This document shows positions 1-64,000 of a stretch of DNA of 64,000 bases, in pieces. Location: positions 61,747,576 through 61,811,575 of the forward strand of contig NC_134830.1 of NCBI RefSeq assembly GCF_004210375.1, given 5' to 3'. Origin of the DNA: Tachypleus tridentatus. Lineage: Eukaryota; Arthropoda; Merostomata; Xiphosura; Limulidae. A model generated the notes under the pieces. The model did not search any database. It was not told the origin of the DNA and was given only the letters and a program-made list of their open reading frames with translations. A program made the position numbers and the translations under genes. The stretch's first letter is position 1, and each line of letters opens with the position of its first letter.

Positions 1-86
1 GAGTACTTTTTCGCTCTTGCCTTGATAAATTGGCCACATACATAGCAGAATGTGTCTGGAGAATGCTTACAGCTTCTTGATGCCAT
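1..86 (-). CDS. Repetitive CYVCGQF-type family gene, N-terminal exon cut by window edge
   Basis: Reading the minus strand from an ATG at 86-84 gives an open frame to the window edge that begins MASRSCKHSPDTFCYVCGQF and continues with Ile-Lys-Ala-Arg-Ala-Lys-Lys-Tyr. The second copy at 11524 has the same start with a few substitutions (MASISYKHSLDAFCYVCGQF). The Cys-x-x-Cys pair looks like half of a small zinc-binding knuckle. I know this protein type only as a repetitive uncharacterised family in arthropod and cnidarian genomes; its biochemical role is not established. A TATA box and heat-shock array lie directly upstream (86 to 278), so this is a plausible first coding exon. Only about 28 codons are visible, so whether the rest is intact cannot be judged. 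Confidence 0.6.
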   Translation of the reverse strand, partial: MASRSCKHSPDTFCYVCGQFIKARAKKY

Positions 87-164
87 ATCTGATAAAATCA
101 GATATGTCTATGTGTTCACTTAGGCAGCTAGAACTAAACTGAAATGGTAAGTGGTGAGCCCCTC

Positions 165-172
165 TATATATA
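165..172 (-). promoter_or_regulatory. TATA box of the edge copy of the repetitive family
   Basis: TATATATA on the minus strand, about 80 bases upstream of the ATG at 86 and 14 bases downstream of the heat-shock array. The equivalent sequence is kept in the second copy at about 11584-11594. The spacing suits a TATA promoter with a short 5' leader. Confidence 0.5.
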
Positions 173-185
173 TTACTATGGGAAG

Positions 186-278
186 TTCTAGAAAATTCTG
201 AAAGGTTCTAGATAATTATCTTGAGTCCTAGAACATTCTAGAAAATTCTTGAAAGTCTTTGTAAGTTCAAAAAAATTC
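186..278 (-). promoter_or_regulatory. Heat-shock element array, 19 pentamers in register
   Basis: From 186 the sequence runs as alternating TTC and GAA triplets every five bases to 278. Eleven of 19 units are perfect. Positions 231-253 read GAA-TTC-GAA-TTC-GAA with two-base spacers, an uninterrupted five-unit consensus. TTC-GAA-TTC at 186-198 is a second perfect trimer. HSF trimers are known to bind inverted nGAAn repeats of this form. The array sits just upstream of a TATA box and start codon, the arrangement of classical Hsp promoters. The register is preserved in the second copy at 11607-11699. Confidence 0.72.
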
Positions 279-309
279 TCTATCAACTATTCAGCACTGA
301 ATCCACCTG

Positions 310-322
310 GAATGTTCTGAAA
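310..322 (-). promoter_or_regulatory. Distal heat-shock element
   Basis: GAA-TG-TTC-TG-AAA at 310-322 is a two-and-a-half-unit site. The second copy has three perfect units (GAA-TA-TTC-TA-GAA) at 11732-11744, in the same place relative to the proximal array. Confidence 0.4.
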
Positions 323-482
323 AATGGGTATATTTGAAAATTTCTTTACCCAGGTTACAAAAGCAAAATTTGAAGAGAAAAATACGTTTTTTCCACTTAC
401 TTTAGGCATAAGCAATTGGGAAATAACATTTTTCCAAGGAACAAGAAAAAGTAAAAGTTCTGTTACATTGTGTTGTTAGAGT

Positions 483-590
483 GTGGGTTTTCTTATAGCA
501 AAGCCACATCAGACTATGTTCTGAGTCCACTGACTGCAATCGAACCCCTGATTTTAAGGTTGCAAATCCGTACCCTTACCGCGCGGGACA
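483..590 (-). repeat. SINE family B, minus
   Basis: Reverse copy of the family whose best member is at 58330-58456: tail with ATAGCAAAGCCACAT, then a T-arm-like GAACCCCTGATTTT and an ACAAxxCC-type head. Diverged. Confidence 0.65.
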
Positions 591-965
591 TAAATTATTA
601 GAACTCGTTCAATTGTGATACTTGAAGTAACTTCAGGAACCATATGGAAGGAATATAGTTATGATGTACAAATACTTGATGTCTGAAATGAAATAGAATA
701 AAATATCTTATGGTATGGATATAATATTTTACTATTTAATTATGCCTAGTGAATGTCTTGGCCATCTTTACATACAGATCCTAAAGATTCTATGATAATT
801 CGATACATGCCACAGAGTTAGAAATTGATAGCGTTAACGTTACTTATAATAAATGTCTCTGTAAAATTAGGTTTCTTTTTGTGGTGAGTAAAAAATACTT
901 CACACACAAAGCTCAGGAAATGTAAATTACTAATTAGTGATGTCGATAAAACCGACTTGTAGAGA
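591..965. other. AT-rich non-coding, nothing recognised
   Basis: No conserved coding, splice-bounded or RNA-like sequence seen on either strand. Confidence 0.5.
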
Positions 966-1123
966 AATATATATGTAGAAACGGCTCGTTTGGGTTGAGA
1001 AAATATTTTTTACTTAGAGTAGCGAACAATGTTTCGACCTTCTTCGGTCATCGTCGAAACGTTGTTCGCTCCTCTGCGTAAAAAATATTTTCTCAACCCA
1101 AACGAGCTGTTTTTACATATATA
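966..1123. repeat. Fold-back (palindromic) element
   Basis: Two near-perfect arms of about 70 bases. The left arm contains CGGCTCGTTTGGGTTGAGAA and the right arm its complement. The centre reads TTCGACCTTCTTCGGTCATCGTCGAA. The whole block can form one long hairpin. A fragment of one arm recurs at 33074-33105. Confidence 0.8.
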
Positions 1124-2304
1124 AATTACTAATTGTTTTTAATTTCTTATTGTTGAGGGTTACGGACGAAAAACAGAATTTTTTAAAATCATTCAAACCC
1201 AGCTGCGTTTAGTTACACAAGGAATATTTCAGGCCCTGGGTTAGTATCCCGCATAAATATAAATATTATATGACAAGATAATTTAAAATGTATTTTAAAA
1301 AGTGGAATATTCTAAACATAGAGTTAAACAATATAGTATGTAATACTTAAAGATTCAATTTAAGGGAATTAAAATCATAATTTCAGGTAACAAGAGTAAA
1401 ACAAACAAACAATGGTTGAAATGATCGGAAATTAACACTGAAAACTATCAGATACAAAAGTTCATTATTTTAAGAATTTCCATTAATGGCATAAATAGCG
1501 AGAAAAATAATGAAAGGTATGTTTTTAAGAGTCATTAAACGTAACTATTTTAAATCGTTTATAAAATATTTATGTAACATGTATAACAAAATTATAGTGA
1601 TCATATTTAAACGACAATTATATTGAGCAAAAAATTGTCCTGGTGTGAATAAAGATGAAATGTAGTTACAGAAGGATATATTCAAGTGGTTACTTATATA
1701 TTTATGAACAATAAGATAACCAGAAAACGTGGTATCATAAATGACGTTGATAGAAGGTTTTAAAATCAAATAGAACTGTTTAATATTTCTACACTGTTGG
1801 ATCAGAACAAATTTTACTGGCTTGTAACATTCAAATTCTGGGTTTGGTTCCTAAGGCTTGACAGAACATGAATAGCCAGTTTTGTTTAAAAACAATTGGC
1901 GGTGAAAATTCAAAGTTATTAAATGATGTTATGTTTTTTACAACACATTACATATATAGCAAATATGTTAATAATGGTATACCTTTATAACTATCAGTCA
2001 TTACGTTTAAGTTTTTTTCTTGGAAGTGTTATGATGTTTTGGATTTAGAGAAAGAATTAATTACATTAAAATGTGCCACGTGAATCTTGAAAGTCGTGTG
2101 ATGAATGATAGGTATAGTACTACATATTTTGACTTTGAATTTACAATACAACAAGATAGTTATTTACTAACACTTTTATCTATCTCTCCTATTAAAGTGA
2201 TTACTATATATATATTTGGAAAATATTATTGTTACTAATATAGGAGATTCACACGGGTGACAGCACTTTAATTTTGATGTAGGGGAAGAAGGTAAGAATT
2301 TATG
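1124..2304. other. AT-rich non-coding, nothing recognised
   Basis: Very AT-rich with short spurious open frames. No conserved product or structured repeat seen. Confidence 0.5.
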
Positions 2305-2467
2305 TTTGGGATGGGTTACTTCACTTTAATAGCAACTCTGCTAAGAAGTGGACAGATGTTTCGGATGGATTACATCACTTTAATAGCACCTCTGCTAAAA
2401 AGCGAACAGATGTTTCAGATGAGTTACTTCACTTTAATACTAGTTTTGCTAAGAAGTGGACAGATAT
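2305..2467. repeat. 54-bp tandem repeat, three copies
   Basis: Units share ACTTCACTTTAATAGCA and TGCTAAGAAGTGGACAGATG. The TTAC landmarks fall at 2316, 2370 and 2424, an exact 54-bp period. Confidence 0.85.
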
Positions 2468-3227
2468 GAGTATTCGTAAATTTTCTACGTTTGAAATAAA
2501 TCAAAACGGAAAGAGATACCACATGGATAGTAAAATATTAATGAATTAGCAATTTACTTTGGTATAACGTTTCGAAAATTTGAAATAGAAGTGTTATATT
2601 TTCTAGGTACGACAATAACACTAGATATGACTTTGTGTGACTGAACCTTAACAATCATAAATATGTGTGTGTGTATATATATGTGCGGAAATATAGCAAT
2701 GTTTTACGAAATAATCAAATATCAAAAATCATTAGTATTTCACAAGTGAGGATATAATGCCTAAAATAATGTAGAACGAAATATATTATACTCTTTATTC
2801 ATTAAAAAAACTTCAAGTATCAGTTATTAAGGTTAAAAGTTAATGCGAGAAATAATATAGATTGCAATTTATTTAACACCAAATATAAAGCGTCTAAAAT
2901 CTAATTTCTTGAATTATTTCATTTTTTGGAAGAATTGAGTACATTTAAGTCCAATATTAACAATAAAAATGATTCATTCAGAATAATTAATACTAGAATG
3001 GGATCTTATACATTATGATCATTATATAACACCAGTTGCTTTAAAAATTAAGATGATATATTTAGACAGATAAACACATAAATGGAAAAAACGTATTTTG
3101 GTTAAAGGGGTTTACACGTAAGAGTTAATTTAGTCTATAGTAGTTATATTTCGTACAATGTTGACAACAGAAAACTTGCAGGAAATAAGGTAAGAAATGT
3201 ATTTTAGTGTAATGTTTTCTTGATTGT
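2468..3227. other. AT-rich non-coding with a short GT/AT microsatellite
   Basis: Contains a TGTGTGTGTATATATATG tract near 2664-2681. Otherwise nothing recognised. Confidence 0.5.
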
Positions 3228-3473
3228 TTTTTTTTCGAATTTCGTGCAAAGCTACACAAGGGTTATCTGCGCTAGCCGTCCCTAATTTAGTAGTGTAAGA
3301 CTAGAGGGTCGTCAACTCTTGGGCTGTTGTTTTACCAACGAATAGTGCATTGACCGTCACATTATAACGCCCCCACGGTTAAAAGGGCGAACATGTTTGG
3401 TGTAACAGGGATTCGAACCCACTGCCCTCGGCTACGACTCAAGTGTTTTAACCACCTGGCCGTGGCAGGCAGC
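3228..3473 (-). repeat. SINE family A, minus
   Basis: tRNA-derived SINE: the B-box complement GGGATTCGAACCC near 3409 and head complement ACCTGGCCGTGGC at the right end, body and tail to the left. Confidence 0.85.
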
Positions 3474-3627
3474 TTAAGTCTTGAACATTCAGTATTAAGA
3501 TAAAGCAGTGGCTACTATTCATTCTAATGGTTGATAGATTAAAGTTATTTAGAGACACATGTAGTAACTAGAAGTCAATACTAAACTAATGTATGATGAT
3601 TTGTTAAATATATAACAAAACAGGACT

Positions 3628-3896
3628 GTTTGTTTGAATTTTACACAAAGCTATACGAGAGCTATCTGCGCTAGCCGTCCCTAATTTAGCAGTATAAAAG
3701 TAGAAGGAAGGTAACTAGTAACCACCACCCACCGCCAATCCTTAGGCTACTCTTTTAGTAACAAATAGTAGGATTAACCGTCGTATTATAACGCCCTTCA
3801 TGGTTGAAAGAGCGAGCATGTTTGATGTGACGACGATTCGAGTCCGCGACCCTCAGATTGTGAGTCAAGCGCTCTAACGACCTGGCCATGTCAGGT
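3628..3896 (-). repeat. SINE family A, minus, near full length
   Basis: Tail TTTGTTTG at left, body CTATCTGCGCTAGCCGTCCC, head complement ACCTGGCCATGTC at right. Confidence 0.88.
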
Positions 3897-4029
3897 CAAC
3901 AAATTAAGAAGGACGAGCGTAGCCAGTGTATAACTTAGTTGTTTAACAATTTTGGTGAAAGTACATAATTAATTATTTCTGATTCTGTGTTGTATGACCT
4001 CAGGTGGAACAGTGATAAGTCTAAAATTC

Positions 4030-4076
4030 CCCACGGTGGGCACAGCAGACAGCCCTATGTGATTTTGTTACGAAAC
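4030..4076 (+). repeat. SINE family C fragment
   Basis: CACGGTGGGCACAGCAGACAGCCC matches the T-arm and tail junction of family C. Degenerate. Confidence 0.35.
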
Positions 4077-4077
4077 T

Positions 4078-4240
4078 AACAAACTGTGTTGTAAACAAAC
4101 AGAAACTTCTCAACAGTTTTCTCACCATTACTATTATTAAATATTTTCGTTGGAGACAGATAATTCATTGAATAAACTTCACACTAAGTCTCAAGTTATA
4201 CATTCAATCAAAATTATTCTGTTAATTCGCTTCATTTCAT
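4078..4240 (+). repeat. Diverged duplicate, copy 1 (partner 6488-6645)
   Basis: Shares an ordered series of blocks with 6488-6645: ACAAACAGAAA, TTACTAT, TTTTxGTTGGA and AATAAACTT, then TTxTGTTAATT. This is an old duplication of about 160 bp and non-coding. Confidence 0.6.
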
Positions 4241-6017
4241 TTAAACAGAGACTAAAACGAAAGAAGTTCGGTGTTAAAAGTACATCCGTTTGAGAAAGCT
4301 AGCCAAACTACAAATATGTCTGTTTCTTACTACTTTCACTTAAACTGAATTTAACTTCCGTTACTAAGTGAATTAACTTACAAACATTAGAAACGTCGAA
4401 ATTCTTCAGAAATGTTTTTTATTGCCGCAACTTTATAGTTAATCCAATTAAGTTTTGCACCCTGCAATCACATGCTTTAATTAGTTATAGTCTAACGACA
4501 GCTCGAAATGGAATAACATATCTATTATTAAAGTTTCAACAAATGATCTATTGTGTTCCATACAATAGAACCAAGAATATTTTAACGTAGCCTATGGTAT
4601 TGGAAGATAATTGGATTGATGTTAGAAGCAAGACACACCAGAATTGAAAGTCGTTAAGTTACAAGAGACTTACGATCTCTTGGGAACATCTACCATCCAT
4701 CATGAAAATTGTCTCAAACGGTTCCCTTTAGATATTCGCATCAGTCACAAAATAAGCCTTACCTCACTCAAGAAAACACCAATTCTCACGTTTCCTACTT
4801 ATTTACATCATTACTAAGTTAAATGTCGTAAGTGAATGCAATTCAGCATGTCTCACATGAATATTTCATAATCTTAAAGCACTTGAGATACTGTACGGTC
4901 ACAAACGAGAGCATCCAAGTTATCCTGTCTTTAAGATGGTTCTCTACTCTTGTCAGCTGGATAGTAACAAGTTGAACTGTGTGCGTAATGAGCATATCAT
5001 TATTTTTAGGTTTATATTTAACCAAATAAAGAATTAATCTAAAAAATCAAACTACATCGAATATGATATGCCAGGGCTACGAAATTTCATTACTACCGTG
5101 AACCAATCGTGTTATAATGATTATAACATAATTAGTTTTGGATTTGAATTTGGATTTTTCAACTTGAAAGGTCAATTAGGGATACACATGGTCTATTTAA
5201 CTGGTCAGAGAAGAGATGCCAAGTACAGACATAGTCATCTTTAACGTGGAACCATTGACTAGAAGTACAGCAACTAGTCATCAGCACCCGATGCATACAT
5301 GTATATTTTTAACCAAAACTGGTATCAGCTGTTTCTTATAATGCGTTCACAATTGAGACTGCGCCTCGTGTTCGACAACATGTTGTAGGCACGAGCGTTG
5401 GAACTTCTAATCAACAGCCTTGCACACCTAGCTTACGACCTTGCTCGACCTACTTTGAATTTATACAGACACAAGTTATGTTTTTGCTTTATCATATACT
5501 TATATATTCAGATGTTTGCATGGAACGAGGCCTGCGACACCAGTTATATAGACCACTATTAAGAAATGTTTTTATGACATTATTATTGTTAGATTCCTAA
5601 GAATTCATTCTTACATTGTACAAACTGTCTTTGACTAAACGTTTTTGTATATACTAGCAGGTACAGCCAGAAACAAAAGATGTTTCAACACAATTTTCAA
5701 ACGTAATAACTTTGTTTCTACATCAAATTCTATGTTTCATTTTAGCCAGTCTCTCTGTTGCTTTCCTTTGGATAACACATCTTAGCTTAAACCCAATTTT
5801 TAGATGAAGTTTACGAACCTACGAAATGTGTTTATCAATTAATGTACAGTTTCTGTATTTTCTGTTGGATTAATACACTCATTAAATCTTCCTGATAAAT
5901 TACACGACAGAAATGAAAGATTTGAAAATCTAGGTATTTAGGAAGTAAGCTCAAGACTAAAGAAAAGTAATGGTTTATCTGTATTGACTGTTATGTACAG
6001 CTCTCATATTATTAGTT
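4241..6017. other. Non-coding stretch, nothing recognised
   Basis: No credible exon found. 5330-5460 is slightly GC-richer, but both strands are broken by stops. Confidence 0.45.
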
Positions 6018-6288
6018 GCCCGGCAAGGCTAGGTGGTTAGGCCACTCGAGTCGTAATCTGAGGGTCGCGGGTTCGAATCCCCGTCACCCTAAACACGCTC
6101 GCCCTTTCAGCCATGGTGGCGTTATAACGTGACGATTAATTCCACTATTCATTAGTGAAAGAGTAGCCGGTTGACGGTAGGTGGTGATGACTAGCTGCCT
6201 TGCCTTTAGTCTCTTACACTGCTAAATTATGGACGGCCAACCCAAATAGCTTTCGTGTAGCTTTGTGCGAATTTCATAAACAAACAAA
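6018..6288 (+). repeat. SINE family A, plus
   Basis: Head GCCCGGCAAGGCTAGGTGG, B box GGGTTCGAATCCCCG, and tail CATAAACAAACAAA. Full length. Confidence 0.88.
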
Positions 6289-6487
6289 TTAATCTGTAAT
6301 TGAAAACTAGCTCACAACAACTGTTATTTACAACTATCACATTCTTAGAGTCCAACAATAACGATTATTTGGGCAACTAATGCACTATACGTTAGAAACT
6401 AAGTTAGCCTGCTCTTATCATTTCTACGTTATTTATTAGTTGAACGTATAATTTGAGCATGTAGCTTAATGTGGTTGTGCTTAAAAA

Positions 6488-6645
6488 AAACTGTTGTATA
6501 CAAACAGAAATATGTTAAACAGTTTCTCCACTATTACTATAAAACATTTTTTGTTGGAAACAAATAATTCGAGAAATAAACTTTACATAAAGTCTCGTGT
6601 TTCATGTTTGATCAAGGTTATTTTGTTAATTTGCTATACATTACA
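6488..6645 (+). repeat. Diverged duplicate, copy 2 (partner 4078-4240)
   Basis: Block order matches 4078-4240; see that entry. Confidence 0.6.
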
Positions 6646-7024
6646 AATTAATTAAACATCACCTACCCTTATTATTTCTACTTTATTTATTAATTTAGTA
6701 TGTAATTATTACATGCGAAGGCCTACCTAAGTAAACTAGAAAATTAAAATCGAAGATTATTTATGTTACTAGATCTGGTTTGACTAGACATCTGTGTAAG
6801 ATACATTACGTGTAAGTATATCTGGGCTTTGTTTGAATTACTTTTTAAAAGGAACGAGCTCTAACGTGATATTCCTGCGTAGAAACTTTTAGTGTAACTC
6901 TCAAGCTCTAATATTTCGTTCAGATTATAACTGAAATGTTCAGTATACCTCATAACTGTTTACATGCTAAGATGGTAAATACTGTTCGTTTAAGAAAAGA
7001 TAACTATTGATATTAACAGTTATA

Positions 7025-7240
7025 TTTGTTTATCGAGTTTCGCGCAAGAATACACCAAGGCAATCTGCGCTAGACGTCCTAATACTGAAACTGTAGACCA
7101 AAAGAACAAAAATAATCAACACCACACACCACCAAGTTTTGGGCTACTGTTTACTAACAAAGTATGGGATTGACTTTTATTTTATACCGGCTCCAAGGCT
7201 GAAAAAACGAGTTGTGTGGCATAACTACCAGGCCATGAAA
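7025..7240 (-). repeat. SINE family A, minus, very degenerate
   Basis: Body remnant CAATCTGCGCTAGACGTCC and TTTTGGGCTACTGTTTAC, with head complement ACCAGGCCATG. Open frames here are SINE-derived. Confidence 0.6.
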
Positions 7241-8664
7241 TTAATTAACAGCAATACGATACCTCTATTCGAGACTTATGGAATTTTATTTCGTTTCTCG
7301 AAACTTATCTCTGAAAGAAATGAAGTCAAAATTTCTATTATAAAGATGCGCAATTCTATAATTTTCTTTTTTTGTTGTTGTTCAGCGCTTGAAATATTGA
7401 ACATAAAAACAGAAAAAATAAGCATTGTTTTAGATATCGATTCCTTTTCTATCAGGAAAGTTCCGTGTGTAAGGAACATTAAATGTCTTTAAGCGCATAT
7501 TTCTCCAAATTCTTGTTCTTTCAAGCTCTAAAAGGACAGAACAACTCAATATAAACGACACTAAACTTTAGCTTGATTCCTGAAGTTTGAAGAATTGTGA
7601 GATAAATATCATACGGGCACTTTTAACTTAAGGTCGAACATTTCTACGTCCACGTTTATGACACTTTGACAGTACATAAGTGCAGAGACTTTTTTCAGTT
7701 ACTATGCTGTGATCGAGTTTGACTCAAAACGATATTAAAAATATATAATTATGACCGAGACTGTTTACCAAACCCAATATCGAATAAACACAGTAAACTC
7801 ACCCTGAAAATACAAGTTAAGGTATTATTTTCATAAATTATTCAACACCTGACCTATACTTAACCTTATTTAACCTAAGTGGTAGTCCATAATAAGAACA
7901 TCAATCAATAACGTTCTCTGTTAAATTTATTTTAACTTCAAACTAAAATACTGTAGTTATGTAGTAACGAAAACTCAGAAGCGTGTAAACAAAGTGATGT
8001 ACTATTGAATTATTTTAGTGGGTTTGACCTTAAGCTAGAATGTTGTAACAATGCAGTAATACAAAATAAAAAAAATAAAAAAGTACTTTAATGAACCGAC
8101 GAATTATGAAATTATTCTGCTGGTTTTTAATAAAAATGCGATATTCGACATAAGCTTAATATCAGCTTCTAATTAAAAATTTCTCATTTCTATGACTGCG
8201 CTGTGACATGTCATAGACAGTATTTCAAGTAATGTGTGAGCTAATATGCTTTATTTGACAATGTGTAGTTATACAATACGAAACTGAAAGTGCTTTTGCC
8301 AGAAAGGTAGAAAGCTGTTTATTGGTGACATTTCATGTCATATCTTCAAAGTAATTTCTTAAAGGACTCAAATCAAAATACCTCCTGAAATTATATATAT
8401 ATATATATACGTTCTATATATTTCTGTTTTCTTTTCAATCAACATCTCAGATATCAAGCATAATAAGAGAAAAACAACAATTGCTTCAGAGAATGCATTC
8501 GTCTCTGAAGGGGAAATTTTACAGAATCGGATATTGTGATTTACCTGTCTCTAAATATCTAAATTGTCAAGTTTTAAGCAAACAAGACAATACAATAACA
8601 ACGTAACTAAACTTTAGCTGCATTCCTGAAGCTTAGAAAAGAAAATATTACTTTCTTTGTTATT
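7241..8664. other. AT-rich non-coding with a (TA)n tract
   Basis: (TA)n at about 8393-8410. ACTAAACTTTAGCTxxATTCCTGAAG occurs at about 7560 and again at about 8609, hinting at an older local duplication. No gene recognised. Confidence 0.45.
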
Positions 8665-8945
8665 TCTCTTTTAATTTCTTGCTTTGTTTTCTTTCATTTT
8701 TAGCAAAAAATGGTGATTTTTTTCCCATTCATTTGATTGACTTGAATATGTTGAATTGCTTATCGTGTTTTAAGGAAGAATTATACATTAGTATATTTCA
8801 TGTCATAGCGGAACATTGTATTCGAGTTACATCTGAATAATTTATCCTATTGTTGTATGCTAAACGTACGTAATCTTAAATTTATGGCTTAAACATATCT
8901 TGAGTTTCGGTAAAGTTTCTCACAAATGCATGAGACGAAATTTTT
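8665..8945 (+). repeat. Diverged segmental duplicate, copy 1 (partner 13271-13545)
   Basis: Aligns in order with 13271-13545: TTAATTTxTTGCTT, TTCATTTxATTxGACTxxxxTATGTTGAAT-like blocks, GTCATAGCxGAAC, TTTATGGCTT. Non-coding and about 4.6 kb apart. Confidence 0.6.
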
Positions 8946-9338
8946 TAAATTTTTTTTATACCAAAGAGACTTTCTCAAATAAACTTGTTTAAAGCTCCAT
9001 TGGCGAACATTTCTTACCAGTCCGACTCATATTTCAGATCTGCTTCTTTTTTCGCTTTATTGTATTTAAGTTGAATAAGATATATGAAAACCATGAGTGC
9101 CCCGGGCGCTGACCTAAACTACCGTCATGAATCATCTTTTTCTCTACATTTGTCTTATCTGAAGCAAGAATATTTGATGGTACTCATAACTGTTAGTTTT
9201 TACTCTACCATAATCAATATAAAACACATTTTAATTTATATTTTAATTTTTTTTTATTTTTGTTATAGTTACATAAAAATTATTCTAGCTTCTGAAAACG
9301 CAAACGTAATATAATATCAAAACTTCATTACCAAGAGG
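8946..9338. other. AT-rich non-coding, nothing recognised
   Basis: A 76-codon open frame from 9084 has no recognisable motif and low-complexity AT codons. I do not call it. Confidence 0.45.
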
Positions 9339-9618
9339 GCCCGGCATGGCCAGGTGGTTCAGTAACTCGAATCGTAATCTGAGTGAGGGTCGGGTGTTCG
9401 AATGCTCGTCGTGTCAAACGTACTTGACCCTTTAAGCCGTGGGGACGTTATAATGTTTCAGTCAATCCTACTATTCGTTGGTAAAAGAGTAACCCAAGAG
9501 TTAACAGTAGGTGGTGATGATTAGCTGCCTTCCCTCTAGACTTACACTGCTAAATTAGGGACGGCTAGCGCAAATAGCGCTCGTGTAGCTTTGCGCGAAA
9601 TTCGAAACAAACAAACAA
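9339..9618 (+). repeat. SINE family A, plus, full length
   Basis: Head GGCCCGGCATGGCCAGGTGG through tail CGAAACAAACAAACAA. Confidence 0.9.
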
Positions 9619-10446
9619 TCATTGCCAAGAGAGAAAACTTGAATTCTGATAACTGTCTTTACTAAAGAATACAGTAACATTCTCACTCGAAAATTTGTTG
9701 ATATTCTATTAAAAACTAGCTGGAGTACCTGTCCAGTGGACGGAAGTTATGGAAATTTATGATTAATAGAAGAATACCTTAGAAAGTTGCTTTCTTTAAA
9801 TGCAATTATAATAAAAAAACAAAAAAAACGCTCACAACAACTTCAAAACACAAAATGTGAAACTGAATATTTGTGTGTATATCTCGACGAATCCAATGAA
9901 CCTCCATATCAAATATAGTGAAGGTTCATCCGCAGGAGGTGAAGCAGTGGGAAAAAAACACCCATAAATACCGCAAAACGAAAATCTGTAGATATGCCCG
10001 TATAGATGTAATAAACCTCCATAACGATTTTGGTGGAGAAACATCCATATCCTGCGAAGTAGTTCCACTGACATACAACAGATGGTACTATTATATTTAT
10101 GTAGATCTAAAAAAATTTTGATCTTTCACTAAAAATAATAAATTTTTAATAATGTTAAAAAATTATAGCTATTATTGTTTAACATACTTGATAACACTAT
10201 GTAATACAAATTTTGTTCCTGGATAGTATGTGTAATTTCTTAATTGCTTATGTTGTAAAAGTACAGAAAATGGCCATTATTCCCTTCAAACTTTGCTTTT
10301 GTGACATGGATAATGAAATTTAGATATTAACCTATTTTCTTTGTAAAAACGGACAAATTTGAACATTTTCATTCACATAAGGTCTGAATAAAACAACATA
10401 TGAATCAAGATTTACATGTATTTACACTAAAGTTATACAAAAATGT
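9619..10446. other. Non-coding, nothing recognised
   Basis: Overlapping open frames on both strands at 9832-10121 have no family resemblance I can name. Confidence 0.45.
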
Positions 10447-11524
10447 TTAGAAGTGAGTTGTTTTTCGAAATTTGCAACTGTAATGTAAATCACTTTCACG
10501 TACCAGCCCCCAAATATAGTATCTCGTCATGTTTCGTTATACGTTCCATGGTAGTGGCGTTCAAAATCCAGTATATCTTTGTGGAAGCGTTCGCCTTGCT
10601 CCTCTGAGTATGCTCCCATTTTCTCTTTGAATTTATCAAGATGAGCGTCAAGGATATGGACTTTCAGGGACATCCTGCAGCCCATTTTGCCGTAGTTCTT
10701 CACCAGAGCCTCAACCAGTTCCACATAATTTTCGGCCTTGTGATTGCCCAATAAGCCCCGAACCACTGCGACAAAACTGCCCCAAGCTTTTTCCATTCCG
10801 ACTGAGCTTCTTGGGAAATTTTGTGCACTCCAGAATTGTTTTTTATTTGTGGTACAACCAAGACACCAGCTTTGACCTTTGCCTCAGACAGCTTGGGGAA
10901 GAAGTCTCGAAGGTACTTGAAGTCTGCAGACTCATTATCAAGAGCTGTGGCAAATTGTTTCATAAGACACAATTTTATTTGTAATGATGGGAACAACACC
11001 TTTTGGATGTCCACTAGTGACTCACACTTGACATTGTGTCTCCCCACAGATAACTCGGTCCGTTGTGGCCAGTGGTTCCTGTTGTAGTGCACTGCGGTGT
11101 TTCTGTTGTTCCATTGGTAAAAATAACAGAAAACTTAGTAAAGCCTCCTTGAAGACCCATCAAGAATGCCACCATTCTGAAGTCTCCAATAACCTCCCAG
11201 CCATACTGTTGTATTCCTTATTGAGGTGCACCGAAAAATATTTAAATTTTAAAAGGTCTAAAATTTGTATAATATAAAATCTTACTATTAAAGCAAGAAA
11301 AAATTGTGCGTCTTACCTTCTAGAGGTTTTTTGCAGTGCTCGTAGGTAAAATGAGATGCCCAGGGTTTGTCTTGATCTCCGACAGGTATGTCGAAATATA
11401 CCTTTTAGGCTTCACACATTTTAGCAGAAGCTGTCACAGAGTGCCTTTTTGCTCTTGTCCTGATAAATTGGCCACATACATAGCAGAATGCATCTAGAGA
11501 ATGCTTGTAGCTTATTGATGCCAT
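10447..11524 (-). pseudogene. Repetitive CYVCGQF-type family pseudogene
   Basis: Minus strand. Exon 1 (11524-11317) starts MASISYKHSLDAFCYVCGQF, later has Asp-Gln-Asp-Lys-Pro-Trp-Ala and Cys-Glu-His-Cys-Lys, and ends at a GTAAG donor. An in-frame TAA follows Lys-Met-Cys-Glu-Ala. The body resumes near 11215 with a Trp-Glu-Val-Ile-Gly-Asp-Phe-Arg stretch and FLMGLQGGFTKF. Frameshifts then lead to IKLCLMKQF, WGSFVAVVRGLLGNHKAENY, LDKFKEKMGAYSEEQGERFH and, after another shift, YIWGLVRESD before TAA at 10449-10447. Motif order fits the uncharacterised family I recall. The central segment, present at 33.0-33.7 kb, is missing between 11316 and 11215. The family's function is unknown to me; spread in multiple copies with a promoter suggests mobility. 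Stop plus several frameshifts make this copy dead. Confidence 0.75.
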
Positions 11525-11583
11525 CAGACCTTGTATTCACTTAGGCAATTAGAACTAAACTGAAGTGGTGAGTGGTGAGCCCC

Positions 11584-11594
11584 TATATATATAT
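11584..11594 (-). promoter_or_regulatory. TATA box of the 11.5-kb family copy
   Basis: ATATATATATA about 60 bases upstream of the ATG at 11524, homologous in position to 165-172. Confidence 0.5.
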
Positions 11595-11606
11595 TACTAT
11601 GGAAAG

Positions 11607-11699
11607 TTCTGGAAAATTCTAAAAGGTTCTTGAAAATACTCGTAAGTTTTACAACATACTAGAAAGTTTTTGAAAATTCTTGTAAGTTCGAAAAAATTC
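11607..11699 (-). promoter_or_regulatory. Heat-shock element array, second copy
   Basis: Same 93 bp and same 19 alternating TTC/GAA positions as 186-278, ten of them perfect. TTC-GAA-TTC occurs at 11607-11619 and GAA-TTC at 11672-11679. Mutations relative to the edge copy are substitutions that do not disturb the five-base register. A distal three-unit site, GAA-TA-TTC-TA-GAA, lies at 11732-11744. Confidence 0.68.
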
Positions 11700-11927
11700 T
11701 CCATCAACTACTCAGCACTGAATCTACGTGGAATATTCTAGAAAATGGGTAAATTTGAAAATTTCATTACCCAGGCCACAAAAGCAAAGATTGAAGAGAA
11801 AAATAGATCCTTTCCATTTGCTTTAGGCATAAGCAATTTAGAAATAAAACTTTCTGCCCAGGAACAAGAAAAAGTAAAAAATTTTGTTACATAATGTAAT
11901 CATTCAAAAGAATGATTTATATATTTT

Positions 11928-12004
11928 TTAATATTCATATTTATATTATATTTAATATTCATACTTATATTATATTTAATATTCATATTTTTATTCTATT
12001 TAAT
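11928..12004. repeat. 24-bp AT-rich tandem repeat, three copies
   Basis: TTAATATTCAT starts at 11928, 11952 and 11976, a 24-bp period. Confidence 0.8.
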
Positions 12005-12256
12005 TTTTGGCAAGACCAAAAGCAATTTGTTTGTCAGTGTTTTAGTCACTTATGACTTTAAGGAAAACTTTATTATTGAATGTTTACCACAATATAAGAT
12101 TATTTTGTCGTATTCCACTTTTTCAAAAATATCCTCAATACCATCTTGAAATATCCTCTTACACACTCTCACAATAGGGTTCTTTAATATAAAATGATGT
12201 TAATACATTTTTTACCTTTTATTCTAAATGTTCTAAAACTATAGACAAGCTAACAA

Positions 12257-12585
12257 TAAGGGTATACAGTTTTGATACTATCACAGTTTGTCAAACGGTA
12301 TCTCTATGATAACAGAACTTCTAGGTTATTGTCTGGCAACAAGGGTATACAGTTTTCATCACAGTTGGTTTAACAGTATTCCAGTATCGAAGGTCGAAAT
12401 TTTTCAAAGCTCTAATCTTAAATCATCACAGAAAAAAAGGCTTAGACACTTTAACATTGAAACACGGGTGTACAGTTTTGATAATATCACAGCTGGTCTA
12501 ACGGTATGCTAGTATCAACAGTAAATAGAGCTTCTAAGCGCTTGTCTGACAACATGGGTATACAGGTTTGGAAATATCACAGTGG
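12257..12585 (+). repeat. Diverged tandem repeat, four partial units
   Basis: GGTATACAGTTTTGATA followed by ATCACAG and GTxxAACGGTAT recurs at about 12259, 12343, 12466 and 12554, with unit length varying from 84 to 123 bp. Open frames here follow the repeat rather than a gene. Confidence 0.65.
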
Positions 12586-12779
12586 CGTACGAAATGGGAG
12601 GGGCCTGTTCTCCATTTTAGCTTGTCTTAGTAAAAAAACAAATTCACCAAATGTAGTAAAAATTATACTCAGTAAAAAAAGGAGAATGTACAAAGTTTAA
12701 TCCAGGACGCAAAGGCTTCCATGGCCCTAAGATAAGCCCTGGACCTCTTTACACCCGTGGCAAACTTTCCCTCTCTTAG

Positions 12780-13048
12780 GGCCCGGCATGGCCAGATGAG
12801 TTAAGGCGTGCGAGTAGTAATCTGAGGGTCGCGGGTTCGCATTCCTGTCGCACCAAACATGCTCGCCCTTTCAGTTGTGGGAGCGTTATAAGTGACTCTC
12901 AATACCACTATTTATTGGTAAAAGAGTATCTCAAGAGTTGGCGGTGGGTGATGATGACTAGCTGCCTTCCCTCTAGTCTTACACTGCTAAGTTAGGGACG
13001 GCTAGCACAGATAGACCTCGAATATCTTTGCGCGAAATTAAAAAAACA
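12780..13048 (+). repeat. SINE family A, plus
   Basis: Head GGCCCGGCATGGCCAGATGA, body TGACTAGCTGCCTTCCCTCT and A-rich end. Confidence 0.9.
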
Positions 13049-13270
13049 CCTTATTTATTCTTCTCCTGGATTCAGTCCTAATGAAATAGATCATCTTCAC
13101 TATTTTTCGTTTTCGTCACTCTGAAGAAAGGACTAACTCAATCATTTCCTGCTTGTACCTTTTCATACTGTACCGTTCTTGCCGTATTTTCATCTGTAGA
13201 ACTCAATTTTCTATTTTTCTATCGATGTTTTGTTTCTTCAACAGCCTCTCCGTTTCTTTTCCTCATTGTT

Positions 13271-13545
13271 TTTGTTTTAATTTTTTGCTTCATTTGCTTT
13301 CTTTTTAAGCAAGAAGTGAAACGTTGCTTCTTTTCATTTCATTAATTTGACTGTGTTGAATCACTTACGTTGCTTTAGGGAATAATTTTACGTTGATATC
13401 TTTCTTGTCACAGCTGAACGTTACGTTCAAGTCGGATCTAAGTAATGTGTTGTTTTAGAGATGTACAAAAAGTTAACTAAATATTTGTAACGTTAGATTT
13501 ATAGCTTGAGCTTCTGTAAAATTTATCATAAGTGCTAAAAGTACC
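13271..13545 (+). repeat. Diverged segmental duplicate, copy 2 (partner 8665-8945)
   Basis: Matches 8665-8945 in block order; see that entry. Confidence 0.6.
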
Positions 13546-13851
13546 AAACGATTTTTATTTGCCTCATGTATTTTTGGACACATTCGCAATCGATTTGCTA
13601 AACATGTTGGTATAACTATTTGCAAAGAAAGTCAAAATTAAAAATTGCATCCAGGAAAGTAGAGGATATGTAACTTAAGTGTAATTAAGACTTAATAAGT
13701 TCTCTATAAAGCTCTCTAATTATTTTAAATACAATTTAAAATACGAGACATGTTATAATCTACACTTGATATTGGGGCCTTTATATTTAACACTCTAACA
13801 TATATATATATATTATTAAAGATTTTCTCCAGTTTGTAATTAGCTATTTTT

Positions 13852-13942
13852 AAGCTGTGAGTACCTAGTCCATGGCAGGGAATCGAGCTCCGGATTTTAA
13901 CGTTGTAAAACCACACTCTTACCACTGATACACTTGTGGCTT
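13852..13942 (-). repeat. SINE family B/C head fragment, minus
   Basis: CCGGATTTTAACGTTGTAAA and ACCACTGATACACTTGTGG correspond to the reversed anticodon arm and head. Confidence 0.4.
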
Positions 13943-14070
13943 CATAAGTCTCTAACTATTTATGTATAACATTTATGTATTTAAGAGCTTGACGTCTTTA
14001 CTAATATCTTGACTGTAAAGTTTCTGTGGCTAACACATATTTATGTACTACGCATTTTTAACCCAACCAG

Positions 14071-14340
14071 GCCCGGCATGACGAAGCGTGTTAAGGCGTT
14101 CGACTCGTAATCCGAAGATCGCGGGTTCGAATCCTGGTCACATCAAACATGCTTGCCCTTTCAGTTGTGAGGGCGTTATAATGTGACGGTCAATCTCACT
14201 ATTCGTTGGTAAAAGAATAGCCCAAGAGTTGGTGGCGTGTGGTGATGACTAGCCGCCTTCCCTCTAGTCTTACACTGCTAAAGTAAGGACGGCTAGCGCA
14301 GATAGCCCTCGAGTAGCTTTGCGCGAAATTAAACAAAAAC
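14071..14340 (+). repeat. SINE family A, plus
   Basis: Head GCCCGGCATGACGAAGCGTG, B box GGGTTCGAATCC, tail AAACAAAAACAAAC. Confidence 0.9.
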
Positions 14341-14609
14341 AAACTTAACTCAACCTTGTAAATGAACTAAAATTAATGAGTTATATTTTTGACATTGAAT
14401 TGCTGTGTGTATTTCCTTTTTCAGACATTGTGTTTTCTTTCTTCTGGTCTTCAACATTTGACCCAAAATATTTCAGTTCAAAAGCATGTCAATAAAAATC
14501 ATCTTACCAAGTTCATGTCCTTGTATCCTTACATTTTTTGTAGACAACAAGCAAGTACTTAATTATACTTTCAAGCACATCGTAGGGCTATCAATAAAAA
14601 AGAATGATA

Positions 14610-14705
14610 AAAAAACCTATAATCCGAGCGCTTTCAATATGTGGAACTTACTTGTTCAGGGGTAAAGTGAAACTTCTTGAATCTACGTGTTTTCTGACAA
14701 CATGA
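14610..14705 (+). repeat. Dispersed repeat related to 23369-23500
   Basis: AACCTATAATCCGAGCGCTTT and CTTCTTGAATCTACGTGT match the arm and right flank of the fold-back at 23.4 kb. Confidence 0.55.
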
Positions 14706-16145
14706 AAGTACGGTTATAAACAAATAAAGATAAAAATGTCCCACGTTACTTTTTAATGTGTCACTAGGTTCCAATAATACCTAGAAGGTATACTTATATG
14801 TTATGTCGAGGCTGCTACTTAAGAAACTCTGCTTTAAATTGCTTATCCCGAGCACCATAACAGATATCCTGAAAGTCTCTCCAGAATTGCTTTTTCTTCT
14901 TACTTGCTTCGAATAAACTATCCCTAGAAATCGCTCCGAACTTGCAGTAAGCCAACGAAAAAATCTGTGGAAAGCAAGACGTTCAGTTTAATATTTAATA
15001 ATCATTTTATTATGTTGGCGTGGTTTGTCTCTTTAATAGAACTCGAGATTTCGGAGTTGACACGGAGGGGTCGAAGCTGTGCGATTCCACAAAACATTCC
15101 CCAATATCCAATCTGTGATTACAGTTATAGAAATGACAGTCAGTCTCTTAGTCACCTATATTTTAAGTTTTAAAATGGATTGGTAGAAAAAATTAAGACG
15201 TTTTATGAACACTAGAGATATTTATTTTAGAGTTCTATGTAAAGTGAGAGCTAAAAATGAATGTGTTTAGTTGTTGAGATCGCTTGATAAATGACAAGTC
15301 CAAAGAATAAATGAATTTTGCGAAATATATATATAATGTTGCTACACATCGTGTTACGTTTTAGCTGTGTATCGGACTCCATAACAACTGCTCAAAAGAT
15401 TCAATTCGTTTTCATGAAGAAATGCATCAATGGCAACTCTTTACAATTATTAGTTTTAAAAACTGATTTTATTGCTTTTCTACGTGGAATAAATAGATCT
15501 CAAAATCCAGCACTTTGAACTATAATTCTGATTCTGCAAATGCTTTGAGTCCCCTCTTTTGCATGTATATTTGTATAAAAAATGTTATTATTATTTTCCG
15601 AGGCTTTAAAATTTATATTATTTATTTATTTATTAATAGCATTTAATTTTTGTATAATATTGTTAACACAAAAATATTGAAAGAATGCGTTAAGCCTAAC
15701 GCCGACAACATTTTTGAAGCCTTTCCGTCCATGAATGCTAACATAACATAAGGCTTAACAAAATATCGTTATCATTCATGTTTCCATATTCTTGTTATTC
15801 TTGAGCAGTTTCAATATAAATAGATAACACACATTACTGTCGTTTACGACCGCAAAAAATGATAAAAATTCGAATTCAGTAGGAAAGATTAGGCATAAAC
15901 GAATAGATATCGATATCCATATTTCGATGTCAAAAAGTGTCTTTCGTTTATGCAGTATTTTTGTAGTTAAAGAAATATGTACGAAAACTTAAATTTTGAA
16001 GTTGCTCTAACGCAATGTGTGTTCCAAATCAATAAGTGTTTTCAATTCTCAAACGTAATTTTGATGATATTAAAATAAATAAAAATACTATGTGTTCCTA
16101 AAACATACGTACACGAAAAATATCACCTCACTAACGTAGATATTT
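14706..16145. other. AT-rich non-coding, nothing recognised
   Basis: Short open frames near 14967 and 15318 show no motif. I see no supported gene. Confidence 0.45.
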
Positions 16146-16690
16146 TGTTTTGTAATTTTGCGCAAAGCTATTTGAGAGTTATGTGCGATAAGTCGTATCT
16201 AATTTTAATGGTTTGTCAGGAATTTTGCGCAAAGCTACACAAGGACTATCTGCCCTAAGTGTCCTTAATTTAGCAGTGGAAAACTAAAGAGAAGGCAGCT
16301 AGTCAACCCCACCCATCGCTAACTCTTTTACTAAAGATCAGGGGGAGTGGCCGAAATGTTATATTAACCCCACAGCTGAAAGGGCGAGCATGTTTGGTGG
16401 GATTCGAACCTATGACCTACAGATTGCGAGTCGAGAACTCTAACCACCAGGCTGAGCCAGTTATAATTTTAGCGTTACAGACTAAATAGAAGACAGCTAG
16501 TCAATACCGCCCACAATCAAGCTATGGATCATTTCAATCTAATAGAGGAATTGACCATTACTTTTATTACGCACAGAAGGCCTCAAAGAGATAAGTGCAG
16601 TCTTTTTTTTGTCTTTAACGGAAGCTCAGTCAAAGAAATTGGATCCATAATTCAGCACTTTAACCGATAAGCCGCGCTTAGCATTTAAAG
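16146..16690 (-). repeat. Old SINE family A copy split by a younger one
   Basis: Tail half at 16146-16206 resumes at 16472 with ACAGACTAAATAGAAGACAGCTAGTC and a degraded head to about 16690. The interruption is the SINE at 16208-16463. Confidence 0.6.
16208..16463 (-). repeat. SINE family A, minus, nested insertion with TSD
   Basis: Inserted in the older copy. TAATTTTA at 16200-16207 and again at 16464-16471 is an 8-bp target-site duplication. Confidence 0.75.
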
Positions 16691-16901
16691 ACAGAGAATA
16701 TTAAAATATGTTATAACTTCCATAATAGATATGATGCTTTAAAAAACATAAAGCATTTTGATATCAAAAACAAGTATATTATGCATTATATCTAATGAAG
16801 AAGTGTGAAATTATCATATTACTAACTCAAACATACGGAAAAAACATTGCTGTCACAAAAAAGGAACAGACAACACGATATATAAATTAACATTAAAATA
16901 T

Positions 16902-17141
16902 TTGTTTGTTTTTGAATTTCGCGCAAAACTACATAAGGATTATTTACGATAGACATCTCTAAGTTAGAAGTGAGAGACTAGAGGGAAGGTAACTAGCCAT
17001 CATCACCCACCGCCAATTCTTGGGGTACTTTTTTAACAACGAATAGGAGGATTGAACGTTATATTGTACTGCCCCCAGACCTGAACGGGCGAGCATGCTT
17101 GGTGGGAGGGGATTCGAACCTACGACTTTTAGATTACGAGA
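16902..17141 (-). repeat. SINE family A, minus, head truncated
   Basis: Tail TTTGTTTGTTTTTGAATTTC to the anticodon-arm complement ATTACGAG; the first part of the head is missing. Confidence 0.82.
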
Positions 17142-17325
17142 TAAAATATTAAAAGTGAGAATACGATAGTACAAACTTAGAACATCAAATAGTACTATTA
17201 CACAGAAAAAAAGAAGACATACGGCGTTACTCAAACTGAAGTAAACCGGAAATTTAAGTGCCGCTTACACAACAACAAAATTGGCAGTCGTACACACACA
17301 ACAAATAAATATATAACGTCACGAT

Positions 17326-17586
17326 TTGAATTTCTCGTAAAGCTACACGAGGGATATCTGCGCTATTTGTCCATAATTTAGCAGTGTAAGACTAGAAGGA
17401 AGGAAGCTAATCATCCCCTCCACTGCCAGCTCTTGGGCCACTCTTTTACCAACAACTATTGGGATTGACTGTAACATTATAATGTTTCCATGGCTGAAAA
17501 GGCGAACATATTTGGTGTGAAGGGGATCCGAACCTGCGACCCACAGATTACGAGTCGAGAGCTCTAGCTACCTGGTTATGCAGGGG
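17326..17586 (-). repeat. SINE family A, minus
   Basis: Body CTCTTGGGCCACTCTTTTACC, B-box complement GGATCCGAACC, head complement TACCTGGTTATGC. Confidence 0.82.
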
Positions 17587-18249
17587 CGCGTAACTTTACG
17601 ACCCATAATATCAAGGAAAAATATTCTGTCAAATAACTGCCGTATTGTAGACAAAAGTTTATTTGTTTTTACCAAAGAACGCTAGTAATCATTGATTATG
17701 TCTCCCCCACGTGTAATATTATAAGACCTGTATATACAATTTTTTCAGTGCAAAAAACAAAATGGATAAATACTCATAGCCCTGAGTAAGAACGTCATTA
17801 CGAGTAACTTTTAAATCTAATGTGGTTTTTAGCATACATCAATTTTTACTGCTTCAAATATTTGGCTTGACTTTTACGATATACTTTGATAAATTGCTCG
17901 CTCGGGGAATTATGCAGAGCACGTGCTGTTTTCTAGTTTAGCTGTATTACCTTCCTTTTTTCTGTGATTGTAGAAAATCTCAAACTTTCCAGAAAAAAAA
18001 ATTCAGTTGGTAAGTACAATGTTTTAAATATATGGGTGTAACAAGTATAATGCATATATATATATGTATATCTAAGATAGTTTTTGTTGTTATAAATTTA
18101 CTATGTAAATTTACTTTTCCAGTAAATATAAAAGACATGCAGATTACAGAAACCCGTATTTACAAAGACTATTTGTTGTATGAACACTTTAACATCAGTT
18201 TTGAATATATCACCGAAATTATCTTTTCAAAATATCATGCCATAAAAAA
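17587..18249. other. AT-rich non-coding, nothing recognised
   Basis: A 75-codon AT-rich frame at 18032 is not supported by any motif. Confidence 0.45.
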
Positions 18250-18430
18250 AATATTCTAATAATACCACAATGGAAACTGCTTTTACTAAATAGTCTAATA
18301 ATAAATATTTCATTATTATTAAACAATATTGTAACGAAAATTACTTTACTGATAAATAGTTTGAACGTAAAATATTCTATTATTAAGTAATTTAACAGTG
18401 CAAATTACATTGTTTCTGACGTCTGGTAAC
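18250..18430 (+). repeat. Degenerate repeat block related to 19085-19700
   Basis: TTTTACTAAATAGTCTAATAATAAA and related phrases recur in the two later blocks. Confidence 0.45.
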
Positions 18431-18446
18431 AGAAAGTCTAATTTTT

Positions 18447-18600
18447 AGTGTTAAAATGTAGATAGTGTTAAGTGTATTGGTACAATGTGTTGCTAAGAGT
18501 AACAATAAGTGGTACAAGTAATTCAATCACCATCCATAAAACAACGCATTGCACCAATACACAATACACTTAACACTATCATTTTCTTTTTAACACTGAC
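18447..18600. repeat. Inverted repeat, hairpin-forming
   Basis: AGTGTTAAAATG plus GATAGTGTTAAGTGTATTGG at 18447-18492 is mirrored by 18542-18600, which carries CCAATACACAATACACTTAA and TAACACTATCATTTT. Spacer about 50 bp. Confidence 0.72.
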
Positions 18601-19084
18601 ATTCTCTGTAGCATCACATATTTTACAATCTGTTTTTAACACTGCTAGTAAGCTTCGTATTTTTTCCACTTATTATCGTTTCTAAGCAACTTTTATTTTC
18701 TATTTGTTTGTTTTTATTTACTTTTATATATTTTAAATGACACATGTCATATGTTTGTATTGCTAAGTAGTTTGTACTGTGACTATACTATAATATTAGA
18801 ACAATAACGAAACAATAATGATATGTTATACGTTACGGCGGCCTCGATAAATAGAACATTGCAAGGAGTTTTATGATTTAACGAATATTTCTAATATCAA
18901 ACAGTCATGTATATTAACCCTGAAAAAGCCGCAAAGAAAAAACGTTGGTTTAAATAAAAACATATTCTTTTTTATTCATCTGGAGTATGAAAATAGTTAT
19001 TAATTAACTTTTATCAAAATGTGTAAATTTATTCAGTATGCATAAACATTTTGAAAGACAGTAAATATTATTGCTATATAGTTT

Positions 19085-19700
19085 TAAAATGGAAATTATA
19101 TTTTTACTAAGGAGCCTTGAATTGAAGAATTTTATTGTCACTTAACAGTCTAACAATAAAAGTACATTGTTGCTAATTAATATCATAACAATATTAATTT
19201 TAAGGGACTTTACTACTGAACAAACTACTGGTGGACTTTACATACAGTCTAAAGATACAGCTTTTGAATGAGTTATTTAATTTTATTTGACCTTTTTAAC
19301 GACATTTCGACCACTCTTGTGGTAATCATCAGGTAACTTGTCTTTTGTAATATTGTACCGTTCTTTAATTTCTGTAGTGCACCCTGGTGTATAAAAGACA
19401 TTTTAATACCAGAAATAAACGATCTTAATTCAGGTTATAATGAAACTGAAACCTATGAACAAAATGAGTTAAAATATTACTATACTATTTGAAAATGAAA
19501 ACTCTATTTCAACTACGCAACTTTGAACTGAATAATTTTACTTACAATTAACAGCCTAATAATGAAGGTATATTGTTGCTAATATAACAACAATAATAAA
19601 TCCTCGTTTTTGCCTAAATAATTTAATAGTTACTTTAAACAAGCTGCTTTGAACAACATACCAGTGAACTTGTAATATTGTACTGTTACAACACAGTCTC
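19085..19700 (+). repeat. Ancient tandem duplication, two units about 405 bp apart
   Basis: 19085-19255 and 19493-19690 share CTTGAATTGAAGAATTTTA-like and CTAATAATGAAGGTAxATTG-like phrases in order. ACAAAxTxCTxxTGxAC follows in both. Confidence 0.5.
19305..19332 (-). other. Hammerhead-like CTGATGA...GAAA motif
   Basis: Minus strand CTGATGATTACCACAAGAGT continues GGTCGAAAT. ACCAC and GTGGT can pair around AAGA between CTGATGA and GAAA. I could not define stems I and III or the cleavage triplet, so this is a core-like resemblance only. Confidence 0.2.
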
Positions 19701-20714
19701 CCAAAAAATAGAAAGTTGCATTATAATGGACCAGTTAACTGGTCCACTACAACAACAGTACAAACAACAGTATCGTTTTATAGTAAATTTCGTAACAGTG
19801 TTACCTGAAGATTACATAAATATATCTCTCAAGACCCTCGTTTTGAAAATAAATCTCTCACCTTATAAAAATACCAGTACGTATAATTATATTAACATGA
19901 TGATGAACATGTTACACATGCGTTACATAGATAAATTCTGAGTTATTTTGAATGATTTAATATCCTAAATAACAACACGATCGCCACTTACTGTGGATTA
20001 GCACTTGAGACACATATATGTTCACAAGTAGCATTAATAAGGATTTTATTTTTTTTTTAATTCTAAAGAAAACGCATTCGTATGGAAAGTACGGCATCTG
20101 CAATTTCAATACGTAACGTATACTTTCATGTAATAATAACGAAGCTCGACTGTTTCTAGGGGGCGTCCACATCGTTGTTAATGAGGATCTCTGATTTGAA
20201 CGCAGAAGAAAAGCAAGTATAGAGGAATATTCCTAAATCTCAAGGGTAAAAACGGTACATGGGTATTTCGTGGTAAGAATATAATATTTTTCTTGCTCCG
20301 GTAACAGTTGTTGTGTATCGTATATTCCAAGCGAATATTTTCTGTTGGTTTCAAAAGTAATATTAAACAACCTTTTGTGTGTTGAGCACTGGTCATATTT
20401 CTGTGCAAACGGATGAAATGTAGATATATATTTTAATACTACGTTATAAAACCCTATTCCTAAGTATTAGTACTTCTCAAAATGTCAAGGCGTTCATGCT
20501 AATAGGTATAATTTCTAGAAATTAATACTGTCAGTCTTTACTTCATAGAACAATAATATACATATGATTTTGTTTTATCAACATCATCTGGTTCTATTAC
20601 ACTTGTTAAATTCCTTACTATTAAAGTATTTCAAATTCTAGACTGACTTCATTTTTACTGGTATTTGTAGTTGGCCCTATTAGATGAATAGAATAAAACT
20701 ATTTTTTTTCTTTT
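19701..20714. other. Non-coding, nothing recognised
   Basis: Minus-strand frames at 19957-20408 carry no recognisable domain. Confidence 0.45.
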
Positions 20715-20835
20715 GTATATAATTAAGCACAAAGCTACGTAAAGGAAATCTGTGCTCTGCTCACCACGGGTATCGAAACCCGGTTTCTGGCGGGGAGGGA
20801 TTAAACTGGTGTTACGTAATTTGAGTTCAAGCCGT
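20715..20835 (-). repeat. SINE family C, minus
   Basis: Tail complement AATTAAGCACAAAGCTACGT, then CACGGGTATCGAAACCCGGT, the reversed T arm of family C. Confidence 0.65.
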
Positions 20836-20840
20836 AACAA

Positions 20841-22137
20841 AAAATATCGTGCTATTTAATCGTAACATTGACAATATTTTACTGCTGTTGTTTTTAGAAC
20901 AAAATATAAAGTACTCCCTCTGTGTGAAAGAATCACCACGCTGTTTTATTTTAACTTTTATTTATTTTCGTATTATTTAGCATTTTTAATTTAGATGGCA
21001 CTTCTTACGCTAAGCAGGCAGATCAAAGACCGTAAGACTCAAGTACGGTCATTTCTAATCTTGAGCTCTAAACGCGGACGATCAAAACCAGTTGTTAACA
21101 TCCGATGGTTATGGGACCATTCACAACTGACCAAAAACATTGACTGTCCTGGTTTACATATCTACCACTACTGAAATTGCGAAAAATTGAAGTTGTACGC
21201 AAACTAACAGAGACTCATAAGAATCACGTTATATTTTCTCGATTAATAAATGATATTCGCTGTAACAAACAATTAAAACTATAAGAGTATTAAAAGTTGG
21301 AATCTTCGTTGCTACAGTTTATTTCACATGCACGCTGAAGGAGACCATCAAAGAACAAGCAATTTTGTGACTCCTCAGCCAAACTTTTGTTCTTGAGCTC
21401 CTAGGTATATACGTGACCCGTAGTTTTTAGCAAAAGTTCCTCTAAATCTGACGTGCAAGATCTATTTGAGTATGGGTCTACCTCAGGATTTGCTCGACCC
21501 TCTTATGTAAGTCACAAGCTATGTCATGGCAATGCCAAACAATCATTTGTCTTTGCCACCTTCAAATTCTACCTCACGGAGGTTTCGAGAACTGATTTCC
21601 ATTTAATAAAAACAAAGTATTTACCACTATACACTGTATATTGCAAAATCATACCAGCTGCATTAAGTTTGACTAGCAACGATGTATCTCATAAGGCGAG
21701 CTTATATTCTTGAATTCGCTGGTTCAAATTAAATATGGATGTTCTGTGTCGATTGTCTAATACTTCATTACAGAAGGAGCAACTGTCTTGACACCATACA
21801 GGTTGCGACATCAACACTGAGTGAGATAAGTTCTACGGGACTATTTTGAGATTTATTCTCCAAAATCCCTTTTCATCTGTCTTTGTTTAGTTTGTGTCGT
21901 TACGTTTATCATCCTGTAAGTTACATAAATGTTTCAGTCAGAGCTCCACATTCATATAACTCACTAAGCCAAGCGCTTATAATTTCATCATATTACTAAT
22001 TTACTTCTCAAAGCTGAACCACAAGATCTGTCGGTCTTATATTGACACCTAAACACTGTATTGTCTTCGGTGTGAGCTTCTGGTAAAGTTTTTACCTGCT
22101 GGAGTAAATGTTGAAATCTCTTTCTGATAATCATAAT
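20841..22137. other. Non-coding, less AT-rich, nothing identified
   Basis: Composition is more balanced at 21000-21750 than in the surroundings and some frames are open for 60-86 codons, but none resembles a known family and splice-bounded conserved blocks were not found. Confidence 0.4.
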
Positions 22138-22256
22138 TCCCCAGTGGCACAGCGGAATGTCTGCACACTCATATCGCTAGAAAACGAGTTTCAAGACCCA
22201 TGGTGGATAAAGCACAAATAGTCCATATCATTGTGTTGCTTTGTGCTTAATTCCAA
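22138..22256 (+). repeat. SINE family C, plus
   Basis: CCCAGTGGCACAGCGGAATG head and TGTGTTGCTTTGTGCTTAATTCC tail. Confidence 0.72.
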
Positions 22257-23368
22257 ATAATCGAATCAAATCGACTATTCTGAACATATATATATATATA
22301 TAATACCTTATAAATATATATGTAAACAGTATATAGTCCAATTACATATTCACTATAACCATGGCAACAAACTCTTCATGTTTCAATATCTATGTCACCA
22401 TCTTTGAGACGGTTAACGAACTCTTTTTCACATCACAAAAATGCACATTTTAAATAGATGAAAAGAAAATATCCTGGTAGCTTCTCGTCCAGGGCATCTT
22501 CTGCCTCACAACTCTGGAAGATTACCAACTGCATAAAGGTTTGGTTACCATTGTTCTATTGTTTACCAACAGAGGAACAGCAACGATTCGATAATTAAAA
22601 GCTGTCGTATAATTGTCACAGATTGTGATTGTACACGCTGCACCCGCCAGTTTCTAACGACAGTTCTTCAATGTTATGCATGTGAAGCAGTGCCTGGATT
22701 CACTCCGAATCCTTGTCTGTTGTTCATTATTTTCTAAACTCTTCATATAACATTCATCAAATCCGTCTGCTAGAAGAAAATTAGGTATTCGAGAGATAAG
22801 TAGCTAATATTAAGCTCGACGCAATATTTTCCTAATTAACAACTATACGTTTCTGGAATGCAGGATAAAAGTTAAATAAAAACCTTTGGAAATGTTATTC
22901 GTTTTAACGCTATTCTTAAAGGTGTTACAAGTATCATAGTAACAAAAAAACCTTATCGTGTAAATTTTCATTAGAGAAAAAATAACGAACAAAGTTTACG
23001 AAGAAAGTAAAATGTATAATGTATTTTTTTCCTTTAATTGTTTTTTCTTGTCTGTTATGTATTCCCACCAGGCAGGTAAAAACTATTTGCAGTTAATTGG
23101 CAGAATCCTCTGAAGATTAAAAGGAAGATCATGCGAGAAGAAGTAATGAGGAGTTAGCGAGTTCTTTTATTTTGTTTTTATTTTATGTTATGTAGTTTCT
23201 TAAGAAGCTAAACTATTTTATCATTAAACAGGTTCCATAGAAGTCATCTGTGGAAAACGTTCAGTAAATCGTATGCTATATACTATTAAAAACATAGGGA
23301 CCAACGTATATCAAAAAACTGTATATTACTAAATGCAAACGAAAAATACAACTTTACTTGTGTAAATA
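22257..23368. other. Non-coding with short (TA)n, nothing recognised
   Basis: TATATATATATATA near 22287-22302. No gene seen. Confidence 0.45.
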
Positions 23369-23453
23369 CGAAATGGAAACCCTATATATAACCAGAGTGC
23401 TTCCGAAAGGTAGACCTTTCGAAAGCGCTCGGGTTATAGGGTTTCTATTTCAT
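23369..23453. repeat. Fold-back element, 40-bp arms
   Basis: GAAATGGAAACCCTATATA, then CTTCCGAAAGGT, is followed at once by ACCTTTCGAAAGCGC and ATAGGGTTTCTATTTC. The arms are almost contiguous. Confidence 0.75.
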
Positions 23454-23895
23454 TTTTTATCAAGACTTCTTAGATCTACGTGTCTTTAGAACATCAGGAC
23501 CTTACTTGTGTGGACATCTCGCAAATATCAGCTCATTACTGTCAGTAAATATGAGATTATTTCAAGATTATTATACCAAATCTCAACTTGAGTTCTTTTC
23601 TTAGCCGAATAATAAAATAATAAAATAATTCACCTCAGCCCATGTTCTGCTCATTATATGGAGGTTATGACTTTGCTACACTTCTGTGCTTTGTTATATC
23701 AATATTCGCAAGCCTTAGTTCTATAAACCAGGTTTGTTTACTTATCTCCACTTTAAAAACCTTCGAAGATTACCAATTTGGATCAGAAGAATAATCTGGA
23801 ATTAATCCACCCACCACTCGCGCCATGGGACGATATAAACAGTTGCAGGCTTAGAGTGCCACGCAGAAGTTGAAGTCGAAAATTATTATTGCAAA

Positions 23896-24018
23896 GGTAT
23901 AGGCCAGGTGGTTTGGGCGCTCGAGGGTCGCAGGTTCCAATCCCTGTGGCAACAAATATGCTCGCCCTTTCATCCGTAAGGGCGTTATAATGTGACGGTT
24001 AATCTTACTATTCGTTGG
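23896..24018 (+). repeat. Old SINE family A copy, 5' part
   Basis: Head GCCAGGTGGTTTGGGCGCTC and body to ACTATTCGTTGG, where the next SINE is inserted. It resumes at 24294. Confidence 0.8.
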
Positions 24019-24293
24019 GCGGCCCGGCATGGCCAAGCGTGTTAAGGCGTGCGACTCGTAATCTGAGGGTCGCGGGTTCGCATCCCGGTCGCGCCAAACA
24101 TGCTCGCCCTTTCAGCCGTGGGGGCGTTATAATGTACGGTCAATCCCACTATTCGTTGGTAAAAGAGTAGCCCAAGAGTTGGCAGTGGGTGGTGATGACT
24201 AGCTGCCTTCCCTCTAGTCTTACACTGCAAAATTAGTGACGGCCAGCACAGATAGCCCTCGAGTAGCTTTGTGCAAAATTCAAAAACAAACAA
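24019..24293 (+). repeat. SINE family A, plus, full length, nested with 12-bp TSD
   Basis: Clean copy from CGGCCCGGCATGGCCAAGCG to CAAAAACAAACAA. ACTATTCGTTGG at 24007-24018 and 24294-24305 is a 12-bp target-site duplication inside the older SINE. Confidence 0.92.
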
Positions 24294-24452
24294 ACTATTC
24301 GTTGGTAAAAGAGTAACCAAAGAGTTCGCGATGGGTGGTGACAACTAACTGCGCTAGCCGACTCAAATTTAGCAGAGTAAGACTAGAGGGAAGGCAGTTA
24401 GTCGTCACCACCCATCGCGAACTCTTTGGCTACTCTTCTACCAACGAATAGT
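24294..24452. repeat. SINE-derived hairpin with shared private mutations
   Basis: 24294-24352 and the reverse complement of 24394-24452 are nearly identical, including the unusual AGAGTTCGCGATGGGTGGTG where other copies read AGAGTTGGCGGTGGGTGG. The loop is SINE body sequence. Confidence 0.8.
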
Positions 24453-24461
24453 TTGTTTGTT

Positions 24462-24522
24462 TGTTCAGCAAATAGCCCGATGTGGCTTTGTTATAAGAAA
24501 AACACACACACAAACACACACG
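24462..24522 (+). repeat. SINE family B tail and (CA)n
   Basis: CAGCAAATAGCCCGATGTGG then CTTTGTTATAAGAAAAACAC, the tail of family B. Confidence 0.6.
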
Positions 24523-24733
24523 TACAGATACAAATAAAGCTTCTTCTCTACTTACTTTATTTCCGGAAGATCCACAGAATATAGGACATTTTTTCGGGTT
24601 CAAGTTACCCCTCTGTCGGGTGAGAAATAAAACATTAAGTATCAGGACAGGCGATGAATCTTGTACAAATTTCCGAGCTACAAACAACTGTACTATACTT
24701 GAAACAAATCCAGACTTCGAGAATGATTTTCTG

Positions 24734-25039
24734 CAGGGATCGGCAACCTCTTCCCGCAAGGGGGGGCCAGAGGCCACGTCTGTAAGCGGATGGAGGGCCA
24801 CATTTATCGCTATGGCTAATAAATGAAGGTCATAAAAATAAAACACAATAATGTTTATTTTATTTAAGTAATATTCATATCATAAAGGACACAGAGGTTA
24901 CTGTGACACTTGATGCTGTATTTTAACTTACAAACTTGAATTCTTTTTTAGGACCACCGCGGGCCGGGTGGATATGATATTTCGTTTTCGGACTGAGGGC
25001 CGGATGATTTCGGCGAGGGCCCTAGGTTGCCAACCCCTG
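24734..25039. mobile_element. hAT-type MITE, 306 bp
   Basis: Begins CAGGGATCGGCAACCT and ends with the complement of CAGGGGTTGGCAACCT: 16-bp terminal inverted repeats with two mismatches and the hAT-like start CAGGGxTxGGCAAC. Non-autonomous, with internal GGGCC-rich sub-terminal blocks. Flanking 8-mers ATTTTCTG and ATGTACCG do not match, so the target-site duplication is lost or the ends are slightly off. Open frames over this block are incidental. Confidence 0.72.
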
Positions 25040-25303
25040 ATGTACCGGTGTAATTCTTCAATGTATTGATCGATAAGAAGGTGTTCTGCATTACTTTCTT
25101 TATTTCAAATCTTGAAGTACTGCCAGTCTCTTAGTACTAGTCGAAAACTTTAACAAAAGCTCATAATATGCATTTGAAAGATCAATCTAACTGACGTCAG
25201 CAGCTGCCAGACCACATTGCATCCTTCATATTAATTTGCCTTTGATGAGTTATTTCTCATGTGTGATAATAGTATCCATACTTACCATTGATACTTAGTC
25301 TGT

Positions 25304-25568
25304 TTTAGAATTTCGCGCAAAGCTACTTGAAAGCTATCTGGGCTAGCCGTCCCTAATTTAGCAATATAAGACTAGAGGGAAGGCAGCTAGTCATCACCAT
25401 CCACCGCCAACTCCTGGGCTACTCTTTTACCAACGAATAGTGGGATTGATCGTCACATTATAACGCTCCCATAGCTGAAAGGGCGAGCATGTTTGGTGCG
25501 ACCGGGATTCGAACCCGTGACTCTCATATTACGATTCGAACGCCTTAACCCACCTGGCCATGCCGGAC
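25304..25568 (-). repeat. SINE family A, minus, full length
   Basis: AGAATTTCGCGCAAAGCTAC through ACCTGGCCATGCCGGAC. Confidence 0.9.
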
Positions 25569-26309
25569 CTGATACTTAGTCTTTGCAGACTTTTTCTATT
25601 TAAGCTTCTACTTTATTTTCAATATATACTTTACACCTAATGGAAACATGCAAGTTACATTTTCCGTAAAGGAAAAGTCATATTTTTCCCGCGTGCTCTC
25701 GTGTGGTTTGGTTTATCAAGAACACATTGGATTATCTGCAGCAAGTTTATACACAAACAAATAAGTTTGATTATCTGCTAACCTTCTATCTTTTATTTCA
25801 CCAACTTTTAGTATACAACTTTCCACATCTCAAAAGGAATTTTAAATGAGATTTTCTGTTTTATTTCTCTTCGAAAAGAATATACAGATGATACCAATAT
25901 AAAAATAAAATTCGCTGTCGAAACATTTTCTCTGAATATCATTATTTTGCAGGATTGTTTTCGATTAATATGTTTCCGTCTCCTTTTTTTGTTCTGTTCC
26001 AAAATAAACAAGTATATTTTCTGGATTTTTTAATGATTTAAAATGACTTGGATTGCAAGATATAATCGCATCTTATTTATACTTTTTGATGTTGCAAAGT
26101 AAGTCACGTGACCTATGTACAAGTTTAAAATTACCACGTGAACGTTTTAGAAAACGCCACCTCACAATTTTTGTATAAGTATTCGCCAGACATTCATCTT
26201 TATTTTATAATACATTATCCTTCTTATCTTTAATTATTTTCAAGGATTCCCGAATACTACTGACCATAATACCTTTTGGTTGAGTCTATATTATACTTCT
26301 TTTCCTACA
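25569..26309. other. AT-rich non-coding, nothing recognised
   Basis: No conserved frame. The ACGTG motifs at about 26106 and 26135 are too short to call. Confidence 0.45.
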
Positions 26310-26432
26310 ACGCTCTCTCTTCAATGGCAAGGACTATGTCTGCTGGTTCACACCGCTAGAAACCAGGATTCCATACCCGTGGTATGCAGAGTACAGATAC
26401 CCATTATGTAGCTTTGTACTTAATTTCAAACA
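26310..26432 (+). repeat. SINE family C, plus
   Basis: Head CTCTTCAATGGCAAGGACTA, T arm GGATTCCATACCCGTGGT, tail TAGCTTTGTACTTAATTTC. Confidence 0.65.
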
Positions 26433-26447
26433 AACTAATCAGACAAA

Positions 26448-26562
26448 CCCACAACTCCCTATGACCTCCCAATGAGAACTTGCAACGTTAGAAACCGAGT
26501 TTCGATACACGAGTTGGGCAGAGAAAAACCCATTGTGTAGCTTTGTGTTTAATTTCACACAT
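26448..26562 (+). repeat. SINE family C, plus
   Basis: Second copy directly downstream: GAGTTTCGATACACGAGTTG and GTGTAGCTTTGTGTTTAATT. Confidence 0.65.
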
Positions 26563-27054
26563 AAAAAACGGTTTGTTGTGTTTATGAACATGTTTTTTAA
26601 AGCTGAATTTTAATGTTTTTATATTTTTTACATATCCTTTATGTTCCATTAAATAATATTTTAAATTACGTTTATACTGTCTAATAAAGTATCTCCACAT
26701 TCGTATTCAATCTTGTAGGTTTTGGTTTTTTCGTTAACTATAATCTGCAGCTAATGGAATTTATATAATTGAATGTGAATAACCTATTTAACGACCAAAT
26801 AAAAAGTATAAATCGTATGCGACTATGTTCGTTTTCTTTATTCAAAAAAATGGATAACAAACTGGTTCTTTGCTCATGTTTTCTTATCCAAAAATTGAAA
26901 ACCAAAAAGAACCAGTTCGCTTTTCGTTTCTCAAAGGCTTTAATATAAATTAATTCTGGTTCATTTTCTTTATTTATTTAAAAACTGAAAAAAAAAAAAA
27001 AACGAAACACGAACTGGTTCGTTATTCAGAAGCTGGGTCTTGGATATATGTATT
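26563..27054. other. AT-rich, weak inverted repeats
   Basis: AAAGAACCAGTTCG near 26910 and CGAACTGGTTCG near 27010 are inverted, with ACTGGTTC also near 26861 in direct orientation. Includes an A-run of about 15. No gene. Confidence 0.4.
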
Positions 27055-27170
27055 TATTTTTCTTATAGCAAAGCCACAGGGGGCTATCTGTTGAGTCCAC
27101 CGAGGGTAATCGAACCCCTGATTTTAGCGTTGTAAATCCGTAGACTGACCACTGCATCAGCGGTGGACGT
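27055..27170 (-). repeat. SINE family B, minus
   Basis: CTTATAGCAAAGCCACAGGG, CCACCGAGGGTAATCGAACC and GTTGTAAATCCGTAG. Confidence 0.75.
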
Positions 27171-27734
27171 CTTGGATCTACCTTCAGTTGATTGTATTTA
27201 GTCCATGTGAGTGAACTGTACACGTTTTCAGGCTCATAGGGTAAGGCGATACTCGGTCCACATCTTTAACTAATTCCCGTTAAAAGCTGTTTGTGAAAAA
27301 TCATGTAAACATACGTCAGTGTGAAGTGTGTCTCTATGAACCACTCAACGCAAATTGCATCAGAAAAATGTCACCTTGCTCTTAAGTTTTTCTCAGATGT
27401 TTGTTCAAACTGTCGTGTAGTAGTTCAGATGGAGTTTCAGACGTGACAGTTAAACAGAGAGAAACCAAATATTTCCCTGGAATAAACACTACTCTCCGTT
27501 TCATGAGGGCTTAACAAGAAAATAAAACAACTGGAGTTTGCTCTTTGCTGTAAGCACAGTGCAGATAGCCTATTGTGAAAGTTTTGCGTTTCACAAATAA
27601 AACAAAATACGACTGTTTTAACTGAGATGAAATAAGAAAGCATACTTTACTTTTGAGAACAAATTTTAAATGTGAATGCTTTCAAAAATGTTTATATTTT
27701 TTAATTCTATGGTATTAAAATAGAGGTTTTGTGG

Positions 27735-27817
27735 CTGTTAAAATCGTGTTTTGACAACGGTGATGAGTAAACCACACATGTCCCACTGTGTAGCTTTGTA
27801 CTCAAGTACAAACAATG
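27735..27817 (+). repeat. SINE family C fragment, plus
   Basis: CCCACTGTGTAGCTTTGTAC tail with degenerate T arm. Confidence 0.45.
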
Positions 27818-27835
27818 GCTAAACCCAGAGATGAA

Positions 27836-27955
27836 AGTGTGTGTGTGTTTCTTATAGTAATAGCATCAGGATATCTACTGTATCCACCAAGGAGAATCAA
27901 ACTCCTGATTTTAGAGTTTAAGTCCGAATACGTACCACTGTCCCAGCAGAGGACG
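27836..27955 (-). repeat. SINE family B, minus
   Basis: GTGTGTTTCTTATAGTAATA tail, AATCAAACTCCTGATTTTAG arm. Open frames on both strands here are SINE-derived. Confidence 0.65.
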
Positions 27956-28287
27956 CGAAGAAAGCCTTCAGTAGTAGTTTTTACAAGCGTCATTGTCGTT
28001 TTCGACATATATGCTGTACAGCTTTAAACGAATTTTTCTTTTCAAATCACAGTAGAATTAAACAGGCTAGTTTATGATAAATAATAAATTATTAAAAATG
28101 TATTAATTAATATTTTTAGCCGTGTTCAGTTTTATTTATTATAGACATATTGTTTAAAAGTTCCACTTTATAGCACGGAAACAAGTAGAAAGGGTGGAGT
28201 TCAAAATGTTGATTAGATTAGCATTTTAAAATTAGAAACATGCACATTGATTTTGAGTTAAATTTTTCATTACTGTGTTAAGGTTTC

Positions 28288-28352
28288 GTTGTGCCTACCC
28301 CCCACTGGTGGTGAGCGGAAAACAGATAACACATTATGTGTTTAATTCCAAA
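28288..28352 (+). repeat. SINE family C fragment, plus
   Basis: CCCACTGGTGGTGAGCGGAA and ATTATGTGTTTAATTCCAAA. Confidence 0.4.
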
Positions 28353-28557
28353 CTGACAAAAAAGTCTTCGTCGAAATTTCGCTGTCAACAACAGAGTTTA
28401 CTCCCCCAACCCCATCCTTCAGACAAACATAAATGGAATGGAAAATATTGCAACTCGTACTCCATTTCATTTATAAATCATAACCTTAGCCTTCTTTAGT
28501 TCTATAATACGCGTAACTGGGCCCGATCGTCTTCTAACAGCCAAAAAGAACAGTAGT

Positions 28558-28682
28558 GGGTAATTTCATAGTTAAAAGACTTGATTTCCAGTTAACCCGG
28601 GGTAATTTCATACGTTGAAGGACTTGATTTCCAGTTAACCCTGGGTAATTTCATAATTAAAAGAATTGATTTCCAGTTAATA
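28558..28682. repeat. 42/43-bp tandem repeat, three copies
   Basis: GGGTAATTTCATA begins at 28558, 28600 and 28643; each unit ends TTGATTTCCAGTTAA. Confidence 0.85.
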
Positions 28683-28827
28683 CCTAAAGTTAGTGGGTTA
28701 CGTGTTTTTACGATACTTTTACTCTAAGCCGTTGATACCACAGTCCAGAAAACTATTTGTTCACCGGTTGTCACATACTTATTAGCAGCCTATATCTTCC
28801 AAACCCAACTCTGTAAATCCAAATAAT

Positions 28828-29096
28828 ATATGACTCAGTAGTTAGAGCTCTCTACTCGTAATCTGAGAACCGCGGGTTCGAATCCTCGTCACACCAAACA
28901 TGCTTGCCGTTCCAACCGTAGGGGCGTTATAATGTGACGGTCAATCCCACTATTCGTTTGTAAAAGAGTAACCCAAGAGTTGGCTGTGGATGGTGATGAC
29001 TAGCTGCCTTCCCTCTAGTCGTGCACTGCTATATTAGAGACGACTAGCACAGATAGCCCTCGCGTAGCATTGCTCGAAATTCAAAACAAACAAACA
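28828..29096 (+). repeat. SINE family A, plus
   Basis: Head degraded (ACTCAGTAGTTAGAGCTC), B box GGGTTCGAATCCTCG, tail AAAACAAACAAACAA. Confidence 0.87.
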
Positions 29097-29440
29097 ATCT
29101 CAAATAATACACTCAACGCTCTGTGCAACCACACTGTAAAGAAATAAAACAAATTAACACATAACCCGAAATGTTTGAAAGTCTCTGTTGTAGAAAAATG
29201 AGAAAACTTAATAAAATTCTGAGCTCAAGAAAGCGTAATAGTTAAATTAGTAAATCCGATAAAAAGCAAAAAAACAAAAAGATGACGGTTATTTTGCATT
29301 TATTTTAGTTAACTCTTTGGTCACAAAACTAACTTATTTGATGTATTTAGGGCCTTAATCTGCATTTATGTTAATTAACTTTTTAATCACGTGACTATAC
29401 TTTTTAAGAGGTCAATTTGCATTTCCTTTAATAATCTTTA

Positions 29441-29714
29441 GGCTCGGCATGACCAGATAGTTAAGACACTAGACTCGTAATCCGAGAATAACGGGTTCGA
29501 GTTCCAGTCACATCAAACATGCTCGCCTTTTTAGCCATGGGGGCATTATAATGTAACGGGCAATTCCGCTATTCCTTGATAAAAGAGTAGCCCAAGAGTT
29601 GGCGGTGGGTGATGGTGACTAGCTGCCTTCCCTCTAGCCTTACGTTGCTAAATTAGGGACGGTTAGCACAGATAGTCCTCGTGTAGTTTTACGCGAAATC
29701 CAAAAACTAACAAA
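29441..29714 (+). repeat. SINE family A, plus
   Basis: Head GGCTCGGCATGACCAGATAG through AAAACTAACAAAAC. Confidence 0.9.
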
Positions 29715-30074
29715 ACAAACTTAATAATTACAACAGTTTGTGTATTTTATCTCACTGTTTGCCTTTTATCACAAACAGGTGTCACATGTATTTAGTGTAA
29801 CGTTGTGTTTTCCGTGTTATTACTTGATAAATGTTGATTTAATTGTCTTAATACATTGTGAAGTCAAGAAACGTAAAATACATCCAACCTTGGACTATGA
29901 CAATGTTATTTGTTAATTTTTTTGTTTCATAGATGATTTATAAATAAAGCTTTATGATCTTGTTACGTATATTAAAATTACTGTTATAAAATATTAAAAA
30001 AAGCGAACATTTCGATGTCGTAAACGTCAGTAATTCTAAGAAATAGGATTTTGTTACACATTTGTGAGGTATAT

Positions 30075-30351
30075 GTTTGTTTGTTTGGGAATTTCGCGCA
30101 AAGCTACTCGAGGGCTATCTGCGCTAACCGTCCCTAATTTTGTAGCGTAAGACTAGAGGGAAGGCAGCAAGTCATCACCACCGATCGCCAACTCTTGGGC
30201 TACTTCTTTTACCAACGAATAATGGGATTGACCGTCACATTATAACGCCCCTACGGTTGGAACGGGAAGCATGTTTCGTGTGACGGGGATTCGAACTCGC
30301 TACCCTCAGATGACGAGTCGAACACCTTAACCCACCTGGCCATGCCGGGTC
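30075..30351 (-). repeat. SINE family A, minus
   Basis: TTTGTTTGTTTGGGAATTTC tail; head complement ACCTGGCCATGCCGGG. Confidence 0.9.
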
Positions 30352-31021
30352 TTTTGTCAGGTATAACCTTCACAGTTATAAATAAAACAAGAATATACTT
30401 CTCAAAAATATGAGCCTCATAGGGACAGATTTTTTACCATAAAACGGATGGAAGTATTTGGTTTCTTCTCGCAAGAATGAAGTTAAGATAGTTACAACTT
30501 TAACCCCAGTATTGACCTGGGAAATAAACTTTGGCATGCCACAATACCTGAAAACTTATAGCCTCATTTAGACGTAATCTTCTCCAAGAATAGCTAAACT
30601 AATAATGATGAAAGTCCAAAATAAGGAATACATATATATGCATGTGATGTATCTAAACACAGCATATTATGCAGCAAAAGATTAAATGTTTTTCCTTTGA
30701 GTAACATGACAATAGTAGAGAAAGAGAACACAGATACATTCTTCCTATTGTGAGCTTGAGAAATTCAATAAATTAAAACATATCTTTATAAACACGTTTA
30801 TATTACTCTGAGGTTAAAACTTTAATCTAGCATGGTAACAGCACGGTTTAATTACAAAAAATGAATAAAATATAAGGAAATAATGTTCTTAGAAAACAAT
30901 TGTCAAAAGTCATTCGATAGTAAAAACTTCATTAAGACAAATAAGTTTTTAAAGTTTAAAGACTTGTGTAAAACATATTTGAATAAAAATTATCTCAATT
31001 CTCTATCTGTTGGATTGCACA
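30352..31021. other. AT-rich non-coding, nothing recognised
   Basis: No supported feature. Confidence 0.45.
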
Positions 31022-31150
31022 TGACTTAGTGGCAAGTGTTTGACACGTGATAACACTGAACACGTTTCGTAATTTCAGCTGTGAAGGCGTTATAAAAACG
31101 ACAGTCAATCCCGTTATAAAATCCCAAGCGGTGCACTTTACGATAGTAGC
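31022..31150 (+). repeat. SINE family A, degenerate fragment
   Basis: CAGCTGTGAAGGCGTTATAA and ACAGTCAATCCCGTTAT survive. Confidence 0.45.
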
Positions 31151-31861
31151 GGCAGAAACTGTTGACTAGTTCCCCCCTCTGGTCAGTAGTTAAAAAATAA
31201 GGGTCAGTTTATGACTGAACATTAGGAGTCTGCGAACTGGTAGTTTAGCAAAAGTTGGTTTAGGGTATCATTCAAGTTGAAAAATGTCAATCATATCATT
31301 CAACCAAAAATAATTTTCCTAAATTATACGACACAGAATAATCAACGTCTTTATAAGCCTTGCTAATTACATAAAATTATGATAAATTATTCAACATAGT
31401 TTTGATTTTGATAACTGCTATTACTTTTTTAAGTGGATTTTAAGCTCAAATTTTCATGCCTGAAATGCCTTTACTGGTGTTTTATGCTAGAAATGCAGTT
31501 CTGTCAAATTCGATCTTGTAAATTTCAACTTCGTAATTTATTTTAATAATATTTGAAATGACATTTTTGATTGTGTTCAAATCTGCATTTCCATTTAACT
31601 CAGCTGCAGAAATTCTAAAACTGCTTCCAATTCCGAGTAATAATACTTTAAAAAAAAAATGTTAGGTGTATTATATATTTACACATATCATATTCAATTA
31701 ACATAATATAATATTTAGGGACATCAAGGGACCTGTTTGCCCATCTCGGCTGTCTTGCCTTCTAAACCTAACTAAAACTTTTAAACAAAAAAAGATAAAA
31801 TCAACCACTATCATTCCTATATTTATCAAGCTTTTTCTTTAAACTCACCCAAATATACTGA
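31151..31861. other. AT-rich non-coding, nothing recognised
   Basis: No supported feature. Confidence 0.45.
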
Positions 31862-32011
31862 GACTTGACATGACCACGTGATAGTCAACGAGTTAGTGGT
31901 GGGTGATGATGACTAGCTGCCTTCCCTCTAGTCTTACACTGATAAATTAGGAACGGTTATTGCAGAAAAAAAAGTCCTCGTGTAGCTTTGTGCGAAATTC
32001 GAAAACAAACA
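31862..32011 (+). repeat. SINE family A, internally deleted
   Basis: Head GACATGACCACGTG joins directly to AGTTAGTGGTGGGTGATG; the middle of the element is missing. Confidence 0.72.
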
Positions 32012-32838
32012 AAATTACTGCTTCCACAACATCCAAAGACAACCATTCAATAGGCCAACTACCCGATTTGAAAAATAAAACTGTCTTAGGTGAAGAAAGC
32101 TTCTACCTTGCTTAAATCTATACTTGTGTTTCTTATTTTTATAATTCTCTCAGAACCGACTTTTCAGCAATACGAGTTAAGCCATTGAAATCCTAATTAT
32201 CTTCCGTGTTGTAATTCCCTTTGTTTTACCTTCTTTAGTAATTTCCTGTACTGGTTTCGTGACCTCAATGATCACTTTTCAGAATGTATTTTTAATGACG
32301 ACATGTAGCAAAAACTTTCGAATACTCTCTGTGCGTGCGTGTTTAATATGTTTACCTCTCTGACTGATGTTTCTACTCTTCATATTACTCGAGTTATATA
32401 ACAAACTTTAAACAATTACAAAAATAATTATACTGTTGGGCACATTTTGAAAAAAAAAATACAGTTTAACTCTAGTCAATTGTCCAAAGAGATATTGTAG
32501 ATGTAAGTCATCTTATATTAAAGGATATATACTTGTGTATAATTTTCGATTCAAGTGTTTGTACATTTGGAAAGAGTTATACGAATATATCTTGATACTG
32601 CTGTACAGGCGATAATCCCAGATGCAAGTATACACTCATACTAGGATATATATATATATGTATATGATCATTAAAGTTTATAACCAGTTTCAATACCCTG
32701 ATTCTTGAATATTTACGACATTCAGAGTTAAAAAACTCAAGAACGTTAATAGCCATCACAGTTGAGATAAAATTAAACTTGTCTTCTTAGTTCTATGGTA
32801 TACCTGTACATAAGCTCTTTCTACTTGGGAACTAATTT
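32012..32838. other. AT-rich non-coding, nothing recognised
   Basis: Short (TA)n at about 32646. No gene seen. Confidence 0.45.
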
Positions 32839-33690
32839 CTAATACTTTTTTTTATTACCGAGAAAGTTTGCCATCACCGCCACAAATGAAAGCCATGCAG
32901 TCCTTTCCTTGTCGTTCATCTTTCTGGCAAATTCTTGATCACGCACAAGTGCACGAATCTGTGGTCCATCAAAACACCTGTCTTGATCTTCTCGAAGGAC
33001 AAACCAGGGAGCACAGAAAATATGTGTTGGAAGCATTCACCGTCAGTATTCAACGCCTTCATAAACTTTATATGCAAAAACGGCTCGTTTGGGTTGAGAA
33101 AATATTTTACACAATATCCAGCATGATATGGAGAGGAGGAAATATGATCTTTTCCTCAAATGACAGACAATTGGATCGTTGACAATATTTGGCATACCTG
33201 CCTTCAGAGTCTCACGTATGGGCCACTCCTTCTGGTTCCAGTGCTTTTCTCGAGCTCGGCTGTCCCACATGCAAAGATAGCAGGGGTACTTTGTAAATCC
33301 TCTTTGTTGACCTAGGAGGAAAGTAACCATTTTGAGGTCCACACAAATTGTCCAGTTGTGCTCGTGGTATTTTAGTAGGTCAGTCACAGTCTTAATGACA
33401 TTATATTCCTCTCGTAAATACACAGAGTGTCCAATTGGAACAGCTGCATAGACATTGTCATTATGAAGTAGAACGCACTTCAAACTTTGCTTAGAACAAT
33501 CTAGAAATAATCGCCAGTCATTTGGATGGTATACTGGCATCCCTAATTCCTGGAGAAGACCTGAGATATTATGACAATAAACAAACATATTCTCCTCTGT
33601 AAAATATGGCACAAAAGCCTGCTCCCGATTTCGGAAGTATGACACTGCAAAGAATGGCGGCTCGTTATATCCCCTGACAAACAGCACAAA
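32839..33690 (-). pseudogene. Repetitive CYVCGQF-type family pseudogene, central to C-terminal part
   Basis: Minus strand. The longest open part (33687-33043) carries SYFRNREQAFVPYFTEEN, then VYCHNISGLLQELGMP, SLKCVLLHNDN, ICVDLKMVTFLLGQQRGFTK and YPCYLCMWDSRAREKHW, the signature I associate with this family. A frameshift follows near 33165. The IIFPPLHI segment is interrupted at about 33074-33110 by a piece of the fold-back element seen at 966-1123. After it come KFMKALNTDGECF, PGLSFEKIKTGV and, after a one-base shift at a T run, DGPQIRALVRDQEF, then WLSFVAVMANFLGN to TAG at 32839. The N-terminal CYVCGQF exon and heat-shock promoter are absent. The role of the Cys-x-x-Cys in YPCYLCMW may be metal binding (inference). 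Confidence 0.75.
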
Positions 33691-34152
33691 CTTCGTATGC
33701 TTTCTAGTGGATTGTTACAAACGTAAATGCACTTAAGAGTATTATATCACTATGAATTATCAATGAAACTTTTTCATTATTGTACTTATATATATTGTTC
33801 TTACTGTGTGATCAACTCTGGTACAGTGATTGCTAATTAATTCAATAATATAAGTTTTACGAAGAGTTTCGCTTTAATATTGCATCTTCTTTTTTGCGTA
33901 AGTATCACCTAATAATTATTTCATATTTTAAAATGAGATTTATATTCAGAAATTTCGTAAATTGCTACTATTTTCAGTCTCACGTAACATTCTGCTTAGG
34001 TTTTGCTATATTTAAAATTTGTATATGCGATATTGAAACCAATGATAATTCAATGTGTAGAAACACTTGTTTTTAAAATGTACTTACTTTTTCTAGTTTT
34101 AAATATATTTTTAATTTCACATAAACATCACATACATTACGGTTTGTTTTTT
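33691..34152. other. AT-rich non-coding, nothing recognised
   Basis: No supported feature. Confidence 0.45.
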
Positions 34153-34268
34153 TTGCAACTCGAGGACTATTTGCACTAGCCGTCCATAATTATGCAGTGT
34201 AAGACTAAAGGGAAGGCAGCTAGTCATCACCACCCACCACCAGCTCTTGGGCTACTTGTTTACCAATA
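34153..34268 (-). repeat. SINE family A, tail half only, minus
   Basis: GACTATTTGCACTAGCCGTCC to CTCTTGGGCTACTTGTTTACC; head lacking. Confidence 0.75.
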
Positions 34269-34544
34269 TAAAGTGTTTTTTTCAAAGATTAACATTCTTT
34301 CTTTTCATTGTCATTGCTATTCCTAAATGGCAACTTTTTGCAAAAAAAGGAGATTCAATTAACCCGTTGAAAAATAGAATTACGAATATAAAAATGTTTA
34401 ATTACTGAACAAGTATTTGGTTGCTTAAGATGATTTCTATATGAATTAACTCTTGGTTTTAAATTTAGTTTCTCCAACATATAACTGTTGATTAATAATG
34501 ATAATAACAGATTAGTGAAAAAGAAAGGTTTCAGGTTTACATTA

Positions 34545-35066
34545 TTCCGTCGCACCAAACATGCTTGCCCTTTCAGTCATGGGGGCGTTATAATGTTACG
34601 ATCAATCCCACTATCCGTTGGCAAGAGAATACCCCAAGAGTTGGCGGTGGGTAATGATGACTAGCTGCCTTCCCTCTGTCCCGGCATGGCCAAGCGTGTT
34701 AAGATGTGCGAGTCGTAATCCGAGGGTCGCGGGTTCGCATCGCCGTCGCGCCAAAACATGCTCGCCCTCTCAGCCGTGGGGGCGTTATAATGTGACGGTC
34801 AATCCCACTATTCGTTGGTAAAAGAGTAGCCCAAGAGTTAACGGTGGGTGGTGATGACTAGCTGCCTTCCCTCTAGTCTTACACTGCTAAATTAGGGACG
34901 GCTAGCACAGATAGCCCTCGAGTAGTTTTGTGCGAAATTAAAAAAAAACAAAAACAAAAAAGCAAAAAAACCTTCCCTTTAGTCTTACACTGCTAAATTA
35001 GGGACGGCTAGCACAGATAGCCCTTGAGTAGTTTTGCTCGAAATTAAAAACAAACAAACAAACAAG
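34545..35066 (+). repeat. Old SINE family A copy split by a younger one
   Basis: 34545-34677 (from GTCGCACCAAACATGC) resumes at 34971-35066 (CCTTCCCTTTAGTCTTACAC, tail AAACAAACAAACAAAC). Confidence 0.82.
34678..34970 (+). repeat. SINE family A, plus, nested insertion with TSD
   Basis: Clean copy from CCCGGCATGGCCAAGCGTG to a long A-rich tail. Flanks CCTTCCCTCT (34668-34677) and CCTTCCCTTT (34971-34980) are a 10-bp duplication with one mismatch. Confidence 0.88.
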
Positions 35067-35185
35067 TTTATGTTATGTATTTATACATAATATATCACTT
35101 TATCAATTTCTAAGGTGGTATGATTTCCATATTTTAAAGTAATTGAATTGTCCACTTTCATTACCAATTCGTTAAATATCGTCCC

Positions 35186-35298
35186 CTGCTGATACAGCAG
35201 TAAGTTTAAGAATTTACAACGCTAAAATTAGAGTCCGACTCCTTTGGATAGACTCAACAGATAGCCCAATGTGGCTTTATTTTCTGAAAACACACTCT
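35186..35298 (+). repeat. SINE family B, plus
   Basis: GCTGATACAGCAGTAAG head, ATTTACAACGCTAAAATTAG arm, CAGATAGCCCAATGTGGCTT tail. Confidence 0.65.
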
Positions 35299-35421
35299 CG
35301 TTAAATATCGCTTTTTGCAGAAAACAAGTCATACGTAGTTTCAGAATGGTTCTTTCTAGCTGGACACAGCTAGTTTAATCTGACTCAACTCACGAAGCGA
35401 CAGTTGTATGGTGCACAAAAT

Positions 35422-35573
35422 GGCTACTCTTTTACTGACGAATAATGGGATTAACCGCCACATTATAACGTCCCCACGACTGAAAGAGCAAGAATGTTTG
35501 GTGTAACGGTGATTCGAACCTGCTACCCTCAGATTACAAGTCGAGCGCCTTAACCACCTGGCCATGCCGGGCT
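35422..35573 (-). repeat. SINE family A, head half, minus
   Basis: CTACTCTTTTACTGACGAAT to ACCTGGCCATGCCGGGC; tail half missing. It lies about 300 bp upstream of the receptor's splice acceptor. Confidence 0.82.
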
Positions 35574-35845
35574 ATACAAAATGATTACTTTTGGGACTCT
35601 ACATGACATACAGTTGCAACCCTGAAAGACACGAATGAATGAAGTGCTGTGTCTGTCATATTATATACACATTCATAGCAAAACCAAAAACAGATATTTT
35701 GCCTCAACTAAATATAAATGTAGTGGATAATTAAACTGGATTTTTAATTCAGTAAAACTGTTTCTTTGGCAAATAGTGTTGTTATAAAACCAAATAAATT
35801 TTACTTTCTTATCTGTATCTTATATGTATAGTCGTTGTATTGCGT

Positions 35846-35874
35846 TACTAATATAAAGGTATTATATCTTACAG
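35846..35874 (+). promoter_or_regulatory. 3' splice site of a 5'UTR intron
   Basis: Branch-point-like TTACTAAT at 35845-35852 lies about 22 bases before TATCTTACAG ending at 35874. The putative exon would begin at 35875, leaving a 21-base leader before the receptor ATG. This implies at least one upstream non-coding exon that I cannot place. Confidence 0.5.
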
Positions 35875-35895
35875 CGAGGACCAAACAGTCAAATC

Positions 35896-37041
35896 ATGAG
35901 CGAGTTTCAGTCAACAAATAGTTCTTCTGTCGAGACTCCTGTAGCTCGGAATGGTACAACAGAAATATCTGGAGAAACGAACAGCTCCACCCATGTTATT
36001 GTGGTATCAATGGTACTAGGTTTACTGATTCTGGCAACTGTAATTGGAAACCTATTCGTAATTGCCGCTATATTGTTGGAGAGACATCTTAGGTCCACCG
36101 GTAACTACTTAGTGTTGTCATTGGCTGTCGCTGACCTCATGGTGGCATGTCTGGTCATGCCTTTGAGTGCTGTGTACGAGGTTACTCACGAATGGGTTTT
36201 GGGTCCGGTGTTATGCGAAGCATGGACATCTTGTGACGTACTCTGCTGTACAGCTTCCATTCTTCACTTACTTGCCATTGCTGTCGACAGATATTGGGCC
36301 GTTACCAGAGTAGACTACGTCCGCCAAAGAAGCTCGAACCGAATAGGCCTGATGATATTTCTAGTATGGGGAGTGGCCGTTATTGTATCAGTAGCGCCTG
36401 TTCTGGGGTGGAAAGACGTGGACTTCCTTAAACGAGTACAAGAGGAGAGAAGGTGTCTTGTCAGTCAGGATCTGGCTTACCAAATATTTGCTACATGTTC
36501 GAGTTTCTATATGCCTCTCATAATCATTTTGTTTCTGTACTGGAAGATATTTCAAGTAGCGAGGAAACGGATTCGACATAAACCTGGAGCCAAAGCGCTT
36601 CTCATTGTTCGAAAAACCACAACCAGCACCACAGACCCTTCAGTTGTCGTATCTGTTTCTGGAGGTGATGAAGAAAATCCCAATGGTGTAAGTGCGGCGC
36701 ATAGTGGGATAAATAAGCTTGTAGCACTTGCGAAAAGAGACAAAAATCGAAGTCGAGAAACCTTGGAGACGAGACGCGAGCGAAAAGCTGCCAAAACATT
36801 GGCAATCATCACTGGCGTTTTTGTCATCTGTTGGCTGCCATTCTTCGTGATGGCGGTTGTAATGCCAATGTGTAGTTCCTGTGAACCTGATAAAATATTC
36901 TTCAGTTTCCTCTTGTGGTTAGGCTATATCAACTCTATGTTAAATCCAATCATTTACACTATATTCAGCCCTGATTTTCGTGGTGCTTTCCGACGAATTC
37001 TTTGTGGAGAAGATCTTTCACCGACTCCAAGGCCCACTTAA
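35896..37041 (+). CDS. 5-HT1-type serotonin receptor (class A GPCR)
   Basis: A 381-residue rhodopsin-class receptor in the plasma membrane, complete in one exon. Three N-glycosylation sequons (Asn8, Asn19, Asn29) precede seven membrane segments, with Asn52 in TM1 and Asp80 in TM2. Asp114 in TM3 is the amine-binding position, Cys107 and Cys187 form the usual disulfide, and DRY is at 131-133. Trp158 is in TM4, Pro207 in TM5, Cys-Trp-Leu-Pro at 312-315 with Phe316-Phe317 in TM6, and Trp341, Tyr344 and NPIIY (350-354) in TM7. CCTASILHLLAIAVDRYWAV, VLGWKD and CLVSQDLAYQIFATC are typical of arthropod 5-HT1 receptors. A long third loop and short tail with Cys370 suit Gi/o coupling and lower cAMP (family knowledge). 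The first ATG after the splice acceptor is taken as start. Octopamine or 5-HT7 identity is less likely. An intact frame argues against a retrocopy. The final codons overlap a 74-bp tandem array. Confidence 0.93.
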   Translation: MSEFQSTNSSSVETPVARNGTTEISGETNSSTHVIVVSMVLGLLILATVIGNLFVIAAILLERHLRSTGNYLVLSLAVADLMVACLVMPLSAVYEVTHEWVLGPVLCEAWTSCDVLCCTASILHLLAIAVDRYWAVTRVDYVRQRSSNRIGLMIFLVWGVAVIVSVAPVLGWKDVDFLKRVQEERRCLVSQDLAYQIFATCSSFYMPLIIILFLYWKIFQVARKRIRHKPGAKALLIVRKTTTSTTDPSVVVSVSGGDEENPNGVSAAHSGINKLVALAKRDKNRSRETLETRRERKAAKTLAIITGVFVICWLPFFVMAVVMPMCSSCEPDKIFFSFLLWLGYINSMLNPIIYTIFSPDFRGAFRRILCGEDLSPTPRPT

Positions 37042-37470
37042 TAACAGGTGTAGTCTGAAACACACCAAAATGTTTCATTTATAAAGATCCATAAGTAACA
37101 CCGAGGTCCACTTAATAACAAGTGTAGTCTGGAACACACCAAAATGTTTCGTTTATAAAGATCCATAAGTAACACCGAGGCCCACTTAATAACAAGTGTA
37201 GTCTGGAACACACCAAAATGTTTCGTTTATAAAGATCCATAAGTAACACCGAGGTCCACTTAATAACAAGTGTAGTCTGGAACACACCAAAATGTTTCGT
37301 TTATAAAGATCCATAAGTAACACCGAGGTCCACTTAATAACAAGTGTAGTCTGGAACACATCAAAATGTTTCGTTTATAAAGATCCATAAGTAACACCGA
37401 GGTCCACTTAATAACAAGTGTAGTCTGGAACACACCAAAACGTTACGTTTTTAAAGGTATATATGGAATA
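37027..37470 (+). repeat. 74-bp tandem array starting in the receptor's last codons
   Basis: TAATAACAxGTGTAGTCTGG starts at 37039, 37113, 37187, 37261, 37335 and 37409, an exact 74-bp period. The first unit includes the receptor's final codons and stop; each later unit repeats GGTCCACTTAATAACAAGTG. Units 2-6 are almost identical, so expansion was recent. Confidence 0.92.
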
Positions 37471-37985
37471 TCGATATTTCCTTCGTATCAAATGAAAATA
37501 AGGTACACGTTAAAAAGTTATCTTGAGGAAGATCTACAAGTAGTACCGAGGTTAATGCGATAAAAAATTTGTGACACACCAAAACGTTACGTTTATGAAG
37601 TAAAACTGAGGTTTAAGTAGTAACAAGAAAAGTTTGGAACACGTCAAAACGTTGCGTTTATGAAGATCTCTAAGTAAAACTGAGATTTACGCAATAACAA
37701 GAAAAAGTTTGGAACACAACAAAATGTTGCGATTGTTACAGATTATACCGAGGTAGACTCAATAATCAAACTTAAGTGAAACGCAACATAACGTTGCGAT
37801 TGTTACAGATTATACCGAGGTAGACTCAAACATACTTAAGTGAAACACAACATAACGTTGCGATTGTTACAGATTATACTGGCAATCAAGTCATCTTGTG
37901 ACGTACTCTGACATAATCATGTAGACTCAATGAACAAACTTAAGTGAAACACAACATAACGTTATTCCGCTCAAACGTCATCCTT
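37471..37985 (+). repeat. Diverged extension of the 74-bp array
   Basis: Older units with ACACxxCAAAACGTTxCGTTTATGAAG and later ACAxCATAACGTTGCGATTG plus TGTTACAGATTATACCGAGG about every 60-70 bp. Probably 3'UTR or just beyond. Confidence 0.7.
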
Positions 37986-39073
37986 GATAAAAATTAGAAA
38001 TCTAGAATATCCATTATAGGAGTGCTAGTTCTTCTGTGCTTACTGTATTTTTAAAGTTATTTATATTAGTGCTGTGTATCATATTTATATTAGAACTCAC
38101 GTCTATTATATTTTCTTATACTTTATCATATAACACACAAGCTGGTGGGAAAAACTTAATCACAAACATTTTGAAGTTCAAGGATTATGTTTAATGTTTA
38201 TACAATTAATATTTACACGTTCGCTATTGGCAAACTTTTCTAATCTGAAATTTCTTCGCGTTCTTTTTAATTTTTGGCATAAACAGATAAAATAAGAACT
38301 GTTAAACAAACAGCACATGCGTGAACATTAATAAGCCTTATCTGTGTTTTTTTTATATATAATCTGTTGTGCCAAAATAATAGTATGTCATTTGACATCG
38401 GAGGATATGTTTTATCGATGGTGCTAGTATAGGAAAAGATGTTTAGTTTAGCTTACTGGAAAATGTGTTATCGACATCTTTCCCTCTGGAGGAAGTCTCA
38501 AAGATAACACATTATGTTTCAGTGTTCAATCTCCATAAATTTTATATCCTAATTTTTCACTGCTAGATAAACTGATGAATATTTATACATACACACATGT
38601 ATATCATTCACTGTCACCACAAACAATGGAATAAACATCAAACAATAACGCTAGTGTATCCATAGGAATATCGTGTATAGTGTATTGTGTTTCTTACATG
38701 CTACTCTCATAACATTTAACATACAGGTTGCAGTCCTCCATCTAAATTATACCGGTTCTTATAAAGTAAAACGGTTTTATATTCTTTTAAAAGTTAGAAA
38801 AGTTTCAATAGATTGGTACGTTTCACGACATTCCTTATGACGTCTTAACAAAGGCATTAAATAAAAGCAAAACGAATATTGTGAGTATATGTACTCACAA
38901 TCGACAAAACAATTGCTATTTTCTTATATCTGTCTAGTGCTTCCAAATATATACATTTGTTCACTTGGCCGATTTATTCTTCATTTTTCTTTTAAATAAT
39001 CGTCAACTAAAGCCGGTTTTTTTTCTTGTACATTTACCTCAATTTTTTTAGTAATATTGATATGATATCAAAT

Positions 39074-39109
<36 letters not shown>

Positions 39110-39413
39110 CATCTTTCTTCTAATAGACTAACTTGTACTACTGAGGTCCACAGTTTTGAAAGTAATAAAATATCAGAGTGAGCATAATCACTAAATATTA
39201 CATTTCCGGGAAATAGTTATAAATAAAAGCATTTATGTATTACGTTACATTAGATAAATATACGGAACATGTATAAAATGTTTTATTGAAATTCATAAAC
39301 AGTTCTTCCCTATAATTGTACTATTGAATGAAATAAATTCGAAAAATCAAAAACAAATCCAAGTCTTGTTAGCCAGAATTCGTTTTTGTTTCAGACGTCT
39401 TTTTGTTTTGTTC
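37986..39413. other. AT-rich 3' flank of the receptor; candidate poly(A) signals
   Basis: AATAAA occurs at about 38630 and 38858, but the true 3' end cannot be told. (TA)n lies at about 39078-39106. Confidence 0.4.
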
Positions 39414-39689
39414 TGGGCTCGGCACTGCCAGGTGGTTAGGATACTTGACTCATAATCAAAAGGTAGCGGATTAGAAACCGCGTCGCACCAAACATGCTCA
39501 TCCTTTCAGGTGGCGTTATAATGTTACAGTCAATCCCACTATTCGTTGGTAAAAAAGTAGCCCATGAGTTGGCGGTAGATGGTGATAACTATCTGCCTTC
39601 CCTCTAGTCTTAAACTGTTAAATTAGAGACGGCTAACGCAGATAGTCATCGTGTAGCTTTGCGCGAAATTAAAAACAAACAAAGTTTTT
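39414..39689 (+). repeat. SINE family A, plus
   Basis: GGGCTCGGCACTGCCAGGTG head to AAAACAAACAAAG tail. Confidence 0.88.
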
Positions 39690-40041
39690 GTTCTCCATAA
39701 ATAAAATCGAGATTCTTGGTTACGTATTTCCACCGAACACTCATACAACTTAACTTGTATTATAAATTGTTTACAGCCATTTTTCCCAAAAACAAACTGT
39801 ACCCGTTTCTGGTTAGATCCAAGGTCAGAAATGAGATACGTTTACCTTGTCCGGACTGTGAACCCAAGAACTTAGGGTTCGCGACTGCTGTCTCAAGAAC
39901 GCGCTCTCACGTTGAGGCTATGGATGGGCTGTAAGGGTAACACTCAAGTCTAGTTATTCGGTTAGTGGCTGTTGACTGGCTACTTTTCTCGTAGTATTTC
40001 AATTCAAAATTATAGTCGTAAAACAAAAATGTAAAGTCGTG

Positions 40042-40135
40042 TTTGTTTGTAGTTAAGCACAAAGCTGCATCACGAGTATCGAAACCTGGATTCTTACGTT
40101 GTAAGTCCGCAGACATACCGATGTGCTACTGGAGA
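40042..40135 (-). repeat. SINE family C, minus
   Basis: GTTAAGCACAAAGCTGCATC, GGTATCGAAACC-like arm, GTTGTAAGTCCGCAGACATA. Confidence 0.65.
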
Positions 40136-40205
40136 GCGAAATTATAAAGCCAGAGACAAATCTGTTTTATTGTCACTTAAAATGCATTTAACTAACAGAA
40201 TATTT

Positions 40206-40420
40206 TTGTTTGTTTGTTTTTGAATTTCACGCAAAAATATCTGCGCTAGTTGTCGCACCGCCAACTCTTGAACTACCCTTTTAACAACGAATAGTGGGAT
40301 TGACCGTAACATTATAATACCCCCCAAGCTGAAAGGGCGAGCATGTTTGATGTGATGGAGATTCGAGCCTGTAACCCTCAGTTTACGAGTCGAGTGCCTT
40401 AACCACCTGGCCAACTGGGA
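40206..40420 (-). repeat. SINE family A, minus, internal deletion
   Basis: Tail TTTGTTTGTTTTTGAATTTC, deletion after GCGCTAGTTGTC, head complement ACCACCTGGCCA. Confidence 0.82.
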
Positions 40421-41344
40421 AAACAGTTGTCCGTGCGTTGATTTACTGTAGCTTTTAGCTTGTTTATTTAATATTTTATGTTCAAAAAATGAATAACTTA
40501 CTACTTCGTCACAACAATAAAATAGCTGTTCAAAGAGAGAAATACTGCTCTCATGGGCTTGAAGCTGTTCGTAGGGATGTGCTCCTCTTTACCGTTGAAA
40601 AACAACTTTTATTATTAAATACATGAAAGTGTTATTGAATGTTATTTATTCTCCATGTCCAGAGTCCCCGGTGAGAAAACAGTAAGTTCACGGACTTACC
40701 TAAAATCCAGGGACATAGCAGACAGCTTGAAATGGGTTTGCTGTAAAACAATAAACAACCATCCCCATGCCACATGTGTAACGAAAGCATCACATGAAGG
40801 GAAGTAATGGTAATAAAATATATTAAGCAGGTGAAACCAAACTTGGCAGGAATAAATTATAAAATCAGCCATAAGAATATTTGATTTATCTTTTCTTTTT
40901 CACCTTTGCTACATTCAATAGTCAATATAATTAATAACAAATTCTCCTTTAGCTCACACATACCAAACGACTTCGAACAATCTGAATACAACTAAATATA
41001 GACTTGAGTATTTATTCACAGAATGTATGAGCTGTAGCTGTCACACGTCTGAAGCAGATAACTTGTTCCGGCGTACTTGAAGACTAGTGAAGATATTAGA
41101 TTTTTGTGTCTCTAGAACACATTTTAACAATAAATTTTTTTTTATATTCAAGGAGTCCAAATAGCTACCTAAACTGATAAACCTTGATTAAAGAATTCCA
41201 ATAACTAGAGCTCTTATGGAAAGTACATGCTACTTGTTTAAAGGTAAAATGACATATTTCACCAGATCAATAATTTAATAATTTAAACTAGTTCCACAAA
41301 ATGGAATGTAAGTGTCGTTGACAACCCCAATTACATTAAAAAAC
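40421..41344. other. AT-rich, one weak SINE-B-like trace
   Basis: 40658-40765 keeps GTAAGTTCACGGACTTAC and AAAATCCAGGGACATAGCAG, possibly a degraded family B copy. Nothing else recognised. Confidence 0.35.
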
Positions 41345-41945
41345 ACAGTCGTCAAGAAAAAGCAAGTACTCCGCTCCATGCTACAATGTTTTATTTTTGT
41401 ACTGAGCTAAGCCTAGAGTGTTTAGAATTCTACTGCACACTGTACACAACAATGTTTTTTCTGCTACGCTAAGCCTAGCAAAGCTAGAATTTCAAAGCAT
41501 AATGTATACTACAGTTTTGTTTTGTACTGTGCTAAGCCGAGAAAAACTAGAATTCTGCTGCACACCTTACACTAGAATGTCTTTCGAGCTGTACTAAAAC
41601 AAGAAAATCTAGAAATCCACTCCACGCTATACAGGGTGGCTCGTAAGTCCCTACCCATCCATATGTTATTATGTTATATACAATTGCGCATGTATTATAA
41701 ATTTATTTCTTGTGTTTCAGAGAAATATGGCCGATGTAAGCCCATTTACACTTGAAAATGTATCACAGAACATGGGGTCGCATAATATTATGCAGCGAGA
41801 ATGAGAGACAGCACACAGATACACTGGATACATAAGATATATCAATGGATAAGGACTTACGGACCACCCTGTACACTGCAGGGTTTATGTACTACGCTAA
41901 GCCTAAAATCCTAGAATTACACTGCACACTGTATACTACAATGTT
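41345..41945 (+). repeat. Diverged tandem repeat split by a MITE
   Basis: GCTAAGCCTAGA, then CTAGAATTCTACTGCACACT and GTACACTACAATG, recurs about every 60-70 bp at 41345-41630 and again at 41874-41945. The MITE at 41632-41871 interrupts one unit. Confidence 0.7.
41632..41871. mobile_element. mariner-type MITE, 240 bp
   Basis: Starts CAGGGTGGCTCGTAAGTCC and ends with the complement of CAGGGTGGTCCGTAAGTCC; arms of about 30 bp. TA at 41630-41631 and 41872-41873 is the expected Tc1/mariner target duplication. No transposase inside. Confidence 0.83.
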
Positions 41946-42190
41946 GGTTTTTTTTTTCTGCTACTAATCAAGTTTCGATATTATTAAGTAAAGCCAAATA
42001 CAAAAATTATTAAATATAAGTTTCCAATTTGAAACATATCGTCAATTTTCAATGTAATTAAAGAAACTGGACAACTTTTACCGTTTCATCTGATTCCGAG
42101 AATTGTTATTCTACACGTTATATATTTCAAGATATATTTGTTATTCAAAAATAATTTTTCACTTCATATTGCATTACTTTAGAATTAATT

Positions 42191-42452
42191 TTGAATTTCG
42201 CGCAAAGCTACACGACGGCTATCTGCGTTAGACGTCCCAAATTTACGTGTGTAAAACTAGAGAGAAGGAAACTAGTTATCATCAACCACCTCCAACTGTT
42301 GGACTACTTTTTTACCAACGAATATTGGGATTGACTATCACATTATAATGCCCAGGGCTAAAAGGGCAAGCATGTTTGGTATGACGGAGATTCGAACCCA
42401 CGATCCTTGGATTATGAGTCGAGCACCATAACCACCTGGCCATGCCGGGCCT
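42191..42452 (-). repeat. SINE family A, minus
   Basis: TGAATTTCGCGCAAAGCTAC to ACCTGGCCATGCCGGGCC. Confidence 0.9.
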
Positions 42453-42727
42453 CTTTACATTAAAAAATGCAACTTGTTTAATATGCACATTTTAAAACCG
42501 ACATTAATTATTACAACTTAATGGTAAGAATATCAGTATCTAAAATAGAAAGTCTCTTTATTGAAAAGGTTCTCTTTTAAACCCTTCAGTAGATCTAGAA
42601 ATTCATGGTTTCAACGAAGAGAAAAATAATTTGTGTAATGTAGGTAAACAAGGTTCAAACGTTTTTCAAACATTATCTCACATGCAATTTGAATCTATCC
42701 AATCAAAGTTGAAGTTCTTATATTACG
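42453..42727. other. AT-rich non-coding, nothing recognised
   Basis: Spacer between two SINEs. Confidence 0.4.
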
Positions 42728-43012
42728 TTCTGTTTGTTTGTTTTTGAATTTCAAGCAAAATTACACGAGGGCTATCTGCGCTAGTCATCCCTAAATTACC
42801 AGTGTAAGACTAGAGGGAAGGTAGCTAGTCATCACCACCCACCGCCAACTCTTGGGCTACTCTTTTACCAACGAATAGTGGGATTGGCCCTACCGTTATG
42901 ACGCCACCACGGTTGAAAGACGAGCATGTTTGGTGTCACGGAGATTCAAACTCGCAACCCTCAGATTACGATTCGAGCGCCTTAACCACCTGACCATGCC
43001 TGACCCTCATAT
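42728..43012 (-). repeat. SINE family A, minus
   Basis: TGTTTGTTTGTTTTTGAATT tail; head complement ACCTGACCATGCCTGACC. Confidence 0.9.
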
Positions 43013-43338
43013 TACGTAGAAGATAATTTCTCGAAATGGCTTCTTTTAATTGGTTCTGATTCGTCAGCTTCAGATTATACACCATGGCATTAATATGCCT
43101 GATGTGTTTGTGTGTGTTGTAATGGTATTATTTTTAGCAATTCAAAAATACACGTATATAAAAGACAGATAAAAAATACCTTATGTATTTGAATTAAAGC
43201 AATTATTATTTTAAATAACGTATAAATAAATGCTCTTAGATGTTTAAAAATAAATCTTTTTAAAAATTTAACTCATATTTTGACGTTAAGTAAATATTAA
43301 CTCTGCTTCAAGTAACCAACAAAAACTACAATTCATGT
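43013..43338. other. AT-rich non-coding, nothing recognised
   Basis: No supported feature. Confidence 0.4.
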
Positions 43339-43613
43339 GGTTTGGTTTGTTTTGAATTTCGCGCAAAGCTACACGAGAGCCATCTGCGCTAGCTGTCCCT
43401 AATGTAACAGTGCAAGACTAGAGGGAAAGCAACTTGTCATCACCACCCACCATCAACTCTTGGGCTACTCTTTTACCAACGAATACTGGGATTGACCGTA
43501 CTTTATAACGCCCACACGGTTGAAAGGGCGAGCAAGTTTGGTGTGACGGGGATTCGAACCCGCGACCCTCGAATAATGAGTCGAGTGCCCAAACCACCTG
43601 GCCATGCCGGGCC
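43339..43613 (-). repeat. SINE family A, minus
   Basis: GTTTTGAATTTCGCGCAAAG to ACCTGGCCATGCCGGGCC. Frames on both strands here are SINE-derived. Confidence 0.9.
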
Positions 43614-44149
43614 CAATTCACGTGTTAGTCGTCTTACGATTGTACTTATTTTAGTGTTAATAATTTATTCGTTAAAATCTATGTTGTTATAAGCAAAGTA
43701 AAAAGTTGAATACATAAAATAATCAAGATAATTTAATGGCCAAAATGAAATAATATTACAAAAAATATCTACAAATCGTACATAATAAATTCAAAAATAT
43801 ATACAAGATTATTTATTTAAAACACATATTTGCAACATAACATAAAAGTTTCATTTTCTAATATGAATTCAATGTGATGCAATCTCAAAGTTCACATAAA
43901 ATTAATTTACCTCATGTTTAACATCTAATGCATGTTATGAAAGTATAAACGAGACAATAATTAGTAACTAATACAGATCTATAAAAAATTCAAATTATTG
44001 CTTAATAGTTTAACAGTTGTCGCTTTTTGTGTTGTCTTGTCTAAAACCAAAGCATTCTAGCCGCCAAAATACTCTTAAAAATGTCAATACCATTATGATA
44101 CATTTGTATTTACGGGAAGAATAATACTAACAAACGAATAAAATATAAA
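43614..44149. other. AT-rich non-coding, nothing recognised
   Basis: No supported feature. Confidence 0.45.
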
Positions 44150-44151
44150 TA

Positions 44152-45684
44152 CACTGCTGGCCTGAACATAAAGAAAAAAATATGCATTTTGCGTTGTTAG
44201 ACTCAACCACTTATTTGAGTAGAGCTTCGAGAGATGAAAATAAGAAAAGGGAAAATAAAAATAAAAACTTTTTTAGCACTTAATAGGGAAAATGTGAACA
44301 CTATGAAATTAGCCTAAATACTAGCTGGTCAAAAGGTTAAGACCATACTGAAACGAAGCGTTAATCGATAAACATGTAACGAAATTTAGTCATTTGTGTT
44401 CCAGTATTGGCGTTGTCTACATCTCCCACTGACATCACCTGTGTTACATTGGGTAAAGACATGACAAAGGCTAAAAAGTTGACAGACGTTGAACGTGGCA
44501 GAATAGTCGAGCTGCAAAAGCAAGGTCTCTCTCAACGTGCCATCGCTGGTGAGATTGGGCGTAGTAAAACTGCTATTTCAAATTTCCTAAAAGACTCTGA
44601 GGGATACGGAACGAGAATTTCAAGTGGTCGACCCAAAAAATTTTGTCAGCGTTGAGCAGGAGAATTCGACAGGTTGTCCGGCAAGACACCAGCCAATCTC
44701 GAACCAGATTAAGGCTCTTGCGAACGCAGAATGAAGCTCAAGAACAATAAGACAGCATGTATGAAAGAAAGGTTTTGAAAACTGTAAACGTCTTTAAAGG
44801 CAAAGCCTCCTTTCATACCACGAAACAGCTCGGTTAAACTTTGCTGAGAAGCACCAACCATGGGACGTAGAAAAGTGGACGAAGGTTTTGTTCTCTGATG
44901 AGAAAAAGTTTAACCTATATGGTCCAGATGGCTTTCAACGTTACTGGCTCGATAAGGCTATCCAACGGAGACATTTTCTACACGACACAGTGGAAGAGGT
45001 TCCATCATGATCTGTTGTGCTTTCTCCTTCCTTGAAACAATGGAGCTTCAGATTATTCAGGGGCGTCAAACAGCAGCTGGCTACATTGGCATGTTGAAGA
45101 GAGCTTCCTTATTGACTCGCTTGTGTGGAAATGACTGGATATTTTAGCAGGACAACGCTGCAATCCACAATGTCCACAGGACAAAGGACTTTTTTATGGC
45201 GAATAACGCGATTCTTTTGGACTATTCAGCGTGTTCGCCCAAACTGAACCCCATTGAAAACGTTTGGGGTGGATGGCAAGGGAAGTCTATAGAAATGGAC
45301 GTCAATTCCAAACAGTGCATGATCTTCGTGAAGCCATCTTCTCCACTTGGAATAACATTCCAGCCACCCTTCTGCAGACGCTTTTATCGACCATGCCAAA
45401 GCAAATGTTGACGGTCGTGCAACTCACTACTGAGACCTCGTGTTGAGCATTTGGAGTTTTGGAGTTCTTTTTGGTATGGTCTTAAATTTTTGATCAGCTA
45501 GTATTGAGGCTGATTTCGTAGTGTTCACATTTTCCCCATTAAATGCTGAAAAAGTTTTTATTTTTATTTTCCCTTTTCTTTTGTCGTCTTTCGAAACTCT
45601 ACTCAAATGAGTGGTTGAGTCTAACAACGCAAAATGCATTTTTTTTCTTTATTTTCATTGATCTTAAGATTTTGGCCAGCAGTG
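44152..45684 (+). mobile_element. Tc1-type transposon with long inverted repeats
   Basis: 1533 bp, bounded by TA at 44150-44151 and 45685-45686. Ends CACTGCTGGCC and its complement GGCCAGCAGTG. Inverted repeats run about 200-210 bp (44152 to about 44350, 45473 to 45684), so this is the long-arm type. Shared arm phrases include TTGCGTTGTTAGACTCAACC and AGGGAAAATAAAAATAAAAA. The enclosed transposase is broken. Confidence 0.9.
44461..45446 (+). pseudogene. Tc1 transposase, degraded
   Basis: The plus-strand reading frame starts MTKAKKLTDVERGRIVELQK with a helix-turn-helix (SQRAIAGEIGRSKTAISNFL) that would bind the element's ends. The frame stops at 44655. Later pieces are recognisable in shifted frames: [16 protein letters not shown] around the first catalytic Asp (about 44890), QDNAAIHNV around the second (about 45150), and LDYSACSPKLNPIENVWG with the third acidic residue (about 45215). 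It ends near TGA at 45446, after Pro-Lys-Gln-Met. Multiple stops and frameshifts mean no active enzyme. It is the cut-and-paste DDE/D family (known); inactivity is read from the sequence. Confidence 0.85.
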
Positions 45685-45705
45685 TACTTATATTAGATAG
45701 TGATA

Positions 45706-45812
45706 TACCTCCCAGTGGCATAAAGATATATCTTACAACGCTGGAATCCGGGTTTAAATACCTGTAGTTCGCAGAACACAGATAGCCCATTGTGTAGCTT
45801 TGCGATATACGT
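45706..45812 (+). repeat. SINE family C, plus
   Basis: CTCCCAGTGGCATAAAGATA head, TTACAACGCTGGAATCCGGG arm, CCCATTGTGTAGCTTTGCG tail. Confidence 0.72.
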
Positions 45813-47430
45813 GGAAACGTTGCAAGTATTTATTAAAATTGTCGGTTTGTTCTTCATCCAGTTCGTTGTCTTTTGATTTGACACTAGAAAATGTATTTGC
45901 CTCTATTGTATATTTTTCTACCATGTTTGCAGTATTTTATATATCTCCACTGCTTATATTCTTATTACTGTCATATTGGTTTACCATTTGTAAGAAATTC
46001 ACAAATACCAACTTTGATCGAAACAAAAACATAGTGAAATTGTGTGTATTAATTTGTCTTTAGAAAAAAAATTAAATATGGTTAAAAAAACTTCTCTTTT
46101 AAAGTAAGTTCATAGAAGTCGTCATACAGAATTATTTAAAATAAACCATAACTACAAAATTCTTAAAACTAAGAAACGAACAGTAAATGACCTCAGTTTC
46201 TCTTGTTGGTTTTTTTCCCAAAGCATATTTTCTTCTAATAATAGATATAGTACAAAAAACTGGTTATTTTCCAAAAAGTTTTGAAGTGAACATCTTATAA
46301 CACCAATGATTTTTTTTATAATGAAATATTTTTACTTTAAAGTTAAAAAGTTTTATTCTCAAAATAATCGGGGACGAAATTTTCTAAAATAACGCATGTT
46401 TTATAAAACTGTAAACCTTTACTGTAAGTAAGTTAAGACTTACCCAACCATATGTAATATTTTATAGTTGCTGATTAAGTTAAAACTACGTGCTCGGATA
46501 GAGAAAAGAAAAGCACACAATTTTTAAATATACATAGATTTTATCTACAAACTCGATACATGATATAATTAAACTGCATTTGTATAACGTTCAATAGACA
46601 AGAATGTTTTTCCTCGCTAGCGTTACGTGTAATTTAACATTTATTATAAAACGGAATGTTCAGTTAAAGAAATTTCTTACTCAACTAAGTGGTTAAGACC
46701 ACTTAATTTCACTGACCAAAAATATCACTTTACAATATATACATTGCAACACTGTTGCAATTTCTTTATATGGATCTCATACAAAACTGAAATGTATAAA
46801 TTGACCAACTTTTTTGTTTTTTACAAAACTCTCTTAGTGGCCGTATTTCAACCAAACTATTTTAGTGTACTAAACAGTACAATCGTAAGGATAAGCAAAT
46901 AAACTCACGTTTTAAAACTCTTATCATTCGATAATTCGCATTGCTGTAAACATTAAAGTGTTTACGAAGTATTCATAATGACACATCTTGACAAACAAAA
47001 TTCAGTACTTAAGCATCAATTTCCTGCCAAGATTATTTAACAGAACTAATAGAACCCTATCTCGATAATACTCTGGTGTTAGTTTACTGTTAAAATTACA
47101 TAAAAATGCCAGAATAATGTTATCACAGAAAATACTACTTTTCATGTCAACCAATATTATACGTAGCTGGTTTAATGAATTAGCAAATAATCTATTAGTT
47201 TTCGCACTTATGCTCTATATTATATATATATATATAGCCACTTTTAATATGCTTGAAAACTTATCTGTCTTCTTTATTATACAGACCAGTTTTGCAAAGT
47301 TTTAGCTTATCTTCGTGTTTCGTATGTCACAACTGTGCATTTGAACTTTATGAAGAACGATAAAAATCGATACTTTTCACCCTATACTCTTCAACATCCG
47401 GGGATTTTGATGTATGCGCATATTATTCTA
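45813..47430. other. AT-rich non-coding, nothing recognised
   Basis: Frames near 45800 and 47117 are hydrophobic, AT-driven and unrecognised; (TA)n at about 47219-47236. Confidence 0.45.
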
Positions 47431-47434
47431 AAAC

Positions 47435-47445
47435 TATATAAAAAG
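47435..47445 (+). promoter_or_regulatory. TATA-box candidate
   Basis: TATATAAAAAG, 66 bases before an ATG at 47511 that opens about 46 codons of unrecognised sequence (starts MMNNPIATLISLDLGESLLQ). Context only; no partner gene identified. Confidence 0.2.
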
Positions 47446-48085
47446 AGGATGAGATCTCGTCTTCTTCTCTGCATCTATAAAATTAATACAACCCAAAACA
47501 CATCACCTTTATGATGAATAATCCAATAGCCACTTTGATTTCTTTAGATCTCGGTGAAAGTTTGTTACAGAGATCAACGGGTGATCAAAAAAAAAAAAAA
47601 ATTCAAACAATAACAGTGAGCAAACCAAGTTTGGTACAGAAATGGATATAATAGAAACAATTTTATTAGCTTGTTCCTCCGCTTATTTTATAAATTTTAA
47701 TTGAAATTCCTCACTACCTTAGAGCATTATTGTAGATAGGCGCAACAAGATAAAGATTAAACCACTAGATATTTATTATTAAATAAGAATTCGATAATTG
47801 CAGTATATCGAAAGCAACTGAACGCTTAAAAGAGACAAACATAACACTTACATTTTTCAACATTATCACCTCAAAGCGACTGTTTAACGAAAATATCCCT
47901 TTATTGTGTTGATGATCAGAAACGTTTTTGATCTTAGTTTTTTTGGAAAGTATAGGTTTGGTCGTCATTTTCACACTTCACTCAGTTCGACTAGCTTTCA
48001 ACGATTCGACAAGACAAACATCATTAGCTCTTCACGTAACACCAACAAATACCGCTGTTTTCGCCGACATATTAAAAATAGTTTG

Positions 48086-48212
48086 TGTGTTTGGTTTTTT
48101 TAGCGCAAAGCCTCATTGAGCTATCTGCTGTGACCACTGCAGACAAATGAACCCCATATTTTAGCGCTCAAATCCACGATCTTATTGCTGACCCACCAGA
48201 ATGGGGTTGAAT
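48086..48212 (-). repeat. SINE family B-like, minus
   Basis: GCAAAGCCTCATTGAGCTAT, AATGAACCCCATATTTTAGC, ATTGCTGACCCACC. Confidence 0.55.
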
Positions 48213-49014
48213 TGACTTTTAGTCTTCGAAAACAAAATAGCATTAGTAATCTAAAACCCCTAGGCCTAATATGTTATTGGTACTTTACTGATGTTCAAGT
48301 TATATGACTACAGTAATGTCAACCAGTACTAGATTAAGCTACCATGTATAAGGAATACCGCTTAGTTAGCGACAAAACGATGTGATACCATCGCTGTAGC
48401 ACAAGGAAAACATGCAATTATAACGTATAGCACACCTAAAACTAACATTTCCTATATCCTCCATACGTCATAGACTAGATCTTTGACTATTCGGGGTTAA
48501 TAATAAATCAATAACAACTATTTCAATCTTCATATGGAAACATAAATTAGTCTTGGAAAAAAAAATATTTAATTTCACTCCAATATAAAACTTTTATTCT
48601 AGTGTTACAACATCCTCGTTTGTAACGTTTGGAGAAAAAATTATATTGTGACTTTAACAACTTTGTGGTAGGAAGCTGATGATATTTTTTTAGACGTGGT
48701 TAAATTCGAAGTAAATATCTAGGAAGATTAAATCTAGTCTGTTTGTCTTCTATTCAACACAATCGATGGAAATTTCACTGAGAAAATTATGCACGTTATA
48801 TCCTATTGGAACAATCTCGGAACAAAATGAACTCACAAAACATGTCTTCTACTAGGAAGGTTTTCGGTTTTGACTTCAATCAAGTAAGAAATCTATTCCA
48901 GCGCTCACAACGTTAACTTTGATAATTAGAGATTAGATCTACTGAAAAGTATGTTACACAGTTTTTTGTTTTTTTTTAGTATTACTAGCAGGTAAAAATC
49001 ACATGTTCATTATA
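48213..49014. other. AT-rich non-coding, nothing recognised
   Basis: No supported feature. Confidence 0.45.
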
Positions 49015-49665
49015 CTATTTGTCACGTGCTAATAAACATGTATCTCAGTATGATCTGTTATACCTTAGTAAACTTTACAATGTAGCATTTGTCAACCTCT
49101 TGTAAATAAATGTTGCTTTGTAATATCTATCACAGGTTAGTATATATTACAATATAATATATTGTAATATATAGATCGATGAAAGTTACATTACAATGTC
49201 TGACATATATTAATAAAAGTTGCATTATAACATCTGTTATAGATCAGTGAAAGTTACATTGTAATAAATGTCACAGTCCAGTGAAAGTTACAATGTAATA
49301 TATGTCAGTTAAAAAAAAAAAACTATACTGTGATATTTGTTATGGACCAATGAACGTTTGAAAGTGTAATTAATACCTATCATAGGTTAGTAATATAATA
49401 TTATAGCATCAACGAAACGGTTACACTCTCATAGGTTATTAAGTTACATTGTAATAGCTGTAATAGGTTAGTAACTAGTATACAAAATGTGTCTTATGGT
49501 TTAGTTGGTGTAATAGTGATGTTGTAATATTTGGTCTAAGTTATTTAGATGGTGAAAATTTAGGATTCCTCACAGGTTAATAAAAGTTACATTGCAGTAT
49601 TTGTTATGGTTAATAAAAATTTTACGACGTAACTCTTGCCATATACTAGTAAAAGTTTCATTTTG
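49015..49665. repeat. Degenerate short-period repeat
   Basis: GTTACATTxTAATAxxTGTxA and CAGGTTAGTAAAAGTTACAT variants recur about every 38-45 bp at least ten times. Strongly diverged. Confidence 0.6.
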
Positions 49666-50519
49666 GTTTAATTGCAAACATTTTCTTTAGCTGCAGATAA
49701 TACCATAAAACTAATTGCAGATATGAAACTAAACAAATAATGAATTGGATGTCTTAATACAAAAAAACAGTTTCATTTTTCTAAACACTATAAAATCCAG
49801 TAAAAAAGTACGACAGGAATATTTTGTGGTATTTCAAGAACTGAGTATTTGTAGAAATACTAAGAAACACGGTACAAGTCAATAATTAGAACTGATAATC
49901 TAGTCAGTTTTAAATAATATTATCAAACTACTTATTTATTAGAACTTGTATAAAGTATCATTACTAATAGAATAAGTCAAATAAAGAAATAACTTTTAGT
50001 CACTGAATAACAACGATAAATCTTTGCTTACAATTAGTTAGACTTGTACTACATGACCAACTATTCAATCGTACGCTGTTGATCAGAAATAATGGATAAC
50101 TTACTATACATCTGATTTGATTGTCTTTTCACGTTTAAAGAAATAAAACCGGTATACAACATGAAATTCCGGGTGAAATATTATACAGCTAGTTTTAACG
50201 TCTAGTTTGAAACTACCTGAACATGAACATTACTGTGTTCTATAATATTCAACACCAAAGCGCACTTAGAGCTAGGTTTCAATTATTTATAAGATATAAC
50301 AAAGTATTTTGATGAAGTTCAGCAATAAACACAAACATAACAAAAACATAATATAAAACGCAAAAACATCGAGGGAAAATGTTTACATAATGTACAGATA
50401 CCATTTGATAACTAATTTGAAGTCTACATATCTTGTGTTGTTTCTACCATTATGTTTTTTATCACATTAAAGTCCTCTTCATTGCTCAGCATGTTGTATC
50501 TAAACACTTGTTCGTGAGC
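49666..50519. other. AT-rich non-coding 3' of the Epac gene
   Basis: No supported feature. Confidence 0.4.
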
Positions 50520-50525
50520 TTTATT
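50520..50525 (-). terminator. Candidate poly(A) signal for the Epac gene
   Basis: AATAAA on the minus strand 30 bases past the stop codon. This is close for a 3'UTR, so a more distal signal may be used. Confidence 0.35.
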
Positions 50526-50555
50526 TACGTTACACTTCGAGCTTCAGAGCTGTCA

Positions 50556-50631
50556 TCAACAAGGCCGTCTGGGTTCTAGGGTATTAGACAGTTGAGTCAG
50601 ACGGCGTTGATTGTCGATAACTTTTATATTT
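50556..50631 (-). CDS. Epac terminal coding exon (76 bp)
   Basis: Acceptor TTTTGTTTTCAG. Encodes one base plus [20 protein letters not shown], Arg-Arg-Pro-Cys and TGA at 50558-50556. It is separated from exon e by a 5-kb intron filled with SINEs. Confidence 0.9.
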
Positions 50632-53600
50632 CTGAAAACAAAACAAAAACAGTTCTCGTGTTTATAAAAGGTATCGACCTTAATTTCTTGAAACAAGATA
50701 AGACTGATTAATCCATTTTATTTACACTTTACATTAGAAAAAGATTCGCATAGAAATAAAACAAAGTAAAAACTTTCCGTGTTCGTTAATTCTAAGAAAA
50801 CAAAGTTACAGAAAGTTTTATATTTATGAGCAGATCTGCTGATATATGTATCAGCTCAAACTTATGATGATAGATGGAGCCCTTTATGTCATCGTTTATG
50901 ATAAAATGGAAGTTCAAACATAAGTACGTGCTTCTTTGTTTTTATTATAAATAACCATTTAAAATAAACATGCAGTCCTCCAAGCAACTGAAGGAATCTA
51001 GGGTTTACTGCATCACCAGAAATTCACTTTTGAAAGGTAACTGCTTATTTCACGAAGATACATCACTAAACATACAAGAAAGGAAACAATGCAGATAACT
51101 GTCATATGAAGCCATACGTTACACTGGGAATATAGCTCATCTTACTTAACTCCTTCCTGCTGCTCATTTTACTGGGAGTGAATAGAACAGTACTGGATAG
51201 TTGGTGCAAATATTATCTCTTGAACCTCTTTATTACTCAGCGCTAACCAGAGTTTATTGCACAATGTTTAATCACCAGCATTAGGGATTTCCAATCAGGC
51301 AGTAACTTTATTCAAAACTCCCAATTTTTGATTCTTCTATTTCCAGAATTGGCAGTTCCCCTATCATTGTATCTTAATCTAGAACGCTTTTCCTTCTTCT
51401 ATAGATCCTGGTTTTGTCATTTCTTCAGATAATCCTGTATTTCGGTTATCAAACCTAATCTTTTTCTTTTTTTAACAAAACCGTAAGGCAACAACAAATA
51501 CATCTAATTGTCTTGAAGTCATTCCTTAACATGTTCTGTACTTAATGAATTCTGCTTCACAGGCTAAAAGCACCATTGATTTTAGTATCAGTAAGTGAGG
51601 AACCGAAAACACAGTAAATATCCATCTGTAGGCATCGCTAAAGGCTCGTGTCTATGGCTACTATGGCTTGCATTTAATTACTGCTATTCTCAGTGAAGAA
51701 ATAAGAAATATGTATCATCAAAACCAAAATCAGTCGTATCCTGGTTATTTACAAATAGCTTCTGAGCAAGCAACCTAGTAGGATACGGATTTAAAGCTTT
51801 TTTTTTGGAATTTGTTGGAGCTAAAGATATTGTGACAAAAGTTATTCTAAAGGACGTTTTTGATACCAATGGTTGTTTATGTAAATGAGGTTACATAACC
51901 GACATGCAGCATGATAGTTTGACTAAAAGGAAGGCAGCTAGTTATCACCGTCCACCGCCAACTTTTGGGCTACTCTTTTATGAACGAATAGTGGGATTGA
52001 CCGTCACATTATATACCCCCACGGCTGGGAGGGCGAGCATGTTTGTTGTGACGGGGATTCGGATTCGAACCCTCGACCTTCAGAATACTAGTCGAGCGTC
52101 CAAATCACCCAGCCTTGTACGTCCAGTACTAGTGATCGTGATATACAACCGTTCTCTTAGCTCCCTCAGTGCTTTCTGGTTATGTCGCACATCAACTCTT
52201 TGAACTTTGGTCACAACTTCTCTCAACCTTTTTTCTCTAATTTCCAGCAATTGAAAGAGACGTAAATTCTTTCTTACAGCTTTTTAGCAACTGGGTGAGC
52301 TTAGCATTCAGTTTGTTTACTTCGTCGTCGAATTCATCCGGGAATTTATTTCCTAAACGTCTTCATTGCTAAAGGAACTTAAGAGCCCTCTATTAAATTG
52401 TTGACTTCGTATCCAAATGCATTAGATACTTTTTCTACGTATACCTACTCTTCTATGCACCCGACTAACAAAGACAAGGCCCAGCATGACCAGCTTGTTA
52501 GGACGCTTGATTCGTAATCTGAGGAGCGCGGGTTCGAATCCCCATCACATCAAACACACTCTCCCTTTCAGCGGTGGGGGCGTTATAATGTGACGGTCAA
52601 TCCCACTATTCGTTGTTTAAAGAGTAGCCCAAGAGTTGGCGGTGGGTGGTGATGACTAGCTGCCTTCCCTCTAGTCTTATACTGCTAAATTAGGGACAGC
52701 TAGCACAGATAGCCCTCGAATAGCTTTGTGCGAAATTCAAAAACAAAAAACAAACCTAATAGAAATTGCCTTTGGTTATAATCATTTTCAGATAATGCTG
52801 CAAAGTTGTTGAAACCAAGACCATATAATAACTATAATAGGTGTATTTCATTGTGACACATATCATATCATGTTATATATGGCACCCAGAAAACTGTTTC
52901 GTACAACACCAACTTCTAAACTGTATTTTAATATATCTCAGTCCAGAAAATGGACGTTCACATTGTTTTTGCCAACTATATCACACTGTTCTCTTATTAC
53001 TACATAACAAACATCTGTTGTGGAAAATACTTGTTAAATGATATCTATAGTTTAATAACTTTTAGATAAAGGGGAGGGCCCAGGTTAATGCACGTCCTTT
53101 GCTTAAGTGGATAGTCTTCCATTCTTCAACTTTATAGTTTCTGTTCTTGTAATGGGTCAGTCCATATCTAAATCACATGATCTCTCCTGTAAGCAATTTC
53201 CCTACTACTACTTTCTCTGCATGTGCACTATGTCTGGATTATTGAATTTACACAAAACTGCAAAGTATAGCGTTGTATTCAAAACTCTGTTAGATGTGAC
53301 AAATTTGGTTTTTTAAAAGAGTCTTTGTTTGATTTCATAACACTTCTGTGAATACTTCATTATCAGTATAGCTCAAACAACATAAGCTAGAGCTTTGTCT
53401 CTCTTGCTTTCCAGTGATCCTTATGATTCTTTATAACGTCCAAAACTTTCCTCCACCTGAAGTTTTGGAAGACAAAGTCCTCATGAAGATTAGAGTTCAC
53501 TCTTTTTACCATCCACGTGGATAACTCATCTTCAAATTACACTTTTTACTCCACAGAGAGTCATTTTCAAATTAGGTGATCACGTTGTTTTTCCTATAGC

Positions 53601-56600
53601 TAGTGTGGTAAAGCACAGCTTTGGAAGTTATTACAATGGTATAACACGATTTTCTGTTGTTGTGTACAACTTACAATACACTCAAGTTCATTACCGATGC
53701 GGGCATGTTCCGCGTCGACAAGCCTAAGGTGCATAAAATCCGTGCTCAGTTTGATAGGAAATGTGAAATCTCATGTTTCCAAAAAGTATTTTCGACTATC
53801 AAAGAGCAATCGACGTCTTACAGACCACACGACAGCTTCGCCGAGAGTCCTCATCGACTTCCACCCAACCGCCACCCACGACGTGGCGTCCTTACCCACA
53901 AAATTGTCCGAGGGGTTTGAGGCCACTATTGGTAGACGGCGAGCGTCACTAATCGAAATTCCGACTTACTAAGTATCGGACGTCGAACCGACGGACTCGC
54001 CGCCAACTTTCCGGACACTTGCGGCAATGTCCTCCGCTCACCTGGTTAAACCTCAAATCTAATCCATTTTCGTTGTATTTCTGATATGGTGGCGCATTTT
54101 AGGCCTTTGATGATGTATTATTAAAACGAGCGAACCCAGAAACCTGCTATTATGGCCAATAAATTGCGATAATAAATTTATCTGTAAAACAGGTTTCAAT
54201 AAACATTAAACCAATAAACTCAGAAAAAAATTGAAATCTAGACAGAATTGTTGTAATATAACTTTTTTGAATTAGCAGAACTAAATTTATTTAATCGTAA
54301 ATATAAAACATATACTGCGAGACAAAAATAAATTCAAAAATAATGAATAATTTATTAATATAAACAATACCTGGCAGAGATCAAAGGTTTAACTTGTATT
54401 AGCAATTTGTGCACTAATAAAACCCCTTGAGCGTTGGCTTGTTATGTTTGACTTTTTCATTCTTTTAAGGTATACAAATGCTACTTAAGAGAAATTCAGT
54501 CAAAACTTACAACTTTAAAGCTTATTTCTTTATATTGGTAATACTTTAATTTCTTTTTGGACATGAATGGATGAATTGGAAATAATATTAGATCGTATCT
54601 GCATACAATTTGCTAGAGAATTGTCAGGAAGGAAGACGCTAACACACGAGCAAGTATGTTAAGTGAGAGAACATTTAAACAGCCTTACAGTTAAGAGAAT
54701 TTTTATAACGGTCACGAACTCAAACTATTTATTCTTGAGTTATAATTAAACTCAATATAACCTAATATAATCTCAGTATCTGCTTACCTTACGTCAGTAA
54801 ATCCTACTTTTGTATCAAAATAAAGGTTTTTATATTTTTTAATTTCGCGCAAAGCTACACAATATAATTTGGTGATGAGACTTTGTTTGTTTTGGAATTT
54901 CGCACAAAGCTACTCGAGGGCTATCTGTGCTAGCCGTCCCTAATTTAGCAGTGTAAGACTAGAGGGAAGGCAGCTAGTCATCACCACCCACCGCCAACTC
55001 TTGGGCTACTCTTTTGCCAACGAAAAGTGGGATTGACCGTCACATTATACACCCCCACGGCTGGGAGGGCGAGCATGTTTAGCGCGACGCGGGCGCGAAC
55101 CCGCGACCCTCGGATTACGAGTCGCACGCCTTACGCGCTTGGCCATGCCAGGCCAGGTGATGAGACAGTAATGTCTCTGTCAGTACACGCGTTTCAAAGT
55201 TAACACCAATCAGTTAAGCGATTGGTCTGGTTTGCTTTGAATTTCGCACAAAGCTACACGAGGACTATCTGCGATAGCCGACCCTAATTTAGCAGTGTAA
55301 GACTAGAGGGAAGGCAACTAGTCATCATCACCCACCGCCAACTCTTGGGCTGCTCTTTCACCAACGAGTAATGGGATTGACCGAAGCATAAAAACGCCCC
55401 CACAGCTGAAAGAACGAGCATGTTTGGTATGACAAGGATTCGAACCCGCGACCCTCGGATTACGAGTCGATGCCTTAACCACCTGGCCATGCCGGGCCAA
55501 AAGAGTTTATACGAAAAATATCTTATTCTCACTTGCAAGGTCTGATAATACAAGTGTATATTTGCCTGATATATTCTCTTACTTCTGATAATACAAGTGT
55601 ATATTTACCTGATGTATTCTCTTACTTCTTGCTGGACTTTACTTATTGGTGGAGGGTCAAGAGCTGAAAATAAAATGTAGTGTCCATTATATGCCTGCTT
55701 ATAGCTATTCTAAATAAAAAACAAAGTTATGTACGTTATAATAATTAAAATAAAAGATTATTTTTCAGTTAATTATGTATCTTTCACACCACTTTTGTTA
55801 AGAATTATTCTCGTTTATTTTTCACTTACTAGAGATAATTTTTTCTTAAATACTGAGATCTTTACTTCTACTAGAAAGTAATAATATATAATATATATAT
55901 TTAATCGTAAAAGCTGTAAGAAATAAAAAGTATAGTTTGAGGATCTAGTCTGAAAGTTACAGCATATTGTGAAGAAATCAGGATCTAGTCTCAAGGTTAC
56001 AGCATATTGTGAAGAAATCAGGATCTAGTCTGAAAGTTACAGCATATTGTGAAGAAATTAGGATCTAGTCTGAAAGTTACAGCATATTGTGAAGAAATTA
56101 GGATTTAATCTGAATCAGTAAAAATAATTGCACCCAGGTCAAGTTAACAAACGTACAGGTCAGTCTGAACCTTCAAACTATTAAAAACGGAAAGGTAAAG
56201 ATCATAAAATGTCGAGAATGAGATATATATAACCCTGAGTGCAACTGACGCCGCGTGAAGTCACTTAGGGGAGTCAGGGGCATGATTCCCCAGAAAATCG
56301 TGGAAAAAGAAGGCACAGTTTTGTGCATTATGATGAATTTTGAACAGAAATTGGTATGAAATACCTTAAAAAATTCAGGAACTTCACGAATAAACGGTTT
56401 TCTGGCTCCAACATGCCCGATTGCTTTTGCATGAGAATTTAATACTTATGCGCGAGATTAAGGCCAACTGCGCGAGTTTCGCGTTTAACACGCGAGACTT
56501 TGAATATCTGAAAAGAAACGCCAATAAGACTAACTACCAATTTTGACATACACACACGCATATACTTTTACCAATAGAAAGAGAAAAATATATGCGAAGG

Positions 56601-59600
56601 CAGAAATGTTTAAAATACATGTAACCTGGAACACAATAATGAATGCAGATAGACAGATAAATAGGCAGACTTAAAAGTATTTTGTCCATAAAACGAACAA
56701 CCCTCATCTCCAAGAAAACGTATCAATATTTTGGTTTCGTATCTTTATCAAAGCTTGGCTATAGCTGGAAAGAAGACACGTGGCACATGATCGTACGACG
56801 TTTGTTACAATATAAAATAAAGTGGGCGTTCAACTTAAATACGAGTATTGTTAGAAAACAAGAACAAACAGAAATAGTAATATTACGTTAAAACAAAATA
56901 ATGCCACATATAAAAACTCAGAACTGTTCTATCCAAGGAAGATCTTATACGGTTGGCCGTTTAATTGTTATAAAAAACCTATGTTAAACCTTTTTTATCT
57001 GCAAATAAACAAAACACGTCATATCCAAAGGACTTCATCGTATAGAAAAAGGCCTTAATGAATACAGGGCTGCTTCAATGAAGGTCTTATATAAGCTGCG
57101 AGTGACACGAAAAGGAAACTTAATTGAACAATCTAATCTCCTTCAGCCTTACTCTCGCTAGTTTAATTACAACATTCTGTGTTTCTTATACACACACACA
57201 CACACACGTAGAGGATTATGAATGACAAGACTGACATTTCTGGTCAAATTAAACACGTACTTTGATCAAATGGAACTTAGGACACCAAATATCTCATGAA
57301 ATAGAAGATTGAAACCATGCGGAACATTTACAAATGATTTATAAATTATATATACATCAAGAGATTCAGAGAAGACACTATAAATTCAAGACAAAATATT
57401 TTATATCAAATTATTTCATGGCAGCATCAGTAATGGTTTAGGAGATTGAGTCAGTATTCAAGTTAGAATATTCATAGCACTTTGTAACGGATTTACGAAA
57501 CTTAAAGTTTAAACACGAAACTATTTTTTTTATAACTGATTATAAAAGAAACCCCTATCCTGCCTAACACTACTGTTACTCTATACACTTTCTTCTGTGA
57601 TCAATTCAGCCGACGATCATCAAACAAGAAACTCTCAAAGACAGGAATACTAAACTATAAACAGCAGTCTTTCTCTTAGGTATAAATAAAGTAGCACCTT
57701 ACCTAAAACTTGACTTCTACAATATCTCAGTGAACGCAACGTCTGTGCAATCATGTGCTACACAAAACAGAACAAACAACAATTTAGTACAAATATAACA
57801 TATAACATATGAAAATATATTAACACAAGTGACAGACTCACTAGACGTTTTAAACAACTTAAGTATTATAAGTATTTTATACTTATTTCTCTGTGTGTTT
57901 TTTTCTTAGTTCTTAGTTCAATATTAAATTGTTGTGGAGATAGAAATGAAAGATGTTATGATTATATTCACAGTTGTATGAAAGAGTAAAGTATCGTATT
58001 AAGATGGAAAATAATACGTATATTTTTAACTAATGGAAAAAGTATCACAGTTTACATAAGAGAGAACGTTTTTACTTCTCAAAAATATCATATCTACCTT
58101 TAAATGAAATTCCATTGGTTAGTATGACAATAAACGATCGTGTTTTTACAATAAAAAAAAGGTTATTTAGACCAGTGGAAATATATTGTTGTTAGCCAGT
58201 AGGATCTATTTACACTAGAGGTAACACGTGCGTAACAATTAAGACTGAATACAGTGTTGTCGGTAGTAACACATATGTATAATTAGTATACGAATGTAGC
58301 AACTCAACTAACGCCATCATATTATAACATAGCCCCCACCGCTAGTACAGTGGTAAGTCTCCGGATTTACAACACTAAAATCAGGGGTTCGATTCCCCTC
58401 GGTGGGCTCAGCAGATAGCCCGATGTGGCTTTGCTATAAGAAAACACACACATTATAACATATAATGAGTAAGTTGAGTTCACACTATCTTTGATCATGA
58501 ACCGGTTATTCCATTAAATTAATATTAGATCATAATTCATAAGAATACGTTTCGCATTTACAAAAGTAAACGAGATGTTTCTTTTATATAGATTATACTA
58601 AAAACAGGTCATGGTCTAACTTTTTATTCAATAAAGATTCGAAGTTAATAAAAAATCACCATTTTTTCAAAATTGACGAGTCCTTCTAAATAGGTTTTGT
58701 TGCCTTCGTGTGAAAAAGTCATATCTTTGAGAAGTAAAGGCATGAAAGGTATTATAGGTGGCGCCAACTTCGCAACAATAATCCTGTAGCGTCGATGATT
58801 TCGTGAAGGATCAATCAAAGCTTCGAAATCTGCGTATAATTTTCTCAGCTTCCCGGGTAGCCTTTCCCAAGTTTGGGACATTCGACTTACTGCGACGTTA
58901 CTTAGCCCCATCACGATGGCAAAAAAGGCATTAAGATTCTGGTAGTCTCGGCAACTGTAATATATCAGAAACTCGTACGTGTAATGTAGCAAAATCTCTA
59001 GAAAACAACATGAACGTATTATCAAACAAGCTAATAACCCTTAAAATAACCAATAACTGTAAAATAATATTTGAATATGACTCAAAATAAATATCAGAGG
59101 AATATCCAACAAGTTAATGAACATTAAAGTAACCAATGATTGCAACAAGTCAACAATCGAAACAAAATTAGAATGTTGAATCATTATCCATAAAATCGAA
59201 CAAATTGTTCTACATTCAACTTTTTATTATAAAACGATTTTACCAAGATATTTGAATATTTGAAGCACTTAACCTGCCACATTGTAGTAAAATTATTTTT
59301 GTGGAAACTGAAAGATATTATTGGACAATAAACAGAAAAACAGACATTATGAGTATCTCAGAAATGCCATTGTAAATCGCCTCAGCTCTCATCAGCACCC
59401 TTAGAAAGTTGAATAACTTCAAACATTACTATAGAGGTTTTTATATAAAAAATAAAATAAGTATTCTCGTATCGAATTTTTTCACTTCAAATAATCTCAA
59501 GGGTGTGGAATTAAATATCCACTAATGTTCGATTGATAAAGTTCATTTCTTCTACCAGTTTGTTTGTTTGTTTTTTTAATTTCGCACAAAGCTACACGAG

Positions 59601-61553
59601 GACTATCTGCGCTAGCCGTCCCTAATTTAGCAGTTTAAAACTAAAGAGAAGGCAGCGACACATCACCACCTACTGCCAACTCTCGGGCTACTCTTTTACC
59701 AACAAATAGTGGGATTGATCGTTAAATTATATAGCCCACACGGCTGAAAGGGCGAGCAGGTTGGTGCAACCGGGATTCGAACCAGCGACCCTTAGACTAC
59801 GAGTCGAGCGTCTTAACCACCTGGCCATGCCCGGCTTTTTTTTTTTTTTTTTACCAGGATTACATTTCTTACCGACCCAGCATGGCCAAATGGTTAAGGC
59901 GCTTGACTCGCAATTGGAGGGTTGCGAATTCGAATCTCCGTTTCACCAAACATGCTATCCCATTCAGGCGTGGACACGTTGTAATGTGACGGTCAATCCT
60001 AATATTCATTGATAAAAGAGTAGCCTAAGAGTTGGCGGTGATAACTAGCTGTTTTCCCTTTAGTTTTAAACTGCTAACTTAGGGTCGGCTAGTGCAGTTA
60101 GTCCGTGTGTAGCTACAGCTATTTTCATTTAGTAACAGAGCAATGTGGTTAGCATTATAACAATATGAAATAATAGTAGTTACAGCAACGTTGTTAGGAC
60201 TGTAACTCAGTAAGTTAATTACTTTACTTATTAAACTTCTACTTAATTCAGACAATCTCATCTATTCATGTATCTTTTATAAATGAATCTTACTATGCTG
60301 CTACTTTGATAAATTTTCGAAGAAGTTGGACTCTTCTGCTCAGAGAAGATGCCAGGCAAAGCTCTGTGACGACCCAAAACTGAAGTTCGTTAAACCTCCG
60401 AAGGAAAACATCCAAATTAGACATGGATTTTCTAAATTGATGACGTCCAAATACCTGATAAATTAATTCATACTAGAAAAAAAAAAGGAAAACAAATATT
60501 TGACATGGTTTACTGTTCGTATAGGTGGAAGTAAATATACACTGACATAAGTACAGCACTTCAAATGGACTAAACCATTATACTGTTTTCAGATACAAAC
60601 TTTTTAGCTCATATCGCTATCTATCGACCGCGTTGAGATCTAATTACTGCCGCGGCTACTGAAGATTCTTTCTTTCCTGTTTTTTGGAATAGTTAAAATT
60701 AACGCAAAAAATAATCATAATAAAAGGCCATAATAATAGGTGAATAAATCAAAAAGAGCCGATAACAAATTAAGCGCGTTAAATGATCACATAAAAGTTC
60801 TAATGAAAACCCTTGTCCCAATCTTCCATCAAATAATTTTGTTAAACATATTACATTGATTTATTACATACTGTGAGAAGAAGGTTCGTAACGATTACCA
60901 ATAATCAGAAAGCAGAGAAACCGTTTCTCTTCGTAAGATGATAATTTTCTCAGTCTTATAAAGCATAACGACATTACAAATCAATGATTTCGCATCAGTA
61001 ACCCGACAGTGAACATTACGTGCAATTATTTCGAAATACAAATCATTCAATAGACGATTAGCTGCAAAGAACGAAAAACGCTGTCACCTATTGATTAGTT
61101 TTGAAGTACTGTCATTACCAATTCTACGGTAAAACTTTCGAGTCGTGATGAACGTAATGAAATTATAATGGAATATGAAGGCATAATATATAAAAACAAA
61201 GTAAGGCACAGTACAAAAACAGATTACCCTTTCGAAGCGGAAACTTGGATTCTCTTCGGATAAAGTTTGTAGCGCTAAATATTATAAACAAAGCGCCAAA
61301 ATTTTAGTTTCTTTAGAGAAAATTAACTATATTCTCTCTAATAATGCTTCAGACGTCTATTTTCATTGACTAGTTTTGTTGTTAACATCGAATCTGAAAG
61401 TGTACCCAAGAAAACAAAATATCTAACCTCATGAACCACAGTAAACAGTTCCCAGTCATAAAGAGACATCTGGTGCGCCAAATCATGACTACTAAAGGTT
61501 TCCAGTACATCGCCTGTTCCTTCCGATGGCCCTTCTTGTTCCGGCAAGGGTCT
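50556..61553 (-). CDS. Epac-type Rap guanine nucleotide exchange factor, C-terminal six exons
   Basis: Minus strand; six exons (61553-61428, 60472-60294, 58954-58660, 57757-57703, 55663-55609, 50631-50556) join in phase to 786 bases, 261 residues plus TGA. Epac proteins swap GDP for GTP on Rap1/2 when cAMP binds their N-terminal domains (family knowledge). What is visible is the CDC25/RasGEF catalytic domain: PLPEQEGP at its entry, [12 protein letters not shown], then [62 protein letters not shown]-type and HEGNKT and LVNFEKM motifs. It closes with [12 protein letters not shown] and LEPRRPC, the characteristic Epac end. PDZ-GEF (RAPGEF2) is excluded by that end and the [10 protein letters not shown] segment. 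Gene symbol would be RAPGEF3/4-like; I cannot choose. cAMP-binding, DEP, REM and RA exons must lie beyond 64000. No stops or frameshifts, so likely functional. Confidence 0.9.
50632..51927. other. Epac last intron, first part
   Basis: 50632-51927 shows no repeats I recognise and no credible exon. 51000-51600 is less AT-rich, but all frames are interrupted. Confidence 0.4.
51928..52118 (-). repeat. SINE family A, minus, tail truncated
   Basis: AGGAAGGCAGCTAGTTATCA to CACCCAGCCTTGTACG. The 99-codon plus frame here is SINE-derived. Confidence 0.8.
52237..52362 (-). other. Coding-like fragment in the Epac intron (1)
   Basis: 41 open codons ending TAG, read [20 protein letters not shown] then [13 protein letters not shown]. 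Charged and helix-like, balanced codons. Not recognised; may be a remnant of a mobile element or processed pseudogene. Confidence 0.25.
52478..52757 (+). repeat. SINE family A, plus
   Basis: GGCCCAGCATGACCAGCTTG head to AAAAACAAACCTAA. Confidence 0.9.
53387..53536 (-). other. Coding-like fragment in the Epac intron (2)
   Basis: 49 open codons then TAG, reading [20 protein letters not shown] and then [20 protein letters not shown]. Amino-acid composition looks protein-like, but I recognise no family. Same strand as fragment 1, 1 kb away. Confidence 0.25.
53690..54060. other. GC- and CpG-rich block of unknown origin
   Basis: About 370 bp clearly richer in G+C and CpG than its surroundings, with two overlapping plus-strand frames open for about 90 codons (one read [20 protein letters not shown]). 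No motif recognised. Could be part of an old mobile element. Confidence 0.4.
54061..54836. other. AT-rich intron sequence, nothing recognised
   Basis: No supported feature. Confidence 0.4.
54884..55154 (-). repeat. SINE family A, minus, next to a 26-bp tail fragment
   Basis: TTTGTTTTGGAATTTCGCAC to TTGGCCATGCCAGGCC. TTTAATTTCGCGCAAAGCTA at 54838-54857 is a tail remnant of another copy. Confidence 0.9.
55228..55499 (-). repeat. SINE family A, minus
   Basis: TTTGCTTTGAATTTCGCACA to ACCTGGCCATGCCGGGCC. Confidence 0.9.
55541..55626. repeat. 43-bp tandem duplication across an Epac splice donor
   Basis: TCTGATAATACAAGTGTATA starts at 55541 and 55584. The exon-proximal copy keeps the GT donor of exon e; the distal copy reads GC at that place. 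Confidence 0.88.
55609..55663 (-). CDS. Epac exon e (55 bp) with duplicated donor region
   Basis: Acceptor ATTTTATTTTCAG, donor ATCAG/GTAAAT. Two bases plus [17 protein letters not shown] plus two bases. An upstream GAA/GTAAGA inside the exon looks like a better donor but would break the frame into the last exon. Confidence 0.82.
55664..57702. other. Epac intron d-e
   Basis: Holds the 40-bp array below, a (CA)n tract at about 57189-57207, and a patch at 56440-56505 with three GCGAG motifs of unknown meaning. No exon seen. Confidence 0.4.
55941..56114. repeat. 40-bp tandem repeat, four copies plus a partial
   Basis: GGATCTAGTCTGAAAGTTAC starts at 55941, 55981, 56021 and 56061, with a degraded fifth at 56101. 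Lies in an Epac intron. Confidence 0.93.
57703..57757 (-). CDS. Epac exon d (55 bp)
   Basis: Acceptor TTTTGTGTAG, donor TTAG/GTAAGG. Encodes [18 protein letters not shown] plus one base; follows NFEKM as in other Epacs. Confidence 0.87.
57758..58329. other. Epac intron c-d, AT-rich part
   Basis: Nothing recognised until the SINE-B copy. Confidence 0.4.
58330..58456 (+). repeat. SINE family B, best-preserved copy
   Basis: Head CCCACCGCTAGTACAGTGG, loop-like TTTACAA (Val UAC-type anticodon position), B box GGGGTTCGATTCCCC and matching 3' acceptor CGGTGGG that pairs with CCCACCG. Tail CAGATAGCCCGATGTGGCTT then AGAAAACACACAC. The anticodon stem pairs poorly, so I call a SINE, not a tRNA gene. 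Confidence 0.8.
58660..58954 (-). CDS. Epac exon c (295 bp)
   Basis: Acceptor ATATATTACAG, donor ATG/GTGATT. 98 full codons from [11 protein letters not shown] to VNFEKM, the core of the catalytic domain including the helical-hairpin region that displaces the Rap switch (family knowledge). Confidence 0.92.
58955..59557. other. Epac intron b-c, AT-rich part
   Basis: No exon or repeat recognised. Confidence 0.4.
59558..59836 (-). repeat. SINE family A, minus
   Basis: TTTGTTTGTTTGTTTTTTTA tail; head complement CTGGCCATGCCCGGC abuts a T run of about 18. Confidence 0.88.
59876..60112 (+). repeat. SINE family A, plus
   Basis: CCCAGCATGGCCAAATGGTT head, B box reduced to CGAATTCGAATCTCC. Head-to-head with the preceding copy. 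Confidence 0.85.
60294..60472 (-). CDS. Epac exon b (179 bp)
   Basis: Acceptor with a long pyrimidine run, CCTTTTTTTTTTCTAG, donor TA/GTAAGA. It begins [13 protein letters not shown] and ends Phe-Ile-Lys-Val-Ala-Ala plus two bases. Fills exactly the gap between exons a and c expected from the Epac family. Confidence 0.88.
60473..61427. other. Epac intron a-b
   Basis: No repeat or further exon recognised. Confidence 0.4.
61428..61553 (-). CDS. Epac exon a (126 bp)
   Basis: Acceptor ACGTTTCAG, donor GAG/GTTAGA. 42 codons from Arg-Pro-Leu-Pro-Glu-Gln-Glu-Gly to Val-Val-His-Glu, phase 0 at both ends. It opens the RasGEF domain; the codons past the donor that stay open on the minus strand are intron. 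Confidence 0.87.
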
Positions 61554-61935
61554 CTGAAACGTATTCATATGAAAACAAATCGTATAAATTTCGCCCGCAT
61601 CTCAGAATAGTATTTTCATTCATAAACAAAAAATATATAAAAATATTATTTTTCTTTGGAAGAAAACGAATTTGTGCACATGAAAAATCACACGTCTACC
61701 CAGAGTGAAATATATAATTTTTAAGTATTTTATGTAGTTATACCAGATAAGGCTCTTCATGTTCACACTTTTAATAATACTAAAGTTTAATATTGAAAAT
61801 CATACACACATTTAATATAAATTAAAAGCTTCTTATGCTTTTTAGACTTACGATAAACTTACTTTAAAATTAATGACGTGAAATAAAGGATATTAGGTTC
61901 CATAGTTTAAAATAGCTTAATTTTTATTTTTGAGT
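61554..61935. other. Epac upstream intron, AT-rich
   Basis: No RA-domain exon recognised here. Confidence 0.4.
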
Positions 61936-62207
61936 CTGTTGTTTTTGAAATTCGCACAAAGCTACTCCAGGGCTATCTGCGCTAGCCGTCCCTAATCTAG
62001 CAGGGTAAGACTAGAGGAAAGGCAGCTAGTAATCGCCACCCACCGCCAACTCTTGGGCTACTCTTTTACCAACGGATAATGGGATTGACCGTCATATTAT
62101 AACGCCCCCACAGCGAAAGGGCGAGCATGTTTGGTGCGACGGAGATTCGAACCCGCGACCCTCAGTTTAGGAGTCGAACGCCTTAACCCTCCTGGCCATG
62201 CCGGGTC
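61936..62207 (-). repeat. SINE family A, minus
   Basis: CTGTTGTTTTTGAAATTCGC to TCCTGGCCATGCCGGGTCC. Confidence 0.9.
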
Positions 62208-63125
62208 CACATCAGATGAAGAAATTGCTCACCATTCAGAAGAAAATAAAGCACACGTAATTCAAAAAAATATATGTAGTTAGGTTTTTACTGGCTTGTT
62301 GACAAAACTGCACAGGTAAAAAACATTAATATCATAAAAATCTACTTTCTTTATAAACAAAAAACAATTATGTTTTTTAGTGTCAAACATTTTGGCGAGT
62401 CTATAACAGGAAAAGTGTGGATGTGTTTGTACTTTACTTCCTAATTAATTTCAATACATAAATTTTTCACAAGTGATTATTGTTTTTTTTTTTTTTGTCA
62501 AGTTTTCGTAGAGCTTCAGAAAGAAAGTTTTACGACAAGTTGCATTTGTAGCAAACCAGTTATAATATTTCAAGTGAAGTGAATCGGGTACAAACACAAC
62601 CTTTTTACTGCATGTGTGTGTGTGTGTGTGTGTGTGTGGAGGGGGGGTATTTATTCATGTATATACCATCTTATCCAAACAAAATAGTCTGAGTAAAGCG
62701 TTTTGTCTTTTACCCGTGATAGAGTTCAACTTTTTTTGCCAAACTCAAATTTGAGAGAAACAATTGACAAAACACACTGTACATTATGAGACATGATTGG
62801 AGAAGGAGCGAAAGGAGAGTGAAACAGATAGATATTCGAGTATCTAATAGCAGATGTCATTTCAGGTCAAGTAGCTTACAAACACATTTCTCGGGCATGC
62901 ATTCAATGTATTTGAATAGAGTTGTGGTTAGTTTGAAATTCCATTACAAAAACTAGGTGATGTTTATAAAACAGGATGATGCACTGCCGGGCGAAGATAG
63001 GCTTAGTGTCCCCGGATTGTGAATCTTAGAAGGCGTGATTATATTTTAACATATAAACGCGATTCGCATGTTGGGGCCATGGGTGCATTATAATAACGAC
63101 GTTCTAATACAACTTTGTGACGAAA
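62208..63125. other. Epac upstream intron with (TG)n
   Basis: (TG)n at about 62613-62637 followed by a G run. GGCCATGGGTGCATTATAAT near 63078 hints at a degraded SINE. No exon found. Confidence 0.4.
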
Positions 63126-63362
63126 CTATACACTATGAATTTCTGGTCCTTGATTTCCCCTATCCATCACATTACCAGTTAATCCAGTATGCCTTGTGGA
63201 TGAAATAAACGACATGCCCTTCTTTGAAACCGGACTTAATGTGTTGTACGAGTTGATGTTCGGAGACAAATGTTGGCTAGTCAGTCCCATTTCACGTTTG
63301 TTGTTTTTATTATCCAGTATTTCCATTGTTAATAGGTGTAAGAGGAGAACGAACACTGTCAT
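63126..63362 (-). CDS. Doubtful small open frame
   Basis: 78 codons beginning MTVFVLLLHLLTMEILDNKN, then a hydrophilic Ser/Asn-rich stretch with Lys-Arg and Lys-Lys pairs. The short hydrophobic start could be a weak signal peptide, but no family, splice support or homologue is known to me. It lies inside or upstream of the Epac gene on the same strand. More likely chance. Confidence 0.12.
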   Translation of the reverse strand: MTVFVLLLHLLTMEILDNKNNKREMGLTSQHLSPNINSYNTLSPVSKKGMSFISSTRHTGLTGNVMDRGNQGPEIHSV

Positions 63363-63425
63363 CCATTGAAATTAAAGTAGGCTAAATAGCATAGGTGATA
63401 AGCTAGAAAATGTAACAGATGATCG

Positions 63426-63850
63426 CCATCAGAGAGTCACTTCTTAACTTGTCATGTTTAGTATAGAACAGACAATTTGCCGTGCCGTTAGAGAATCACT
63501 CCCTAGCCTCCCTTGTTCAGTATACAACACACAATTCGCTGTGCCGTTAGAGAATCACTCCCTAACCTGCCTTGTTCAGTATACAACAGATAATTTGCCG
63601 TTCCGTTAGAGAATCACTCCCTACCCTGCCTTGTTCAGTATACAACACACAATTCGCTGTGCCGTTAGTGAATCACTCCCTAACCTGCCTTATTCAGTAT
63701 AGAACACACAATTCGCTGTGCCGTTAGAGAATCAATCACTCCCTAACCTGCCTTGTTCAGTATACAACAGATAATTCGCCGTGCCGTTAGAGAATCACTC
63801 CCTAACCTGTCATGTTGAGCATAGAACCGCTGTCTTACTGCATTATTAAA
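63426..63850. repeat. 59-bp tandem array, about seven units
   Basis: GTTAGAGAATCACTCCCTAA recurs at 63487, 63546, 63605, 63664 (GTTAGTGAATC) and 63723; the next is at 63786 after a 4-bp ATCA insertion. Each unit ends CAATTCGCTGTGCC. Confidence 0.92.
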
Positions 63851-64000
63851 GTCATTTCCTAACCTGGCGTATTTAGCGTAACACTCTAAGTTCCTGTCCC
63901 GCCCTTCCATAGTGAGCATCTCTCATAAAATTGCATTATAATGTCTTTTGTTTCTTTTCAGAAGAATATTCAACAAGAATGAAATGAAGCATTGGAAAAA
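63851..64000. other. Window end, nothing recognised
   Basis: No exon or repeat recognised in the last 150 bases. Confidence 0.4.

Follow-up and report, generated by a model that had tools for sequence, protein, structure and literature searches.

The 64,000-nucleotide stretch of Tachypleus tridentatus DNA analyzed here (hereafter, the window) is animal-like, with a G+C content of 27–41% in 2-kb steps. At its left edge lies a truncated copy (copy 1) of a repeated element that carries an array of alternating TTC and GAA triplets of the heat-shock element (HSE) type; a second copy of the same element (copy 2) and a related transposase fragment lie further to the right (Table 1). Elsewhere in the window, an uninterrupted 381-aa frame at 35896–37041 (+) encodes a 7TM receptor whose best PDB match is the 5-HT1A receptor (E 5.5e-85), and the 3′ end of this receptor runs into a 74-bp tandem repeat (37030–37456, 5.8 copies, 96% match). 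A RasGEF domain (Pfam E 7.5e-31) is found in a reading frame at 58645–59025 (−), and a 59-bp tandem repeat occupies 63431–63827 (6.7 copies, 85% match). A repeat of about 280 bp with a tRNA-like head, probably a SINE family, covers 7513 bases of the window in 31 merged intervals at E 1e-10; examples lie at 9338–9613, 12780–13060 and 25303–25569, and ARAGORN reports a tRNA-Ser(cga) at 25494–25569. In addition, a 156-bp inverted repeat at 968–1123, which is 86% identical to its own complement, is foldback or MITE-like, and a 40-bp segment of this repeat reappears (95%) at 33069–33108, inside the transposase fragment.

Table 1. Positions of the transposon features in the window and of the arrays in viral-labeled contigs that are discussed in the text.
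Feature	Position	Strand	Remarks
CYVCGQF exon start, copy 1	1–86	−	Cut by the window edge
Initiator-like site TTCAGTTTAG, copy 1	134–146	−	Putative +1 A at 140
TATA box, copy 1	164–172	−	Starts at 172, 14 bp from the array (186)
HSE-type array, copy 1	181–278	−	19 units from 186, plus a unit at 181 matching at 2/3 bases
Three-unit HSE-like site, copy 1	310–322	−	Two perfect units, third 2/3; out of array register; at inner edge of terminal repeat
5′ terminal inverted repeat, copy 1	321–472	−	84.8% identical to 5′ repeat of copy 2 (151 columns); 73.6% to inverted 3′ repeat of copy 2 (110 columns)
Copy 2, internally deleted DNA transposon	10195–11896	−	1702 bp; ends CACTATG / CATAATG; end points set by eye from alignments
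3′ terminal inverted repeat, copy 2	10195–10345	+	76.0% identical to 5′ repeat over 129 columns, E 1e-19
C-terminal piece, copy 2	10530–10724	−	H(4)H (HILDAH) and EEQGERFHKD, with the presumed last catalytic E
130-aa open stretch of transposase, copy 2	10700–11092	−	Between the second-D and last-E motifs
Remnant like transposase second-D motif, DFRMVAFLMGLQGGFTKF, copy 2	11131–11181	−	D just upstream of 11181
CYVCGQF exon, copy 2	11317–11524	−	One in-frame stop; ends at AAG/GTAAGA, a splice-donor-like site
Initiator-like site TTCAGTTTAG, copy 2	11555–11567	−	Putative +1 A at 11561
TATA box, copy 2	11580–11593	−	Starts at 11593, 9 bp from the array
HSE-type array, copy 2	11602–11699	−	20 units, 11 perfect; score 33
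Three-unit HSE GAAtaTTCtaGAA, copy 2	11731–11743	−	Perfect; homologous to 310–322; out of array register
5′ terminal inverted repeat, copy 2	11739–11896	−	From alignment
Related but distinct transposase fragment, DLKMVTFLLGQQRGFTKYPCYLC	32842–33687	−	Presumed second D and C(2)C (CYLC)
Alternating GAA/TTC units, viral-labeled L004	4004–4051 of L004		
Alternating GAA/TTC units, viral-labeled L003	497–534 of L003		
Alternating GAA/TTC units, viral-labeled L009	1103–1140 of L009		

Two decayed copies of a terminal-inverted-repeat transposon

Copies 1 and 2 share a homologous block of 471 columns (82.0% identity), which reaches from the CYVCGQF exon, across the promoter, to where the terminal repeat ends. 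The inverted repeats at the two ends of copy 2 align with a score of 154.5, compared with a maximum of 48 in 200 shuffles, and the ends of the element had to be set by eye because at both ends this alignment continues for about 60 bases into AT-rich flanking sequence. In copy 1, a single end lies inside the window, reading ...CATTGTG, and the other side runs off the window edge. The triplet TAA stands outside both ends of copy 2 and is a possible 3-bp target duplication, although in a single AT-rich case the likelihood of a chance occurrence is not negligible. A search of the window for more copies of the terminal repeats returned only these two, together with 21–22-base matches at 3079–3099 and 28026–28047. 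The original prediction had assigned the array to a multicopy, possibly mobile gene family, and this part of it is borne out: the family is a multicopy terminal-inverted-repeat DNA transposon, two copies of which are present in the window, the second with an array in the same register. A family of host protein-coding genes was ruled out, since in copy 2 inverted repeats bound the homologous block on either side.

Both copies are decayed remnants, and the coding pieces of copy 2 are distributed over three frames of the minus strand, with stops and frame changes. When these pieces were compared by tblastn with the transposase fragment at 32842–33687, matches were obtained at E 6e-5 to 6e-4; neither an HSE array nor a CYVCGQF exon was found with this fragment. 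Members of the CMCT clade (CACTA/EnSpm-Mirage-Chapaev-Transib) are described as having CA..TG termini, C(2)C and H(3–4)H motifs between the second D and the last E, and a target duplication of 2–5 bp, which is 3 bp in EnSpm (PMC12730594). Copy 2, with its ends placed by eye, has termini of the 5′-CA..TG-3′ form (CACTATG...CATAATG). The other motifs of the clade are split, the second D and CYLC being located in the fragment at 32842–33687 and HILDAH and EEQGERFH in copy 2, such that no single copy is complete, and a first catalytic D was not identified in the transposase remnants. On the basis of these termini and motifs, we infer that the element is CACTA-like and belongs to the CMCT type. We use the term “CACTA-like,” and do not regard the element as a proven EnSpm, because the motifs are drawn from two different degraded copies, a first D was not found, Pfam and PDB are silent and the structure model is poor. 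Specifically, Pfam returned no transposase family for the transposon pieces, the matches obtained being weak and short of the curated cut-offs; a PDB search by sequence with the fragment at 32842–33687 gave two weak, unrelated matches (E 0.15 and 1.3); and the AlphaFold model of a 214-aa frame, made without relatives, had a mean pLDDT of 38.2, which is too poor to support an assignment. A search for relatives of the same fragment in viral contigs returned one stretch that fits the pattern and none that was confirmed. For the C-terminal piece, 67 pattern matches in genome contigs and six in viral contigs likewise yielded none confirmed. Searches by tblastn in phages and plasmids gave no relative. 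These failed searches say little, because the collections consist of viruses, bacteria and archaea.

Register and setting of the HSE-type arrays

In copy 1, TTC and GAA had been predicted to alternate at exact five-base steps in 19 units from 186 to 278. The coordinates are right, and the register (186 + 5i) holds, with 46 of the 57 core bases fitting the TTC/GAA alternation; however, the alternation is not perfect in every unit, because only 11 have a perfect core, the other 8 of the 19 are imperfect and unit 8 (221–225) matches at none of its three bases. The five consecutive perfect units described at 231–253 are present, and because an HSE needs no fewer than three adjoining nGAAn/nTTCn units in alternation, the array is of the HSE type. 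If the partial match (2/3) at 181–183 is counted, where copy 2 has a perfect GAA, the array of copy 1 comprises 20 units.

The alternation score of this array is 28, compared with a maximum of 12 among 40 order-3 Markov sequences modeled on the whole window, and it was reached in none of 5000 local dinucleotide shuffles (shuffle maximum, 12). When the array is read in the nine other phases, the core match falls from 47/60 in register to at most 25/57. A scan of the whole window identified a sole other array of comparable size, the homologous one in copy 2, whose score was also reached in none of 5000 local dinucleotide shuffles (shuffle maximum, 15); with both arrays masked, the highest score remaining in the window is 9. 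The Markov sequences, the local dinucleotide shuffles and the register shifts rule out that the register arose by chance or from low complexity. In each copy, nine of the ten TTC-type units are followed by a T, which is the flanking base preferred by heat-shock factor (HSF). Trimers of HSF bind cooperatively to alternating nGAAn units, and the number of units generally tracks the strength of the response (PMC2871787).

The two copies have a common order of elements, which reads leftwards on the minus strand: terminal repeat, three-unit HSE, long array, TATA box, initiator-like TCAGTT and ATG. The prediction that an HSE-type array occupies a promoter position agrees with this order, since in both copies a TATA box and an initiator-like site follow the array. 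The distances given for copy 1, 14 bp to a TATA box and about 100 bp to an ATG, are also accurate; the ATG is at 86–84, 100 bp from the array and 54 bp after the putative +1, and the ATG of copy 2, at 11524, follows its putative +1 by 37 bp. In both copies the putative +1 A, in a site that reads TTCAGTT, is 32 bases past the first T of the TATA box, and the candidate TCAGTT of copy 1 stands 46 bp from the array. The pairing of a TATA box with an initiator-like site is suggestive only and weak when taken alone, because TATATA-N20–28-TCAGTT has five occurrences within the window on the two strands.

The two arrays align without gaps in the same register, that of copy 2 being longer by one unit. 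Conservation of the register in other copies had been put forward as a test of the original prediction, and the register is indeed kept in the one other copy within the window. It is kept by descent and not by selection after separation, given that the copies differ at 12 of 57 core bases and at 6 of 36 spacer bases (Fisher p 0.79). With gap columns set aside, the arrays differ at 19.4% of sites, and the other blocks at 13.5% (terminal repeat), 16.7% (279–320), 14.6% (promoter/UTR) and 12.8% (coding). Selection on the array after the copies parted was sought in these two copies through core versus spacer differences and block divergence, and none was found. Nothing now appears to preserve the array, because cores and spacers have diverged equally, and such an absence of constraint since separation is as expected for dead insertions.

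The differing sites also bear on the state of the parent array. At all 12 differing core sites, the HSE base is retained in one copy (12 of 13 when the in-register comparison is extended by one unit), compared with only 3–9 of 9–14 differing sites in the nine shifted registers; therefore, the parent array was nearer to perfect than either descendant. Units 4, 16 and 18 are imperfect in both copies, which suggests that the parent array was not fully perfect; unit 8 is also imperfect in both, but with different bases. An equal trace would be left by a tandem repeat of this unit as it decays, and hence the pattern at the 12 sites dates the register, not its function.

Candidate roles of the array

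We consider it probable that the array constitutes the upstream activating region for the promoter of the transposase in a CACTA-like (CMCT-clade) cut-and-paste transposon, and that transposition was ancestrally under HSF or heat control. The promoter anatomy suggests that the ancestral element was activated by heat stress, and it is from this anatomy that we infer HSF binding, heat induction and an effect on transposition. While the ancestral element was active, trimers of HSF would have occupied its approximately 19–20 alternating nTTCn/nGAAn units cooperatively; the HSF-bound array, just upstream of the TATA box and the initiator, would have turned on the transposase under heat or other proteotoxic stress, and expression of the transposase on stress would have led to transposition. 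The present remnants may retain a response to HSF, even though this would yield no functional transposase. By analogy, a heat-driven transposase of this kind appears plausible, because in C. elegans HSF-1 binds the HSEs of Helitron1_CE and drives transposase mRNA on heat shock (PMC6927752, PMC6765114). A stronger version of the model, which we put forward only tentatively, holds that an animal CACTA-like transposase could have come under near-exclusive HSF control via the array of about 20 units, such that heat would cause bursts of transposition and each insertion, alive or dead, would plant a strong HSF site.

A scan of viral-labeled metagenome contigs for at least seven perfect units, which serves as a caution and not as a background rate for animals, detected nine stretches (L001–L009) with alternating GAA/TTC arrays of 7–10 consecutive perfect units, in a setting where HSF is not expected. 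L001 and L006 hold the same array, as do L003 and L009, and the 10-unit array of L004 is located inside mechanical reading frames at 3554–4420 (minus) and, partly, at 3273–4079 (plus). Arrays of at least seven perfect units in such contigs imply that sequence alone is no proof of HSF binding.

In CACTA elements, the motif of the subterminal repeats is as a rule present at both ends. Given that the element is CACTA-like, the strongest rival explanation is that the array represents repeats of this type, namely subterminal transposase-binding iterons resembling the TnpA sites of maize En/Spm, and that its fit to HSF is coincidental. The array is subterminal and palindromic in its 10-bp unit, and subterminal repeats recognized by TnpA are cis-determinants of transposition that are asymmetric in a soybean element (PMC2613891). 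However, an array was sought at the 3′ end of copy 2 and is absent, the best score in 10195–10530 being 3 versus 33 at the 5′ end, and this confinement to the 5′ end favors a promoter over transposase-binding repeats. Moreover, in both copies the array is placed directly upstream of TATA and initiator-like sites, and its TTC-type units carry the flanking T favored by HSF. Iterons of the TnpA type are, in our estimation, an unlikely account of the array.

We also think it improbable that the array represents neutral expansion of a short tandem repeat within the transposon, with no regulatory role and an accidental resemblance to an HSE. TRF gives a 20-bp period in copy 2 (a 10- or 20-bp unit is possible), the unit is AT-rich and easily expanded, and the equal decay of cores and spacers is in keeping with neutrality. 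By contrast, a neutral repeat does not account readily for the place and order of the array upstream of the core promoter in both copies, or for the independent three-unit HSE that lies outside the register and is perfect in copy 2. Retention of the HSE base in one copy at every differing core site also speaks against it, although a decaying perfect repeat gives the same result. The array could be at once a tandem repeat and functional as an HSE array, and it may have originated by expansion.

Relation to known elements and heat-shock promoters

Among the cases in which stress feeds back on genome change, transposons activated by heat are a leading example. In Arabidopsis, heat activation of ONSEN works through the host heat-shock factor. 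The heat activation of ONSEN has been documented (PMC8376061, PMC6927752), and TCN3 of Cryptococcus is also heat-activated and has two putative HSEs in its LTR, for which a route through the host heat-shock factor has been proposed (PMC12810828). ONSEN and TCN3 are LTR retrotransposons, whereas the element described here is a DNA transposon. The tested animal case that we found in the literature is the Helitron of Caenorhabditis (PMC6927752, PMC6765114). As described there, these Helitrons resemble the present element in that they are animal DNA transposons with clustered tandem HSEs, and their decayed copies spread HSEs through the genome. By contrast, Helitron1_CE is a rolling-circle element with a Rep-helicase, the HSF function of which has been assayed, whereas the present element is of the terminal-inverted-repeat, presumed DDE type and is known from its sequence.

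Within the CMCT clade as characterized in the source cited above for its features, the present element has in common the CA..TG termini; candidate further features are the C(2)C and H(3–4)H motifs, seen in separate degraded copies, and the possible 3-bp duplication, as in EnSpm. It differs from the animal CACTA elements described in PMC4298943, which have CCC ends and 2-bp duplications. The array itself resembles Drosophila heat-shock promoters, in which alternating nGAAn/nTTCn units lie close upstream of the transcription start (here, a putative start); however, the HSEs covered in that survey, from eight genes in 13 species, comprise 2–11 units (PMC2871787), compared with 19–20 units in one register here, 11 of which are perfect in each copy.

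No HSE array on a CACTA-like animal transposon, or on any other CMCT-clade member, was found among the literature matches listed, which consisted of titles and the starts of abstracts and came mostly from outside the subscription literature. If the proposed explanation is true, the element would represent a second, unrelated class of animal transposon with an even longer HSF-type array, which would imply that mobile DNA has convergently exploited the heat-shock response, and its insertions would be a source of ready-made heat-inducible promoters scattered across the host genome.
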